Origin: a virus
Direction: 5' to 3' (one strand)
IMG/VR virus record: IMGVR_UViG_3300032184_000001
Location: 1-45,462 of that record
Length of the DNA: 45,462 nt
Shown here: positions 1-45,462 of the stretch, one piece after another
Numbering within the stretch: the first letter of the stretch is position 1
Layout of the letters: every line of letters begins with the position of its first letter
The notes under the pieces: generated by a model
The model's input: the letters and a program-made list of their open reading frames with translations, nothing else
Told to the model about the DNA's origin: nothing
The model's database searches: none
Translations under genes and position numbers: made by a program

Positions 1-17
1 GCCCGGCCTCACGGAGG
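1..17. repeat. Terminal overlap, copy at window start
   Basis: GCCCGGCCTCACGGAGG at 1-17 is identical to the last 17 bases of the window (45446-45462). Joining the copies keeps one long reading frame open, so this is an assembly overlap marking a circular contig rather than the natural phage terminal repeat. Confidence 0.9.
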
Positions 18-1450
18 GGCTCAACGAAGTCATCATAGTACTTCTGATCCAGTGCGCCCTCTTTCTCCAGGTGGGGCAGCATCCGATCCAGCGTATCTTC
101 GTCAACCGTCTCTCGCCATGTCGGGTCGGCGTCAAGGATTGACATCTCGCCGTACTGCTCGGGATCGGTCTTCCGCAGGTGCGCCAGCCGGGCCATCTGT
201 TCGAACTGAACCTGCGTCGGCATGGTCCGCAGGAACTTGGGGCCAATATTGCCGATCTTCTGTACGATGTTTGGATCAAACACGTCTGCCCGCATAGCCC
301 TGTAGTTCGCGTCTGCGGACTTCTCGCGCACTGCACGGATCACCCGCATGTCCCGTGCGCGATCCTGGTAGGACACGGTGCGGGACGCGGCGCCGCCAAT
401 TTCCTCCTCGCGAACCTCCGACGTGCGGATAATCGCGCTGAGGCGGTCGCCAACCTCGGCCAGCGAAGGGTCGCCAGTCTCGTCTGCGTGCTTGCGCGCT
501 CGGGCCATGAAGTCCACCATGACACGGCGCGGGTTCGATAGGAACGTCAGCCGCGTGCCCTGCCGCTTGGACCTGAAGATGCGTCCTACCACCGATTGCG
601 CCCCGAATGCCGGGCGAGCACCGGAGGGAATGTCGGGAGGGGCCGCAGCAGCGCCCACAGCCTCAGGCAGTGGGTCTACAATCTCGTCGAGTTGTGCCTT
701 GGTCACGATGTCTTCGCCGCGCTTCACACGCTGTAAGCCGACACCGCCCACTATCCGTGGGGCCAGGGTTCCGATACCCGCACCAAATACGCCACCAAGA
801 CCACTTTCCGCTACGATGTCTACAATGCCAATGGTGGGGTCAGTACGCGCTTGGACCCCCCTCTCAAGGGCGCCTTCGGCAGCGCCAACTGCGCCAACTC
901 GGGCCGCGCCCAATGCACGCTGTGCTCCAGCGGTACGGGCAGCCATAGCTGCACTACTGACCCCACCTGCCCCCATGGTGAGGGGAAGCGTGACCAGTGC
1001 GTCAATACCGACGCCCATCATGGCGCCAGCGAAGTTCACCAGAGCACCGTTGGCCGCAGCGATGCGGTTACGCTCGCGGGCCTTCTCGGTCTGGCGGATG
1101 ATCTGTAAGATTTCCTCGTGGGACCCTGCCGTCCCCAGGCTCCCCAGGACCGCACTGTCCCCGGAGGCGAGCATCTCGTTGATGAACGCTGCAACCTCCG
1201 GGTCCTGCATGCTTTGGTCCATCGACCAATTGCGGTCCCACTCGGGCGTGCCATCTTCCTCTAGCGCACGCGCCATGCCGGTGATGATACCGTTACCCGC
1301 AATCGCCGCCCCCAGGCTCTCATAGACCCTGGGACCCTCAGGTCCGACGGGGGGAGCCACACGTGAGACCGGCGGTTGGATCAGGTCTTCCTCGACGCGG
1401 CGATTGTGCATCGCTGCGAACTCAGTGACCTTCTGCGGGTCTAACGGCAT
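1..1450 (-). CDS. Internal core (ejection) protein, gp16-like, N-terminal part
   Basis: This is the first 478 codons of a very large virion protein. It starts at the ATG at 1448-1450, with GGAG six bases upstream. The frame has no stop down to base 1 and continues at 45461 through the 17-base end overlap, giving about 1318 residues in total. T7 gp16 is about the same length and sits in the same place, after the gp14- and gp15-like genes and before the tail fibre, so the role is inferred to be the internal core protein ejected to form the DNA channel across the envelope. An Ala/Gly-rich hydrophobic stretch lies at about residues 125-215. No lytic transglycosylase motif is visible at the N-terminus, unlike T7 gp16; the wall-cutting domain is in the preceding gene. 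Confidence 0.85.
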   Translation of the reverse strand, partial: MPLDPQKVTEFAAMHNRRVEEDLIQPPVSRVAPPVGPEGPRVYESLGAAIAGNGIITGMARALEEDGTPEWDRNWSMDQSMQDPEVAAFINEMLASGDSAVLGSLGTAGSHEEILQIIRQTEKARERNRIAAANGALVNFAGAMMGVGIDALVTLPLTMGAGGVSSAAMAARTAGAQRALGAARVGAVGAAEGALERGVQARTDPTIGIVDIVAESGLGGVFGAGIGTLAPRIVGGVGLQRVKRGEDIVTKAQLDEIVDPLPEAVGAAAAPPDIPSGARPAFGAQSVVGRIFRSKRQGTRLTFLSNPRRVMVDFMARARKHADETGDPSLAEVGDRLSAIIRTSEVREEEIGGAASRTVSYQDRARDMRVIRAVREKSADANYRAMRADVFDPNIVQKIGNIGPKFLRTMPTQVQFEQMARLAHLRKTDPEQYGEMSILDADPTWRETVDEDTLDRMLPHLEKEGALDQKYYDDFVEPLREAG

Positions 1451-1460
1451 GGCTCACTCC

Positions 1461-4400
1461 TTATCGGCGTTGACGACGAATGGCGCGGTTGAAAACGTCC
1501 ATCATAGCTTCACGGTCGGCGTTGATGTTACGTTCCAGGCGCGTTGTCTGGATATGGCGGCGTTGTCCCTTTGGGAGTTCAGATTGCGCTTCAGCGCCGA
1601 TGTCTGCGGGAGATGGAATACTCGCAGGCAGTGGATAACTGCCCCAAAACATGACTGCCTCCAGGTAACGACGCCTAACGATACCTTCTTTCCACTTCGG
1701 GTCCACCGTATCAATGTTCAACGCGATCTCCCGCGTAGCTTCTTCATACGCACCGTTGCGCACGTGGTCCATTAGATGCCAGTTGCGCATGGCGCCGACC
1801 CCAACATTGTACGCCAGAGATGACAGCGCCATCCATCGGTGATCAGCCATGCGGACCTCAGGCAACACATCGGTCCTCAGTGTGTTGAGGTCGTTCTGCA
1901 TCGCCACGCGCGCCAGCGCTTCAGCCTGCGGACGGGATAGGCGCTGCCTGCCCGCTTTAACCTCCGCAAGATCCAAACCTACCTGTGCCATCTCCCGCGC
2001 AGCTTGTCCGTTGGCTTCACGGGCGGTAATGTTGTACCCGATGCCGACCGTCATATTGCCGCGAACACGCTGGCCGGGTCGAATGGCCTGCTGATTGGCG
2101 TCATCGTACACGCCAGGACGGAACAATTCACTGACTTCGAGCTGTTCCACCAGCGTCTTCATGCGACCAGCGTGTTTGGGATCGAGCGTGTTCTCCATGA
2201 ACTGCCCGTAGCTCTCTGACAGAGCGCCCCACTCAGTGATCGCTTCTTGGAGTGTTTGCGCTTCAGGCTGCGTCCCTGTCTCCATCGTAGGGGACATACC
2301 CTGCGTTCGAGCTTCAGTCGTCATGTCTGCACGCTCTTCCTCCAGGCGTCGCTGGTGGGAGAGACGCATGGGCGGAGTGAACGCCATGTTCGGGGCTTCA
2401 AAAATGCGCTGGTCAGCCTCGGCGGGCGCCGTGTTGATCACCACGTCCTCGTCTTGTCCCTCGATCACACGGGGACCCTCGGGGGTCGCCGCAGTGCCGG
2501 GGATGGTGAACTGCAGGGTGGAACCGAACACGCCGCGCCGCTGTTCAGTGCCAGCGCCCGCTGCCGCGATTGCGTCCTCGTTGGCCCAAATCGTGCTGGT
2601 CAACTCGGCGCTCTCGGTCATCAGGTCATTGATCTCCCCCACGGACCCGTGGTCGCGTGGGAGCACCCGCAGTGCCCACTGACCGCCCGTGTTCGTCATG
2701 AACAGGGAGCCAGCACCCTTCCCGAGGGGAAGCATGACGGCGTTCTCCGGCAGCGCAGGGACCTCGACCATCACACGTTCCTCGTCGATGGACGTGATGG
2801 TGGAGCCCATGGCTTCGAACACTGGAAGCAGTGGGTCATCCTTGGCGATACCCTCGATCACGTCGCCTGTGCGAAACACGATGTCGGTGTTGGCGCCCGT
2901 CGCGTCCGTCATGGTCGCGGCGTACATGCCGTCACCGGCAGAGTGCTTGTCGGGGCGCACGCCCACGCTCATGCCCGGTAAGAACTGTTCCTGTTCACGC
3001 TGAAGCTGTTCCCAGTGTGTCTCGTTGAACTGCTCCAGGCCCAGGGGGGTCTTGCGGGGAACCGCGTGCTTCTCCCCATCGGGCATGTACATGGTATCGA
3101 ACAACGACTTGCCTTCCATGGCATTCGCTGCGGTCTCGGCGACCATCTCCCTAGTGATGCCCGGTTGTCCGTGTAGCGCGACGGACGCAGCGTTGGCGCG
3201 GTCACGATAGAGTTGTCGCACCGTCTCGTCTACGTCTTCCCAGTCACGCTGCGTATTGAACCACCACAGAAACGTGTCGTTCGAGGGGTGTGCTGCTTCG
3301 AAGATCTCCTCAGCAATCTCATCTACGCCCTCATCGCCAGCGGCGTCATCGCCGAACAGGCGGCGAGCCAAATGGGTCTTGACGTTCCCCAGGTCCGCCC
3401 GGCTCTCCAGATAGTTCTGCCGGGCAGTCTCGAAATCCTCGGGACCGTGCTTGGCCAGAAACGCGATGTTCGCTGCGTCCTCAGTGAGAAACGCCGTATC
3501 TGGCGCCGTGCTGTTCTCCATTACCGGGGTGATAAGCGACAGGGCTTCCTGGGCCTGCCCAGCGTCCCCGGTGATGATCCCCTGCGACGCTTGCTCGCGG
3601 GCCTTCTTGGACAGGCCCACCTTGGAGATGTGGTTAGTGACGGCTACCTCTGCGACTTCGGGATCGCTCGCCAGGGCGGCGATCTGTCCGTTGGCCCAGG
3701 CCTCTCCGATTTTGTCGTTAGCGGCGGCGGGAACCATCCGACCAGCGGCAAGATCATCAATGGCGCCTCCGAGGAGTGAGCCGCTTTCACGAGCGCTTGC
3801 AATGCGAGCAGCCAGCCCGCCGAGTTCGTCGGTGTAGCCATTGCCCATCTCTTGGAGTACGTCAAGTTGAAGCTTGCGCAGGTCATCCCCCTCCTCTGCC
3901 ACACCGCCTTCGATCTGCGCGAAGCGATGCTTGAGGGCGAGCGCCCGCGCTTTCTGGACCGTCGTCTTGGCCCGGCCGGCGCGCTCAATGGAACTCACCG
4001 TGGCGGAGCGAAACTTGTTCGGGTACAGGTCCCGGTAGCTGAGCCCGTCGCGGCCAGGGATGGGCGCAGTCAGTAGGCGTGCGGCCTGCCCATCACCTTG
4101 AATGTATCGCTCCTCCAGTGCGCTGTAGACCACCGCGTCCGCAGCAGTCGTCCGCTCTGCGGCATTGCCCGGGAGTGTTGCCATGGTTTCCTCGCGGAGA
4201 ACCGGTAGACTTTCCAGCGTCACTGTTCCCTGTTGGAGCCGGGCGGTAACGTTCTTGTGCGCGAGGGCCGTCGCCTCGGCCCGCGCCTCAGTCTGCCGCG
4301 CTTCCCGGATGTCATTCACCAGAGGGCGCGCACCCGCGTACAAGGCAGCACTGTAACTGTCCTTGAAGAACGCGTTCTCCGCGCCGTCCATCTCGGCCTC

Positions 4401-4898
4401 GACGAACAACGCCACGCCATCTTCCAGCGTCACGTCGGACGGAAGGGTCCCCAGGAAAGACTTCAGCTTCTCCATGTCCTGCGCGGCACTGACAGTGCCG
4501 ATAGACCGCGCAGCGGCATCCATGACTACTCGGCGGGACGCCACGTCTTCTCCAAAAAAGGCGCCGGTTTGGCCCGATTGAAGGGCACGTTTCGCGTCAT
4601 CCGGGTTTGCTCGGATTGCGGCCTCAGCCTCAGCGATCCTACGCCCATCCTCAATCTTCTGTGCCGCCATCTTCCGGCGGTCCACCTGCTCGGCAACGCC
4701 GATAAGCGTGGGGAAGAAACTGGAGAGGGACTGAGCGAGCGCCGCTTGGCTCGCACCTGCCGCAGTTGGGTGCCGCCGGCCAGCCTCCAATTGAACCGTG
4801 GGAGCCGTTGCGCGAGCGCCACGAGCAAGAGCAGGGCGCGTACGTCCAACTCGTTTCCCCCGGTCCCTGGTCGTCGTTAGGTCAATGGGCTGTGCCAT
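1461..4898 (-). CDS. Internal virion protein, gp15-like, with C-terminal GH24 muramidase domain
   Basis: The product has 1145 residues and starts at an ATG behind GAGGAG. Most of it is helical, charged and without a recognised domain. The C-terminal part, about residues 905-1085, is a T4-lysozyme-type (GH24) domain. Glu924, Asp933 and Thr950 fall at the T4 spacing (ELFRPGVYDD, then MTVGIGYNIT), and ALSSLAYNVG matches the second conserved helix. The position between the gp14-like and gp16-like genes identifies an ejected core protein. The phiKMV group likewise carries a lytic domain at the C-terminus of an internal protein. It should cut peptidoglycan during DNA entry. It is longer than T7 gp15 (747 residues). 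The enzyme family is well supported; the core role rests on gene order. Confidence 0.85.
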   Translation of the reverse strand: MAQPIDLTTTRDRGKRVGRTRPALARGARATAPTVQLEAGRRHPTAAGASQAALAQSLSSFFPTLIGVAEQVDRRKMAAQKIEDGRRIAEAEAAIRANPDDAKRALQSGQTGAFFGEDVASRRVVMDAAARSIGTVSAAQDMEKLKSFLGTLPSDVTLEDGVALFVEAEMDGAENAFFKDSYSAALYAGARPLVNDIREARQTEARAEATALAHKNVTARLQQGTVTLESLPVLREETMATLPGNAAERTTAADAVVYSALEERYIQGDGQAARLLTAPIPGRDGLSYRDLYPNKFRSATVSSIERAGRAKTTVQKARALALKHRFAQIEGGVAEEGDDLRKLQLDVLQEMGNGYTDELGGLAARIASARESGSLLGGAIDDLAAGRMVPAAANDKIGEAWANGQIAALASDPEVAEVAVTNHISKVGLSKKAREQASQGIITGDAGQAQEALSLITPVMENSTAPDTAFLTEDAANIAFLAKHGPEDFETARQNYLESRADLGNVKTHLARRLFGDDAAGDEGVDEIAEEIFEAAHPSNDTFLWWFNTQRDWEDVDETVRQLYRDRANAASVALHGQPGITREMVAETAANAMEGKSLFDTMYMPDGEKHAVPRKTPLGLEQFNETHWEQLQREQEQFLPGMSVGVRPDKHSAGDGMYAATMTDATGANTDIVFRTGDVIEGIAKDDPLLPVFEAMGSTITSIDEERVMVEVPALPENAVMLPLGKGAGSLFMTNTGGQWALRVLPRDHGSVGEINDLMTESAELTSTIWANEDAIAAAGAGTEQRRGVFGSTLQFTIPGTAATPEGPRVIEGQDEDVVINTAPAEADQRIFEAPNMAFTPPMRLSHQRRLEEERADMTTEARTQGMSPTMETGTQPEAQTLQEAITEWGALSESYGQFMENTLDPKHAGRMKTLVEQLEVSELFRPGVYDDANQQAIRPGQRVRGNMTVGIGYNITAREANGQAAREMAQVGLDLAEVKAGRQRLSRPQAEALARVAMQNDLNTLRTDVLPEVRMADHRWMALSSLAYNVGVGAMRNWHLMDHVRNGAYEEATREIALNIDTVDPKWKEGIVRRRYLEAVMFWGSYPLPASIPSPADIGAEAQSELPKGQRRHIQTTRLERNINADREAMMDVFNRAIRRQRR

Positions 4899-4908
4899 GG
4901 GTCACTCC

Positions 4909-5427
4909 TCAAACAGGACCTATAATTCGTCCTGCCGCGTCGGTGCGCGGCTGTTCTGTGCCAGTCGGAACGGTGCCCGCATCGCGGCTAGAGCCGTAAT
5001 ACGATGAACCGATGCTAACTGCGCTCTGCGCAAAGCCGATCATTGCGGCCGTGCGCTTCGCTGCGAAGTTATCGCGAACTGCTTCGCCTTCAGCAGTTAA
5101 TGCCTCGATTTCTCGCGTTCGGTTCACTTCTAAACGGGCGATATCTACGCCCTCCAGGTAGGCAGCTTCATCTAGCATGCGGCGTTCATTGTCAGAACCC
5201 GCACCACCCTGTTCAGCCATAGCAACCTGGATGGATGCTAGTGCACGGTCAGCGGCGGCAGCACGGTCAGCTTTCTTGGCCTGCGTCTGCTCCGCTTTCT
5301 CCTGCATCTGGCGCTCGATCTGCTTGATCTGAGCCTTCGCCTGCGCGTGTTGCGCGTCGATACTCACCTTTGCAGCGACAGCAGAAGCGAGGAGGGCGCC
5401 ACCAATGAGCGCAACTTCAAGTCCCAT
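4909..5427 (-). CDS. Internal virion protein, gp14-like
   Basis: This 172-residue protein begins with a hydrophobic Ala/Gly segment (residues 4-20), followed by a long Gln/Lys/Glu/Ala helix likely to form a coiled coil (about 25-75) and a second weakly hydrophobic stretch near 125-145. Size, layout and the place directly after tail tubular protein B match T7 gp14, the ejected protein thought to form the outer-membrane part of the DNA channel. Its start overlaps the stop of the preceding gene, so the two are probably translationally coupled. The identification is by position and architecture, not by a sequence motif. Confidence 0.7.
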   Translation of the reverse strand: MGLEVALIGGALLASAVAAKVSIDAQHAQAKAQIKQIERQMQEKAEQTQAKKADRAAAADRALASIQVAMAEQGGAGSDNERRMLDEAAYLEGVDIARLEVNRTREIEALTAEGEAVRDNFAAKRTAAMIGFAQSAVSIGSSYYGSSRDAGTVPTGTEQPRTDAAGRIIGPV

Positions 5428-8369
5428 TAGCCTGCCCTCGCTTTCTCGCTGTACATTCCCCGGTATTTTGCCCCGGTGATCACAAAGTTACCACCAGTAT
5501 CCCCTGCGTGGATCGTGATCTTCGCCTTACGGCTCTCCGTTTTGACGGGTACGCGGAACGATCCTTGAACACCAGCAACATGCTCTGTGTTGAAGTCGTC
5601 GTACCGGAAGTCTCGTGTGGTCTCCTGTGTGACAGTCGGATCTTCCCCACGCGCCCGCCGATCATAGTTGACAGTGACGGAGAAACCATGTGTCGTCGGT
5701 CCCCAGTCAAACGTGATGTCGCGCATCTGGAACCGACCGTTGGTCAGAGCTATACCTTCGGGCGCGCCACCCTCGCGCATGAACAAGCGATTGAGGACGG
5801 CTTCGGACCGATAAGTCTGCCCAAGGATCACCCAGTTGGTCAGCCCCTCAACAAAACCATACCAGTGGTCATTTGTGTGGAGCGTGATGCCAGACCCGAT
5901 GTTGTCCACAACAAACTGCGTGGGCTTGTACGGATTGTTTGGTACAATCTGCACTCGCCCGGTTTGCCCTAGTTCCGACCGGAAGTTGACGAAGCAATCT
6001 TGGACGCCGTACGTTGCGTCATTCAGGACTGTCGCCAGTTCAGTCATATCAGCCGCATCAGTTCCCGCGATTGAGAACTCACGGTTCGCCACCGTGGTTG
6101 TGGTCGCATGCGCAGTGTACGTGTTGCCGCCTACGTCAATCGTCGTTCCTGCGGTCACACCGGACAAACTGAGTTCCGCGCAGTCCGTTAGGATGCCACT
6201 AAGCTGTCCGTGGACCAGCGGCGTAGGGATGATCTCGAACTCCTTGTCTCCGCTGTCCCTGTACCGGATACGCATGTATCCATCACGATCCTCGTACGGG
6301 GCACGCTGGATAGAGAAGGAACCATAACCGATTACCGCACCGTCAATGCTCTCACCCCAGGTGGCTCCGTTGTTCGTTGCGTACTTCTTGTCGAAGAACA
6401 CAGGGCGACTATCGTTACCAAACACTTCCCCTTCAGCGCCTTCACGTTCCCGTTCAAGCATCTGGTGCCCAAGGTACACACCGCGCTGATCGCTCCAAAC
6501 GAGGATCAAGATGTCATTCATGACCTCGCAGCCTAGGATCGAGAAATCGTTTGCTGTCGTGGGCGTACCGTCAGGACCGGTGGCGTACTCCCAGCGGTGC
6601 CACGCAGACTGAAGTCTCTCCTGCCCGTCGTCAAAACGATTATAGCAGTAGAGACCTCCCTTGGTGTGTGTAGTGTCTTCGGTTGGGCGGAAGGCGTCAC
6701 CTACAGGTGAACCAAACGTAATACCCCCGTGCAGACCCTCGCCGCCGTCTTGTAGATCAGTCAAGAGACCAACCCAGCCGACTTCTTCAGAAGATGCACC
6801 ATCCTCGACGTTGATCGGGATGTATCCGGGCACATGCTTGGAGATGTTAGCTGCGGTGGTGCCAACGCTGCGTTCATCCACTTCATACTCATAGACCGAC
6901 GAATACAGCCCTTGGTCGGCTACGAAGATGATGGTGTCCCCCATCTGGATCGGTTTGAACTGCAAGGACGCACTGTAGCCAGTCGTCTTGTCCATCACCG
7001 CGTCGTTCGGTGTCATCTTGTCGAGTGCGGTCAGTTCGAACTGTGCGTTAGGCGCGGTGAGGAACAGCACCTTACGCAGGACCGTGCCCCATTGCAACTT
7101 GCTGACCTTAGTGGTCGCGACGGTGCGGTCGATAGGGTCGCTGTCAAGAACCTCAGTGCTCTTGCGTGGCCAGAAGTCTAGGGCGTCGTTGACTTCCCCT
7201 AGGTATACCTGCTCGTCAGCGAGCACGCCCAGTCGTGACCGGTAGTAGAACAGGTCTTTGATTTGTTTGCCCAGGAACGTGGGTGCAGGAACCAGGGCGA
7301 CAGAACCAACTGTGCGCTGTTTCCACTGCGCGGGACCAAAGTGGTAAGTCCCGTCCGTTTGCTTCGCGATCTGGTGCGGCATGGTCATGAGCATCCAGTC
7401 GTGTTGCTCGTCGAGCGTCCGATGCTCTTTCCACACAGCGTCCGCCGCGTCGTCGATGACGTAGTATTCTCGGAACTTCCGATTGTCCTTGTCCCCCGTA
7501 CCAACGATGCGGTACACGTTGCCTGTACCTGACGCTGCCGGGAGGCTCCCCCACGCCTGCACTGTACCGGTAAGCGCTGTGTCGCTCTCCGTTTCCTTTA
7601 GGCGCGTGCCATCCACACCGTTCTTGGAGTAGGTACGATTGGTGAAGAAAGTGAAGTCCGCAACACTGGTCAGCGCAGCGTCCGCTTTCACGATGCCGTC
7701 GATGTATTGCCACGTCGGGAACGTAAGCTCGAACGAGAATGTGTCAGTAGCACTCGGAGTGCCGGCACCAGTGATGTTAACGCGGAAGTACTGGCTGGAC
7801 GCGGCGAGGGCGGCAGACCCGGAACCAGAACCACCAGTCTCACCTGTGATCCAGTCAGTCCACCCGCTTACGCCGTCTGCGCTTTGTTCCACCTTGAACG
7901 TCCATGTCGCGTCATTCGAGCGCCAGGAATACGTAGGGGTCTCAGGAGCGCTAACTTGCTTGTAGGGACCGAACACGCTCTTACCGGTCGTCGTGTCCGT
8001 CAAGACACCTACGCCACCATCAAGCCCCGTGCTGTCCACGTGGAGATAACATGACGTGGGCTCTACGTCGATAGTGATGGGGGCGCCAGTCTGCGCGTTG
8101 AACATCAGGATCGAACTGTCCGAGATCAACAGGATGATCTGGTCCGTATTGTCTCGGTCGATAAAGTGGACTTTGTAGTCCAAGGCTTTGTTCGCCCCGT
8201 ATAGTTCGCTGATGAAGGTCAGCCCAGGGCGGCGTTCGAACCCACCGGTCACGATAGACGGCAAGCAATTGGTCATCTTCTGCACGGTATTGCTCGGTCG
8301 AATTGCGTCAGGCTGACGTGATACGCCACCGAACATCCCCGGAATGGGGATTTCCACCAAGCGTCCCAT
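5427..8369 (-). CDS. Tail tubular protein B (nozzle), gp12-like
   Basis: The product has 980 residues and starts behind AGGAGAG. The N-terminus (PGMFGGVSRQPDAIRPSNTV...NCLPSIVTGGFERRPG) has the typical opening of T7 gp12 family nozzle proteins, where the phage tail narrows and contacts fibres and the cell surface. The rest is beta-rich. A segment with Ig-like character (about 125-215) and another near 725-800 may be inserted domains, which would explain the length against about 794 in T7. It follows tail tubular protein A with one extra gene between, and precedes the internal virion genes, as expected for a late tail operon. Confidence 0.9.
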   Translation of the reverse strand: MGRLVEIPIPGMFGGVSRQPDAIRPSNTVQKMTNCLPSIVTGGFERRPGLTFISELYGANKALDYKVHFIDRDNTDQIILLISDSSILMFNAQTGAPITIDVEPTSCYLHVDSTGLDGGVGVLTDTTTGKSVFGPYKQVSAPETPTYSWRSNDATWTFKVEQSADGVSGWTDWITGETGGSGSGSAALAASSQYFRVNITGAGTPSATDTFSFELTFPTWQYIDGIVKADAALTSVADFTFFTNRTYSKNGVDGTRLKETESDTALTGTVQAWGSLPAASGTGNVYRIVGTGDKDNRKFREYYVIDDAADAVWKEHRTLDEQHDWMLMTMPHQIAKQTDGTYHFGPAQWKQRTVGSVALVPAPTFLGKQIKDLFYYRSRLGVLADEQVYLGEVNDALDFWPRKSTEVLDSDPIDRTVATTKVSKLQWGTVLRKVLFLTAPNAQFELTALDKMTPNDAVMDKTTGYSASLQFKPIQMGDTIIFVADQGLYSSVYEYEVDERSVGTTAANISKHVPGYIPINVEDGASSEEVGWVGLLTDLQDGGEGLHGGITFGSPVGDAFRPTEDTTHTKGGLYCYNRFDDGQERLQSAWHRWEYATGPDGTPTTANDFSILGCEVMNDILILVWSDQRGVYLGHQMLEREREGAEGEVFGNDSRPVFFDKKYATNNGATWGESIDGAVIGYGSFSIQRAPYEDRDGYMRIRYRDSGDKEFEIIPTPLVHGQLSGILTDCAELSLSGVTAGTTIDVGGNTYTAHATTTTVANREFSIAGTDAADMTELATVLNDATYGVQDCFVNFRSELGQTGRVQIVPNNPYKPTQFVVDNIGSGITLHTNDHWYGFVEGLTNWVILGQTYRSEAVLNRLFMREGGAPEGIALTNGRFQMRDITFDWGPTTHGFSVTVNYDRRARGEDPTVTQETTRDFRYDDFNTEHVAGVQGSFRVPVKTESRKAKITIHAGDTGGNFVITGAKYRGMYSEKARAG

Positions 8370-8378
8370 GGTTCTCTC

Positions 8379-8915
8379 CTAATCGTGAATGCGTGTTCCT
8401 TGCATTAGCCAACGATGCGAGTTGATCCCAACAAAGCTATCGTTGAGTGTCACTCGTATACTTTCACCGGGGTTCAGTACAATAGGCGCCATCCTATCTT
8501 TCGCAAATGTCCATCGCCATACCACTAGTTTCGCCGACGCCGATCCGAAGTCTACCAGTTGCAGATCGTAACACAGCGCGGCTATATCTTCATGGCTTTT
8601 CATCGTCAGCCCGTCAAGAATATCGTGAACAAGAGTGTCGGACGTATCATACTTTCCGATGCTGATCCCATTGGTTAGAGCCGCTAGTCCACCGTATCCG
8701 TCCGCAGAAATTGCACCGTTGTCCACAATGACGCCGATTATCCTATGAACATTAAGTAGCTCATCGGTACCTGCCATGATCTTAGCGACAGCCGGGGTGA
8801 CACTGTAGTTTCCGTTGAAGTTGATGGCTCCAGATCCGTCACCAACATCGTCAAGCAGGCGTGAAAAGTAGACGTTCTGCGCAGGGGCGATCAGCGCCGG
8901 TTCAGTGTGCCCCAT
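8379..8915 (-). CDS. Unknown virion-region protein between tail tubes A and B
   Basis: The product has 178 residues from the ATG at 8913-8915, which overlaps the preceding stop as TGATG. GGAG six bases upstream favours this start over two in-frame starts further up. I do not recognise the family. The sequence is neutral, beta-rich and without membrane segments. T7 has no gene at this point. Being in a tail operon, it is probably a virion or tail accessory component, for example a decoration on the tail or an adaptor for fibres; that is inference from position alone. Confidence 0.6.
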   Translation of the reverse strand: MGHTEPALIAPAQNVYFSRLLDDVGDGSGAINFNGNYSVTPAVAKIMAGTDELLNVHRIIGVIVDNGAISADGYGGLAALTNGISIGKYDTSDTLVHDILDGLTMKSHEDIAALCYDLQLVDFGSASAKLVVWRWTFAKDRMAPIVLNPGESIRVTLNDSFVGINSHRWLMQGTRIHD

Positions 8916-9610
8916 CACCATCTCCACCTGGGACGACGCCCAGGACGGTTATGATTGAACCGCATCGCCACGCTCTGCATGTGCGGATTGTGATCAAATA
9001 GGTTGTTGTCGCCGACCTTCTCGTCGAAGTTCGTGGCGATCACCAGGGCTTCCTCCAGATCTTCCGACGTAAACTTGTGGATCGTCAGGGACCCGAAGCT
9101 GCCCTTCTGGAACGTGTGGGCCGCATCGACCGCGACGTACCATTGGACGGGAGGCGGACAGTGCTCGAACTCCAGATACTCCTTCACGTCCACTGTGATT
9201 GTTTGAGGGCCGTTGGGCCAATCCTCGCGGTCATCCACGACGTTATACAGAATGAACTTGGTGTTGTCGGAGTTCCGTCGCCACGCGACGTTCATCCCGT
9301 AGGAGAATTCGCCGCTGGAACTATCAGTGTATTGACCAGGGCGCGGGGGATTGGAGGGCTGTACCTCCAACACGTTCGCTGCGATTTCGTACGTGTTATC
9401 TGCGGTTTTCGTGACATTAACGCCCAAGCGAGTGTTGAAGTTCCACTCACCCATCTGAATTTTTCTGGAGCGCTCGTTCAGCACCCGCCGAGCTTCGGCT
9501 GCTTCGTCAACCTCGTCAATACCGGTGACGGTATCGACTGGTGCCTCGCCGATAGACGCAAGGATCATATTCACCGCGTCGATTTCGGTCATGTGAGCCG
9601 TTAAGGGCAT
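8915..9610 (-). CDS. Tail tubular protein A (gatekeeper), gp11-like
   Basis: The 231-residue protein starts behind AGGAGA. Its N-terminus (AVNMILASIGEAPVDTVTG, then a run ending ARRVLNERSRKIQMGEWNFN) matches the conserved opening of the T7 gp11 family. The C-terminus ends in an Arg/Trp-rich tail (RPGRRPRWRW). This protein forms the ring between portal and nozzle. A strong terminator lies just upstream, so expression depends on readthrough past that terminator or an unseen promoter. Confidence 0.92.
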   Translation of the reverse strand: MPLTAHMTEIDAVNMILASIGEAPVDTVTGIDEVDEAAEARRVLNERSRKIQMGEWNFNTRLGVNVTKTADNTYEIAANVLEVQPSNPPRPGQYTDSSSGEFSYGMNVAWRRNSDNTKFILYNVVDDREDWPNGPQTITVDVKEYLEFEHCPPPVQWYVAVDAAHTFQKGSFGSLTIHKFTSEDLEEALVIATNFDEKVGDNNLFDHNPHMQSVAMRFNHNRPGRRPRWRW

Positions 9611-9627
9611 GCCTGTCTCCTGAAATG

Positions 9628-9659
9628 AAAAAATGCCGGGGGCTCCCGAAGGAACCCCC
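9628..9659 (-). terminator. Factor-independent terminator after the capsid gene
   Basis: Read on the minus strand, GGGGGTTCC, a UUCG tetraloop and GGAGCCCCC form a nine-pair stem with one mismatch, followed within four bases by six T residues (complement of 9628-9633). It lies between the capsid stop (9713) and tail tube A (9610), exactly where T7 has its main late terminator. It should reduce but not abolish expression of tail genes relative to capsid. Confidence 0.85.
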
Positions 9660-9712
9660 AGCGCTGCGTCGGAGGAGAGGAGGACGCAGTACTCCCATTT
9701 ACGTGATTGGGA

Positions 9713-10735
9713 TCACGTATTGCGGACTTCCCAGGTGCCCTCGTTGCGCACAGAGCCGTGGCCAACGGCGATCTTGGCGACAATGAAGTCCTCCTGGCGA
9801 CGAACGTCGCGGGTCTTCTCCAGACCCATACCGATCAGCTTGGTCGTGCCGACGCCGTCGTTTATCCAGGCGCAGCCCAGCGTAGTCGAGAAGTCGGCGC
9901 GGTACTTAGCCTTCACAGCGGAGTTGGCGCTATCATTCGACTGCGGCAGCAGGTTGGTCGGGAACATGTGGACCGAACGCAAGCGCACGACCTCCAGGCC
10001 CTCGATGCCGCCCTGGGTGAACTGGTTCTCCCGATTGGCGAACAGGAAGTTGTTGGTAGCGCCATCGTTCTGCGTGCTGTAGAGCACGGCGTCGAACGTG
10101 TCCTCGGGGACAGCCATCCAGATCTTCTCGCGCGCCTTGATGTTGTTCTGGCCGGCAAGGACACGCGCCTTCCGCATGACCTCCCACCACTGCGCGCCGG
10201 CAGTGGCAGTGATAGTGCCAGACACGTCCGCCGACAGGATCACACGACCCGCCGGGAACGGAGAAGTGGTCTGCGAGCCACCGCCGAGGGTGCTGTCGTC
10301 CCGCGCGGTCTTGATGACCGTGCGGTAGACGTTCTCGTCGAACACGCGAGCGATGGCGTCGCCAAGCTCCTCGGTGTACCGAGCGCGAACGTCGAAATGC
10401 GACATGGCCTCGTCAAGGTCGTAGATGCCGATATGGGACACGAGCAGGCCGTCGATGGAGATCACGCGCTCCGTCTCGTCGGTATCCTGGCCCAGCATCT
10501 CCTGGCCGGCGACATGGTAGTGGGCGTCAACCTTCCAGGTCTTCGGGAACTGAGCGGACTTGCCACTCTTAATCTGACGCACATAGTGGCGCGTCATGGT
10601 GTGGGTAGCCTCAGTGAAGGCAGCGAAGACTTCGCCACCGAACATCTTGAGGAACAGACCCGTAGCGTCCGTGGTGTCCGCAACGTCGGTGCCGAAGCGC
10701 GTCGGGGCGGACGGATCGCCTACGAAGAAAGCCAT
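9713..10735 (-). CDS. Major capsid protein, gp10-like
   Basis: The protein has 340 residues and starts at an ATG behind GAGGAG. The position after the scaffold gene, the length close to T7 gp10A (345) and the N-terminal region (ATGLFLKMFGGEVFAAF..., then TMTRHYVRQIKSGKSAQFP) fit the HK97-fold capsid proteins of T7-like phages. It has its own untranslated leader of nearly 250 bases upstream and a strong terminator downstream, as expected for the most abundant late protein. No slippery sequence producing a longer minor form was noticed. Confidence 0.92.
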   Translation of the reverse strand: MAFFVGDPSAPTRFGTDVADTTDATGLFLKMFGGEVFAAFTEATHTMTRHYVRQIKSGKSAQFPKTWKVDAHYHVAGQEMLGQDTDETERVISIDGLLVSHIGIYDLDEAMSHFDVRARYTEELGDAIARVFDENVYRTVIKTARDDSTLGGGSQTTSPFPAGRVILSADVSGTITATAGAQWWEVMRKARVLAGQNNIKAREKIWMAVPEDTFDAVLYSTQNDGATNNFLFANRENQFTQGGIEGLEVVRLRSVHMFPTNLLPQSNDSANSAVKAKYRADFSTTLGCAWINDGVGTTKLIGMGLEKTRDVRRQEDFIVAKIAVGHGSVRNEGTWEVRNT

Positions 10736-10982
10736 TGATGCTTCTCCTCAGGTGGAGTTGAAGTTCGGTTGCCAACTTGTCTCCAGTTATCGTTGATTGA
10801 CCTCGGTTGTCCCCTCGGGGGCCGTGGCGTCGCAGAAGCCTTCGACGTGTGGAACGGAGGGCGATCCCCCTGTCAGCTTGCGAGACTGACAAGAGGGCCT
10901 CCGGGTAGGCACATGCCCCCGCCGGGGCGCGGCGCCTGCGCGAAGGGAGCCCGAAGGCTCCCCTCTGGTAGACGTCGTCGGA
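10736..10982 (-). promoter_or_regulatory. Untranslated leader of the capsid gene with hairpins
   Basis: This 247-base gap is the longest inside the virion operon and contains no credible gene. On the minus strand it begins with a perfect seven-pair hairpin capped by UUCG (10945-10962) and lacking a T run. Further down is a six-pair hairpin TGTCAG/CTGACA, and the capsid ribosome binding site GAGGAG closes the leader. The first hairpin could slow polymerase, act as an RNA processing site or stabilise the capsid message. No copy of the 17-mer promoter motif is present. Confidence 0.55.
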
Positions 10983-11462
10983 TCACGGCTGGCTAACCGA
11001 CAGGATCGCCGAGTTGACCGTGATGTTGGCGGTGTCGTCATCGTTGAAGAACTGGAGCGTCAGATCAGCGTTGACCGGGATCTCCACAACCTCGTCAAAC
11101 ACGAAGTCAGCGGGCGTCAACGCGGCCACAGATGCGGCGGTCGAGGTTGCCAGCACCTTGTCACTGTTCGCGGCGTCCACGAGACGGACGTTGATCGTGA
11201 CGGTACCCGCAGCGGGCTCCATGTTGATCTTGCCCTTGACCCTCAAGTAGTGCGGGTCATTCCAGGCAGGCTTGGTCGTGTCTGGCTCCAGCTTACCAGC
11301 GGAAGCCGTGAAGTCCAGAAGCTTCTCGACCTCAACCCAGGCGACGAGCGTGTCATCGGTCCAGGTGTCGGCCGCAGCGATGGTGACGGTCATACCGTCC
11401 GCATCTTGGAAGGAACCACCGCGCGGAAGGCGGAAGTCCACAGCGCTCAAATAAGAAGGCAT
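10983..11462 (-). CDS. Unknown protein between scaffold and capsid, possible head decoration
   Basis: The 159-residue protein starts behind GAGGAG. It is acidic, rich in Thr, Val, Asp and Ala, with alternating hydrophobic residues typical of a beta-sandwich, and has no cysteine and no membrane segment. T7 goes straight from scaffold (gp9) to capsid (gp10), so this is an extra gene in the head cluster. A role as head decoration or stabilising protein is plausible from position and composition, but I recognise no family. Confidence 0.6.
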   Translation of the reverse strand: MPSYLSAVDFRLPRGGSFQDADGMTVTIAAADTWTDDTLVAWVEVEKLLDFTASAGKLEPDTTKPAWNDPHYLRVKGKINMEPAAGTVTINVRLVDAANSDKVLATSTAASVAALTPADFVFDEVVEIPVNADLTLQFFNDDDTANITVNSAILSVSQP

Positions 11463-11482
11463 ATGTTGATCTCCTCACGAGG

Positions 11483-12340
11483 TCACGGAGTGTGAAACCT
11501 CGGGTTCATGTGGTAGGTCGAACGTGCCGCGCGATCAGTCACGCTTGCCCGGTATTCCGGGTCTGTCTTGTACCTCGGGTCCTGAATGGCCGCTTGCAAC
11601 TCCTCTTGAGAAGCAAACGCCATCTTCTCTCCTGGCACGGAAGGACCGCCCTTATTCGGGCCAGCCCGGAGGCCGGGACCTTCCGCAAGCGGCGGCAGTC
11701 CCATCTTGGACCGGATTTCCGCAATGGCAGCGTCTCGCTGCTCTGCGTTGTTGATCCGCGCGTCAAACGCGTCAATCTCCGCTCCGGTCATATTCTGATC
11801 GGCCCAATCGACCACCTTGTTGAACTCCGCCTCGCCGCCAAACGCGGTCATTACGGCGCTCGTGTGCTCGTCCAGGCCTTCCTTCGTCATGCTAACGACG
11901 CCCTGCACGCGTTCGCGCGGGATGCCGATGCTTTCAAAGGCTTTGTACTGTTCCTCAGTCAGGTCGCCATGATCGGCGATCTGCTTGTCGATCTCCGCGA
12001 AGTCCAGACCCGCCGCTTCTACAGCAGTCTTGATCGGATCGCCCTCACCTTCCCCAGGCTTCTCCTCCCCGGCGGGTTTCTCCGCCGCCTTCTCAGCGGC
12101 TTGCTTCGCCTTGAAGTCAGCCTCGACGGCATGAGACTTCCAATCGTACTCCCCGGTGTCCTTGTTGTAGAACTTGTCGTGGCCACCTTCCGGCATGGGA
12201 GTGACTTCGCCCTTCTCAGGCTCCTCACCACCGACATGCGCGGCGCTGCCATCTTCGTTCACAACGACGGCAGGTTTGTCCTCGCCGCCCTCGGGGTTCG
12301 GGTTGTCACCCTCAGCGGGCTTCTTCAACGTGGTCGTCAT
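11483..12340 (-). CDS. Scaffolding protein, gp9-like
   Basis: The product has 285 residues and starts behind GGAGGAG. The N-terminal third is very acidic and low in complexity (Glu, Pro, Gly, Lys). The middle is helical, and the C-terminus contains an EELQAAIQDPRYKTDPEYR segment followed by VTDRAARST, typical of T7-like capsid assembly proteins. It directs assembly of the procapsid and leaves before DNA packaging. Its place between portal and capsid confirms the call. Confidence 0.88.
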   Translation of the reverse strand: MTTTLKKPAEGDNPNPEGGEDKPAVVVNEDGSAAHVGGEEPEKGEVTPMPEGGHDKFYNKDTGEYDWKSHAVEADFKAKQAAEKAAEKPAGEEKPGEGEGDPIKTAVEAAGLDFAEIDKQIADHGDLTEEQYKAFESIGIPRERVQGVVSMTKEGLDEHTSAVMTAFGGEAEFNKVVDWADQNMTGAEIDAFDARINNAEQRDAAIAEIRSKMGLPPLAEGPGLRAGPNKGGPSVPGEKMAFASQEELQAAIQDPRYKTDPEYRASVTDRAARSTYHMNPRFHTP

Positions 12341-12358
12341 TGCTGGTCTCTCCTCCAG

Positions 12359-12571
12359 TTAGTCCTTAGGACGCTCAGCCATCGCCTGCTGCATCGCTGC
12401 GTCGGCGTCGGCTACAAGCAATTCCTGTTCAGGGGTGGCGGTACCGTCACGGACAGCTTTGATAGCCTCCCACCTGATCTTGCCGTATTTCTCGCCGTCC
12501 TTGCCAAAGCTGTGGCAGTTTCCAAACGGCTTTCTCTCATTAAACGGTTGCCATCCCTCAGGTATGGACAT
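12359..12571 (-). CDS. Small unknown protein between portal and scaffold
   Basis: The product has 70 residues from the ATG at 12569-12571, which overlaps the portal stop codon as TGATG and lies close behind GGAGG. It is soluble and charged, opening with SIPEGWQPFNERKPFGN and ending in a helix rich in Ala and Gln. Tight coupling to portal suggests an assembly role, but no family is recognised. Confidence 0.65.
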   Translation of the reverse strand: MSIPEGWQPFNERKPFGNCHSFGKDGEKYGKIRWEAIKAVRDGTATPEQELLVADADAAMQQAMAERPKD

Positions 12572-14094
12572 CACACTCCTCCTTCAATCTCGCCCTTCGC
12601 AAGGTTTGGCGCAGCACGCGCAATGGCGTCCCTCGCGGTTGCCAGTTCCGCTTGTCGTTCCTCCTCTGCGATGCGCTCACCCTCTGTCCGGGTAGCACCT
12701 GCGAAGCCAAGACCGACCAGTGCAGGCTTGATGATGTGTCCCAACTTAACGTGTGGCAGGACTTGTTCAGGTGAACCGAAGCTGTTCAACAATTCGGCAG
12801 CCTGCATTGCACGCGATGCGTCCCGCTCACGGGACAGCGCGTCGAGACCAGTAAGGATGACAGGCTTCACCCTCTCCCCGTCGATATCGGGAAGTTGGGG
12901 AAGTTCCTGTCGCTCCTCCATGTTATCGACAAGCAATTCAGTGCGGGCGCCCATCATGTCACCAATCAAAGACGCAAAGTTGCCGCCAAGCGCGGCTTCC
13001 AACTCTTGCAGATCCCGCTCAATTTCAGTCGCGGTGACGCGCTCTGCATCCCGCTGTCCTGCGCTAAACAGAAGAAACGCTTTTGCGATGTTAGACCGCA
13101 ATGTCTGCGCTTGCGTCTCAACGGTCGTAATCGCTTGGTTCACGTTGAACGCTTTGAAATCAATAGTCTCAGGGTCCGCGACGATGGTGTCACCAGTCAG
13201 CGCTTGTTTGATCCGGTTGCGAATACCCTGCGTGTTAGCGCCAGGGCGAATGAAGATGTAGCCAGTGCTCGCAAGTGCGCTCAACTCTAGCAGCGCCTTA
13301 TCGAGCGCCTCCAGAGAACGGAAATCCGCTATGTGCTCCTCGACCTTCGCACGCCCGTAATCTTCGCCTGGGGTCGCTGACCACCGAAGAAATCGGTACG
13401 GCAGGCGAGCAATCGGGAAGTTCTCTGAACCAATCTCAACGCCTTCGATCTCCTGCGTCACCTTGTAGAATTTGACACCCTTGCCGTCGTCCGCGATGCG
13501 TCCCCAGGTGTACATGAAGATCTCAGTTTCCGCAGTCGCCTGCGCTGGAGCGTGTTTGTCCCATTCTGCAGGCAGGGTGTCCTTGTCGAAGCGCTCCTCG
13601 ATCACAAACTCCGCGACCACGCCTTTGTGGTCCCGGCGCACAACGTAGCTATCGAGCCGGAACAGGCGAATGCTATCGTCGTCCAAGCTGTGCTCACACA
13701 CGTTGCCCGCGACGATCAACTGCTGCATTGCTTGAAACGTAATCGGGCGCCATCCTACCGTTTCGACTTTCCCCTGGATAATCGCTTCCATCAGGGATAA
13801 ACCGCGCGACACATCGGGATCTTCTTCCCCGTTGTTTGCCATCTTTGCTGCCGGGGGCAACTCGAACTTCATGTAGTTCCGCCCGGCGGGCATGAAGGCG
13901 CTGGTGTTCCGCGAGGCAAGATGGACCACCACGCGCGCACCGAGGCCCTGGTAGGGCTCCACAAGGTGCGACTGGTGATCATGTCCCTCAAGCGGCATTA
14001 GAGATGGGATAGTCAAAAGAGCATTGTGACGAGCGCGCTGTAGGAACTGCTCTCGGTCTGTGAACAATCGGTCGTATCGTTCCTTCGCACTCAT
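12571..14094 (-). CDS. Portal (head-tail connector) protein, gp8-like
   Basis: The 507-residue protein starts behind AGGGAGGAAG. Hallmarks of the gp8 family are the opening ERYDRLFTDREQFLQRARHN, the TIPSLMP motif, and LVEPYQGLGARVVVHLASR at about residues 46-64. The ring occupies one capsid vertex, is the channel for DNA packaging and binds terminase and tail tube A. Length is close to T7 gp8 (536). Confidence 0.93.
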   Translation of the reverse strand: MSAKERYDRLFTDREQFLQRARHNALLTIPSLMPLEGHDHQSHLVEPYQGLGARVVVHLASRNTSAFMPAGRNYMKFELPPAAKMANNGEEDPDVSRGLSLMEAIIQGKVETVGWRPITFQAMQQLIVAGNVCEHSLDDDSIRLFRLDSYVVRRDHKGVVAEFVIEERFDKDTLPAEWDKHAPAQATAETEIFMYTWGRIADDGKGVKFYKVTQEIEGVEIGSENFPIARLPYRFLRWSATPGEDYGRAKVEEHIADFRSLEALDKALLELSALASTGYIFIRPGANTQGIRNRIKQALTGDTIVADPETIDFKAFNVNQAITTVETQAQTLRSNIAKAFLLFSAGQRDAERVTATEIERDLQELEAALGGNFASLIGDMMGARTELLVDNMEERQELPQLPDIDGERVKPVILTGLDALSRERDASRAMQAAELLNSFGSPEQVLPHVKLGHIIKPALVGLGFAGATRTEGERIAEEERQAELATARDAIARAAPNLAKGEIEGGV

Positions 14095-14106
14095 TCACTT
14101 CCTCCC

Positions 14107-14703
14107 TTATCTACTGCGCCTGCCGAACGAACCGCCCCGGCGAGATCTTCTCCGATTTCTGCGAGCGCGCCGAACCGCCGATCCAAACCCGCCGGCTCTA
14201 GGGGCCGATCTAGGCGCAACGGGACTAGTTGCATCCGCTACTTTCCGAGTTTCAGTCACCGGACTTGGTGCAGCGGGGCTAGTTACACGCCGCTTACGTT
14301 TTCCGAAAAAGCCACGAAAGGCCGCTCCAAATCCACCGGCACGTGGAGCGCCTGTCCCTTTCCGAGTGCTTACTGGACGACTAGGTCCGCCATCTCTAGC
14401 TGCGCGTCCCGGAGAAATACCGACCCGTGGTTTCTTGGAGGGCCTACCTTCTCTGGCTACTCGCGAAGCAGAAACGCCAGCCCGCACGATCCCAGGGCGA
14501 CTAGGTCCGCCGTCTCTAGCTGCACGGGCTGCTGAGATAGTAGGATCGCGGGGAGCAGGGCGGAGTGCCGCATCGCCACGATCTCCGCTAGGCACACTGC
14601 CGGGCTTAGCCCTATCAAAAAGGCCCCCAATCCCGCCCCTCGGCTTGTCCTCCGCCGCAACCAATGCTCCAGGCCGAGTGACTGCAAATGGTTTGATCGC
14701 CAT
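14107..14703 (-). CDS. Arginine-rich, repetitive basic protein
   Basis: The 198-residue protein is extremely basic, Arg/Gly/Ser/Pro/Ala-rich and probably disordered. It contains repeated units: RAARDGGPSRP occurs twice, with the variant RVAREGRPSKK between. PRAGGFG also occurs twice, once before AAFRGFFGKRKRR and once before a C-terminal run of Arg and Ser. The composition resembles protamines and other nucleic-acid-binding tails. The start ATG overlaps the preceding stop (TGATG). Position directly before the portal suggests a virion protein or an assembly factor that binds DNA; this is inference. Confidence 0.7.
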   Translation of the reverse strand: MAIKPFAVTRPGALVAAEDKPRGGIGGLFDRAKPGSVPSGDRGDAALRPAPRDPTISAARAARDGGPSRPGIVRAGVSASRVAREGRPSKKPRVGISPGRAARDGGPSRPVSTRKGTGAPRAGGFGAAFRGFFGKRKRRVTSPAAPSPVTETRKVADATSPVAPRSAPRAGGFGSAVRRARRNRRRSRRGGSFGRRSR

Positions 14704-14873
14704 CAGGTCGCTTCCTTCTCTTTCTCAACGCGCATCTTCGCGCGTGACAAGGACGCGCCTTCACGCATACGCCGCTCGCGCACACGTCGGATAGCTGCTC
14801 CAAACGACCTCGGGTCCAAATCAGTTCGGAAGACCCTGGGCGGCTTAGGCTTCTTCGGCTTCTTCTTGCTCAT
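14703..14873 (-). CDS. Small basic protein (56 aa)
   Basis: The product opens with MSKKKPKKPKPPRVFR, followed by a helical segment SFGAAIRRVRERRMREG and a Lys/Glu-rich end. It overlaps the preceding gene by 29 bases and its stop overlaps the start of the Arg-rich protein gene, so it is embedded in a coupled operon. Charge suggests nucleic-acid binding. No family is recognised. Confidence 0.65.
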   Translation of the reverse strand: MSKKKPKKPKPPRVFRTDLDPRSFGAAIRRVRERRMREGASLSRAKMRVEKEKEAT

Positions 14874-15333
14874 TGTCCCGCTCCAGGTCTATGTAATAGT
14901 AGTCATCTTCGTCCTTGTCCCAGCCAAGGATCGAGTACAGACGCCGCAGTTGCGGCGTAGACGCCAATCCGCGCACGCATGACACATCAGGACACCGTGA
15001 AGCGTCAACAACCGCTTCCCAAATCTGATCAATGATGCGCGGGCTAAGCCAGCGTGCGCGCCAATCAGGATGCGCGCAGCCATGCTGCTCCAGCAGCCAC
15101 GACTTTACCAGTCCGTACCAGACGACGGCCACCGTGTCACCCGTCTCTGTGTCGTAGACCTCACTGATCCAACACAGGTCGAGCATCTGCGGGTCGTCAG
15201 TCCACAGGAACCCCTGAGGATGGTACGCCAAGACGAATTTCGCCAGACCCATCAAGTACTTTGGCGAGCCCCCAAAGGGAGCCGTCATCCGCACTCTCAG
15301 CCTGCTCGGGTCCTTCCGCATCGTCTCGCTCAT
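14845..15333 (-). CDS. Unknown protein, position of T7 gp6.7-7.3 group
   Basis: The product is 162 residues if translation starts at the ATG at 15331-15333, which has an excellent AGGAGGA site but overlaps the preceding gene by 137 bases. The next ATG (15288) would give 147 residues. The sequence is globular with several Trp and Cys residues (ETGDTVAVVWYGLVKSWLLEQHGC, then PDWRARWLSPRIIDQIW) and a very acidic tail. It has a faint look of an acetyltransferase fold, which I cannot confirm. Small head and adsorption proteins sit here in T7. Confidence 0.6.
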   Translation of the reverse strand: MSETMRKDPSRLRVRMTAPFGGSPKYLMGLAKFVLAYHPQGFLWTDDPQMLDLCWISEVYDTETGDTVAVVWYGLVKSWLLEQHGCAHPDWRARWLSPRIIDQIWEAVVDASRCPDVSCVRGLASTPQLRRLYSILGWDKDEDDYYYIDLERDNEQEEAEEA

Positions 15334-15532
15334 ATTCCTCCTCCTCCAAGGCTTCCTTGAGTTCATCCACCAGGGCGCGCTGCGCAGCCATCCAGAGGAA
15401 GCTATCAAGGTTTTCCTTGAAGTTCTTGACCCCCTCGGGGGTGCGCGGCATGGCTACCCGGGGAACTGCCGCGTCCAACAGCATCACCATGTCGTAGGTG
15501 AACCTGGGAAGTGCGTCCTCTTTTTTCGCCAT
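15197..15532 (-). CDS. First gene of the virion operon, unknown
   Basis: The 111-residue acidic protein starts behind GGAGGAGAG, about 70 bases downstream of a candidate phage promoter. It has a helical N-terminal half (YDMVMLLDAAVPRVAMPRTPE) and a Glu/Asp-rich middle. The next gene begins inside it in another frame, which makes the C-terminal third double-coding. Position resembles small virion assembly genes upstream of the portal in T7-like phages. No family is recognised. Confidence 0.65.
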   Translation of the reverse strand: MAKKEDALPRFTYDMVMLLDAAVPRVAMPRTPEGVKNFKENLDSFLWMAAQRALVDELKEALEEEEYERDDAEGPEQAESADDGSLWGLAKVLDGSGEIRLGVPSSGVPVD

Positions 15533-15601
15533 GGTCTCTCCTCCACCTGCGATTGAGAATAGTTTGCAATAATACACTAAAAAAATGTCGGTTCCATAGG
15601 G

Positions 15602-15623
15602 CTTAGGGGGCATTTTGGGTGCA
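15602..15623 (-). promoter_or_regulatory. Candidate phage RNA polymerase promoter P1 (virion operon)
   Basis: The minus-strand core CCCAAAATGCCCCCTAA occupies 15619-15603, preceded by TGCA. If the model holds, transcription starts at the G at 15602. It sits in the gap between the terminator ending the DNA-metabolism operon and the first virion gene (15532). It matches four other copies at 37.6, 38.0, 25.1 and 29.2 kb, especially P2 at 37.6 kb, which differs by one base in the core. Confidence 0.75.
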
Positions 15624-15632
15624 CCAGAAACG

Positions 15633-15668
15633 AAAAAAGGCAGGGGTCCCCTCCGAAGAAGGGACCCC
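15633..15668 (-). terminator. Factor-independent terminator after the DNA-metabolism operon
   Basis: On the minus strand GGGGTCCC pairs with GGGACCCC (15661-15668 with 15643-15650) around a ten-base loop, followed by a short spacer and six T residues (complement of 15633-15638). It lies just after the stop of the exported protein gene (15677) and before promoter P1, cleanly separating the two operons. Confidence 0.88.
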
Positions 15669-15676
15669 AGGATTGC

Positions 15677-16045
15677 TCAGAACGTACAGACGACCTCCCC
15701 ATTCGGGAGGACTTGACAGTTGGTGATCGGGTTGTTGCCAGACACGTCGGCGCACCAGCCCCGCAGTCCGAAAACGTAGTGCAAGCTGTAGCCGGCCAAC
15801 CCGGGGCTCGCCTCGAACGACGTGGAGTAGCCATCAGTCTCGGCGGTCGCTCGGTTGATGATGGTGCCGAGGGCGTTGTGGCAGGTCCCCAAGGTCGAGT
15901 AGATGTCAGGAGATACCTGAAGCCCACCGCCTCCGCGCACATCGTAGTCACGGATAAACCAACGGAAACTTCCAGCGTTGGCTTCGACTGAGATGGATGT
16001 GAGGGACATGATGACCGCAAGCGCGGCCAGAATTGACTTGATCAA
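15677..16045 (-). CDS. Small exported cysteine-containing protein
   Basis: The product is 122 residues from a TTG start at 16043-16045, which overlaps the preceding stop (TTGA) and has GGAGGAG upstream; no ATG fits better. Residues 1-24 form a clear signal peptide (KSILAALAVIMSLTSI, then an EANA/G cleavage site). The mature part of about 98 residues has four Cys (GTCHNALG, RGWCADVSG, NCQVLPNGEVVCTF), which could form two disulphides in the periplasm. It is the last gene before a strong terminator. Exported phage proteins of this size often alter the envelope or block superinfection; no family is recognised. Confidence 0.7.
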   Translation of the reverse strand: MIKSILAALAVIMSLTSISVEANAGSFRWFIRDYDVRGGGGLQVSPDIYSTLGTCHNALGTIINRATAETDGYSTSFEASPGLAGYSLHYVFGLRGWCADVSGNNPITNCQVLPNGEVVCTF

Positions 16046-16305
16046 GATTTTCTCCTCCGGTATTTCCAAGCGTGGGCAAGCCACACCGCGTTGACCGCCA
16101 CGAGCGCGGCACCCCCGAGGAAACTGAGCCACTGATCCAGCGATGGATAGTAGAACAGGTTCCAGAAGCCCCACGCCGTGAAGAAAACGGTGGTCAAGGG
16201 GTTGATCCCGTGAACCACCTTGTCACGTCGAATGACGCGGACGTTCTCCCACAACACGAGAGCGCCCACCAACTCGAACGTCGCGTTGATGGCGTCAGGC
16301 GCCAT
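16042..16305 (-). CDS. Small integral membrane protein
   Basis: The 87-residue protein has about three hydrophobic segments: NATFELVGALVLWENV near the N-terminus, LTTVFFTAWGFWNLFYY in the middle and WLSFLGGAALVAVNAVWLAHAW near the C-terminus, ending in RRRKS. Basic loops suggest insertion into the inner membrane. It overlaps both neighbours by a few bases. Similar small membrane proteins are common among phage metabolism genes, but their function is not known to me. A holin role is less likely since a lysis cluster exists at 41 kb. Confidence 0.7.
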   Translation of the reverse strand: MAPDAINATFELVGALVLWENVRVIRRDKVVHGINPLTTVFFTAWGFWNLFYYPSLDQWLSFLGGAALVAVNAVWLAHAWKYRRRKS

Positions 16306-16624
16306 GTCTCTTCTTCAACAACGTCTCCAATCGTCCCATCGCGTTCCACGCTTCGTGGACGGCATGCATGTAGTTCCACTCAGGGTCAATGAACTCACCC
16401 TTCGCTTCCTTCACTAGATGCCGAACCAGCGCCTCCCGCAAAACGTCGGGCGCGTTCTCGATCTCAGTGAATGACGTGTCCCCCTCGGGCACATCATGCT
16501 TCTTGCAGCCATCACGCGACAATGCAGCGACTGCCTCCATGGCACGAGGGAACCGTTGAATGAAGCCAGAGTAGATGGATGTCTTCACGTACTTCTCTTG
16601 TGTCGCTTTGTTACCTCGGCTCAT
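16295..16624 (-). CDS. Small helical protein, possibly related to DUF5664 (dATP/dGTP diphosphohydrolase N-terminal) proteins
   Basis: The 109-residue soluble protein includes LREALVRHLVKEAKGEFID, followed by a MHAVHEAWNAMGRLE helix. The run of Arg-His-Leu, Gly-Glu and a His-rich helix recalls phage DUF5664 proteins involved in nucleotide clean-up, but the match is by eye and partial. It lies between the HD hydrolase and a membrane protein and overlaps the HD hydrolase stop by four bases, so a nucleotide-pool function would fit. Confidence 0.5.
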   Translation of the reverse strand: MSRGNKATQEKYVKTSIYSGFIQRFPRAMEAVAALSRDGCKKHDVPEGDTSFTEIENAPDVLREALVRHLVKEAKGEFIDPEWNYMHAVHEAWNAMGRLETLLKKRHGA

Positions 16625-17253
16625 AGGTTAAATCCTCCGTCCTTAATGACCATGCTCGCCAGTTCGAAGTGCTGATCCACGAACCGTGTATACGCTAACT
16701 CAGGACCCCATGGTACGATGCGCTCGCGCCGTGGCTCAGGCATATCTCCCCACGAGAACTCCGTCTGGTTTTCAGGAAGCAAATCACGGACTTCCGTCGC
16801 CAGAGCGATGAAATCGTAGGACTTCGTGAGTTTTTCCAACTCCGGGGTCATCTCAAAGCAGAGCCCAGCGTTGACCACTTGCTCCACTTTATGTATGAAC
16901 GGACGTAGTTCGGGCACACAATACTTCACTTGTGAGATGATGTCCCCAACGTATGCCTCCGCGCTGTCGTGGTGCAGTCCGGCGTAACACTCAAGCGGGG
17001 TGCAGCCATCCTCCTCCATCCAGCTTGAGATGCGAACCGCGTGTTCTGCCACTGTGTAGATAGGGCCGAAGTCTGCGAAGTGCCCGTTGTACCGACACTG
17101 GTGCGAAAGCGCCATCGCAATGTCCCCAAAGCGAACTTCGGAGACGCGCGGATCAGCAACGAAGAACGCGTTACCGCTCGCTGTTTGCTGCCACGGCCCC
17201 CGTTCCGTCACCTGCTGCTTCAGTCTCGCGTACGTGGCCATCTTCGATTGCAT
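16621..17253 (-). CDS. HD-domain phosphohydrolase (nucleotidase-like)
   Basis: The product has 210 residues from the ATG at 17251-17253, chosen because AGGAGG lies seven bases upstream; longer in-frame starts lack a site. Metal-binding residues of the HD superfamily are visible: His51 and His58 (ALSHQCRYNGH), His71 (TVAEHAV), and His95-Asp96 in LHHDSAEAYVGDI. The pattern matches YfbR-like phage enzymes that remove phosphate from deoxynucleoside monophosphates. In this operon it would shape nucleotide pools during replication. The fold is firm, the substrate is not. Confidence 0.8.
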   Translation of the reverse strand: MQSKMATYARLKQQVTERGPWQQTASGNAFFVADPRVSEVRFGDIAMALSHQCRYNGHFADFGPIYTVAEHAVRISSWMEEDGCTPLECYAGLHHDSAEAYVGDIISQVKYCVPELRPFIHKVEQVVNAGLCFEMTPELEKLTKSYDFIALATEVRDLLPENQTEFSWGDMPEPRRERIVPWGPELAYTRFVDQHFELASMVIKDGGFNL

Positions 17254-17452
17254 CAAGTATCCTCCTGATAGCTGGGTCCCAAACGTATCGGCCTGCTTTC
17301 GCACGAACAAGCTGGCGAGAGCGGTCAGCCATGATAGAACGATGGAGCGTCAACACGCTCGACCGCATCTTTTGCGGGCGCCGAGGGCGCTCAGCACGGT
17401 TCTTGTGTCGATTGCCCTTCGGAACTCGCGTGATCGGAAGATCAAGACGCAT
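17171..17452 (-). CDS. Possible small basic protein (93 aa) overlapping its neighbours
   Basis: The frame begins with an ATG that overlaps the end of the exonuclease gene by 11 bases and ends 83 bases inside the HD hydrolase gene. It fills the only gap between them. The middle (LHRSIMADRSRQLVRAKAG, then RYVWDPAIRRILDAIEDG) reads like real helical protein, while the ends are compositionally less convincing. No strong ribosome binding site is seen, so translation would depend on coupling. Confidence 0.45.
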   Translation of the reverse strand: MRLDLPITRVPKGNRHKNRAERPRRPQKMRSSVLTLHRSIMADRSRQLVRAKAGRYVWDPAIRRILDAIEDGHVRETEAAGDGTGAVAANSER

Positions 17453-18359
17453 CGAGGTTAATCCACTCGACCTGATCGTACTCGGGGTGCCAAAGTTTCA
17501 CTCGCGGACCACGCGGTGTAAAAAGGTAATCCCCATGCCGCAAGATGCGAGCGCACCGTGCGTTCATCAGGAACTCGTCGAAGATGGCGTCGGACGCTTG
17601 GGCGGGATCATCACTGTCAACAGCGCGCTGATGCGCCCACAATGAGTGGTATCGTGTCAGCTTAGTGGAAGCACGAAACGCAGCGAGCGCTCCGTTCACA
17701 TTGGCGTCAAGACCGGCGAACCTGCTGATGAAGTTGTGTGTCTTCTTCTCACCAATGCCGGGGGCGCCCTTGAAGTTATCCACCGCGTCCCCCATCACCG
17801 TTTGGAACATCCAGTGGTAGTCGGCCTCCTGCGGGTCGATGCGGCCCATGCGCTCGATCTTCCAGTGCGCTTCAGGTTGCGCTCCCGCCGGAGCAGCGAC
17901 AGACTTCAGCAGACACACTCGACCGGGAACGGTCAGCATGTCCTTGTCCATCGTGACCATGGTGTACTTGAGCCCGTCATCTCCTGTGGCGATGATGCCC
18001 ATCGCGTCGTCGCCCTCAAGACCGGGGAGGAACTTGTTGGGGAACTCGTTCTCCAGACAGTCCTTCACGTAGTCGTGCAGGAGCGGACGCTCCGAAGTGC
18101 GATTCGCTTTGTACGCCGGGTGGATGCCGTAGCGGAACGCCGCCTTATCGCGCGTGCGGTCACTGAACACGATCAACGAACGCTTACACTTCGCGATCTT
18201 GGTCCACGTCTTGACCAGCTTGAACGCGGTGTCTCGCGCTTGGTCCTTCGACAGGTTCGTCATCGTGTCCCCGTCACCGTCCCAATCGATCTCCTCCTGG
18301 GCTGCGGCGGCGAGGCGGTAACAGAAGATGTCACCGTCGATCAGTGCAACGTTGCTCAT
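17442..18359 (-). CDS. 5'-3' exonuclease (FEN/PIN-like), gp6-like
   Basis: The product has 305 residues from the ATG that overlaps the preceding stop (ATGA). The opening ALIDGDIFCYRLAAA carries the first metal ligand. PAYKANRTSERP, GLEGDDAMGI and MVTMDKDMLT are the arch and acidic-cluster motifs. MGDAVDNFKGAPGIGEKKTHN is the helix-hairpin-helix with its final metal-binding Asp residues. T7 gp6 removes RNA primers and degrades host DNA, and the gene is in the same position downstream of DNA polymerase. Confidence 0.92.
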   Translation of the reverse strand: MSNVALIDGDIFCYRLAAAAQEEIDWDGDGDTMTNLSKDQARDTAFKLVKTWTKIAKCKRSLIVFSDRTRDKAAFRYGIHPAYKANRTSERPLLHDYVKDCLENEFPNKFLPGLEGDDAMGIIATGDDGLKYTMVTMDKDMLTVPGRVCLLKSVAAPAGAQPEAHWKIERMGRIDPQEADYHWMFQTVMGDAVDNFKGAPGIGEKKTHNFISRFAGLDANVNGALAAFRASTKLTRYHSLWAHQRAVDSDDPAQASDAIFDEFLMNARCARILRHGDYLFTPRGPRVKLWHPEYDQVEWINLDAS

Positions 18360-18763
18360 GTACCTTGCTCCGCAACACCAACACGTTTCTGATACGCAGG
18401 CCACCCGATGAACCCGTAGGGCAACTTCTCCTCGTAGTTCCGTCCATAGAACAGATACATAATGTCCCACTCAACGTCTTCGGTGACAGCGACAATCTTG
18501 TCGATGATCACAGTATTCTCTGGAGCAAATCCACAGACAGCAGACCACGCTGCGACTGGCGTGTGGGGGTTCGTCACCAATTCATTATAGAGTGTCGTGG
18601 CGGTCTCCATGTTGTTGCAGATGACGCCCACCTGAACGATTTCGCCCTCCGCCCAAGTCGGGATATTCTCGACCACGATGTCTTGGGAACGAGAGAGACA
18701 AGGGATCAGGATCAACGCGGCAATCCCCGCCGCGAACAGGATACGTGTGATAGTTTGCATCAT
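18356..18763 (-). CDS. Exported protein of unknown function
   Basis: The 135-residue product (or 134, since two adjacent ATG codons follow GAGGAGG) has an N-terminal signal peptide or anchor (ITRILFAAGIAALILIPCLSRSQ). A Cys near residue 22 is not in a convincing lipobox. The mature region is acidic and mixed alpha/beta with two further Cys. It sits between DNA polymerase and exonuclease, where T7 carries small unrelated genes, and overlaps the exonuclease start by four bases. No family is recognised. Confidence 0.65.
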   Translation of the reverse strand: MMQTITRILFAAGIAALILIPCLSRSQDIVVENIPTWAEGEIVQVGVICNNMETATTLYNELVTNPHTPVAAWSAVCGFAPENTVIIDKIVAVTEDVEWDIMYLFYGRNYEEKLPYGFIGWPAYQKRVGVAEQGT

Positions 18764-18769
18764 TCCTCC

Positions 18770-20695
18770 TCAGTGTGTTTCTGCCCACGTGTCGCCGATC
18801 TTATACTCCCCAGCAACAGGACAGCGGAAGTTGAGCATTTCCCCGGCGACCGGCACGCAGTCGGCCAGGGTCTTCCCCACAAGGTCCGCTACCTCGGGGC
18901 GTGCTTCGTACTGTACTTCGTCGTGCACCCACATGACCATCGCGAAGTCTTCGTCTTCGACCAATCCGTGGGCTTCCAGATGCTCAGTGGCGATTGCGAT
19001 GACTTGCTTCATGATAATGATACCCGCACTTTGAAGGATCAAATTCAACGCAGAATGCGGCGACCGGACCCACAGCGTGCGACCATCGAGGCCCCGCAGC
19101 TTACCCTGGAGGCGCGCCCGGCGTTGTACTTCACCAGTCAACTTGCCGGCACCAATCCATGTGCTCTCAATGATGCCGCGCACAGCCTTACCGACCGCCG
19201 TGTTCGACGGACGCTTCTTGCCCACGGGGACACCGAGAAGTTCGTAGTTGATTTCCTTCCCGACTTCGTACGCGATCTGGAACATGGTCAATCCCAGCTT
19301 CGCGTCGCCGGCCCCGTAGAGCCAACCGTACTCAATGCGCTTGGTCCCGTTGCGGCACTTGTCCCACTCGACCGGGTTGTCTTCCTTCGTGAACCCGAAG
19401 TCGTTGCCGAGTGCCAGCATCATCTTCGTGTGGACGTCGCCCTCCAACAGTTCACGAATGAACTCCCCTCCGTCGTACGGAGCGAGGTAGTGCGACAGGC
19501 ACCGAAGTTCGATACCGGACAGGTCCATGCCGACCAGCTTGCGCCCCTTCGTGGCAGTCCACGCCTTGCGCATGTCCTTGTCAGTCGAGACCTGCTGGAT
19601 GTTCGGCGAGGAACACGATGGCCGACCCGTCACTGCCTTAAGCGGGTTCAAGTTGGCGTGTACTCTGCCGTAGTGGTCAATGTGGTGAAGCCACCCGCCA
19701 CCGGAGCCATCTTTCTTGGGCTGTGAGTTGATCTGCCCGATCTTCTTATCGGTCCCTAGGTAGTCGGCGAGCACGCCGGCCTGCGGAACGGTGGCGGACA
19801 GGTCCCGCAGGATGTCTTCGTCGATCTTCGGCTGTCCCGTCTCCGTGTACGCCGAGGGTATCCACTTGAACGTACGCTGGAGCCGCTTCGCGATCTGCTG
19901 CCGTGAACCGGGGTTGAATTCCTGCACTTCGACCGGCGTGTAGGCGGAGCCAGGATCGAGCATCCCGTACATCGGGTGCCGCTTGTTCACGACCTTCAGA
20001 ACTTTACCACCGGGCGGGGTGCCCGTCTTGGCAACGAGGATCGGCGGGAACAACTCTTGCAGTTCCTTTTCGACCTTCTCGTTCTCGTCCATCAGTTCGG
20101 ACAACAGCTTGCGAGTGTACGGCACGTCGAGTTGGAAGCCGCGATTGACTGTCTTCGCACACTCCCACGCAACTTGATGTTCGATCTCGACGGCGCCCGG
20201 CATCAGGTCGAGCATCGGCCACAGGCGCTGGGCGAGGCGGTCGGTAATCTCCACGTCCATCGCGCAGCGGTGCTCCATCTTCGGGGACCACTGCGTCCAG
20301 TCTTCGTGGACGACCTTCTCGATACCCAAGCGTTCCCCCCAGGTCTCCAGCGCATGCGGGCGCTGGCCGGGGCGCTCGGGTTTGCCCAGCTTGGACAGGA
20401 CCAGAGTGTCGATGATGTACCGCCAGTCGATCTCAATGTCGAGATAGACCATAGCAGCGGCGCGAATGTCGTACCCTAGTCCGTTGTGGAACACGACGTA
20501 CCGCTTGTCCCTGGTGGCGCGCGCGATGATCTCCAGGCCGTCGCGCACACTCCCCTCGGCATTCGGGCAGTAGTCGTTGTAAGAGAGGGGGGCGTTGTCG
20601 TTGTCCCACATCTCTTTGATGCTCACCTGCCAGATCGTCGTCAGAGTATCGAGAAGGCCATCGGCCTCCAAGTCGGCGATCAGCGGTGTTTCCAT
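18770..20695 (-). CDS. DNA polymerase, family A, gp5-like
   Basis: The protein has 641 residues. The N-terminal 3'-5' exonuclease is intact: Asp8 and Glu10 in IADLEADGLL, FHNGLGYDI, and AMDVEITDRL. The polymerase palm has motif A (GMDLSGIELRCLSHYLAPYD), motif B (NGTKRIEYGWLYGAGDAKLG) and motif C (MWVHDEVQYE). The C-terminus ends in WAETH, close to the T7 end that enters the active site. It is a little shorter than T7 gp5 (704), mainly in the thumb region. It replicates phage DNA with the primase-helicase. Confidence 0.96.
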   Translation of the reverse strand: METPLIADLEADGLLDTLTTIWQVSIKEMWDNDNAPLSYNDYCPNAEGSVRDGLEIIARATRDKRYVVFHNGLGYDIRAAAMVYLDIEIDWRYIIDTLVLSKLGKPERPGQRPHALETWGERLGIEKVVHEDWTQWSPKMEHRCAMDVEITDRLAQRLWPMLDLMPGAVEIEHQVAWECAKTVNRGFQLDVPYTRKLLSELMDENEKVEKELQELFPPILVAKTGTPPGGKVLKVVNKRHPMYGMLDPGSAYTPVEVQEFNPGSRQQIAKRLQRTFKWIPSAYTETGQPKIDEDILRDLSATVPQAGVLADYLGTDKKIGQINSQPKKDGSGGGWLHHIDHYGRVHANLNPLKAVTGRPSCSSPNIQQVSTDKDMRKAWTATKGRKLVGMDLSGIELRCLSHYLAPYDGGEFIRELLEGDVHTKMMLALGNDFGFTKEDNPVEWDKCRNGTKRIEYGWLYGAGDAKLGLTMFQIAYEVGKEINYELLGVPVGKKRPSNTAVGKAVRGIIESTWIGAGKLTGEVQRRARLQGKLRGLDGRTLWVRSPHSALNLILQSAGIIIMKQVIAIATEHLEAHGLVEDEDFAMVMWVHDEVQYEARPEVADLVGKTLADCVPVAGEMLNFRCPVAGEYKIGDTWAETH

Positions 20696-20698
20696 GTC

Positions 20699-21907
20699 TT
20701 ACCCTTTCAACATCTCCGGGTTCACGCTGTTGCGGGACACTTCGCCGAACTCCCGGTGCAGGGTGATCGACTTCATGCTCCGCTTGGAGCGGTAGCCCTT
20801 TTGTGAGTGCCACGCGTCTTGCGCAGCCAGCACTTGGAACGTCTCGACAGTCGCACCAACGTAGTCCTTGTAGCCAAGCTTCTGTGAGTGGTGCACGTGG
20901 CCCACCCAAATGTAGCGATGGTCCGTCGCGCCCCACATCTCGGGCACGTCGGTCGCCATGATCAGTGGGAGGTCGGGCAGCTTGGCTCCGTGCCCGTGGT
21001 GCGTACCAACCAGCACCTTCCCGAACTGGAAGTAGTGGTAGTGACGCGGCGACGTGTCCACCGTCAGGCGGGGCTCGTTCTCGTACACGACGCGCAAGCA
21101 CTCCATCAGGAAGATGGACGAGTACAGGTCGTGGTTCCCCACTTCGATGATCAGATGCACGTTCTTGTGCTTCTCCAGCGTACGGTCGATGGTGTACCGG
21201 ATGGTGCGGATCGCCGCGCGGATCATCTGCGGGAAGCGTGTGTCGCTGTCGAGCATGTTGTCGCCGGTCGGCGTGACCGGGAACTGTCCGTCGTAGTGCA
21301 TGAAGTCGCCCAGCACTGCGATCAGCGCAGTCTGCGCTGGGGGCGCCGCGCCCACGAGGTAATCCGTCGCGTCCCGCAGAAGCTTCTCCGCGATCTTTAG
21401 GTCGTAGTCTCCGTTGGCACACTCTTTGCCCCAGGCGAGCATGCCCATGTGATGGTCGCCAATCGGGTAAGCGACGCACAGGTCTTCGCCGACGCTCAGC
21501 GTGTCGAGCCCGTTGGTCGGGCTGCGCATCCAGGGGATGGGCGCGGCAGGCGGGAGGGACTGCGACAACTCGTCGGCCAGTGTTCGCCACGCCAGTTCAC
21601 GCTCGGCATCCTCAGGCTTCTCCTGCACCCACTGCTGCCGAACTTCCCCGTTCGGACCGAAGTTGGTGGACACCTTGCTCACGCGCATGCCTTCCGGTGC
21701 GGGGTGAACGAGGTTGTACTGCGGGCTGTAGCCACGGGCGACGGCTTTCTCCTGCACACGCCGGAACGCGACGCGGATGTTCGCCGTCGTGCACCCCAGG
21801 ACGCGCGCCGCTTGGCTCACGCTCCCGCAGTTCCACGTCGCTTCCAACCGCGCCCACTGTGTCTCGGTCGCGAACTGTCGAAGGTTGTCGTCTCTTTCGT
21901 ATCTCAT
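20699..21907 (-). CDS. Helix-turn-helix / calcineurin-like metallophosphoesterase fusion
   Basis: The protein has 402 residues. Residues 15-55 look like a helix-turn-helix (SVSQAARVLGCTTANIRVAF). From about residue 145 there is a metallophosphoesterase with all metal motifs: Asp151-x-His153, Gly-Asp (200-201), Gly-Asn-His-Asp (257-260), His303/304 and Gly-His-Val-His-His (336-340). Such enzymes hydrolyse phosphodiesters, including nucleic acid ends (Mre11 type) or cyclic nucleotides. The gene lies between primase-helicase and DNA polymerase, so a DNA-processing role with sequence-directed targeting is likely but unproven. Confidence 0.85.
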   Translation of the reverse strand: MRYERDDNLRQFATETQWARLEATWNCGSVSQAARVLGCTTANIRVAFRRVQEKAVARGYSPQYNLVHPAPEGMRVSKVSTNFGPNGEVRQQWVQEKPEDAERELAWRTLADELSQSLPPAAPIPWMRSPTNGLDTLSVGEDLCVAYPIGDHHMGMLAWGKECANGDYDLKIAEKLLRDATDYLVGAAPPAQTALIAVLGDFMHYDGQFPVTPTGDNMLDSDTRFPQMIRAAIRTIRYTIDRTLEKHKNVHLIIEVGNHDLYSSIFLMECLRVVYENEPRLTVDTSPRHYHYFQFGKVLVGTHHGHGAKLPDLPLIMATDVPEMWGATDHRYIWVGHVHHSQKLGYKDYVGATVETFQVLAAQDAWHSQKGYRSKRSMKSITLHREFGEVSRNSVNPEMLKG

Positions 21908-21919
21908 GAGAACTCCTGC

Positions 21920-23536
21920 TTAGAAGTCTTGGGCGGGATCGTCAACTCCTCCAGCGGGTTTGTCTTCGCCTTCCCATTCGAGGAGGCGCCCCGTCTCGCG
22001 ATTGTACCGCAGGTATCCGGCTGGGCCGGTGTCACCTGCGTACCGGTTCTTGAGTACGCGCAACAGCGTCGTGTTGCGGTCATCCTCGTCTTCGGCCTGA
22101 CTGTCTCGTTCCAGTGCGATCACGGCGTCGGACAATTGGGCGATGGACTGCGAGCCACGGAGCAGGGACAAGTTGATCTTCCCTCCGTTCTCAATGGGCT
22201 TGCCATCCGCACGCTTCAAGTGCGAGATGACGTGGAATGACGCGTTCGTCTCCTGTGTGAGGGAACGCAGTGTGGTCATGATCTTGTCGAGCGTTCGGCG
22301 CTCGTCCACTTCCAGATCGTTGCCCGATACGACGAGTGACACGTGATCGAGGATGATCACCCGGCACCCCAAGGCTTTGACCATGTAGCGGATGTGCCCG
22401 ATCAGCACGTCTTCATCGAGCGAGCCGAAGTGATCGTACGCCTCGATGCGGCGCGTGCCGATGGTCTGCTCCCACGCAGCGTCGAACTCCTCGTCGGAGT
22501 ACTCGATGCCGGGCAGGTGGATGGGCTTGTTCAGTTCGATGGAGATGACACGCTTGCCGGCGCGGTCGGGACCCTCCTCCAGATACACGATGCCGACCTT
22601 CGTGGCCTGCGTCGTGCACAGATCGTGCAGGATTTCCGACACGGCGGTCGTCTTGCCGGCGCCCGTGCCCGCGCACCACGTGATCAACTCCCCGTCCCTG
22701 TAGCCATACAGCTTCTCGTTCAGCCCGGCCCAGGGATAAGCGCGGCCCATCCGCAGGCGGGCCTTGATCCGTTCTTTGATGTCCGCGAGGTTGATCACCG
22801 CGTCCGGTCGATACGCCTTGGCGTTCCACAGTGCGTCGCGCAGGGGCTTGCGGCCCTCCGCCTTCAGCATCTCGGCGGCGTCCTTGTACGCGCCGAAGTC
22901 CACGACTGCGGCCTTGCCCGGTGAAAACAGACCGACGCACTGCTCAACCGCCTTCTTGCCTTCCTCGTCGGCGTCGAACGCGAGCACGATCTTCTCGTAG
23001 GTCTCCAAGAACTCCAGGTTCTTCTTGAGCGCAGCGAGCGCGCCGCCCGCCCCGTTCGGGACGGACACGGCGGGCCACGACAGGCCCATCGCGTCACACG
23101 CAGCGAGCGCGTCCACTTCACCCTCGGTGATCACGAGCATCTTGCCGCCACGTCGGGCAAGTTGCATGCCGAACAGTGTGGCGCGGGATATGTCGCCCGT
23201 GATCGTGAAGTCCTTGCCGGGCATGCGCACCTTCTGTGCGACTAACTGCCCCTTGTCGTCGTAGTAGGGTGCGACCTGCACCTTCTCGCCGTCGTACACG
23301 CCGATGCCGTAGCCGTACTTCTTGCAGGCTTCCTGCGAGATATCCCGGCTCGCCAGCGGAATGTACTCCAGATCGTAGAGGAGCGGCTGGCCCTTCGGAG
23401 GGTCCTTGCGTTCACCATCCGGTGCCTTGATCGTGCCGCAGGAGAAGCAGATGGACACGCCGCTCAAGTAGACGGCGCGTGCATCACTGCTCCCGCAGTC
23501 GTCGCAAGGCAGTTTGGTTTCAGCGAACTGGCTCAC
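21920..23536 (-). CDS. DNA primase-helicase, gp4-like
   Basis: The product has 538 residues from a GTG start with AGGAGGGGGAG upstream that overlaps the preceding stop as GTGA. The zinc-binding domain has Cys11, 14, 30 and 33. The Toprim core has ITEGEVDALA (Glu138) and AFDADEEG (188-190). The helicase has Walker A GTGAGKTT (290-297), Walker B VIILDHVSLVV, motif H3 HVISHLKR and the arginine-finger region RGSQSIAQLSDAVIALERD. An acidic tail (DDPAQDF) would contact the polymerase. It unwinds DNA and makes primers at the fork. Confidence 0.96.
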   Translation of the reverse strand: MSQFAETKLPCDDCGSSDARAVYLSGVSICFSCGTIKAPDGERKDPPKGQPLLYDLEYIPLASRDISQEACKKYGYGIGVYDGEKVQVAPYYDDKGQLVAQKVRMPGKDFTITGDISRATLFGMQLARRGGKMLVITEGEVDALAACDAMGLSWPAVSVPNGAGGALAALKKNLEFLETYEKIVLAFDADEEGKKAVEQCVGLFSPGKAAVVDFGAYKDAAEMLKAEGRKPLRDALWNAKAYRPDAVINLADIKERIKARLRMGRAYPWAGLNEKLYGYRDGELITWCAGTGAGKTTAVSEILHDLCTTQATKVGIVYLEEGPDRAGKRVISIELNKPIHLPGIEYSDEEFDAAWEQTIGTRRIEAYDHFGSLDEDVLIGHIRYMVKALGCRVIILDHVSLVVSGNDLEVDERRTLDKIMTTLRSLTQETNASFHVISHLKRADGKPIENGGKINLSLLRGSQSIAQLSDAVIALERDSQAEDEDDRNTTLLRVLKNRYAGDTGPAGYLRYNRETGRLLEWEGEDKPAGGVDDPAQDF

Positions 23537-23754
23537 GGGCTCCCCCTCCTGAACTTGTGCTGAAACAGTTCGTGGCCGTGCGTATACTTCCACATCTTAC
23601 CTATCTGCTCAGCAAGCGTGACCCACGGCCCGCCCATCGTCATCATCACGTCAACAAGCTGTGATGCCGCTTCCGGGTCAAGCCTCAAGATGTAGCCGTC
23701 CTTCTTGTCGTTGAGCATAGCAAGCGGGGTGATGGGCGGGCGTGTTCTTGTCAT
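23533..23754 (-). CDS. Small unknown protein (73 aa)
   Basis: The product is soluble and mixed in charge, with a helix around DPEAASQLVDVMMTMGGPWV and a basic C-terminus. It is coupled by four-base overlaps to the genes on both sides, directly ahead of the primase-helicase. No family is recognised. Confidence 0.65.
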   Translation of the reverse strand: MTRTRPPITPLAMLNDKKDGYILRLDPEAASQLVDVMMTMGGPWVTLAEQIGKMWKYTHGHELFQHKFRRGSP

Positions 23755-23972
23755 TCGAAGAACTCCTCCGTGATTTCAACGGGGGGGATAGGGACTAGCT
23801 TTTCTTCATAAGTATCCCATACCCACTTAACACGGTCGGGCGCCCTCCAAACTTTGTACGGGCCGTCTTCCTCAAATTTCTCCAACCACGTTTCTAGTTC
23901 ATGCCTGACTGTGAACCCAGCGATGGGTTTCTCCCCCTGCATCACGAGGTACACATAGCCTGCTCTAGCCAT
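23751..23972 (-). CDS. Small unknown protein (73 aa)
   Basis: The product starts behind GAGGAG, directly after the resolvase stop. It opens with YVYLVMQGEKPIAGFTVRHE and contains several Trp residues and an acidic C-terminus, which suggests a compact beta-alpha fold. It is part of the coupled run between resolvase and primase-helicase. No family is recognised. Confidence 0.65.
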   Translation of the reverse strand: MARAGYVYLVMQGEKPIAGFTVRHELETWLEKFEEDGPYKVWRAPDRVKWVWDTYEEKLVPIPPVEITEEFFE

Positions 23973-24488
23973 TCACATCTCCTCGATGCTAATCGTGTCA
24001 GGCTGATCGAGCACGTCTTTCGACAAGTTCGGAGTGACCCACAGCGCATCCCAGTCGAGCCGCGACAACTCAGTCGTCGCCTCCAGGTACGTGTGTGGTC
24101 CCTCGTCTTCGTCGGCATAGCGCTTGCCGGTGATCAACACGACGATCTGTTTGTCGTCCCGCCATATGCACTGTTCCTTGGTAACGGCGTCGAGGATACC
24201 CTTCGCGAAGTTGTCCACGTCGCCAACAGGGAACTCATTAGCGGGGTTCTTCGGCTTGTTACACACAGCGATGCACAATACGAACACAGGCTTGGTGGTC
24301 GGAAGCGGAGGGGCGTCGATGTTCGCCATCGCAGCAGCGGCATCGTACATCCACATTTTCGTACGCTTCGGATAATAGGTGCCCCACTTTGACACCCGTG
24401 GCCGGGCTTTAGGAACAGGGGCGACCGGCAGCGTCAACTGCCACCGGTCCCCTTCGTGCGCGTAAAGCGCTCGCTCAGAAGTCGCCAT
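23973..24488 (-). CDS. RusA-like Holliday junction resolvase
   Basis: The product has 171 residues from the ATG at 24486-24488, overlapping the end of ssb by 14 bases. LPVAPVPKARPRVSKWGTYY is the RusA N-terminal motif, and PVGDVDNFAKGILDAV with the following WRDDKQIV carries the catalytic aspartates of the family. It resolves branched replication and recombination intermediates before packaging. T7 uses the unrelated gp3 endonuclease at this location between ssb and primase, so this is a functional replacement. Confidence 0.85.
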   Translation of the reverse strand: MATSERALYAHEGDRWQLTLPVAPVPKARPRVSKWGTYYPKRTKMWMYDAAAAMANIDAPPLPTTKPVFVLCIAVCNKPKNPANEFPVGDVDNFAKGILDAVTKEQCIWRDDKQIVVLITGKRYADEDEGPHTYLEATTELSRLDWDALWVTPNLSKDVLDQPDTISIEEM

Positions 24489-25071
24489 TGCCCTGCGGCG
24501 GGGCCTCGTTGTCGTCACCGCCGGTATCCTCGGGGGCTTCGAAGCCATCCTCCTCGCCAAACGCAGCAGCAGCAGCGGCGCCAAGGCCCTCGCCGGCCCG
24601 CTTGTCGATGACCTGGATCGCGGCCATGCGCAGCGACAAACCGGACGTGGCGCCCGTGTCATACTCGTTGCGCTGAAATGCGATCTTCACGAGGTCGCCC
24701 GACGCGACGCGAACATCGCCGGTCAGCGGACGCTTCTTCGCGTCAACGACCGTGGGCTTGTACTGCGATTTGAAGTTCACAAGCCAGCAGTTCGCGAAGT
24801 CTCCCTTCGGCTTGCCGTCCTTGTCCTTCATCTTATCGCCATCCTTCACAGGCGAGTTCTTCTTCGATCCCTCCATCTTGTCGGTATGGATCCAGTGGAG
24901 TTCCATCGCCCAGTCGGCAGCGTCGCCGTCCTTGGAAATGACGAGCGATCCTTTGAAACGCCCATCATCCTCAGTCTTGGCGAACTTGGTGTCCTTCTTG
25001 TAGATCCAAGCGTATGCCAGCACTCCCTCGGGGCTGATCTCGATGGGAACGCGCTTCTTCTCTTGTGCCAT
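24475..25071 (-). CDS. Single-stranded DNA-binding protein, gp2.5-like
   Basis: The 198-residue protein has a basic, beta-rich core and a long acidic C-terminal tail ending in a single Phe (PPQGNGDF), the arrangement of T7 gp2.5. Gene order (RNA polymerase, then ssb, then nuclease, then primase-helicase) is that of T7. It coats single strands and uses the acidic tail to recruit polymerase and helicase. A candidate phage promoter lies 36 bases upstream, so it would be the first gene of the replication operon. Confidence 0.9.
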   Translation of the reverse strand: MAQEKKRVPIEISPEGVLAYAWIYKKDTKFAKTEDDGRFKGSLVISKDGDAADWAMELHWIHTDKMEGSKKNSPVKDGDKMKDKDGKPKGDFANCWLVNFKSQYKPTVVDAKKRPLTGDVRVASGDLVKIAFQRNEYDTGATSGLSLRMAAIQVIDKRAGEGLGAAAAAAFGEEDGFEAPEDTGGDDNEAPPQGNGDF

Positions 25072-25106
25072 TCAGTGTTGCTCCATGTTGCTATCGGTAA
25101 GGTCGG

Positions 25107-25128
25107 CTTAGGGTCCCTTTTGCCCGTC
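25107..25128 (-). promoter_or_regulatory. Candidate phage RNA polymerase promoter P4 (replication operon)
   Basis: The minus-strand core GGCAAAAGGGACCCTAA occupies 25124-25108, with a predicted start at the G at 25107. It lies between the RNA polymerase stop and ssb, and its upstream edge overlaps the last codons of the polymerase gene. The three most upstream positions are the weakest of the five copies. By analogy with T7, transcription from here might also prime replication. Confidence 0.7.
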
Positions 25129-27640
25129 AAGCGAAGAACCACCGGGACCCCAAGACTTGTTGTACATCGAAATCCCCTAATGGCGGAGGATCCCGAAGAT
25201 CAACATCAATTTCCAGACCTTCCGCGCTCGCCTGAAAGTCACGTTGTAAACAGGCGAGCCAGTCGTCCTCATAGATGTACACAAACGTCGTGCGCAGGCA
25301 CTCGGCCAGCAGGTCCATGTCAGCAGCGTGCGTGCCGTAGCTGTCATGCACAACGCTGAACGACGTAAGGCCGCGTGTCACCGCCAAGTTTACCGTCAGT
25401 TGAAGATGGGCGGCGTCAAATGAGTGCACGATGTTCGGAGCGATGGCGAGCGCTTGCTTACCGACGAGCAAGCCCAGGCCTTTATCCTCCAGCATGATCT
25501 TGAATTGCGCCGGGGACTTGGCCCGCCCGCCGGGCGCCATGCGACCCACGCCAAGCAGCGTGTGAATTCGCTTGGACGCGGAGCGATAGTACCCCTGGTT
25601 CACCATCAGGCCGGCAGGAGTGACCCAAGACACACCACGTCCCGCCTCCGCGAGCGCCCGGGCGTTGTGCTGCATCCACTCCATGATCTCAATGGCGGCA
25701 ACCACGGTGTCGCTGATCGCTGCCTTCATGCGGTCCCGCATGTAGTTGGCGTTCACCATCACGTCGCCGTCGAGCCCTTCCGTCATGCGATCCTCGATCA
25801 ACTGGTCCCGCATGCCAATGTCGGTGAGCCCATAGGGTGTCGTCATCACGCCGCGCTTCACGACTTTGCGGGTGACGCGTCCGCGCCACGCGTGCTGTGG
25901 GCCGGCAGGAAGTTCGTCATCCCACTGGCAGTGGGCGTCCACGGCATCCGCCACCTTTTCTGCCACAATCTGGTAGATGTCCTGCCGCTCCTCCTCGGCG
26001 GTCAGATTGGTGGCGAAGGCGCCCGCCGGGTCACATCCCATGGCGGACAGGTGTTGCAGCCCGTTACACGTGCCGTCAACGTGGATTGGTAAGTGAGAGA
26101 TATATTTGTCCGGGCCACCCGCTTGACAGGTGAACGCGCCCTCCAAGTCAATAGCGGCAGCGAGGAATTGCCATGGCTCCTCCGCAGCGATCCAGAAAGC
26201 GAGCCCTTTACCTAGTGGGTCCACCGCTACATCGTGCAATTCATTCAAATGCGCACGGACCCAAGCGGATTGCGCCTCCCGGCTCTCTTTGTCGAGCCCA
26301 TAAGTGGCCGCAGTGTAATGCTGAAGCCACCCGAACCCTTCTACACCTAACGGCTTCCCCTCGGCGAACTCCAAGAGCCCGCGCGCCATGTCGTCGGCCT
26401 GCGGGTGGAGGTCTTGCGGGATCGGGTACATGCGGCCCCGGAAATCCATGTTATGCGGGAAGTAGATCACCGGCTCGTCCTTGAACTGGTGCGCAGTGGT
26501 CAACTGGCGACGCAGCGCTTGACGCTTGGCGTACGAGCGGTTGTTGTGGTCGTGCACCGTCCGTCGCTCATTCTTTGCCGCGCCCCGCTCCTGCGGGGTC
26601 ATCTTCTTCCATTCAGCGTCGCCGATCTCGGGCGGCAGGTCTCGCTCCGGGGGGGCCGGCAGCATCTCTGAGTTCAGTTCGAGCGCACGTTCCGCCACGG
26701 TAAGCACCCGCTTGTTGATGCGGAAGCCCGTCGCCTGCACCGCGTTCAGCGCATCGAGCACTTCCTGCGGAACCTCCGGGTCTTTCCATGTGCTGTGTAA
26801 AGCCATGACGCTCCGCTTGATCAACGGCTGGGTCGGCGTGAGGTAACCCCCGAGGTACGCGCCATGGTCGCTCATGGCCCACGGGGTCGGCGGACAGAGC
26901 ATCGGCTGTAGCCACGGGTCACGCATCGAGGCGTCTTTGTGGGCGTCCATCAGTTCACCCTCAGACTTCTCCGTAAGGCGCACGCTGATGGCGGTCCGAA
27001 CGCGGCCCCGCTTGCTTGTCGTGACCTGCACCTTCTCGAACCGCTCAGGGCACGTCTCGGCTAGTAGCTGAAGCATAGTGCGCCCCAGGCGCAGCTTAGT
27101 CTCGTGCTTCCACATGGTGGTCTCCACATCGTCAAGCTTGCGGAGCCACTTACGGACAGAACGCGGATCGATCTGCTTGACCGTGCGCTTCAGCATCTCG
27201 ATCCTGTTCGGACGCTGCTCCTCGCGTGCACGCTCACGTTCAAGGCGACGCAAGACACCCCACCGGACCTCTAGGTTGGCGACGTTGCCCAGGTTGCGCG
27301 CAGCGATGTTGACGACCTTAGTACTGCGTGTGCCCTGAAGCGCGACGCGGACTGTGAGGTATCCCCATACTTCCGGCCGCAGCGCCAGGAACTCCATCTC
27401 GCACCCTGTCAACCGACGCCCCGTCTTGAGCGCGGCCTTGAACTCCCGGCGCACGCGTGTTTGCAGTGCGCGGATGGCTGGCACAAACTCAGTGAGCGTG
27501 TCCGCCATGAAGTCCTGCCCGACAGGACAATCGAACTCCCGGTCGCGCGCCTGTGCGTTCGCCTGCTCAGCGTAGTAGCGCTCCAGCCCACGAGTGACAG
27601 AGTTCACTTCAAGGTCTAGCTGTCGGTCACGAAGGTTCAT
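25127..27640 (-). CDS. Single-subunit DNA-directed RNA polymerase, gp1-like
   Basis: The protein has 837 residues. Catalytic motifs match T7: Asp522 in PIHVDGTCNGLQHLSAM (T7 Asp537), Lys595 and Tyr603 in TRKVVKRGVMTTPYG (T7 Lys631 and Tyr639, same spacing), and Asp766 in VVHDSYGTHAAD (T7 Asp812). The C-terminus SRWFFA resembles the essential FAFA foot. It is slightly shorter than T7 (883), mostly between the first two motifs. It starts behind GGGAG. It should transcribe the replication and virion genes from the 17-mer promoters found in this genome. Confidence 0.97.
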   Translation of the reverse strand: MNLRDRQLDLEVNSVTRGLERYYAEQANAQARDREFDCPVGQDFMADTLTEFVPAIRALQTRVRREFKAALKTGRRLTGCEMEFLALRPEVWGYLTVRVALQGTRSTKVVNIAARNLGNVANLEVRWGVLRRLERERAREEQRPNRIEMLKRTVKQIDPRSVRKWLRKLDDVETTMWKHETKLRLGRTMLQLLAETCPERFEKVQVTTSKRGRVRTAISVRLTEKSEGELMDAHKDASMRDPWLQPMLCPPTPWAMSDHGAYLGGYLTPTQPLIKRSVMALHSTWKDPEVPQEVLDALNAVQATGFRINKRVLTVAERALELNSEMLPAPPERDLPPEIGDAEWKKMTPQERGAAKNERRTVHDHNNRSYAKRQALRRQLTTAHQFKDEPVIYFPHNMDFRGRMYPIPQDLHPQADDMARGLLEFAEGKPLGVEGFGWLQHYTAATYGLDKESREAQSAWVRAHLNELHDVAVDPLGKGLAFWIAAEEPWQFLAAAIDLEGAFTCQAGGPDKYISHLPIHVDGTCNGLQHLSAMGCDPAGAFATNLTAEEERQDIYQIVAEKVADAVDAHCQWDDELPAGPQHAWRGRVTRKVVKRGVMTTPYGLTDIGMRDQLIEDRMTEGLDGDVMVNANYMRDRMKAAISDTVVAAIEIMEWMQHNARALAEAGRGVSWVTPAGLMVNQGYYRSASKRIHTLLGVGRMAPGGRAKSPAQFKIMLEDKGLGLLVGKQALAIAPNIVHSFDAAHLQLTVNLAVTRGLTSFSVVHDSYGTHAADMDLLAECLRTTFVYIYEDDWLACLQRDFQASAEGLEIDVDLRDPPPLGDFDVQQVLGSRWFFA

Positions 27641-27643
27641 GTG

Positions 27644-28015
27644 TTACTCTCCCTTCGTATCATCCACGTGCTTAGCGATCTGGTTCAATGTATCTTGAAC
27701 CAGTTCACCATCGAATTTTATCGCGTGAGCCCGTACTGCTTGCCTAATAACGCGCTGCGTCAATACAGCAAGCGCACGGTAATCAGATTTCGGCACAGTG
27801 TCGAGGTCAATGATCGGCCCCGGCGTCATAACGATGTCCCGCAAAGAGCCCGGTGAAACTTCGTCTTCCGTTTTTCCGTTTACTGGATCAAGGAATGCGG
27901 GAGCAGGCTCTTTATCGTGTCGGCGCCGGCTACTGCCCGGCCCGAACACTTCCTCCCACCGCTCCGCGCTAATCGCTGCGTTGCTGTGGAAGCACTTGTC
28001 AACGTGTTCAGGCAT
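27644..28015 (-). CDS. Unknown early protein upstream of RNA polymerase
   Basis: The product has 123 residues from the ATG behind GGAGAT, overlapping the preceding gene by eight bases. The N-terminus carries His and Cys residues (PEHVDKCFHSNAAISAERWE). The C-terminal half is helical (ALAVLTQRVIRQAVRAHA). It ends three bases before the polymerase start. No family is recognised. Confidence 0.65.
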   Translation of the reverse strand: MPEHVDKCFHSNAAISAERWEEVFGPGSSRRRHDKEPAPAFLDPVNGKTEDEVSPGSLRDIVMTPGPIIDLDTVPKSDYRALAVLTQRVIRQAVRAHAIKFDGELVQDTLNQIAKHVDDTKGE

Positions 28016-28220
28016 CTTGGGGTATCTCCGGTTGTGTGTGAAGGGTCGTGTCCCACAGGAACTCGGGATGCAAGTTCCCGGGAGAGGGGGACGGCATGAG
28101 CCAATATATGCGCGCTTCCGGGTCAAGGTCATCGAGAACCTTGACCACTTCATCCGCGTTGTCGGCGGGAAACCAGAAGGGTCCCGCGTTGCCGTCCCCA
28201 AAGTAGGTCTGCTTACTCAA
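28008..28220 (-). CDS. Small unknown early protein (70 aa), TTG start
   Basis: The best start is TTG at 28218-28220, six bases behind GGAGG and overlapping the preceding stop by eight bases. The sequence DGNAGPFWFPADNADEVVKV, then LDDLDPEARIYWLM, looks like a real small alpha/beta domain. No family is recognised. Confidence 0.6.
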   Translation of the reverse strand: MSKQTYFGDGNAGPFWFPADNADEVVKVLDDLDPEARIYWLMPSPSPGNLHPEFLWDTTLHTQPEIPQDA

Positions 28221-28389
28221 TCTTGGCCTCCGCTTCAATCCCAGTACCCGGCCCGTGCAGCGGCGGGGACCACGTGTCTCCCTTCTTGAACTTACGGGCA
28301 CGCACTTTGGCGGCGCGCTTTTGTCCGTGCTCACCTTTCCGCCCGCGTGCGCGCGGCGTGACGGCTCCTCGGTGTAGTGTCTTCTTCAT
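28213..28389 (-). CDS. Small basic early protein (58 aa)
   Basis: The product is rich in Lys, Arg and Gly (VTPRARGRKGEHGQKRAAKV), probably disordered and nucleic-acid binding. It starts at the ATG behind a GGGGG stretch and sits in a tightly overlapping set of small genes ahead of the RNA polymerase gene. Confidence 0.6.
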   Translation of the reverse strand: MKKTLHRGAVTPRARGRKGEHGQKRAAKVRARKFKKGDTWSPPLHGPGTGIEAEAKIE

Positions 28390-28393
28390 CGGG

Positions 28394-28615
28394 TCAATCC
28401 CCCGGTTTGCGCGCGAAGACTTCCTTACGCGACTTGAAGACGCCAGTGCATACCTGGACCTTGAAGTCCCCGGGTTTGCGGTGCTCACGCGCGGCGAACG
28501 CGTCTTCGAATGCCGGCTCCCCGTCAGGCGTCTTGATCGACGACGCCCAGCGGAGTTCCCAGCGACGAAACATGCCGTCCACAGGGGAGCGGCGAAGGTC
28601 GAACCGTTTAGCCAT
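28394..28615 (-). CDS. Small unknown early protein (73 aa)
   Basis: The basic, soluble protein contains MFRRWELRWASSIKTPDGEP and a C-terminal KVQVCTGVFKSRKEVFARK, suggesting a small beta-rich domain. It overlaps the preceding gene by eight bases. No family is recognised. Confidence 0.6.
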   Translation of the reverse strand: MAKRFDLRRSPVDGMFRRWELRWASSIKTPDGEPAFEDAFAAREHRKPGDFKVQVCTGVFKSRKEVFARKPGD

Positions 28616-28895
28616 TCTTCGGGTCCGTCCCGTTGATCGCGTTGCGGATCGCGAGACGCGCGTTGCGGAACTCCTCGCTATTCATGAACTTCTTGTGGTT
28701 CCAACGCTCATTTTCGGTACCCGTCCGTTCCTTGTACGCGGCCTTGGCGCGGTCCATGACGATAGTTTCCAGTTCCTTCGTGGTGATAAGCACCCACCCC
28801 TGATCGGGATGTGGCGGCGCCGGCAACAGCACATGCGTATCAGGGATGATGATCTTCCCCTGCATGGCGGCGATGGCGCGTTGTAGTTTGTTCAT
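28608..28895 (-). CDS. Small unknown early protein (95 aa)
   Basis: The product begins directly after the integrase stop. It has a helical N-terminus (MNKLQRAIAAMQGKIIIPDT) and a basic, helical C-terminal half. It is the first complete gene downstream of candidate promoter P5, which lies inside the integrase gene. No family is recognised. Confidence 0.65.
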   Translation of the reverse strand: MNKLQRAIAAMQGKIIIPDTHVLLPAPPHPDQGWVLITTKELETIVMDRAKAAYKERTGTENERWNHKKFMNSEEFRNARLAIRNAINGTDPKNG

Positions 28896-29720
28896 TCAAC
28901 CCTCCAAGAATTGCGCGGCGTTCCGCAGATCCATGTCGGACATGTGGACATACCGCTCGGTGGTACGGATGGTAGCGTGCCCCAGCCATTGCTTGACTGT
29001 GGCAATGTTGGCGCCTCCAGCTAGCAGGCGGGTTGCGCAGGTGTGCCGGAGCATATGCGGCACGAAGTGCCTATCCCCAGCGAGACCCATGGCGTCTCGG
29101 GCCTGCCGCCAATGGTGGACAAATTGCCACGCTCCAGCAGGGAACAGTAAGGCTGGCTTAGGGTCCCCTTTGGGTGTAACCCTGTTAACCAAGATGTCGT
29201 AGACCCTCGGCGTCATGGGGACCGACCGGGGCTTGCCCGTCTTGGTCTTCCAGACGTGGATCATTCGGAGTTGGAAGTTGCAGTCGCTCGCGCGTATGCG
29301 GAACACTTCACCCGACCGCATACCTGTGTCGAGCAGGACCACAACCACGTCCCGCGACAACGGGTTGATGGTGGCGAGAAGCGTCTTCTCCTCCGCCTTG
29401 GACAGCACACGCGTTCGCGCGTTGTCGCCCGCTAGGCGGAACGGGAAGTGCGGCTTCTTCGTGAGGATCTCGCGGCGCTCGGCTTCGGTGAACACGCGCG
29501 AGAGGTAGGACAGGTAACGGTTGATCGTGGCGTCCGACCGCCCGGTGCTCTCAAGCCACCCGGCGAACTTATCAAGCCCGGCGGTCTTGATCTCCTCGAT
29601 CAGGACGTTTGGGCCGAAGAACGAGGAGGCCACGCGCGCACAGCGCGCAGCCTTAGCCCCGTTCGACTTTCCACGCCACGCCACGCGTTCCGTCAGGGCG
29701 ATGGCGTCACTTAACTTCAT
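28896..29720 (-). CDS. int: Tyrosine-family site-specific integrase
   Basis: The product has 274 residues from the ATG at 29718-29720, eight bases behind GGAGG; a GTG six bases earlier is too close to that site. The N-terminal SAM-like DNA-binding domain spans about residues 1-95. All catalytic residues are present: Arg135 (GMRSGEVFRI), Lys158/160 (WKTKTGK), His222-x-x-Arg225 (PHMLRHTCATRLL), His248 (WLGHATI) and nucleophile Tyr257 (TTERYVH). It is therefore an intact recombinase able in principle to integrate the phage. Integrases upstream of the polymerase gene are known in some marine T7-like phages. No attP site was found nearby. Confidence 0.93.
   Translation of the reverse strand: MKLSDAIALTERVAWRGKSNGAKAARCARVASSFFGPNVLIEEIKTAGLDKFAGWLESTGRSDATINRYLSYLSRVFTEAERREILTKKPHFPFRLAGDNARTRVLSKAEEKTLLATINPLSRDVVVVLLDTGMRSGEVFRIRASDCNFQLRMIHVWKTKTGKPRSVPMTPRVYDILVNRVTPKGDPKPALLFPAGAWQFVHHWRQARDAMGLAGDRHFVPHMLRHTCATRLLAGGANIATVKQWLGHATIRTTERYVHMSDMDLRNAAQFLEG
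29157..29178 (-). promoter_or_regulatory. Candidate phage RNA polymerase promoter P5, inside the integrase gene
   Basis: The minus-strand core CCCAAAGGGGACCCTAA occupies 29174-29158, with a predicted start at 29157. Downstream bases CCAGCCTT resemble those after P3 and P4. It lies in the integrase coding region around residues 182-190, between the catalytic Lys and His-x-x-Arg motifs. If active it would drive the small genes and the RNA polymerase gene itself, a positive loop, without giving full-length integrase. Confidence 0.55.
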
Positions 29721-29817
29721 CGTCACCGCCTCCCCCGTACCTGTCGTGCCATGCGAGCATGAGACACAAGTAGATGACAGGGAGCCACCATATGGCGTAG
29801 TCGGTGTACATGGTCAT
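29707..29817 (-). CDS. Small membrane peptide (36 aa)
   Basis: The peptide has one membrane segment (AIWWLPVIYLCLMLAW) followed by a short Gly/Asp-rich tail. Its start overlaps the preceding stop (ATGA) and its end overlaps the integrase start, so it is coupled to both. Function unknown. Confidence 0.6.
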   Translation of the reverse strand: MTMYTDYAIWWLPVIYLCLMLAWHDRYGGGGDDEVK

Positions 29818-29945
29818 CCCCCCATGAAGATGTGAACAAACAAGTCCTGTACTGCGAGCGTGATCAACGTCAAACACATGACGGTCACCAACGCAACGGA
29901 CACGTACAGCGCTTTTTCCAGTAGTGAGGTCATATAATCTGACAT
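29814..29945 (-). CDS. Small membrane peptide (43 or 39 aa)
   Basis: The peptide has one membrane segment (LYVSVALVTVMCLTLITLAV). Two in-frame ATG codons (29945 and 29933) lie behind AGGAGGAGG; the first is very close to the site and the second rather far, so the start is uncertain. Its stop overlaps the next small membrane gene. Function unknown. Confidence 0.6.
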   Translation of the reverse strand: MSDYMTSLLEKALYVSVALVTVMCLTLITLAVQDLFVHIFMGG

Positions 29946-29959
29946 CCTCCTCCTAGCTG

Positions 29960-30133
29960 TTAAACCACTACGTCAAACACGCCGTCCTGGCAGTCCTGAC
30001 ACATTCCACTGATTTCCCATTCACGCCGGGACAGCGGGTCCTTGAACCGCTTCAACGGTTCGTGGCAGCTCGTACATATCCCGTCAAGGATACGCAAGTA
30101 GCCCGCCGGGTCTAGGCGCCCAATTGGCTTCAG
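29960..30133 (-). CDS. Zinc-ribbon protein, in frame after a UGA codon
   Basis: These 57 codons encode a compact four-cysteine domain: GICTSCHEPLKRF, then a GMCQDCQDGVFD end (Cys-x2-Cys twice). No ATG begins the frame. The codon after an in-frame TGA is CTG, and the 22 codons before that TGA form an open frame with an excellent start. Translation could come from a CTG start, from a later TTG, or from readthrough of TGA as one 80-residue protein. A sequence change from TGG to TGA is also possible. The domain itself looks real. Confidence 0.6.
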   Translation of the reverse strand: MKPIGRLDPAGYLRILDGICTSCHEPLKRFKDPLSRREWEISGMCQDCQDGVFDVVV

Positions 30134-30202
30134 TCAGTATTCCATGGCGACCTTGCGACGCTCAGACGACAGCGGGTTGTCAATCGGGCGGATGTGTGGC
30201 AT
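30134..30202 (-). CDS. 22-codon open frame ending in UGA, probable first part of the zinc-ribbon gene
   Basis: The frame starts at an ATG that overlaps the preceding stop (TGATG) behind GAGGAGG, so it is almost certainly translated. It ends MEY-TGA, and the zinc-ribbon frame continues directly after this stop. The peptide alone (MPHIRPIDNPLSSERRKVAM) is soluble and charged. Confidence 0.55.
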   Translation of the reverse strand: MPHIRPIDNPLSSERRKVAMEY

Positions 30203-30384
30203 CAACCCCTCCTCGACAATGCGCCGCCGATCTGCCAGATGGCGCCCACGACGCTCTCAGCAAGCTGTACCCACTGGGCATGGCGATGTGCCTTGGCTTC
30301 CCGCTCCAGCTCCATCTCTTGCGCGATCTCGGACAACGCACGCGCAATGCGTCCGATGTCTTTGCTGTCGATATGTCCAGTCAT
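30202..30384 (-). CDS. Small helical early protein (60 aa)
   Basis: The product starts at an ATG behind GGGAG that overlaps the phosphatase stop. It is a continuous helix rich in Glu, Ala and Arg (DIGRIARALSEIAQEMELER) with a more hydrophobic C-terminal part (LAESVVGAIWQIGGAL). Possible coiled coil or membrane-associated peptide. No family is recognised. Confidence 0.6.
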   Translation of the reverse strand: MTGHIDSKDIGRIARALSEIAQEMELEREAKAHRHAQWVQLAESVVGAIWQIGGALSRRG

Positions 30385-30863
30385 CAGAAACTCCCATCTG
30401 CTACCTGAAAACAAGTGATCCCCTGTTGACGCCACATGGACACAACGCGGTCCCTGTCGTCGAGGACGATCCACGGCTCCAGCTTAAAGTGGTTGCGCAT
30501 GTTGCGCAGGATGTCCAGCTTGACCAATCGGTCGTCGCGGAAGTCCTTTGCCCCGCGCATGAAGATGTGGTCGTAGTCGATGAAATGCTTGTCGAGCCAC
30601 ATCGCGGTGAGTTCATGGTCGATGATCGAGCGCGCGGTGACGATCACACGCTGCATGCCGGACAGGGCGCCCAACGCATTGAACGCAGCGGCGACCGGCG
30701 TGTGCACGGCGTCCCCCAGGATTTCCCGGTGGAATGCGTCCCAATCCCGGTCAGCGGCGCGCTTCTTCAGCACATGGTGCAGGCGGTGTTGATTGTTCGC
30801 AAGCGTACCGTCCAGGTCGGACACCACGCACCACGACCAGTCGGGAGGCAGTACCTTGGTCAT
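30384..30863 (-). CDS. HAD-family phosphatase, polynucleotide 3'-phosphatase-like
   Basis: The 159-residue protein carries the HAD motifs in order: Asp16-x-Asp18 in VVSDLDGTLAN, VIVTARS, the Lys of a VKLDILRNM segment, and the acidic pair in IVLDDRDRVVSMW. Size and motif context match the phosphatase half of T4 polynucleotide kinase (PseT C-terminal type), without the kinase half. It could repair 3' ends of RNA or DNA cut by host defence nucleases. It is coupled to neighbours by short overlaps. Confidence 0.8.
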   Translation of the reverse strand: MTKVLPPDWSWCVVSDLDGTLANNQHRLHHVLKKRAADRDWDAFHREILGDAVHTPVAAAFNALGALSGMQRVIVTARSIIDHELTAMWLDKHFIDYDHIFMRGAKDFRDDRLVKLDILRNMRNHFKLEPWIVLDDRDRVVSMWRQQGITCFQVADGSF

Positions 30864-31060
30864 GTGTAAGGCTCCAGGTTGGCTTCTAGGGCGGTCCAGT
30901 TGCCCACGAGCGGATCACGGAAAGTAACCAATCGCTGTTCTCCAAGCGGCTTGATCGCGACTACCGGCCCGCCCATGAACGGAAGGGTCCCGGTAAACTG
31001 TGTAGTGTTCCGCAAAAACTCTCGGGTGAACCTGACCTTAGTCCCCAGGTGTATCTGCAT
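30860..31060 (-). CDS. Small beta-rich early protein (66 aa)
   Basis: The product starts behind GGAGGAG. The pattern of short strands (HLGTKVRFTREF, GGPVVAIKPLGEQRLVTF) suggests an SH3-like barrel. It overlaps the phosphatase start by four bases. No family is recognised. Confidence 0.65.
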   Translation of the reverse strand: MQIHLGTKVRFTREFLRNTTQFTGTLPFMGGPVVAIKPLGEQRLVTFRDPLVGNWTALEANLEPYT

Positions 31061-31223
31061 TTTTCTCCTCCGCTAGCTTCCGTTCCGCACATTTTGCCAA
31101 TGCCGCGCGGAACTCTGCAACGATTTTCTTCCTCTCGATCTCCCGCATCTCTTCTGCGGTCAGTTCAGGAAGCGGTGAACCGCGCGGCCCACGCCGGATC
31201 AAGAATTCTGGAATGTCATCCAT
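31038..31223 (-). CDS. Small early protein (61 aa)
   Basis: The product starts at the ATG behind GGAGGAACG, directly downstream of hairpin element E1. The acidic/basic mix opens with DDIPEFLIRRGPRGSPLP, then a long helix EEMREIERKKIVAEFRAALA. No family is recognised. Confidence 0.65.
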   Translation of the reverse strand: MDDIPEFLIRRGPRGSPLPELTAEEMREIERKKIVAEFRAALAKCAERKLAEEKNADTPGD

Positions 31224-31230
31224 CCACGTT

Positions 31231-31280
31231 CCTCCAAGTAATCCAGTGGAACGCACCGCGCACGATGCGCTCCCGCAGAT
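31231..31280 (-). ncRNA. Intergenic hairpin element E1
   Basis: On the minus strand GGAGCGCA (31273-31266) pairs with TGCGTTCC (31255-31248) around a ten-base loop, with one G-U pair. It begins right after the upstream TGA with TCTGCGG and is followed by ACTGGATTACTTGGAGG, which supplies the ribosome binding site. It is one of four related copies (E1-E4) whose stems differ by compensating changes. Confidence 0.7.
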
Positions 31281-31537
31281 CACCTGCACTCTATGTCTTC
31301 GTCGGCCACCGCACCCAGCGCGATGATCGCTTTCACGCGGTCGGTGTTCTCAACCAAGAACTCCGCAAGCGCGTTGACATCGCCGACGTGTAACTGCCCG
31401 TCACGCGGGGCACGCATGGTCAACGCCATGTAGCGCTTCTTCATCAGGAACTTCTGCGCCTTATAGAGTGCCGTAAAAGCCATGTCACCCACGACGTAGG
31501 CTTCACGCTTTACGATCTTCGCGGTCTCAAAGGACAT
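31280..31537 (-). CDS. Small early protein (85 aa)
   Basis: The product starts at the ATG behind GAGGAG with about ten bases spacing. It contains KREAYVVGDMAFTALYKAQK and an acidic end (AIIALGAVADEDIECR). Soluble; no family is recognised. It ends at hairpin element E1. Confidence 0.6.
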   Translation of the reverse strand: MSFETAKIVKREAYVVGDMAFTALYKAQKFLMKKRYMALTMRAPRDGQLHVGDVNALAEFLVENTDRVKAIIALGAVADEDIECR

Positions 31538-31637
31538 AGGGGTCAATCTCCTCGTCGATGATAGGGAACAACGGGACAGCGAAGCCGGCCCGGCGCAGTG
31601 CGTGGCGTTCTTCCGAATGTGCTTCAGTTTCCTCCAC
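31527..31637 (-). CDS. Possible small peptide (36 aa), GTG start
   Basis: This short frame fills the gap between two small genes and overlaps the next start by 11 bases. It reads plausibly (RRAGFAVPLFPIIDEEIDPY), but the GTG start lies close to a GGAG and no ATG is available. Weakly supported. Confidence 0.35.
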   Translation of the reverse strand: MEETEAHSEERHALRRAGFAVPLFPIIDEEIDPYVL

Positions 31638-31656
31638 GGTCTCCAGGTTCGCAAGT

Positions 31657-31854
31657 TCACGATCTACGGTCGTACCTCCTCAATGCGGCGCGTAGGTTTC
31701 GGATACGCGCGGTGTATACGCGATGTATGTGCGTCGTCGCCCACCGGTCGTGCGACTGCATCATGAGGGCGTCGTAACGTTCGAGGCGCGCTAACGTTTC
31801 GCGCGCTTCTTTCGCTTGCGCTTTAGTCATGCGCGGGAACTGCGGCGTGGTCAT
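31657..31854 (-). CDS. Small basic helical early protein (65 aa)
   Basis: The product starts at the ATG behind GAGGAAACG, inside the end of the preceding membrane peptide gene. It is highly basic and helical (TKAQAKEARETLARLERYDA, then VYTARIRNLRAALRRYDRRS), suggesting nucleic-acid binding. No family is recognised. Confidence 0.6.
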   Translation of the reverse strand: MTTPQFPRMTKAQAKEARETLARLERYDALMMQSHDRWATTHIHRVYTARIRNLRAALRRYDRRS

Positions 31855-31960
31855 TGCGTTTCCTCTTGTTGTATTGGGTGAACGCGAGCCACAGCAGGCC
31901 CGCAAGGATCACTGACACCGGGACGGTGACAACGACGGCGATTTTCTGGCGTCTAGTCAT
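31823..31960 (-). CDS. Small membrane protein (45 aa)
   Basis: The single membrane segment IAVVVTVPVSVILAGLLWLA follows a basic start (MTRRQK), consistent with an inner-membrane peptide with its N-terminus inside. The start overlaps the preceding stop (ATGA). The C-terminal third overlaps the next gene in another frame. Function unknown. Confidence 0.6.
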   Translation of the reverse strand: MTRRQKIAVVVTVPVSVILAGLLWLAFTQYNKRKRNDHAAVPAHD

Positions 31961-32358
31961 GGCGCGTCTGGTCTAAGACGTGCGCCACGCGTCGCGTAAT
32001 CCCGTTTGAAGATTGTCTGCGCGCTTCCGTGATGGACACACTCACCGTCTTCAAGAAAGTATTCCACAAGTTCGTAGCCCTCCTCGGCCAGCAGGAGCCT
32101 AGCGCTCTCAGTGTAGAACCACTGGAAGTACTGCGCTTCATCACGAAACCCGTATACCCAATCCCTCCCGGGGTACGGATATTCGTGACGGAGTAACGCA
32201 TCAGTACTTGGCTCAGGGTGCTCAGCGGACGTATTGAGGGGACAGTTCCCATGGTAATGCGCGCGAAACGCTCCTGTTGGATTTTCCTCGCAGTCCTTAG
32301 CGTGATGATACGGACCCAGCCCATCTTTCTCGATGCGGACAACACGAATTTTCGCCAT
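31957..32358 (-). CDS. Unknown early protein (133 aa)
   Basis: The product starts behind AGGAGGAG. It is rich in His, Tyr and Trp (GLGPYHHAKDCEENPTGAF, and FRDEAQYFQWFYTESARLL), with three Cys. The spacing of His and Cys could bind a metal, but no known motif is clear. Confidence 0.65.
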   Translation of the reverse strand: MAKIRVVRIEKDGLGPYHHAKDCEENPTGAFRAHYHGNCPLNTSAEHPEPSTDALLRHEYPYPGRDWVYGFRDEAQYFQWFYTESARLLLAEEGYELVEYFLEDGECVHHGSAQTIFKRDYATRGARLRPDAP

Positions 32359-32367
32359 GCTCTCCTC

Positions 32368-32997
32368 CTAGATCAAGTCGAACGCGTGCGCATGCAGCGC
32401 GCTCACCTGTTCGGCTGAACTGTAGCGCGTGGGCTGTCGCTCGGCGACGTAGGCGCACCACGAGTTCCACAGTGCCTCGGTTCCGCCAAGCTGTTCGACC
32501 AGCTTGCGGTAGTGCTTCACGTGCTTCGCCCGCGTCGCGGGACGCTTCGCCTTAGCGCGCTTAGAACTGATCGCCGCAGCGTCCAGACCGTAGCGCTTGA
32601 TGTTGTGGCTGTCGAGACAGCCCGAGATGCCGTAGGTGATCTGGAGCACGAAGCCCGCTTTGACCAGCCCGAAGCCCGGTAGGCTCGACACGTAGGCAAG
32701 CATTGCGTCTTCAACGACGCTCGGCTTTCCCGAAGACGCCCATAGGTTCTCAAGCGTCGTGTGGATGTGCGCGTGGTTCTCCTCGACGTAGCCATAGGCT
32801 GCATGCTTCCAGCCCCACAGCACTTTCTGCGCGTCGTGCACTTCGTTCTCGTTGTCACTGCGCAGCGCGGCCAGATTACCGATTGCGCGGATCAATGGCT
32901 GCTGAACAGTGAGGATAACGAACTGCATCACGTCGCGCAGGTTCTCGCTATCTTCACGCGCCCATCTGCTGATTAGTGGCTGATGGGTTTTGTACAT
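32368..32997 (-). CDS. Helix-hairpin-helix protein, DNA glycosylase-like core
   Basis: The product has 209 residues from the ATG behind GGAGGCAGC, directly after hairpin element E3. The middle contains a helix-hairpin-helix SSLPGFGLVKAGFVLQITYG followed by SGCLDSHNIKRYGLD, where an Asp occupies the place of the catalytic acid of HhH glycosylases. The rest is helical. It may bind or process DNA; enzymatic activity is unproven. The C-terminal part (KRPATRAKHVKHYRKLVEQL) is basic. Confidence 0.65.
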   Translation of the reverse strand: MYKTHQPLISRWAREDSENLRDVMQFVILTVQQPLIRAIGNLAALRSDNENEVHDAQKVLWGWKHAAYGYVEENHAHIHTTLENLWASSGKPSVVEDAMLAYVSSLPGFGLVKAGFVLQITYGISGCLDSHNIKRYGLDAAAISSKRAKAKRPATRAKHVKHYRKLVEQLGGTEALWNSWCAYVAERQPTRYSSAEQVSALHAHAFDLI

Positions 32998-33001
32998 TGC
33001 T

Positions 33002-33056
33002 GCCTCCAAGTTGACCAGTGAAGCACAACACATGGGGTGCCGTGCTTCCGCAGTCA
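33002..33056 (-). ncRNA. Intergenic hairpin element E3
   Basis: On the minus strand GAAGCACG (33048-33041) pairs with TGTGCTTC (33027-33020), seven Watson-Crick pairs and one G-U, around a 13-base loop. It starts at the upstream TGA with CTGCGG and is followed by ACTGGTCAACTTGGAGG, which contains the ribosome binding site of the next gene. Confidence 0.7.
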
Positions 33057-33533
33057 GCCCGTTGCGACGTCAGTCTCCTTCTTCGCCGCCTCGCGCTGCT
33101 CTGCGCGTATCTTTCTGATACACCGCCCTACCAGCGTACGTACGCGCGACCATCCGACTTCGTCGGACGTGTCGATGTATTTGTCATCGTGTGCGTCACA
33201 GCCCACGTTATAGCCGTGTCCCTCAAGCGTGCCAAGGATGCGGCGCAGCGAGCGCAGCGCGTCGTACGTCACTTCCTTATACCACTCGATGTACACGTCT
33301 TTCGACGTGCCGAACGACACCCTCACGCCACCATGTTCGCGCACGTTGTAGTGTACGTAGCGTAACGGCGTGCCGTTGTCGTAGTGCGAGTAACCGCACA
33401 ACTCCTCGGAGTACGAGCGCTCCGCCATGTAGTGTGCATGATACTCGACAGGCATGTACCGCCCGTCTGGCAGGATGTAGCACCCACCGGGACCAATGCC
33501 CTTGTCGGCATCAGCTTCGATGATGTGTGTCAT
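33054..33533 (-). CDS. Unknown early protein (159 aa)
   Basis: The product starts at the ATG behind GAGGAGAG, just after hairpin element E2. It is rich in Tyr, His and Gly (GPGGCYILPDGRYMPVEYHA, then YMAERSYSEELCGYSHYDN) with a basic C-terminal helix. It shares Tyr/His-rich character with the early proteins at 31957-32358 and 33668-34051. No family is recognised. Confidence 0.65.
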   Translation of the reverse strand: MTHIIEADADKGIGPGGCYILPDGRYMPVEYHAHYMAERSYSEELCGYSHYDNGTPLRYVHYNVREHGGVRVSFGTSKDVYIEWYKEVTYDALRSLRRILGTLEGHGYNVGCDAHDDKYIDTSDEVGWSRVRTLVGRCIRKIRAEQREAAKKETDVATG

Positions 33534-33544
33534 TGAACAACTCT

Positions 33545-33599
33545 CCTCGCTAGTAATCCAGTGCAACGCACCGCTTGCGCAATGCGCTGCCGCAGATCA
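33545..33599 (-). ncRNA. Intergenic hairpin element E2
   Basis: On the minus strand GCAGCGCA (33590-33583) pairs with TGCGTTGC (33570-33563) around a 12-base loop that itself contains TTGCGCAA. It begins at the upstream TGA with TCTGCGG, is followed by ACTGGATTACT and then GAGGAG. Outside the stem it is nearly identical to E1, while the second stem pair is C-G instead of G-C. Confidence 0.7.
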
Positions 33600-33671
33600 C
33601 CCGAGAGTTCGAAACATCCACGCGATTGCGTATGCAACCGCACAGACCAGGACAACATCAAGTACAGTCAT
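33597..33671 (-). CDS. Tiny membrane peptide (24 aa)
   Basis: The peptide MTVLDVVLVCAVAYAIAWMF plus four residues is almost entirely a membrane segment. Its start overlaps the preceding stop (ATGA) and its stop is the first base triplet of hairpin element E2. Translation is plausible by coupling. Confidence 0.5.
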   Translation of the reverse strand: MTVLDVVLVCAVAYAIAWMFRTLG

Positions 33672-34051
33672 TTGCGTACCTTGACGTGGCCTGCCTCAAA
33701 GCTGCTGAACTCAACATGCATCCACGTCTGTCCAGATAGACGGCCGACGTACTCAGCGAAGTCTTTGATCCACGCGTCTTGTGCTCTCGACGAGAAGTAG
33801 CTCACGACGTACGAGTAATGCCATTCGACATCCCGCTCGCCACTCTCAGGGTCACGCCAACCACCGCACCCTTCTGACATTGAGTAACCGCAAAAACGGG
33901 ACACCAGGGTCTTCTCGACTTCCTGCTGGGTTTCGATGGACATGTTCGGGAAAATTAGGGTCGCCTTCGTGCGCGTGCCTGTTTCCTCTTCGCGCCCGCG
34001 CGGAGTGAGGGCACTACAAAGCACACGACGGAACGTTTCGTTACTCGCCAT
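33668..34051 (-). CDS. Unknown early protein (127 aa)
   Basis: The product overlaps the preceding gene by 11 bases. It has Trp/Tyr-rich stretches (GYSMSEGCGGWRDPESGE, VEWHYSYVVSYFSSRAQDAW) and a strand-like C-terminus (MHVEFSSFEAGHVKVRK). Composition suggests a compact alpha/beta protein. No family is recognised. Confidence 0.65.
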   Translation of the reverse strand: MASNETFRRVLCSALTPRGREEETGTRTKATLIFPNMSIETQQEVEKTLVSRFCGYSMSEGCGGWRDPESGERDVEWHYSYVVSYFSSRAQDAWIKDFAEYVGRLSGQTWMHVEFSSFEAGHVKVRK

Positions 34052-34277
34052 CTTTATCCCCTTTCAAGTTGGACCATGCGTCAAGAAGTTCGTCGTCGTA
34101 GCAGTCGCTTTGTGAACGCATAGCACGCTTGATGAAACGAATACCGTCAAAGCGCGGGTTGTCACGGTAAAACGTTTCCAGAATGAACAGTACTTGCGCC
34201 CGCGCACCGTACGCGCAATCACCCGCGCCAATAACATCAGCCACAAGTTCGTAGTCTTTCTTAGTGTAGCGCGGCAT
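34041..34277 (-). CDS. Small acidic early protein (78 aa)
   Basis: The product starts behind TAGGAGT. It is helical, with GAGDCAYGARAQVLFILETF and an acidic tail (SNLKGDKDGE). Acidic early phage proteins often bind host factors, but nothing specific is recognised here. Confidence 0.65.
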   Translation of the reverse strand: MPRYTKKDYELVADVIGAGDCAYGARAQVLFILETFYRDNPRFDGIRFIKRAMRSQSDCYDDELLDAWSNLKGDKDGE

Positions 34278-34285
34278 GTTTACTC

Positions 34286-34459
34286 CTATTCAGTCCAGAT
34301 GGACACAACGACACCTGTACACACGCGGCAGTCAGTTTGCAGCGTGGTATTAGGTTTAGATTTGACTTTCCAGCCTGCGTAAGCTTGAACGTCAATGCGG
34401 CTGACAGTGCAAGCGCTCAGCACGAGCGCGAGCGCAACCGCTATGATTGCGTTTCGCAT
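34286..34459 (-). CDS. Small lipoprotein (57 aa)
   Basis: The N-terminus MRNAIIAVALALVLSACTVS is a lipoprotein signal with the lipobox Leu-Ser-Ala-Cys, Cys at residue 17. The mature 41 residues contain a Cys-x2-Cys (TDCRVCTG) and would be attached to a membrane facing the periplasm. It starts behind AAAGGAAC, directly after hairpin element E4. An early lipoprotein may act in superinfection exclusion; this is inference. Confidence 0.7.
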   Translation of the reverse strand: MRNAIIAVALALVLSACTVSRIDVQAYAGWKVKSKPNTTLQTDCRVCTGVVVSIWTE

Positions 34460-34464
34460 CAGCG

Positions 34465-34518
34465 TTCCTTTCAAGTTGACCAGTGGAGCACAACGCGCAC
34501 GCTGTGCTCGGCTTGTCA
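34465..34518 (-). ncRNA. Intergenic hairpin element E4
   Basis: On the minus strand GAGCACA (34509-34503) pairs with TGTGCTC (34492-34486) around a ten-base loop; the eighth, outermost pair is a C-C mismatch. It follows the upstream TGA closely, and is followed by ACTGGTCAACTTGAAAGG with the ribosome binding site of the lipoprotein gene. The tail is the same as in E3 apart from the last bases. Confidence 0.65.
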
Positions 34519-34683
34519 ACTTGGTGGCAAGACGGTCAGGCGAACGTTACCAGCGCGCATACGAAGCGGCTTGCGCGTGGTCTGAACGATTGACATAATG
34601 TCTTTCGCGGCTCGTTCGGCTTTCGCGCCTGTCGCGCCGTTCTGCGACAAGAAGATACGCACGAGAATTCCGTGGGTGGTCAT
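34516..34683 (-). CDS. Small basic early protein (55 aa)
   Basis: The product starts at the ATG behind GGAGATT. It reads TTHGILVRIFLSQNGATGAK, then a helix and a basic strand (LRMRAGNVRLTVLPPS). Soluble; no family is recognised. Its stop begins hairpin element E4. Confidence 0.6.
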   Translation of the reverse strand: MTTHGILVRIFLSQNGATGAKAERAAKDIMSIVQTTRKPLRMRAGNVRLTVLPPS

Positions 34684-34687
34684 GGTG

Positions 34688-34765
34688 CTAATCTCCAAGA
34701 ATGATGATGGACACAGCGCGCGCCAGGATGACAGCGCACAGTCCCCAAAACAGAAGACGTAACAC
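34688..34765 (-). CDS. Tiny membrane peptide (25 aa), GTG start
   Basis: The frame VLRLLFWGLCAVILARAVSI plus five residues is a single membrane segment. GTG lies five bases behind GGAG and two bases after the preceding stop, and the peptide fills the gap to the next gene. Short, so support is moderate. Confidence 0.45.
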   Translation of the reverse strand: MLRLLFWGLCAVILARAVSIIILGD

Positions 34766-34766
34766 G

Positions 34767-34961
34767 TCACTCCTCCTCGTTGTCGATGATGTGCACCGAA
34801 GCACGTGACAGCGCGTCGGCAATTGCGGCGAGCAACTCCGGGATTTCGCACGGAGAATACAGCACGTCAAACCCGCGCGACGCGCTGTGAATGAACAGTG
34901 TGCCTGTGTCGGACACTGTTACGGGATTGTACAACGTCTTGTCATAAACGCGATCAGCCAT
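34767..34961 (-). CDS. Small early protein (64 aa)
   Basis: The product starts at the ATG seven bases behind GGAGGG. It has a strand-rich N-terminal half (YNPVTVSDTGTLFIHSASRG) and a helix ELLAAIADALSRASVHIID ending in Glu residues. No family is recognised. Confidence 0.65.
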   Translation of the reverse strand: MADRVYDKTLYNPVTVSDTGTLFIHSASRGFDVLYSPCEIPELLAAIADALSRASVHIIDNEEE

Positions 34962-34962
34962 C

Positions 34963-35085
34963 TTACATCCCTCCAAACGTCACAGCCACGCGGTATAGCG
35001 CGGCGATGATCCAGCCAATGCCCAGCGCCGCAAACCAAAATGGTGCGATGCTAGAGAATGGCAGTGAGCGGCGCGGCGCCCTCAC
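34963..35085 (-). CDS. Small membrane peptide (40 aa), GTG start
   Basis: A basic start (RAPRRSLPF) precedes one membrane segment (APFWFAALGIGWIIAALY). The GTG overlaps the preceding stop as GTGA, so translation is probably coupled. Function unknown. Confidence 0.5.
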   Translation of the reverse strand: MRAPRRSLPFSSIAPFWFAALGIGWIIAALYRVAVTFGGM

Positions 35086-35234
35086 AGCAAAGCTCTCGCG
35101 CGGCTGATGATACCGCGCAACTTGCGCGCACGCGGCGCCGAAACTGATCCGGCAAGGACCAAGTACTCGACATGGCGCAGTGCGGCTTTCTTGGCGCCGC
35201 GCGGAAAGCGTAGTCCCTTTGGCTTTCTCGTCAT
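35082..35234 (-). CDS. Small highly basic early protein (50 aa)
   Basis: The product starts at the ATG nine bases behind GGAG. The sequence MTRKPKGLRFPRGAKKAALR continues with more Arg and Ala, ending RGIISRARALL. It is probably a nucleic-acid-binding peptide. It is the second gene of the early region. Confidence 0.6.
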   Translation of the reverse strand: MTRKPKGLRFPRGAKKAALRHVEYLVLAGSVSAPRARKLRGIISRARALL

Positions 35235-35261
35235 GGTTGGACGCTCCAACTTGTGTGTGAC

Positions 35262-35402
35262 TTACCATTGGTACGGCATGCGAATGTAACGCTGCACTGT
35301 GCGCTGCGAAACGGAACAACGCCTCGCTACTTCTGCGGTCGGCAGTCCTTTTTCCAGAGCAAGCTGCCGTATCTTCAGGATTGTTGAAACAGGAATACGC
35401 AT
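35262..35402 (-). CDS. Small helix-turn-helix protein (46 aa), first early gene
   Basis: The product starts at the ATG behind CTTGGAGG. Residues 21-42 (LPTAEVARRCSVSQRTVQRY) form a clear helix-turn-helix of the resolvase/transposase type. It is the first gene after the long noncoding region and so would be the earliest expressed. It could regulate early transcription or be involved in a lysis-lysogeny choice; too short to assign more. The leader shares CCACTTGGAGG with the E elements but lacks a clear stem. Confidence 0.65.
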   Translation of the reverse strand: MRIPVSTILKIRQLALEKGLPTAEVARRCSVSQRTVQRYIRMPYQW

Positions 35403-35860
35403 ACTCAAACCTCCAAGTGGTTGGCTACCGGAACACAGCGCGGAACATGGGTGCGCGGCTGATTGTTCTGTCTTCGCTTCACGCTCTTGTTCGACCTTTC
35501 ATGTTCGGACACATTGGCCCTTCAACGCTGTGCTCGGGCAGACGACGATGTTTCATTGCAAGTTGTTCGCTGGGTCTGGCGTCCAATGAGTGACGCTAAC
35601 GGCCCAGACTCAGACCATGTGCGGCTTTCGTACTCGGGCAGCTATTGCGCTGGGAACGGTTTGCTAGGCCGCCAAACCCAGACATGCAGTGGATGACACA
35701 CACGGCTTGCATTATCGAGCTATATGCCCCGCGCTCTTGTCACTAGCTAGTCCAGTGTGCTAGTGGCTCGGTCCTGTCTTCCGAGCGGCGCTGTGTCTCG
35801 TCGTGCTGTAGATGTGGGGACGCAAGTTCTGTGTCCAAGACCTAGTGCAAACTTTTTTTT

Positions 35861-35942
35861 GAAACCAAGGGAAACCAAGGGGATAGCCTTGCGATTGCGA
35901 CACGTTCGCATGACTGGACACACCTTGTTGACCCCTTGGTTT
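35861..35942. repeat. Short tandem and inverted ACCAAGG repeats
   Basis: GAAACCAAGG is repeated in tandem at 35861-35880, directly after eight T residues. AAACCAAGGGG (35872-35882) recurs inverted as CCCCTTGGTTT at 35932-35942. Related CCCTTGGG appears near 36163. T7 has short repeats (CCTAAAG units) beside its terminal repeats, so these may mark the concatemer junction; this is analogy only. Confidence 0.5.
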
Positions 35943-36116
35943 GCCCACCGGCTGATGCGCTGCGCCCGACGCTAGCGGCTTGTGGCGCGCGTCGCCGTAA
36001 AAACAGTGCACGCGTTGTGGCGTTGCACGTGTGATATGACGCGTTGTCGTGATGATTTGTGGGCAGTGCGGCCCGGTGTGCGCGCGCACCTTGGCCCAGT
36101 AGTGCGCAGCGTGGCA

Positions 36117-36141
36117 CACAAGGGATAACACATCCCTTGTG
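36117..36141. repeat. Perfect 10-bp hairpin in the noncoding region
   Basis: CACAAGGGAT (36117-36126) and ATCCCTTGTG (36132-36141) are perfect inverted repeats around a five-base loop, and the stem can be lengthened with a two-base bulge (GGC and GCC on either side). No T run follows on either strand, so a simple terminator is unlikely. It could be a processing, packaging or terminus-related structure. Confidence 0.65.
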
Positions 36142-36290
36142 CCGGGCAGAACGCGAGGTTTTCCCTTGGGTTCCGCGAGTTGTTGCGAGTGAGACGCAAG
36201 CGCAGGGGCTATGGGGGAAATCCAAACGCGCGCGGGGGGACACGGCTTGTGGATGTGTACCGTGACCCCTGCGCGTCGCTCGATTAGCCG

Positions 36291-36770
36291 TCAGTCTTGT
36301 CCGCCCCAGGCTTTCGTCTCCCCAGCAGCCGGCGGTATAGTCCAGGTAGCTGTCCACTTCTGTTCGTGAACATCCCATGTCCATCCGTCACCAGGACAGG
36401 GCGGTCGGGCATCGTCAGCAGCCGTAGGCTCCCCCTCCCTTATAGGCGGAGTAGGCGTGGTGGCAACTACATCCCAGTCCTTAGTGGAAGGATGTTTGAT
36501 CTTTACAGGACACATACCAGCGTCGGTAACGTACAGGAAGGTCTGGATGGAGGCCTTGGGGATCGTCGTGACACCCGCTACGCGGGGGTTCTCGTCGGAG
36601 TACCCTTCGCGGTGAATGTTCTGCGCTACGCAGATCGAGGTGTCGTCGTCGTGAATGATCCAGCCCATGGTCTCACAGGTCTCAAGGCCGAAGACGGCGT
36701 CTTCCAGGTCGGACCACTCCATCTGATGCTGACCACAGGCGTCCAGCCACTTGATGTAGACCATTCTCAT
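36291..36770 (-). CDS. Last late gene, unknown (159 aa)
   Basis: The product starts at the ATG behind GGGAGGG; a longer in-frame extension upstream is not needed. The first part is a compact alpha/beta domain (MVYIKWLDACGQHQMEWSDL), the end is Pro/Trp-rich (PPCPGDGWTWDVHEQKWTAT). It is the last gene before the noncoding region. No family is recognised. Confidence 0.65.
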   Translation of the reverse strand: MRMVYIKWLDACGQHQMEWSDLEDAVFGLETCETMGWIIHDDDTSICVAQNIHREGYSDENPRVAGVTTIPKASIQTFLYVTDAGMCPVKIKHPSTKDWDVVATTPTPPIREGEPTAADDARPPCPGDGWTWDVHEQKWTATWTIPPAAGETKAWGGQD

Positions 36771-36771
36771 G

Positions 36772-37008
36772 TTACCAATCCCTCCCGAAGCCAATGGGGT
36801 ACCATCCGAAGCCACGCTCCTTAAGGCCCCAGCTAACGGTCGCCTTCCAGGCTGCCCGTTGGACACATCTTCCGATCTCGATGCCGTACGCCCGGCGCGT
36901 CTGCGCGAAGACATAGGGATTGCGGGAGTGCTTGGGGAACCACAGGACAGTCAATGGGCGGAACGACACGATCCAACGTGCCGGCTCCTCGATGCGGTCA
37001 ACAATCAT
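36772..37008 (-). CDS. Small basic protein (78 aa)
   Basis: The ATG overlaps the preceding stop (ATGA). The product is rich in Arg and Trp (ARWIVSFRPLTVLWFPKHSR, then SWGLKERGFGWYPIGFGRDW) and soluble. Coupling to the preceding gene supports it. No family is recognised. Confidence 0.6.
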   Translation of the reverse strand: MIVDRIEEPARWIVSFRPLTVLWFPKHSRNPYVFAQTRRAYGIEIGRCVQRAAWKATVSWGLKERGFGWYPIGFGRDW

Positions 37009-37523
37009 AACCCTGCCTTCCCGATTGCTGCGTCGATCTTCATGACCAACTCTACTTGCTTGCCCTCGGGGAGCCACGGGCTCTCGCGGAACCCCCCGAG
37101 GATCTCCTTGACGGTCTCGATGATCCACTCCGTGACGTAGCGAGCCTTGAGCGGGTCCTGTCCGAGATCGGAGGGGAGTTCGAGGCAGAGACCGGCGCCC
37201 TCGACGGGGCAACGAACACGTCCAACACCAACGTCGATCCATAGGAGAACCTTGTCGGTCAACCGCACGGTGGACCCATAGGGACTAGTGAACTCCCGGG
37301 GGTCCTTCGGGGCGAACAGTGACAGATACAGTCCCGTCTTGGCGCGCGACCAGGGGAGCCCGTAGACTACCCTCTCGCCCTTCTCGTCAACCCGCTTCTC
37401 CTCCTCCTCGGTCAGCACTTGACCATAGTACTTGCCCGTGGGGTCTCCCTGCCCCACCCGGTCGCTGAGCGGTCTGGCGATGCCATCACGCGCCCCAGGG
37501 TGGAACGTTGGGGTATCACTCAT
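37005..37523 (-). CDS. Unknown late protein (172 aa)
   Basis: The product starts behind GGAGGAG, about 120 bases downstream of candidate promoter P2. It contains TGKYYGQVLTEEEEKRVDEK, a strand-rich middle (STVRLTDKVLLWIDVGVGRV) and a C-terminal helix. No family is recognised. Confidence 0.65.
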   Translation of the reverse strand: MSDTPTFHPGARDGIARPLSDRVGQGDPTGKYYGQVLTEEEEKRVDEKGERVVYGLPWSRAKTGLYLSLFAPKDPREFTSPYGSTVRLTDKVLLWIDVGVGRVRCPVEGAGLCLELPSDLGQDPLKARYVTEWIIETVKEILGGFRESPWLPEGKQVELVMKIDAAIGKAGL

Positions 37524-37602
37524 GGGTTTCTCCTCCAGGATTAACAGTGGTGGTGGTTTCAGCAGTTAGCACAGGACCACTGGATACCTAAGGGGTCCAG
37601 GG

Positions 37603-37640
37603 GTATACCTATGGTATACTTATAGAGGGGCTTCGCCCCT
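37603..37640. repeat. Two small palindromes in the leader downstream of P2
   Basis: GTATACC-TAT-GGTATAC (37603-37619) is a perfect seven-base inverted repeat. AGGGGC-TTC-GCCCCT (37626-37640) is a perfect six-base inverted repeat. Both lie in the leader transcribed from P2, the second within about 20 bases of the predicted start. They would fold at the 5' end of the message, or the first could be a protein-binding site. Confidence 0.6.
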
Positions 37641-37645
37641 TCTGG

Positions 37646-37667
37646 CTTAGGGCGCATTTTGGGTGCA
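37646..37667 (-). promoter_or_regulatory. Candidate phage RNA polymerase promoter P2
   Basis: The minus-strand core CCCAAAATGCGCCCTAA occupies 37663-37647, preceded by TGCA, with a predicted start at the G at 37646. It differs from P1 in one core base. It lies between the genes at 37690 and 37523. A GC-rich hairpin (GGGGC/GCCCC, 37668-37681) sits immediately upstream. Confidence 0.75.
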
Positions 37668-37689
37668 GGGGCCGGAGCCCCCGCTTTTA

Positions 37690-37968
37690 CTACTTTCGGC
37701 CGTGTAGAGCGATGGTCTTGGCGATCTCCTGCTCCAGACCTACCGGACGCCAGCCATTGGCCCATGCGCTCTCCGCGAGGGCCGCGAGGACCTTCCCCAC
37801 AGTCGTCGCGTCACCTGTGACGATCTGATGCTCCTCGGGACCCACGGGGTCCTCAATGCTGTCAAACGAGATAGTCAGCTTGGCAGGCTTCCTGAACTTG
37901 TCCAGAGCCGTGCCGAGCAGTGTCAACTTCGTGCCTTTTCGCACGAAGCGGAGGTTGGTTAGCTTCAT
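37690..37968 (-). CDS. Small late protein (92 aa)
   Basis: The product starts behind GAGGAGAG, about 27 bases downstream of candidate promoter P3, so it would be strongly expressed. A strand-rich N-terminus (KLTNLRFVRKGTKLTLLGTA) leads to a helical C-terminus (KVLAALAESAWANGWRPVGL). No family is recognised. Confidence 0.65.
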   Translation of the reverse strand: MKLTNLRFVRKGTKLTLLGTALDKFRKPAKLTISFDSIEDPVGPEEHQIVTGDATTVGKVLAALAESAWANGWRPVGLEQEIAKTIALHGRK

Positions 37969-37994
37969 AGTTCTCTCCTCACCCGGAAGGTCGG

Positions 37995-38016
37995 TTTAGG
38001 GGCCTTTTTGGGCGTC
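37995..38016 (-). promoter_or_regulatory. Candidate phage RNA polymerase promoter P3
   Basis: The minus-strand core CCCAAAAAGGCCCCTAA occupies 38012-37996, preceded by GACG as in P4. It lies in the short gap between the genes at 38022 and 37968. Its predicted first base is A rather than G. Two promoters (P3 and P2) close together near the right end resemble the replicative promoter region near the T7 right end. Confidence 0.7.
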
Positions 38017-38021
38017 TAGGG

Positions 38022-38201
38022 TTAACCTGAATAAGTGTCAGTGCTCTCTGCCGTTGGCGGGATTGGTTGAAGCGTAAGACCATGTTCAGGATGGAGCCCA
38101 TCAGTATGTTGTTGCGCAGAATGGATCTCCATCAAGATCACAGAGATCATCTCTAGTGCCTCGATCTGCCTTTCCCACAGACGACGTTCCTCGGGAGACA
38201 T
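38022..38201 (-). CDS. Small unknown protein (59 aa)
   Basis: The product starts at the ATG behind GGTGAT, five bases after the preceding stop. It is helical (SPEERRLWERQIEALEMISV) with His and Pro residues in the C-terminal half. No family is recognised. Confidence 0.6.
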   Translation of the reverse strand: MSPEERRLWERQIEALEMISVILMEIHSAQQHTDGLHPEHGLTLQPIPPTAESTDTYSG

Positions 38202-38205
38202 AGGA

Positions 38206-38520
38206 TCACCACGTGATTGCCGTGAGCCCGATGTGCGACAGGTATGCATTAAGGCTCGTCTGCATCAACGCCGTCTCTCCTGCCGGAACATTGAGCAAGG
38301 GCTGGCGGGTGAACTTGGAGTTCCCCGCTCCGTGTGTGTTGAGAATTCCCCAATCTTCCGACGTGGCGCCAGCAACGACGTGCGCCGTCCGCAAGTCGTC
38401 TTCACTGATGCGGTCGGTGCTCGCCGCTGAAACGATTGCGTCCATTCGTGTGCGGATCGCCACGTAGCGGGCAGCAGCGGCAGCTTCCGCGTCCGCTCGC
38501 ATGTCAGCAACGAGGGTCAT
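38206..38520 (-). CDS. Unknown protein next to terminase (104 aa)
   Basis: The ATG overlaps the terminase stop (ATGA). The N-terminal half is Ala-rich and helical (ADMRADAEAAAAARYVAIRT), the rest mixed. A small terminase subunit was not found in its usual T7 place before terminase, and this protein is of similar size (T7 gp18 is 89 residues), but there is no motif to support that identity. Confidence 0.55.
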   Translation of the reverse strand: MTLVADMRADAEAAAAARYVAIRTRMDAIVSAASTDRISEDDLRTAHVVAGATSEDWGILNTHGAGNSKFTRQPLLNVPAGETALMQTSLNAYLSHIGLTAITW

Positions 38521-40706
38521 AAGACTTGAACCTCCTTTAACTCTTTGATCTGATTGGTCAAATTACGGATTGTGATGACCATCCGCGCGTCTGGTTCTCG
38601 ACCTACAGCGAGATCCGTCTGTACTGTAGCTTGTAGCCGGTCACGTCGTTCCGTCAAACTGATCAGGACTTGGTCTTCTTCCAGTAGACGCTCGGCGAGC
38701 GGCATGTCTTGCATCCCGCTCACGTCATGCCGGCCAACGCCCATGGTGATGCCGCCCGTAGTGCCGAGACCGCCCTCGCGTAGAGAACGCCCACGGTAGT
38801 TCTCAAGCTTGTCGGTTTCGTAGTTCGCGATGTTGTCCGCGATGTCGGAGATAAGTGATCCCTTCGCTCGCGCAACTGCGTGCGCCAGGGCGTCCACGTA
38901 GTCGTCGTGGTCCTTCGTCTTCGCTCCGGTGCGTCCATCGTAGGACACGCGGACCATCTGATTGACGAACTCACCGCCATGATCAGAGCGTGCAACGCTC
39001 TCCAAGATGCACAGGCGCCCCGCCGCCATGGGGGGAGCAAGGCTCTCGATGATCCGCTGGCCCTTCTTCTGCTGACCTGCCGTCACCTTCTCGACCGCCA
39101 TAGGGTAGCCGAGGAGGACCAGTTGTCCCTCCAGCGTCTCGCCGAAGAACCCGTCCGCTAACTCCTCGACCACCAGAACGGTAGCGGAGAACTCACGGAC
39201 GATCTCTGCGGTGCGCCGCATGGCCTGTGCCTTGTTGGCGGCACGCACGCCTTCAACGTGACGGATCACACCGTAGCCGGAGGGCGTCACGCCCAGGACC
39301 GCAACGCCGATGGCGTCCCGTCCCGCGAGGCCCGAGGCCGGGTCAACTGCAACAATGGTCATGGCGTAGCGCGCGGAGGCATCAGCCATGGCCCGAGGAC
39401 CGTACCACGCGTCCCCCTTCGGCGCTGCCCAGGTGGTGATGTTCAGCTTCTCGCCGCCACCCTCAACCGTGACCGGGAACGTCTGGTCCTTGGGGGACCG
39501 GTTGACCACGATCAGGTCCTTGATCTTCAGTGGGCGCTCGTTCAGGATCGTCGGGTCCGCGATCAACAACGCGTGCAGTCGCCACGCGCGTTCGGTTACA
39601 GCCCGGCGCCAGTCAAGGGCCTGCTTGTCGGTAAACATGGCGGGCCAACGGGAGTGAATGATCTTCTTCCCGTCAACCTCGTCTTCCTCGAACATGCACG
39701 CTCGATGCTCCTCCCAAACTTTGGTGCCTTCGTCGTCATCGAGGTCGGCAAGCTTGGCGTAGACACTGAACTCGGACTGATACGTTCCCAGCATGACCTT
39801 GCGCCCCTTCGGGTTGATCATGTGGATTTCGTTGAGCGTCTCCTCCAGGTCCACGATCTTCTCAGGCGTATCGTCCTTCGGACCTTCTACGTCGTCGCAG
39901 ATGGTTTCGTCGGAACGATACCCCGGAAGGTTCGAGGTAACACCGAGTGACATGAGCGTCACACCGCCAGTCGCAACGTTTGCGGCCTGCGGGGTTTGAA
40001 ACTGGTCGGCCGCATCGAGGCAGTCCTCGTTGGGCTTCAAATGTTCGAGCAGCGGGCAGTTCTCGATGAAGACACGCCGCACGATGCGCAGCATGCGCTT
40101 CGCCAAGTTTTCACCGCGAGAGATCACCAAGATTTTGGTGAGCGGGTTGCGCCAAATTTTCCACGCCACGTACATGGCAGTCAACGTGGACTTCGCGCTG
40201 TACCGGGTGGCGATGATAAGGACCCGTAAGTGCTTGGAAAGTAAGCCCTTTTTGATGTCGTCGTGGATCGCGCCGGGCTCCATCCATCCGGCGACCAGGG
40301 GCGACAGGATGTCGATGAACAACTCGAACTGTGCAGCTTCGTCGTGATCGAGCGCAACCAGTCGGTCGTCGAGTTCCTTCTTGATCTCCTCTAGGCGCGC
40401 GCGATCCCGCTCAGGATGACACGCGTACATCTCGGCGATGATGTCCCTCGCGTTATCAGCGGCTTCCCGTATCTTCGACGGTGCACGCGTCACGCCTTTC
40501 TCGGCGGCGGTGACGCCTTGACACACCCGGCAGACGTTCGACCACCCGCGCAGACTGTCCTTGCGCTTGGACAGTGCGAACGTCTGACGGTTGACGGGCT
40601 TCTCCTCCCAGCACTCGCTGCACTGACGGAGCACCCCTAGTTCGGCCTGGGCTTCAGCGCTAAGCTTCTGCTTAGTTTTTGGGGCGCGTCGGTTTCTCCC
40701 AGCCAC
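38517..40706 (-). CDS. Terminase large subunit, gp19-like, with N-terminal zinc ribbon
   Basis: The product has 729 residues from a GTG start with GGGGAGAAGG upstream, overlapping the o-spanin gene by 35 bases. Residues 29-62 hold two Cys-x2-Cys pairs (29/32 and 59/62) with a basic linker, an extension absent from T7 gp19 (586 residues). The ATPase has Walker A ATRYSAKST (166-174) and acidic Walker B SDETICDDVEG (Asp271-272). The RNase H-like nuclease carries AVDPASGLAGRDAIG, VVEELADG and KDHDDYVDALAH. It packages DNA and cuts concatemers. Confidence 0.93.
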   Translation of the reverse strand: MAGRNRRAPKTKQKLSAEAQAELGVLRQCSECWEEKPVNRQTFALSKRKDSLRGWSNVCRVCQGVTAAEKGVTRAPSKIREAADNARDIIAEMYACHPERDRARLEEIKKELDDRLVALDHDEAAQFELFIDILSPLVAGWMEPGAIHDDIKKGLLSKHLRVLIIATRYSAKSTLTAMYVAWKIWRNPLTKILVISRGENLAKRMLRIVRRVFIENCPLLEHLKPNEDCLDAADQFQTPQAANVATGGVTLMSLGVTSNLPGYRSDETICDDVEGPKDDTPEKIVDLEETLNEIHMINPKGRKVMLGTYQSEFSVYAKLADLDDDEGTKVWEEHRACMFEEDEVDGKKIIHSRWPAMFTDKQALDWRRAVTERAWRLHALLIADPTILNERPLKIKDLIVVNRSPKDQTFPVTVEGGGEKLNITTWAAPKGDAWYGPRAMADASARYAMTIVAVDPASGLAGRDAIGVAVLGVTPSGYGVIRHVEGVRAANKAQAMRRTAEIVREFSATVLVVEELADGFFGETLEGQLVLLGYPMAVEKVTAGQQKKGQRIIESLAPPMAAGRLCILESVARSDHGGEFVNQMVRVSYDGRTGAKTKDHDDYVDALAHAVARAKGSLISDIADNIANYETDKLENYRGRSLREGGLGTTGGITMGVGRHDVSGMQDMPLAERLLEEDQVLISLTERRDRLQATVQTDLAVGREPDARMVITIRNLTNQIKELKEVQVL

Positions 40707-40899
40707 AAGCCTTCTCCCCGAACTTGTTGTGCGTCGCGATCTGTTCCTTGGTGTCCCGCGATAAGACCTTCCGGTCAGCCCACGCGTCGATACGCTCCCA
40801 GCCGGCGCAGTTGTCCGCGTTGATCTCGATACGCGGCGTGCAGCTAGAGGTACTGATCAAGATCGTCATCAGAAGCGTTAGCAGTCCAATCTTCCGCAC
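40672..40899 (-). CDS. Outer spanin lipoprotein, Rz1-like
   Basis: The product has 75 residues from a GTG start behind GGAGGAGAG. The signal peptide ends in the lipobox IleSer-Thr-Ser-Ser-Cys type (LLTLLMTILISTSSCTP), Cys about residue 20, so the mature protein is a lipoprotein. The gene begins inside the preceding i-spanin-like gene in another frame and overlaps it by 56 bases, the classic Rz/Rz1 arrangement. It would join inner and outer membranes at the last step of lysis. Confidence 0.75.
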   Translation of the reverse strand: MRKIGLLTLLMTILISTSSCTPRIEINADNCAGWERIDAWADRKVLSRDTKEQIATHNKFGEKACGWEKPTRPKN

Positions 40900-41056
40900 G
40901 TTCTCTCTCCTCCAGTCGGTCGATGGTATCTTCCAATTGTGCGCGCTCCACCTTGGCTTGGGCGCGCTTGCCCCCGAGGACGAACGCCGCCAAAGACGGC
41001 GCCCATCCCACGAGAGCTTTGAGCAGTGTGCCAAGCGCTCCAGCGAGCGCCTGCAT
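40844..41056 (-). CDS. Inner spanin, Rz-like
   Basis: The product has 70 residues, starting at an ATG that overlaps the preceding stop (TAATG). An N-terminal hydrophobic segment (LAGALGTLLKALVGWAPSLA) is followed by a coiled-coil helix (QAKVERAQLEDTIDRLEERE) and an acidic end. This is the layout of an i-spanin, though short. Overlap with the lipoprotein gene and location between fibre and terminase support the lysis role. Confidence 0.65.
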   Translation of the reverse strand: MQALAGALGTLLKALVGWAPSLAAFVLGGKRAQAKVERAQLEDTIDRLEERERAEDWTANASDDDLDQYL

Positions 41057-41256
41057 TACTCGGCCTTCTCAGCTTCGTCGTTGTCGAGTTCCTCGACCAC
41101 GGCGTCAACCACACTGACGAGACCGTCCTTCCAGTCCTTGACGCCATCGGCGGCAGCCTTGGCTTTGAACGAGAAGTATAGGCTCGCAAGCATCGGGGCC
41201 AGAGCGCCCGCCAGACCGGCAAGCACGGCCGGAACCAAGGCCAAAAGTGCGTCCAT
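41056..41256 (-). CDS. Small membrane protein, possible holin
   Basis: The 66-residue protein has one or two membrane passes in an Ala/Leu-rich segment (LLALVPAVLAGLAGALAPML) and an acidic C-terminal tail (VVEELDNDEAEKAE). It lies in the lysis cluster between another membrane protein and the spanin pair. One of these two small membrane proteins is probably the holin; the sequence does not say which. Confidence 0.55.
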   Translation of the reverse strand: MDALLALVPAVLAGLAGALAPMLASLYFSFKAKAAADGVKDWKDGLVSVVDAVVEELDNDEAEKAE

Positions 41257-41258
41257 GA

Positions 41259-41501
41259 TTATCCTCCAAACTTCTTCATCAGAAGTGCGCCCGCTGCACC
41301 AGCGAGCGGAGCGATGACTGCGAGCGCGCCCAGTAGACGCGCCCGGCCACCCTCAAGAGCACGCAGACGGCGCTCTTGGTCTTTGTGGATATCCGCATTA
41401 TTTTGGATGTGCATATCCACTTTCTCATGTAGAGCCTCAATGCCGGCGCGCGTGGCACCAACATCTTCAGCGATCTGAATGAGAGTAGGATCGGTGGTCA
41501 T
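41259..41501 (-). CDS. Small protein with C-terminal membrane anchor, XhlA-like layout, lysis cluster
   Basis: The 80-residue protein has a soluble helical N-terminal part (ATRAGIEALHEKVDMHIQNN, then KDQERRLRALE) and a C-terminal membrane segment (LLGALAVIAPLAGAAGALLM) ending in KKFGG. This layout is shared with XhlA-type and some holin-associated phage proteins. It starts in overlap with the tail fibre stop (ATGA). A holin or holin partner is likely from position. Confidence 0.55.
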   Translation of the reverse strand: MTTDPTLIQIAEDVGATRAGIEALHEKVDMHIQNNADIHKDQERRLRALEGGRARLLGALAVIAPLAGAAGALLMKKFGG

Positions 41502-42937
41502 GCGTACGCTCGCACTTCCAGTTTCCAGCTTGTATTGATCAAGCCTGCTGCGCTGCCTGTTGTTTTGTTTGCGTAGGTGAAACAGGTGCCAGCGCTGGTG
41601 AACCGTATATTCACATTTGTACTGTCAAAGTAACACGCGTTGAAGCGATTGATGCCCGACGCAGTGTTGTTCAGATCGACGAAAATACGGTCTCCAATAG
41701 AATACCCCGCATCTGCTACTTGACACTCCAAGACGAACATCAAACTTTTTGGTTCCGCACCGAGCCCGTGAGCTAGTGTAAGAAGTCCTGATGACGTGAT
41801 GGTCTGTAACGGCGAAGTGTATGAAACATGGAACGGAATTGCTGTACCGTTGATTTCAACACCTTGACAATTTACAACTCCGTCAGTAGGATCGCCGCCT
41901 GTGGTTGCGATGCCGACTAAGAGACCAGTTTGTAGACGCAAGGTGCGCTGCAACGTGCCGTTAATCCGAGTGAACCACTGCATGCGACCATCTTCGCTCC
42001 CATCTGTTGGGTCAATGATGGTCGAACTCATTTGCGTATAGGCTATGTCTTCAGCAGCGTCGTTTTTGCCGACCCATCGGACAACGCCTAAGCCATCATT
42101 AGCAGCAGGGGATGCGCTGTCACGCGCCATATCCAGAACTGGTCCTGACGAAGCACTGGCATCCGCATTTTCTATGGAAAGCGCGACGGCGGACGGCGAT
42201 ACTGTGGATATAATCTGCTGCCCTGTCCACGTATTGGCTCGCGCAAACAGATCTGTTCCGTCTACGTAATAGCCCGAGAAATTGGCGGTATTGGCGCCTT
42301 TATCTCCACCTGTTGCTCCGACACCAAAGATGCCGTTTCTAATCGCCACTTTGTCTGCAAGAGTTCCAGCGACAATAGTGCGGAATGAGATCTCTCCGTC
42401 TTCCGTCGTGTCCGTTACGTCGATCCATGTGGCTCTGATGGCGGCAACGGTCGTCTGATTTCCACCGCTGTCATTTCCGTCAAAGTGAACTTCGCCCAAG
42501 CCATCATTATCAGCAGGACTTGTAGAGTTGCGGTAAAGCGTTTTGATCGGTCCGTAGCCTGCGCCTGCATCTGTGCTCACCAGTTCGAAGCCTTCAGCTT
42601 GGATCGCGTCGAGGGCCTCCTGCCCCATATAGAAAGCCTGAAGGCTGTCATTTTCCAGCATCGTCTTGTTCAGACGGACGGCGGTGTAGGTTGTCAGGCG
42701 TGAGGATTGAGACGTATTTCGGAAAACGCGGATGGTGTCACCCGCTGTATTCAGCGAATATGACGACGACCACTCCAGTTGAGACGCTCCCGAGAACCGA
42801 TAATCAGTGTCCTCGACGAGAAGCACCCCGTTGCGCTGGACTTTCACATGCGCTTGATCGACAAATGGCCACGAGATGTCATGCGTCTCGGGGTCTGCGC
42901 CGCTTGCGGTGAAAGTCGTGTCAGCAAATTTCGCCAT
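41498..42937 (-). CDS. Tail fibre protein, gp17-type N-terminus
   Basis: The product has 479 residues. Residues 1-120 match the T7 fibre N-terminal domain that binds the tail (FADTTFTASGADPETHDISW, with RVFRNTSQSSRLTTYTAVRL at 70-89). Two related modules follow, about 129-213 and 265-352, each with a (R)(N/D)S(T/A)SPA(D/A)NDGLG motif, a ThrGlu/SerGlu-Asp-Gly segment and a Gly-rich end. The C-terminal part is presumably the receptor-binding tip. It follows the gp16-like gene with one base between. Confidence 0.9.
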   Translation of the reverse strand: MAKFADTTFTASGADPETHDISWPFVDQAHVKVQRNGVLLVEDTDYRFSGASQLEWSSSYSLNTAGDTIRVFRNTSQSSRLTTYTAVRLNKTMLENDSLQAFYMGQEALDAIQAEGFELVSTDAGAGYGPIKTLYRNSTSPADNDGLGEVHFDGNDSGGNQTTVAAIRATWIDVTDTTEDGEISFRTIVAGTLADKVAIRNGIFGVGATGGDKGANTANFSGYYVDGTDLFARANTWTGQQIISTVSPSAVALSIENADASASSGPVLDMARDSASPAANDGLGVVRWVGKNDAAEDIAYTQMSSTIIDPTDGSEDGRMQWFTRINGTLQRTLRLQTGLLVGIATTGGDPTDGVVNCQGVEINGTAIPFHVSYTSPLQTITSSGLLTLAHGLGAEPKSLMFVLECQVADAGYSIGDRIFVDLNNTASGINRFNACYFDSTNVNIRFTSAGTCFTYANKTTGSAAGLINTSWKLEVRAYA

Positions 42938-42938
42938 G

Positions 42939-45462
42939 TCACTGATCCTTCTGCATAGCGTTGAGGATAGCCTGGAGGTAGAACGTGTTGATGACCGGCA
43001 TCATCCTCGATGCTTGGTTCCACGCTTTCTCCCACTCACCGTCTGCGAGTTTCTGGCCAACGCGAAGCGTGCGCTGCGCCATGGACGCCGCAGGACCGAG
43101 TAGTGGGGCAAACCCCTCACCTTCCCGAAACCGGGTGGCCGCTTGGGGTAGCGGGCGGATGCCCGTGAGACTTTCGATGCCGTCGTTCGCTTGGCGACCG
43201 AAAGAGTTGAATGCGATCTCCGAGACGATACCAGAGTGCGCTACAGCCATCGGGCTCCGTAAGAACCCCTTAGCGTACATGTCACGCCACCCCTCGTCGT
43301 CCTCAAGCTGCTTGAACCACTCTTCGGCCTGCCCACGCGTTGCTGCGCGGGCGAAGTCGGAGAAGATGCCCATGTGCAAGCCCATGAGGACTGACAAGTA
43401 CGGGGTAACGTCACGCGGGCTCATTTGGAACCGCTGGGCCATCGGGAGGATGTAGCGGTCGCTCGACGCGAATGCGTAGCCCAACAGCCCGGTTAGCATC
43501 TTTCCCATGGGAATATGCCGGATGAACGGGCGGTCGCCGATGTCGGCGGTGATGGTCGCCTCCTCCTGCGCCGTGTCCAACATCTTCTTGTACTTGGCCA
43601 GGAGGTCGGGACGCTCACGTGCCCACGCGGCAGTGTCCGGCGCTTTCCAGCGCTCACCAATGACGTGGTGGTGTTTGTCCAGCAGGACCCGCATCTGCTC
43701 GGCTTCGTTGGCACTGATGCCACGCCGGGCGTACACGGTCTTCACCTGCTCGGGCACGTTGGCCCAATTGGCAAGATCCCGTTCAAGCTGCACGACGACC
43801 ATGTTTCCGAAGGTCCGCTGCTGCCAGCGGGTCATCAGGTTCATGAGGTTCGCCTTCATCTGCACCTGCGCTAACGTGTTGGCGATCAACTGCACGCGAC
43901 GAAGGGTCGAGCCCGGCGTCGCCTTGGCGAACTCCTCGCCCACAACGTTCGCGATGCGGCCGTCGATGGTGGCGGTGAGCCCCTGTACGTAGATCAACAA
44001 CTCCGGTTCCTTCTCGGCGAGTTCCAGAAGCTCCCGTTTGATCGCAGGCTGGTTCCAGACTGCCTCGAACAGAGCGCGGTGGTTCGTCGCTGCCATGAAC
44101 ATCGTCGCCACGTCGGCCATCTGTGAGAACACGCTGCTTCCCAGCATTGACGCGGACACGAGGTTGTTCATGATGCCTTCGAACGCGGACCAGCCACGGA
44201 ACGCATCGTCGATCTTCGCAGCGTGAGCATGTGTGATCTCGCCTAGGAGCCCATCGAACAACATACCTACGGCGCGCCGGTCTTCAGTGATCATCGTGCG
44301 CTGTGCCGGCGTCAGTTTCGGGTTCGCCAGTGCGGCGTCGATCTTCTCCATGAGATCGGCCTTGTGGCCGGCGATGAACTCGTTGGCGTCGTTGCCCCGA
44401 CCAGCCTTGGGCTCACCGAGGGCCTGCCGCAGAGCCAAGTGGTTGCCGGCGCTCTGCTGATACGACGCGCGTAATTCCTCGCGGTTCTCCCGCAGGAACT
44501 GACGAACCTCCGGGTCAAACTCCGCGGTCCCCAGGTGGAGGTATCGCCGCTTGAACCGGCCAGACTGCTCGACGAAGGCCGGAGGCTGTCCCCCTAATGC
44601 CTTCTCGCCCAGGATGGAGTTGCGGATGGAAGTGACTTCCTCCTCGATGGTGCGGGCCATGACGCGTGAGATAGTACGAGCTTCAGCCTTGTCCAGACGC
44701 CGGGCCTGCTTTGCGAGACCTCGCTTGCGCCCACGAGAGCCGAACTTCTCTGCTGCCTCGCGGAGCAACTTAGTGTTGCCCAGCGCTCGATTGAGCGCAT
44801 CCAGTTTCTCCGTCTCGTTGGCGATCTGTCGTTCTAGGCGTGCAATCCGGGTTGCCAGTTTGGTGCGCTGATCTGCTGTCTTCTTGGACTTGCCCAGTTT
44901 CTTCAGGTCCACCATAGCACGCTCTAGGGACGCCTGCCGCGTCTCGATGGTACGCGTTGTCTTCTCATACGCCTCCTCGACCGTCTTGGCCGCGAGGATG
45001 TCGAGTTCTGCCTGGACCTGTCTCTGCGATTGCTCGGCTGCTTCGGTCGCCATATCATGCACTTGGGCGTCCCAAATATCCTTGTACTCGACGTAGAGTT
45101 CGGGATCGCCCTTGCGGAGGTCCTCGACTGAGCCCCACTTCTTCTCGATGGCGTCCAGTTCAGCCTGCCGCTTCTGAACAGCCTTGTCGCGGGACGTCTG
45201 CCCTTGGGGTGATTTGGGCGCCGGCTTCTCGGTAATTTCGTCCAGTTGATTTTGGAGGTCGATGGCCCGCTGCTCGTCATCCACGGTGCGCAGGAGCCCA
45301 GCGTTAGCGAGAAACTCGTCGTTAGGACCCATGCGCAGGATCGCCGTCCGCAGCACGTGGGAGAACGCCACTGGGTTACCTTCGATAGCAGCAGTGTCCC
45401 AAGATTGCGGCGTGTAGAGTTCAATCACGTCTTTGTCGTCGATCAGCCCGGCCTCACGGAGG
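42939..45462 (-). CDS. Internal core (ejection) protein, gp16-like, C-terminal part
   Basis: This is the remainder (about 840 residues) of the protein that begins at 1450. The frame enters at 45461 without a start codon; the apparent GTG at 45426-45428 is internal. It contains a long coiled-coil-rich part (about the first 300 residues here, with KKLGKSKKTADQRTKLATRI), and several amphipathic segments further on, typical of ejected core proteins. It ends one base before the tail fibre start. The split is an artefact of where the circle was opened. Confidence 0.85.
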   Translation of the reverse strand, partial: LREAGLIDDKDVIELYTPQSWDTAAIEGNPVAFSHVLRTAILRMGPNDEFLANAGLLRTVDDEQRAIDLQNQLDEITEKPAPKSPQGQTSRDKAVQKRQAELDAIEKKWGSVEDLRKGDPELYVEYKDIWDAQVHDMATEAAEQSQRQVQAELDILAAKTVEEAYEKTTRTIETRQASLERAMVDLKKLGKSKKTADQRTKLATRIARLERQIANETEKLDALNRALGNTKLLREAAEKFGSRGRKRGLAKQARRLDKAEARTISRVMARTIEEEVTSIRNSILGEKALGGQPPAFVEQSGRFKRRYLHLGTAEFDPEVRQFLRENREELRASYQQSAGNHLALRQALGEPKAGRGNDANEFIAGHKADLMEKIDAALANPKLTPAQRTMITEDRRAVGMLFDGLLGEITHAHAAKIDDAFRGWSAFEGIMNNLVSASMLGSSVFSQMADVATMFMAATNHRALFEAVWNQPAIKRELLELAEKEPELLIYVQGLTATIDGRIANVVGEEFAKATPGSTLRRVQLIANTLAQVQMKANLMNLMTRWQQRTFGNMVVVQLERDLANWANVPEQVKTVYARRGISANEAEQMRVLLDKHHHVIGERWKAPDTAAWARERPDLLAKYKKMLDTAQEEATITADIGDRPFIRHIPMGKMLTGLLGYAFASSDRYILPMAQRFQMSPRDVTPYLSVLMGLHMGIFSDFARAATRGQAEEWFKQLEDDEGWRDMYAKGFLRSPMAVAHSGIVSEIAFNSFGRQANDGIESLTGIRPLPQAATRFREGEGFAPLLGPAASMAQRTLRVGQKLADGEWEKAWNQASRMMPVINTFYLQAILNAMQKDQ
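45446..45462. repeat. Terminal overlap, copy at window end
   Basis: This is the second copy of the 17-base end overlap. Removing one copy gives a circle of 45445 bases. Confidence 0.9.

Follow-up and report, generated by a model that had tools for sequence, protein, structure and literature searches.

What are the four hairpins, E1 to E4, that recur between small genes of this phage, and what keeps their arms paired? The window that holds them is an IMG/VR virus contig of 45,462 bases, and all genes treated here lie on its minus strand. They include genes for a T7-type single-subunit RNA polymerase (25127..27640; phrog_414, E = 9.6e-185), a large terminase subunit of the T7 phage type (38517-40706), an internal virion protein (42939-45428) and a polynucleotide kinase (30384-30863). 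From this gene content we infer an Autographiviridae-like phage, and a distant one, because the best matches of its polymerase in the searched phage collection are only about 31% identical. At the DNA level, the window had no match to cultured phages at 1e-5; at E values up to 10, mainly short polynucleotide-kinase and scattered matches appeared, the best cultured-phage match (4e-4, 45 bases) lying in an integrase gene of a Desulfovibrio phage record. A tRNA search identified no tRNA. The small genes read ahead of the polymerase form a block with the polymerase at its downstream end; it is taken as the early block on the model of T7, and we infer from gene order that it is expressed early and as a single message.

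Two-stem hairpins between genes of the putative early block

The first-pass annotation had described four gaps that share an upstream stop codon, an 8-bp hairpin and an ACTGG-NNN-ACTTG type of sequence, and all four were present on the minus strand with the sequences described, as E1 (31234..31286), E2 (33006..33061), E3 (33549..33603) and E4 (34471..34523). The 8-bp hairpin proved to be a real upper stem, but the full structure measures about 21 bp, its lower stem lying outside the hairpin reported. In minimum-energy folds (-28 to -35 kcal/mol), the copies formed a lower stem of about 9 to 10 bp, an internal loop, an upper stem of 10 to 12 bp and a loop of 4 to 5 nt. What had been written as "NNN" forms the 3' arm of this lower stem, changing in step with the flank on the 5' side (GAUC/GAUU in E1 and E3, GAC/GUC in E2 and E4). 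The stop codon is there as well, not upstream of the structure but inside it, since in every copy the TGA of the preceding frame falls within the lower stem's 5' arm.

The predicted internal loop of E1, E2 and E3 is a symmetric 3x3 one, with GCG facing ACU. Above it, E1 ends in a UGCG loop, and E2 and E3 follow the common plan with 12-bp upper stems, closed by a 5-nt loop and a GCAA tetraloop, respectively. E4 combines a perfect 9-bp lower stem and a UGCG loop with an internal loop that is broken differently, its 5' side having diverged to AAGCC where the others have TGCGG.

Downstream of each element, the ribosome-binding site lies just past the 3' arm and the next start codon follows 8 to 15 nt beyond the element. 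The gene after E4 (34286..34459, minus strand) encodes 57 amino acids with a signal-peptide-like start, its ATG lying 11 nt past the hairpin. The gene after E3 (33054..33533, minus strand; 159 amino acids) ends with its own TGA inside the 5' arm of E2, and the gene after E2 (32368..32997, minus strand; 209 amino acids) starts with an ATG 8 nt past the element, its GGAGG abutting the lower stem. The ATG of the 61-amino-acid gene after E1 (31038..31223, minus strand) is 10 nt past the hairpin.

Folding z-scores were -4.34 for E1, -2.5 for E2, -5.3 for E3 and -4.8 for E4, and among the 56-nt stretches of 11.6 kb, E1, E4 and E3 ranked second to fourth in stability and E2 about eleventh. A strict stem/loop/stem descriptor placed E1, E2 and E3 at the top of the window and found zero to one match in each shuffled genome, single matches there scoring up to 17.0, within the range of E2 and E3; E4 was missed by this descriptor because of its different internal loop. 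No Rfam family (4227 covariance models) matched E1 to E4, the lone match elsewhere in the window being at chance level (E = 0.3); the sequence family of E1 to E4 is thus absent from Rfam.

Selection on RNA structure and conservation in relatives

Covariation was assessed on six copies, namely E1 to E4 and two from the nearest relative, IMGVR_UViG_3300022306_000003 (G003; 47,503 bases), the lower stem being columns 2-11 paired with columns 47-56 of alignment A2. Standard pairs filled 94.3% of the pair cells, and sliding the partners by 1 to 3 columns reduced this to 31 to 43%. Both sides had changed in 10 of 21 pairs (4.8 in shuffles) and in 17 cells (6.0 in shuffles), although six sequences of shared ancestry make a small sample and the shuffle control ignores relatedness. 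The changed pairs were split evenly, five in each stem. As to the individual positions, the alternation between G-U and G-C at position 4 was as claimed, and the sets of changes at positions 2 and 6 were right but had E2 and E3 swapped; in coordinate order they read G-C, A-U, C-G, G-C and G-C, A-U, G-C, A-U, respectively.

The non-Watson-Crick cells pointed to a strand. On the transcribed strand there were 23 G-U cells against 2 A-C, and 94.3% of cells paired on that strand against 77.2% on the opposite one. The binomial value for the G-U excess, 1e-5, is an overstatement, because of relatedness among the cells and because the transcribed strand itself supplied the structure. With G-U so far above A-C, it is the RNA of the transcribed strand that selection keeps paired. 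Selection on RNA structure, which the first-pass annotation had argued from compensating changes, is thus supported by covariation, by the G-U strand bias and by conservation of pairing in a relative. All six copies share ACU as the 3' side of the internal loop, whereas identity is 66 to 70% in the stems and 48% in the apical loop.

G003 is 77% identical to the window in the polymerase and 87% in the terminase, with the same early gene order. A covariance model, R1, found two copies there, at the E1 (10077-10131) and E3 (12223-12275) positions; it was trained on E1 to E4 and on both of these copies, so that their scores, like the 79.6 bits of E1, are not independent. At the E4 position (13103-13155), G003 has a hairpin (z-score -5.78) with an upper stem that is largely different but still paired; it keeps the lower stem GUUGACA/UGUCAAC and carries CACATG on its 3' side in place of the CACTGG motif. 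The 57-amino-acid gene after E4 has an 80% identical homologue in G003. No counterpart of the 61-amino-acid gene after E1 was found in G003, where a 66-amino-acid gene stands directly behind the element. The first-pass annotation had counted loss of pairing between retained flanks in homologous phages as evidence against its idea; in this relative, pairing was kept at three of the four positions, whereas at the E2 position no hairpin was seen between flanking genes that are present and overlap.

The search of related phages that had been proposed was productive in G003 but yielded nothing at E <= 10 in 78 contigs with a related polymerase, and R1 had no match in G005, G006 or T7. G005 is more distant than G003, with a polymerase 43 to 45% identical. 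Its most stable early hairpin (2281-2338, z-score -6.57) starts at a stop codon, stops short of the next gene and carries a 2x2 internal loop at its centre, in a sequence unlike that of E1 to E4. An exact pattern match was absent from genome_contigs, and a loose pattern search of IMG/VR gave 31 contigs. The best after G003, L043 (23 bits, E = 0.0016), was rejected as a pattern-preselected contig with stem mismatches. A generic scan for stop codon, hairpin and start codon in distant relatives returned many matches in coding regions and was too noisy to estimate prevalence. As far as searched, the sequence family is restricted to a small phage group.

Comparison with the RNase III sites of T7 and T3

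Among the four options that the first-pass annotation had offered, RNA processing sites are the best supported, by T7-like anatomy and placement. Its statement that no such family had been described holds for the sequence, which is not in Rfam, but not for the kind of element, since the RNase III signals in the early operons of T7 and T3 are built and placed alike. By this analogy, E1 to E4 are probably sites at which RNase III processes the polycistronic early message of this Autographiviridae-like phage.

For comparison, NC_001604 was folded around the T7 RNase III sites in 71-nt stretches, with cut coordinates that reportedly go back to Dunn and Studier in 1983. Most of the known sites, and R0.3, R0.5, R1, R1.1, R4.7 and R18.5 most clearly, folded into a lower stem, an internal loop, an upper stem and a small loop, and the reported cuts lay 3' in the internal loop, mostly between UAU and GA. 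R1.3 and R3.8 gave hairpins with little or no internal loop in the same computation, in which the internal loops also varied between sites, and the two-stem fold was absent for R6.5 and R13 in the 71-nt stretch used. T7 gene 0.4 ends at 1433, and its stop codon is part of the 5' arm of R0.5; R1 starts right after the stop codon of gene 0.7.

E1 to E4 resemble the T7 and T3 signals in several respects. They are intergenic, in the putative early operon of a phage with a T7-type polymerase; they form about two helical turns of imperfect duplex, with two stems around a central internal loop; their loop-flanking sequence is conserved among the copies of one phage; and structure rather than sequence is maintained, by compensating change. 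As in R0.5 and R1, a stop codon stands at or in the 5' arm and a ribosome-binding site beyond the hairpin. Unlike the T7 sites, with which they share no sequence, they have longer, G+C-rich upper stems and were seen only in the early block, whereas T7 has sites in later regions too. T7 has ten RNase III sites (PMC9135205). R1.1, from the early region of T7, is an intergenic RNA of 60 nt whose internal loop measures 4/5 nt, and RNase III cleaves it mainly at a single site, giving pieces of 47 and 13 nt (PMC6121014; PMC4858673); this asymmetric loop differs from the 3x3 loop of E1 to E3.

In the proposed mechanism, host RNase III would dock on the irregular duplex of about 21 bp and, by analogy with T7, make a single cut on the 3' side of the internal loop, between CACU and GG. 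The predicted cuts would fall at 31245/31244 in E1, 33017/33016 in E2, 33560/33559 in E3 and 34482/34481 in E4. The upstream message would then end in the upper hairpin, a shield against 3' exonucleases, and the downstream message would start 19 to 26 nt before the AUG with its ribosome-binding site released from the stem. Since a cut would leave a hairpin-ended message upstream and a freed site downstream, neighbouring genes could acquire separate mRNA lifetimes and translation rates. That RNase III cleavage alters the translation and stability of T7 messages is established (Dunn and Studier 1975, cited in PMC4858673), and it may do so in this phage. A ribosome that terminates on the stop codon inside the 5' arm would open the lower stem, so that upstream translation could delay cutting.

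Three further points count for RNase III: the invariant ACU falls where T7 is reportedly cut; the early hairpins of G003, at the E4 position, and of G005 have a similar shape; and the genes for a T7-type polymerase, terminase and internal virion protein suggest the matching phage type. Shape alone is no proof, because RNase III can accept RNAs of many structures. A further caution is that the specificity of the enzyme varies between bacteria (PMC6121014).

Other readings and known systems

Because the loop sequence is conserved, an RNA-binding regulator is the most serious rival: the strong conservation of TGCGG/CACTGG could instead reflect a specific binding protein. E1 to E4 would then be translational operators, with a phage or host protein reading the internal loop and controlling the following genes without cleavage. 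The loop is indeed conserved beyond the needs of pairing in five of six copies, and on its 3' side in all six, and the lower stem adjoins the ribosome-binding site. However, the 5' loop motif is missing from E4, and its positional counterpart in G003 lacks the 3' CACTGG too. Both keep the shape while breaking the motif, which suits a shape-reading nuclease better, and we consider such operators unlikely. We regard as similarly doubtful that the TGCGG/CACTGG loop is read by a protein or nuclease other than RNase III, of phage or host origin, that coordinates the translation or processing of the four early genes.

If the hairpins were never cut, they might protect 3' ends as barriers or act as spacers against ribosome read-through, since they directly follow or overlap stop codons and three copies have small upper-stem loops, UGCG or GCAA. 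This function would leave the conserved internal loop and lower stem unexplained and would need another source of 3' ends, the copies being absent from the terminator-like sites of the region; we judge it quite improbable. Rho-independent terminators were rejected, as a T run followed none of the four copies and none was in the terminator list.

It is slightly less probable still that the copies are mobile or recombining DNA repeats, that is, palindrome-bounded intercistronic linkers spreading between gene cassettes. E1 and E3, and E2 and E4, are near-duplicates in parts, the E2 position of G003 is empty, and the window has an extra gene behind E1. Covariation and G-U cells biased to one strand nevertheless favour RNA, the copies have one orientation only, and the polymerase-bearing contigs yielded no more of them. 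Copying within the genome may explain the origin of the copies, not their maintenance. Promoters of the phage RNA polymerase, which come to mind when a phage that encodes a polymerase has repeats between its genes, are highly improbable, since another repeat, CCCWWWNGGNNCCCTAARCC, with 5 occurrences (expected 0.01), one of them just after the polymerase gene, fits far better, and E copies covary as promoters need not.

In lambda and E. coli, RNase III cleavage or binding near ribosome-binding sites alters translation or stability. These hairpins are like E1 to E4 in their nearness to ribosome-binding sites, but they are single, regulatory sites and not a repeated family separating the genes of one operon. 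They include the N leader, cIII and pnp sites (named in the text or references of PMC5371410). A different phage type, the cluster K mycobacteriophages, carries extended start-associated sequences (ESAS), repeated inverted repeats just before the starts of some non-structural genes, conserved in position among related phages and of unknown function; each is an imperfect inverted repeat of 17 bp whose arms are 4-13 bp apart, adjoining an invariable GGGATAGGAGCCC box of 13 bp (PMC3203893). E1 to E4 share with them the repeated inverted repeats ahead of gene starts and the positions common to relatives. The passages on ESAS do not describe a two-stem internal-loop fold (PMC3203893), and a 13-bp box of the GGGATAGGAGCCC type was absent from E1 to E4 and their flanks.

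The kind of element is thus known from T7 and T3, and the sequence family of E1 to E4 is new. If E1 to E4 are indeed RNase III signals, message cutting of the type detailed in T7 and T3 would extend to an uncultured, distant branch with an unrelated site sequence, which suggests that in T7-like phages the order of a stop codon, a two-stem hairpin and a ribosome-binding site persists longer than sequence does. Together with the covariance model, the copies offer substrates for asking what RNase III reads in internal loops, and a handle on the gain and loss of cut sites. Should the reader be something other than RNase III, they would mark a regulon through an RNA structure peculiar to this group of phages.

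E1 and E2 positions in the nearest relative

The two-stem intergenic hairpins E1 and E2, putative RNase III processing signals, were compared with the corresponding positions of the nearest relative, G003 (IMGVR_UViG_3300022306_000003). No element was found at the E2 position of G003 (11830-11740, minus strand), which instead carries GCACTGGAGGAACG, a sequence similar to the ends of an element joined together (CACTGG and GGAGGAACG), and which might be the scar of a deletion. In the window, a gene of 61 amino acids (31038-31223, minus strand) lies between E1 and a gene of 66 amino acids, while in G003 the E1-orthologous element is directly followed by the 66-amino-acid gene, indicating that a gene was gained or lost beside the hairpin.

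Hairpins and promoter-like repeats in the window

Two hairpins preceding the early block are common to the window (36282-36223 and about 36143-36115, minus strand) and G003 (14684-14625 and 14560-14500), one of them with an identical core, AAGGGATGTGTTATCCCTT. The motif CCCWWWNGGNNCCCTAARCC has five matches in the window at up to two mismatches, against 0.01 expected, all on the minus strand (15619-15600, 25124-25105, 29174-29155, 37663-37644 and 38012-37993). One copy lies directly behind the polymerase gene, and these repeats are likely promoters for the phage-encoded RNA polymerase.

Hairpins at stop codons in distant relatives

In the more distant relative G005 (L053), intergenic hairpins at 2281-2338 and 3335-3382, which separate a stop codon from the following gene, are candidate RNase III sites of unrelated sequence. 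Two further contigs, L084 (1275-1326) and L095 (3245-3296), carry hairpins that overlap a stop codon and have a 2x3 central loop; their 3' side, GCUUUAUAAGG, recalls the CCUUUAU/GA of T7, where the slash marks the cut.
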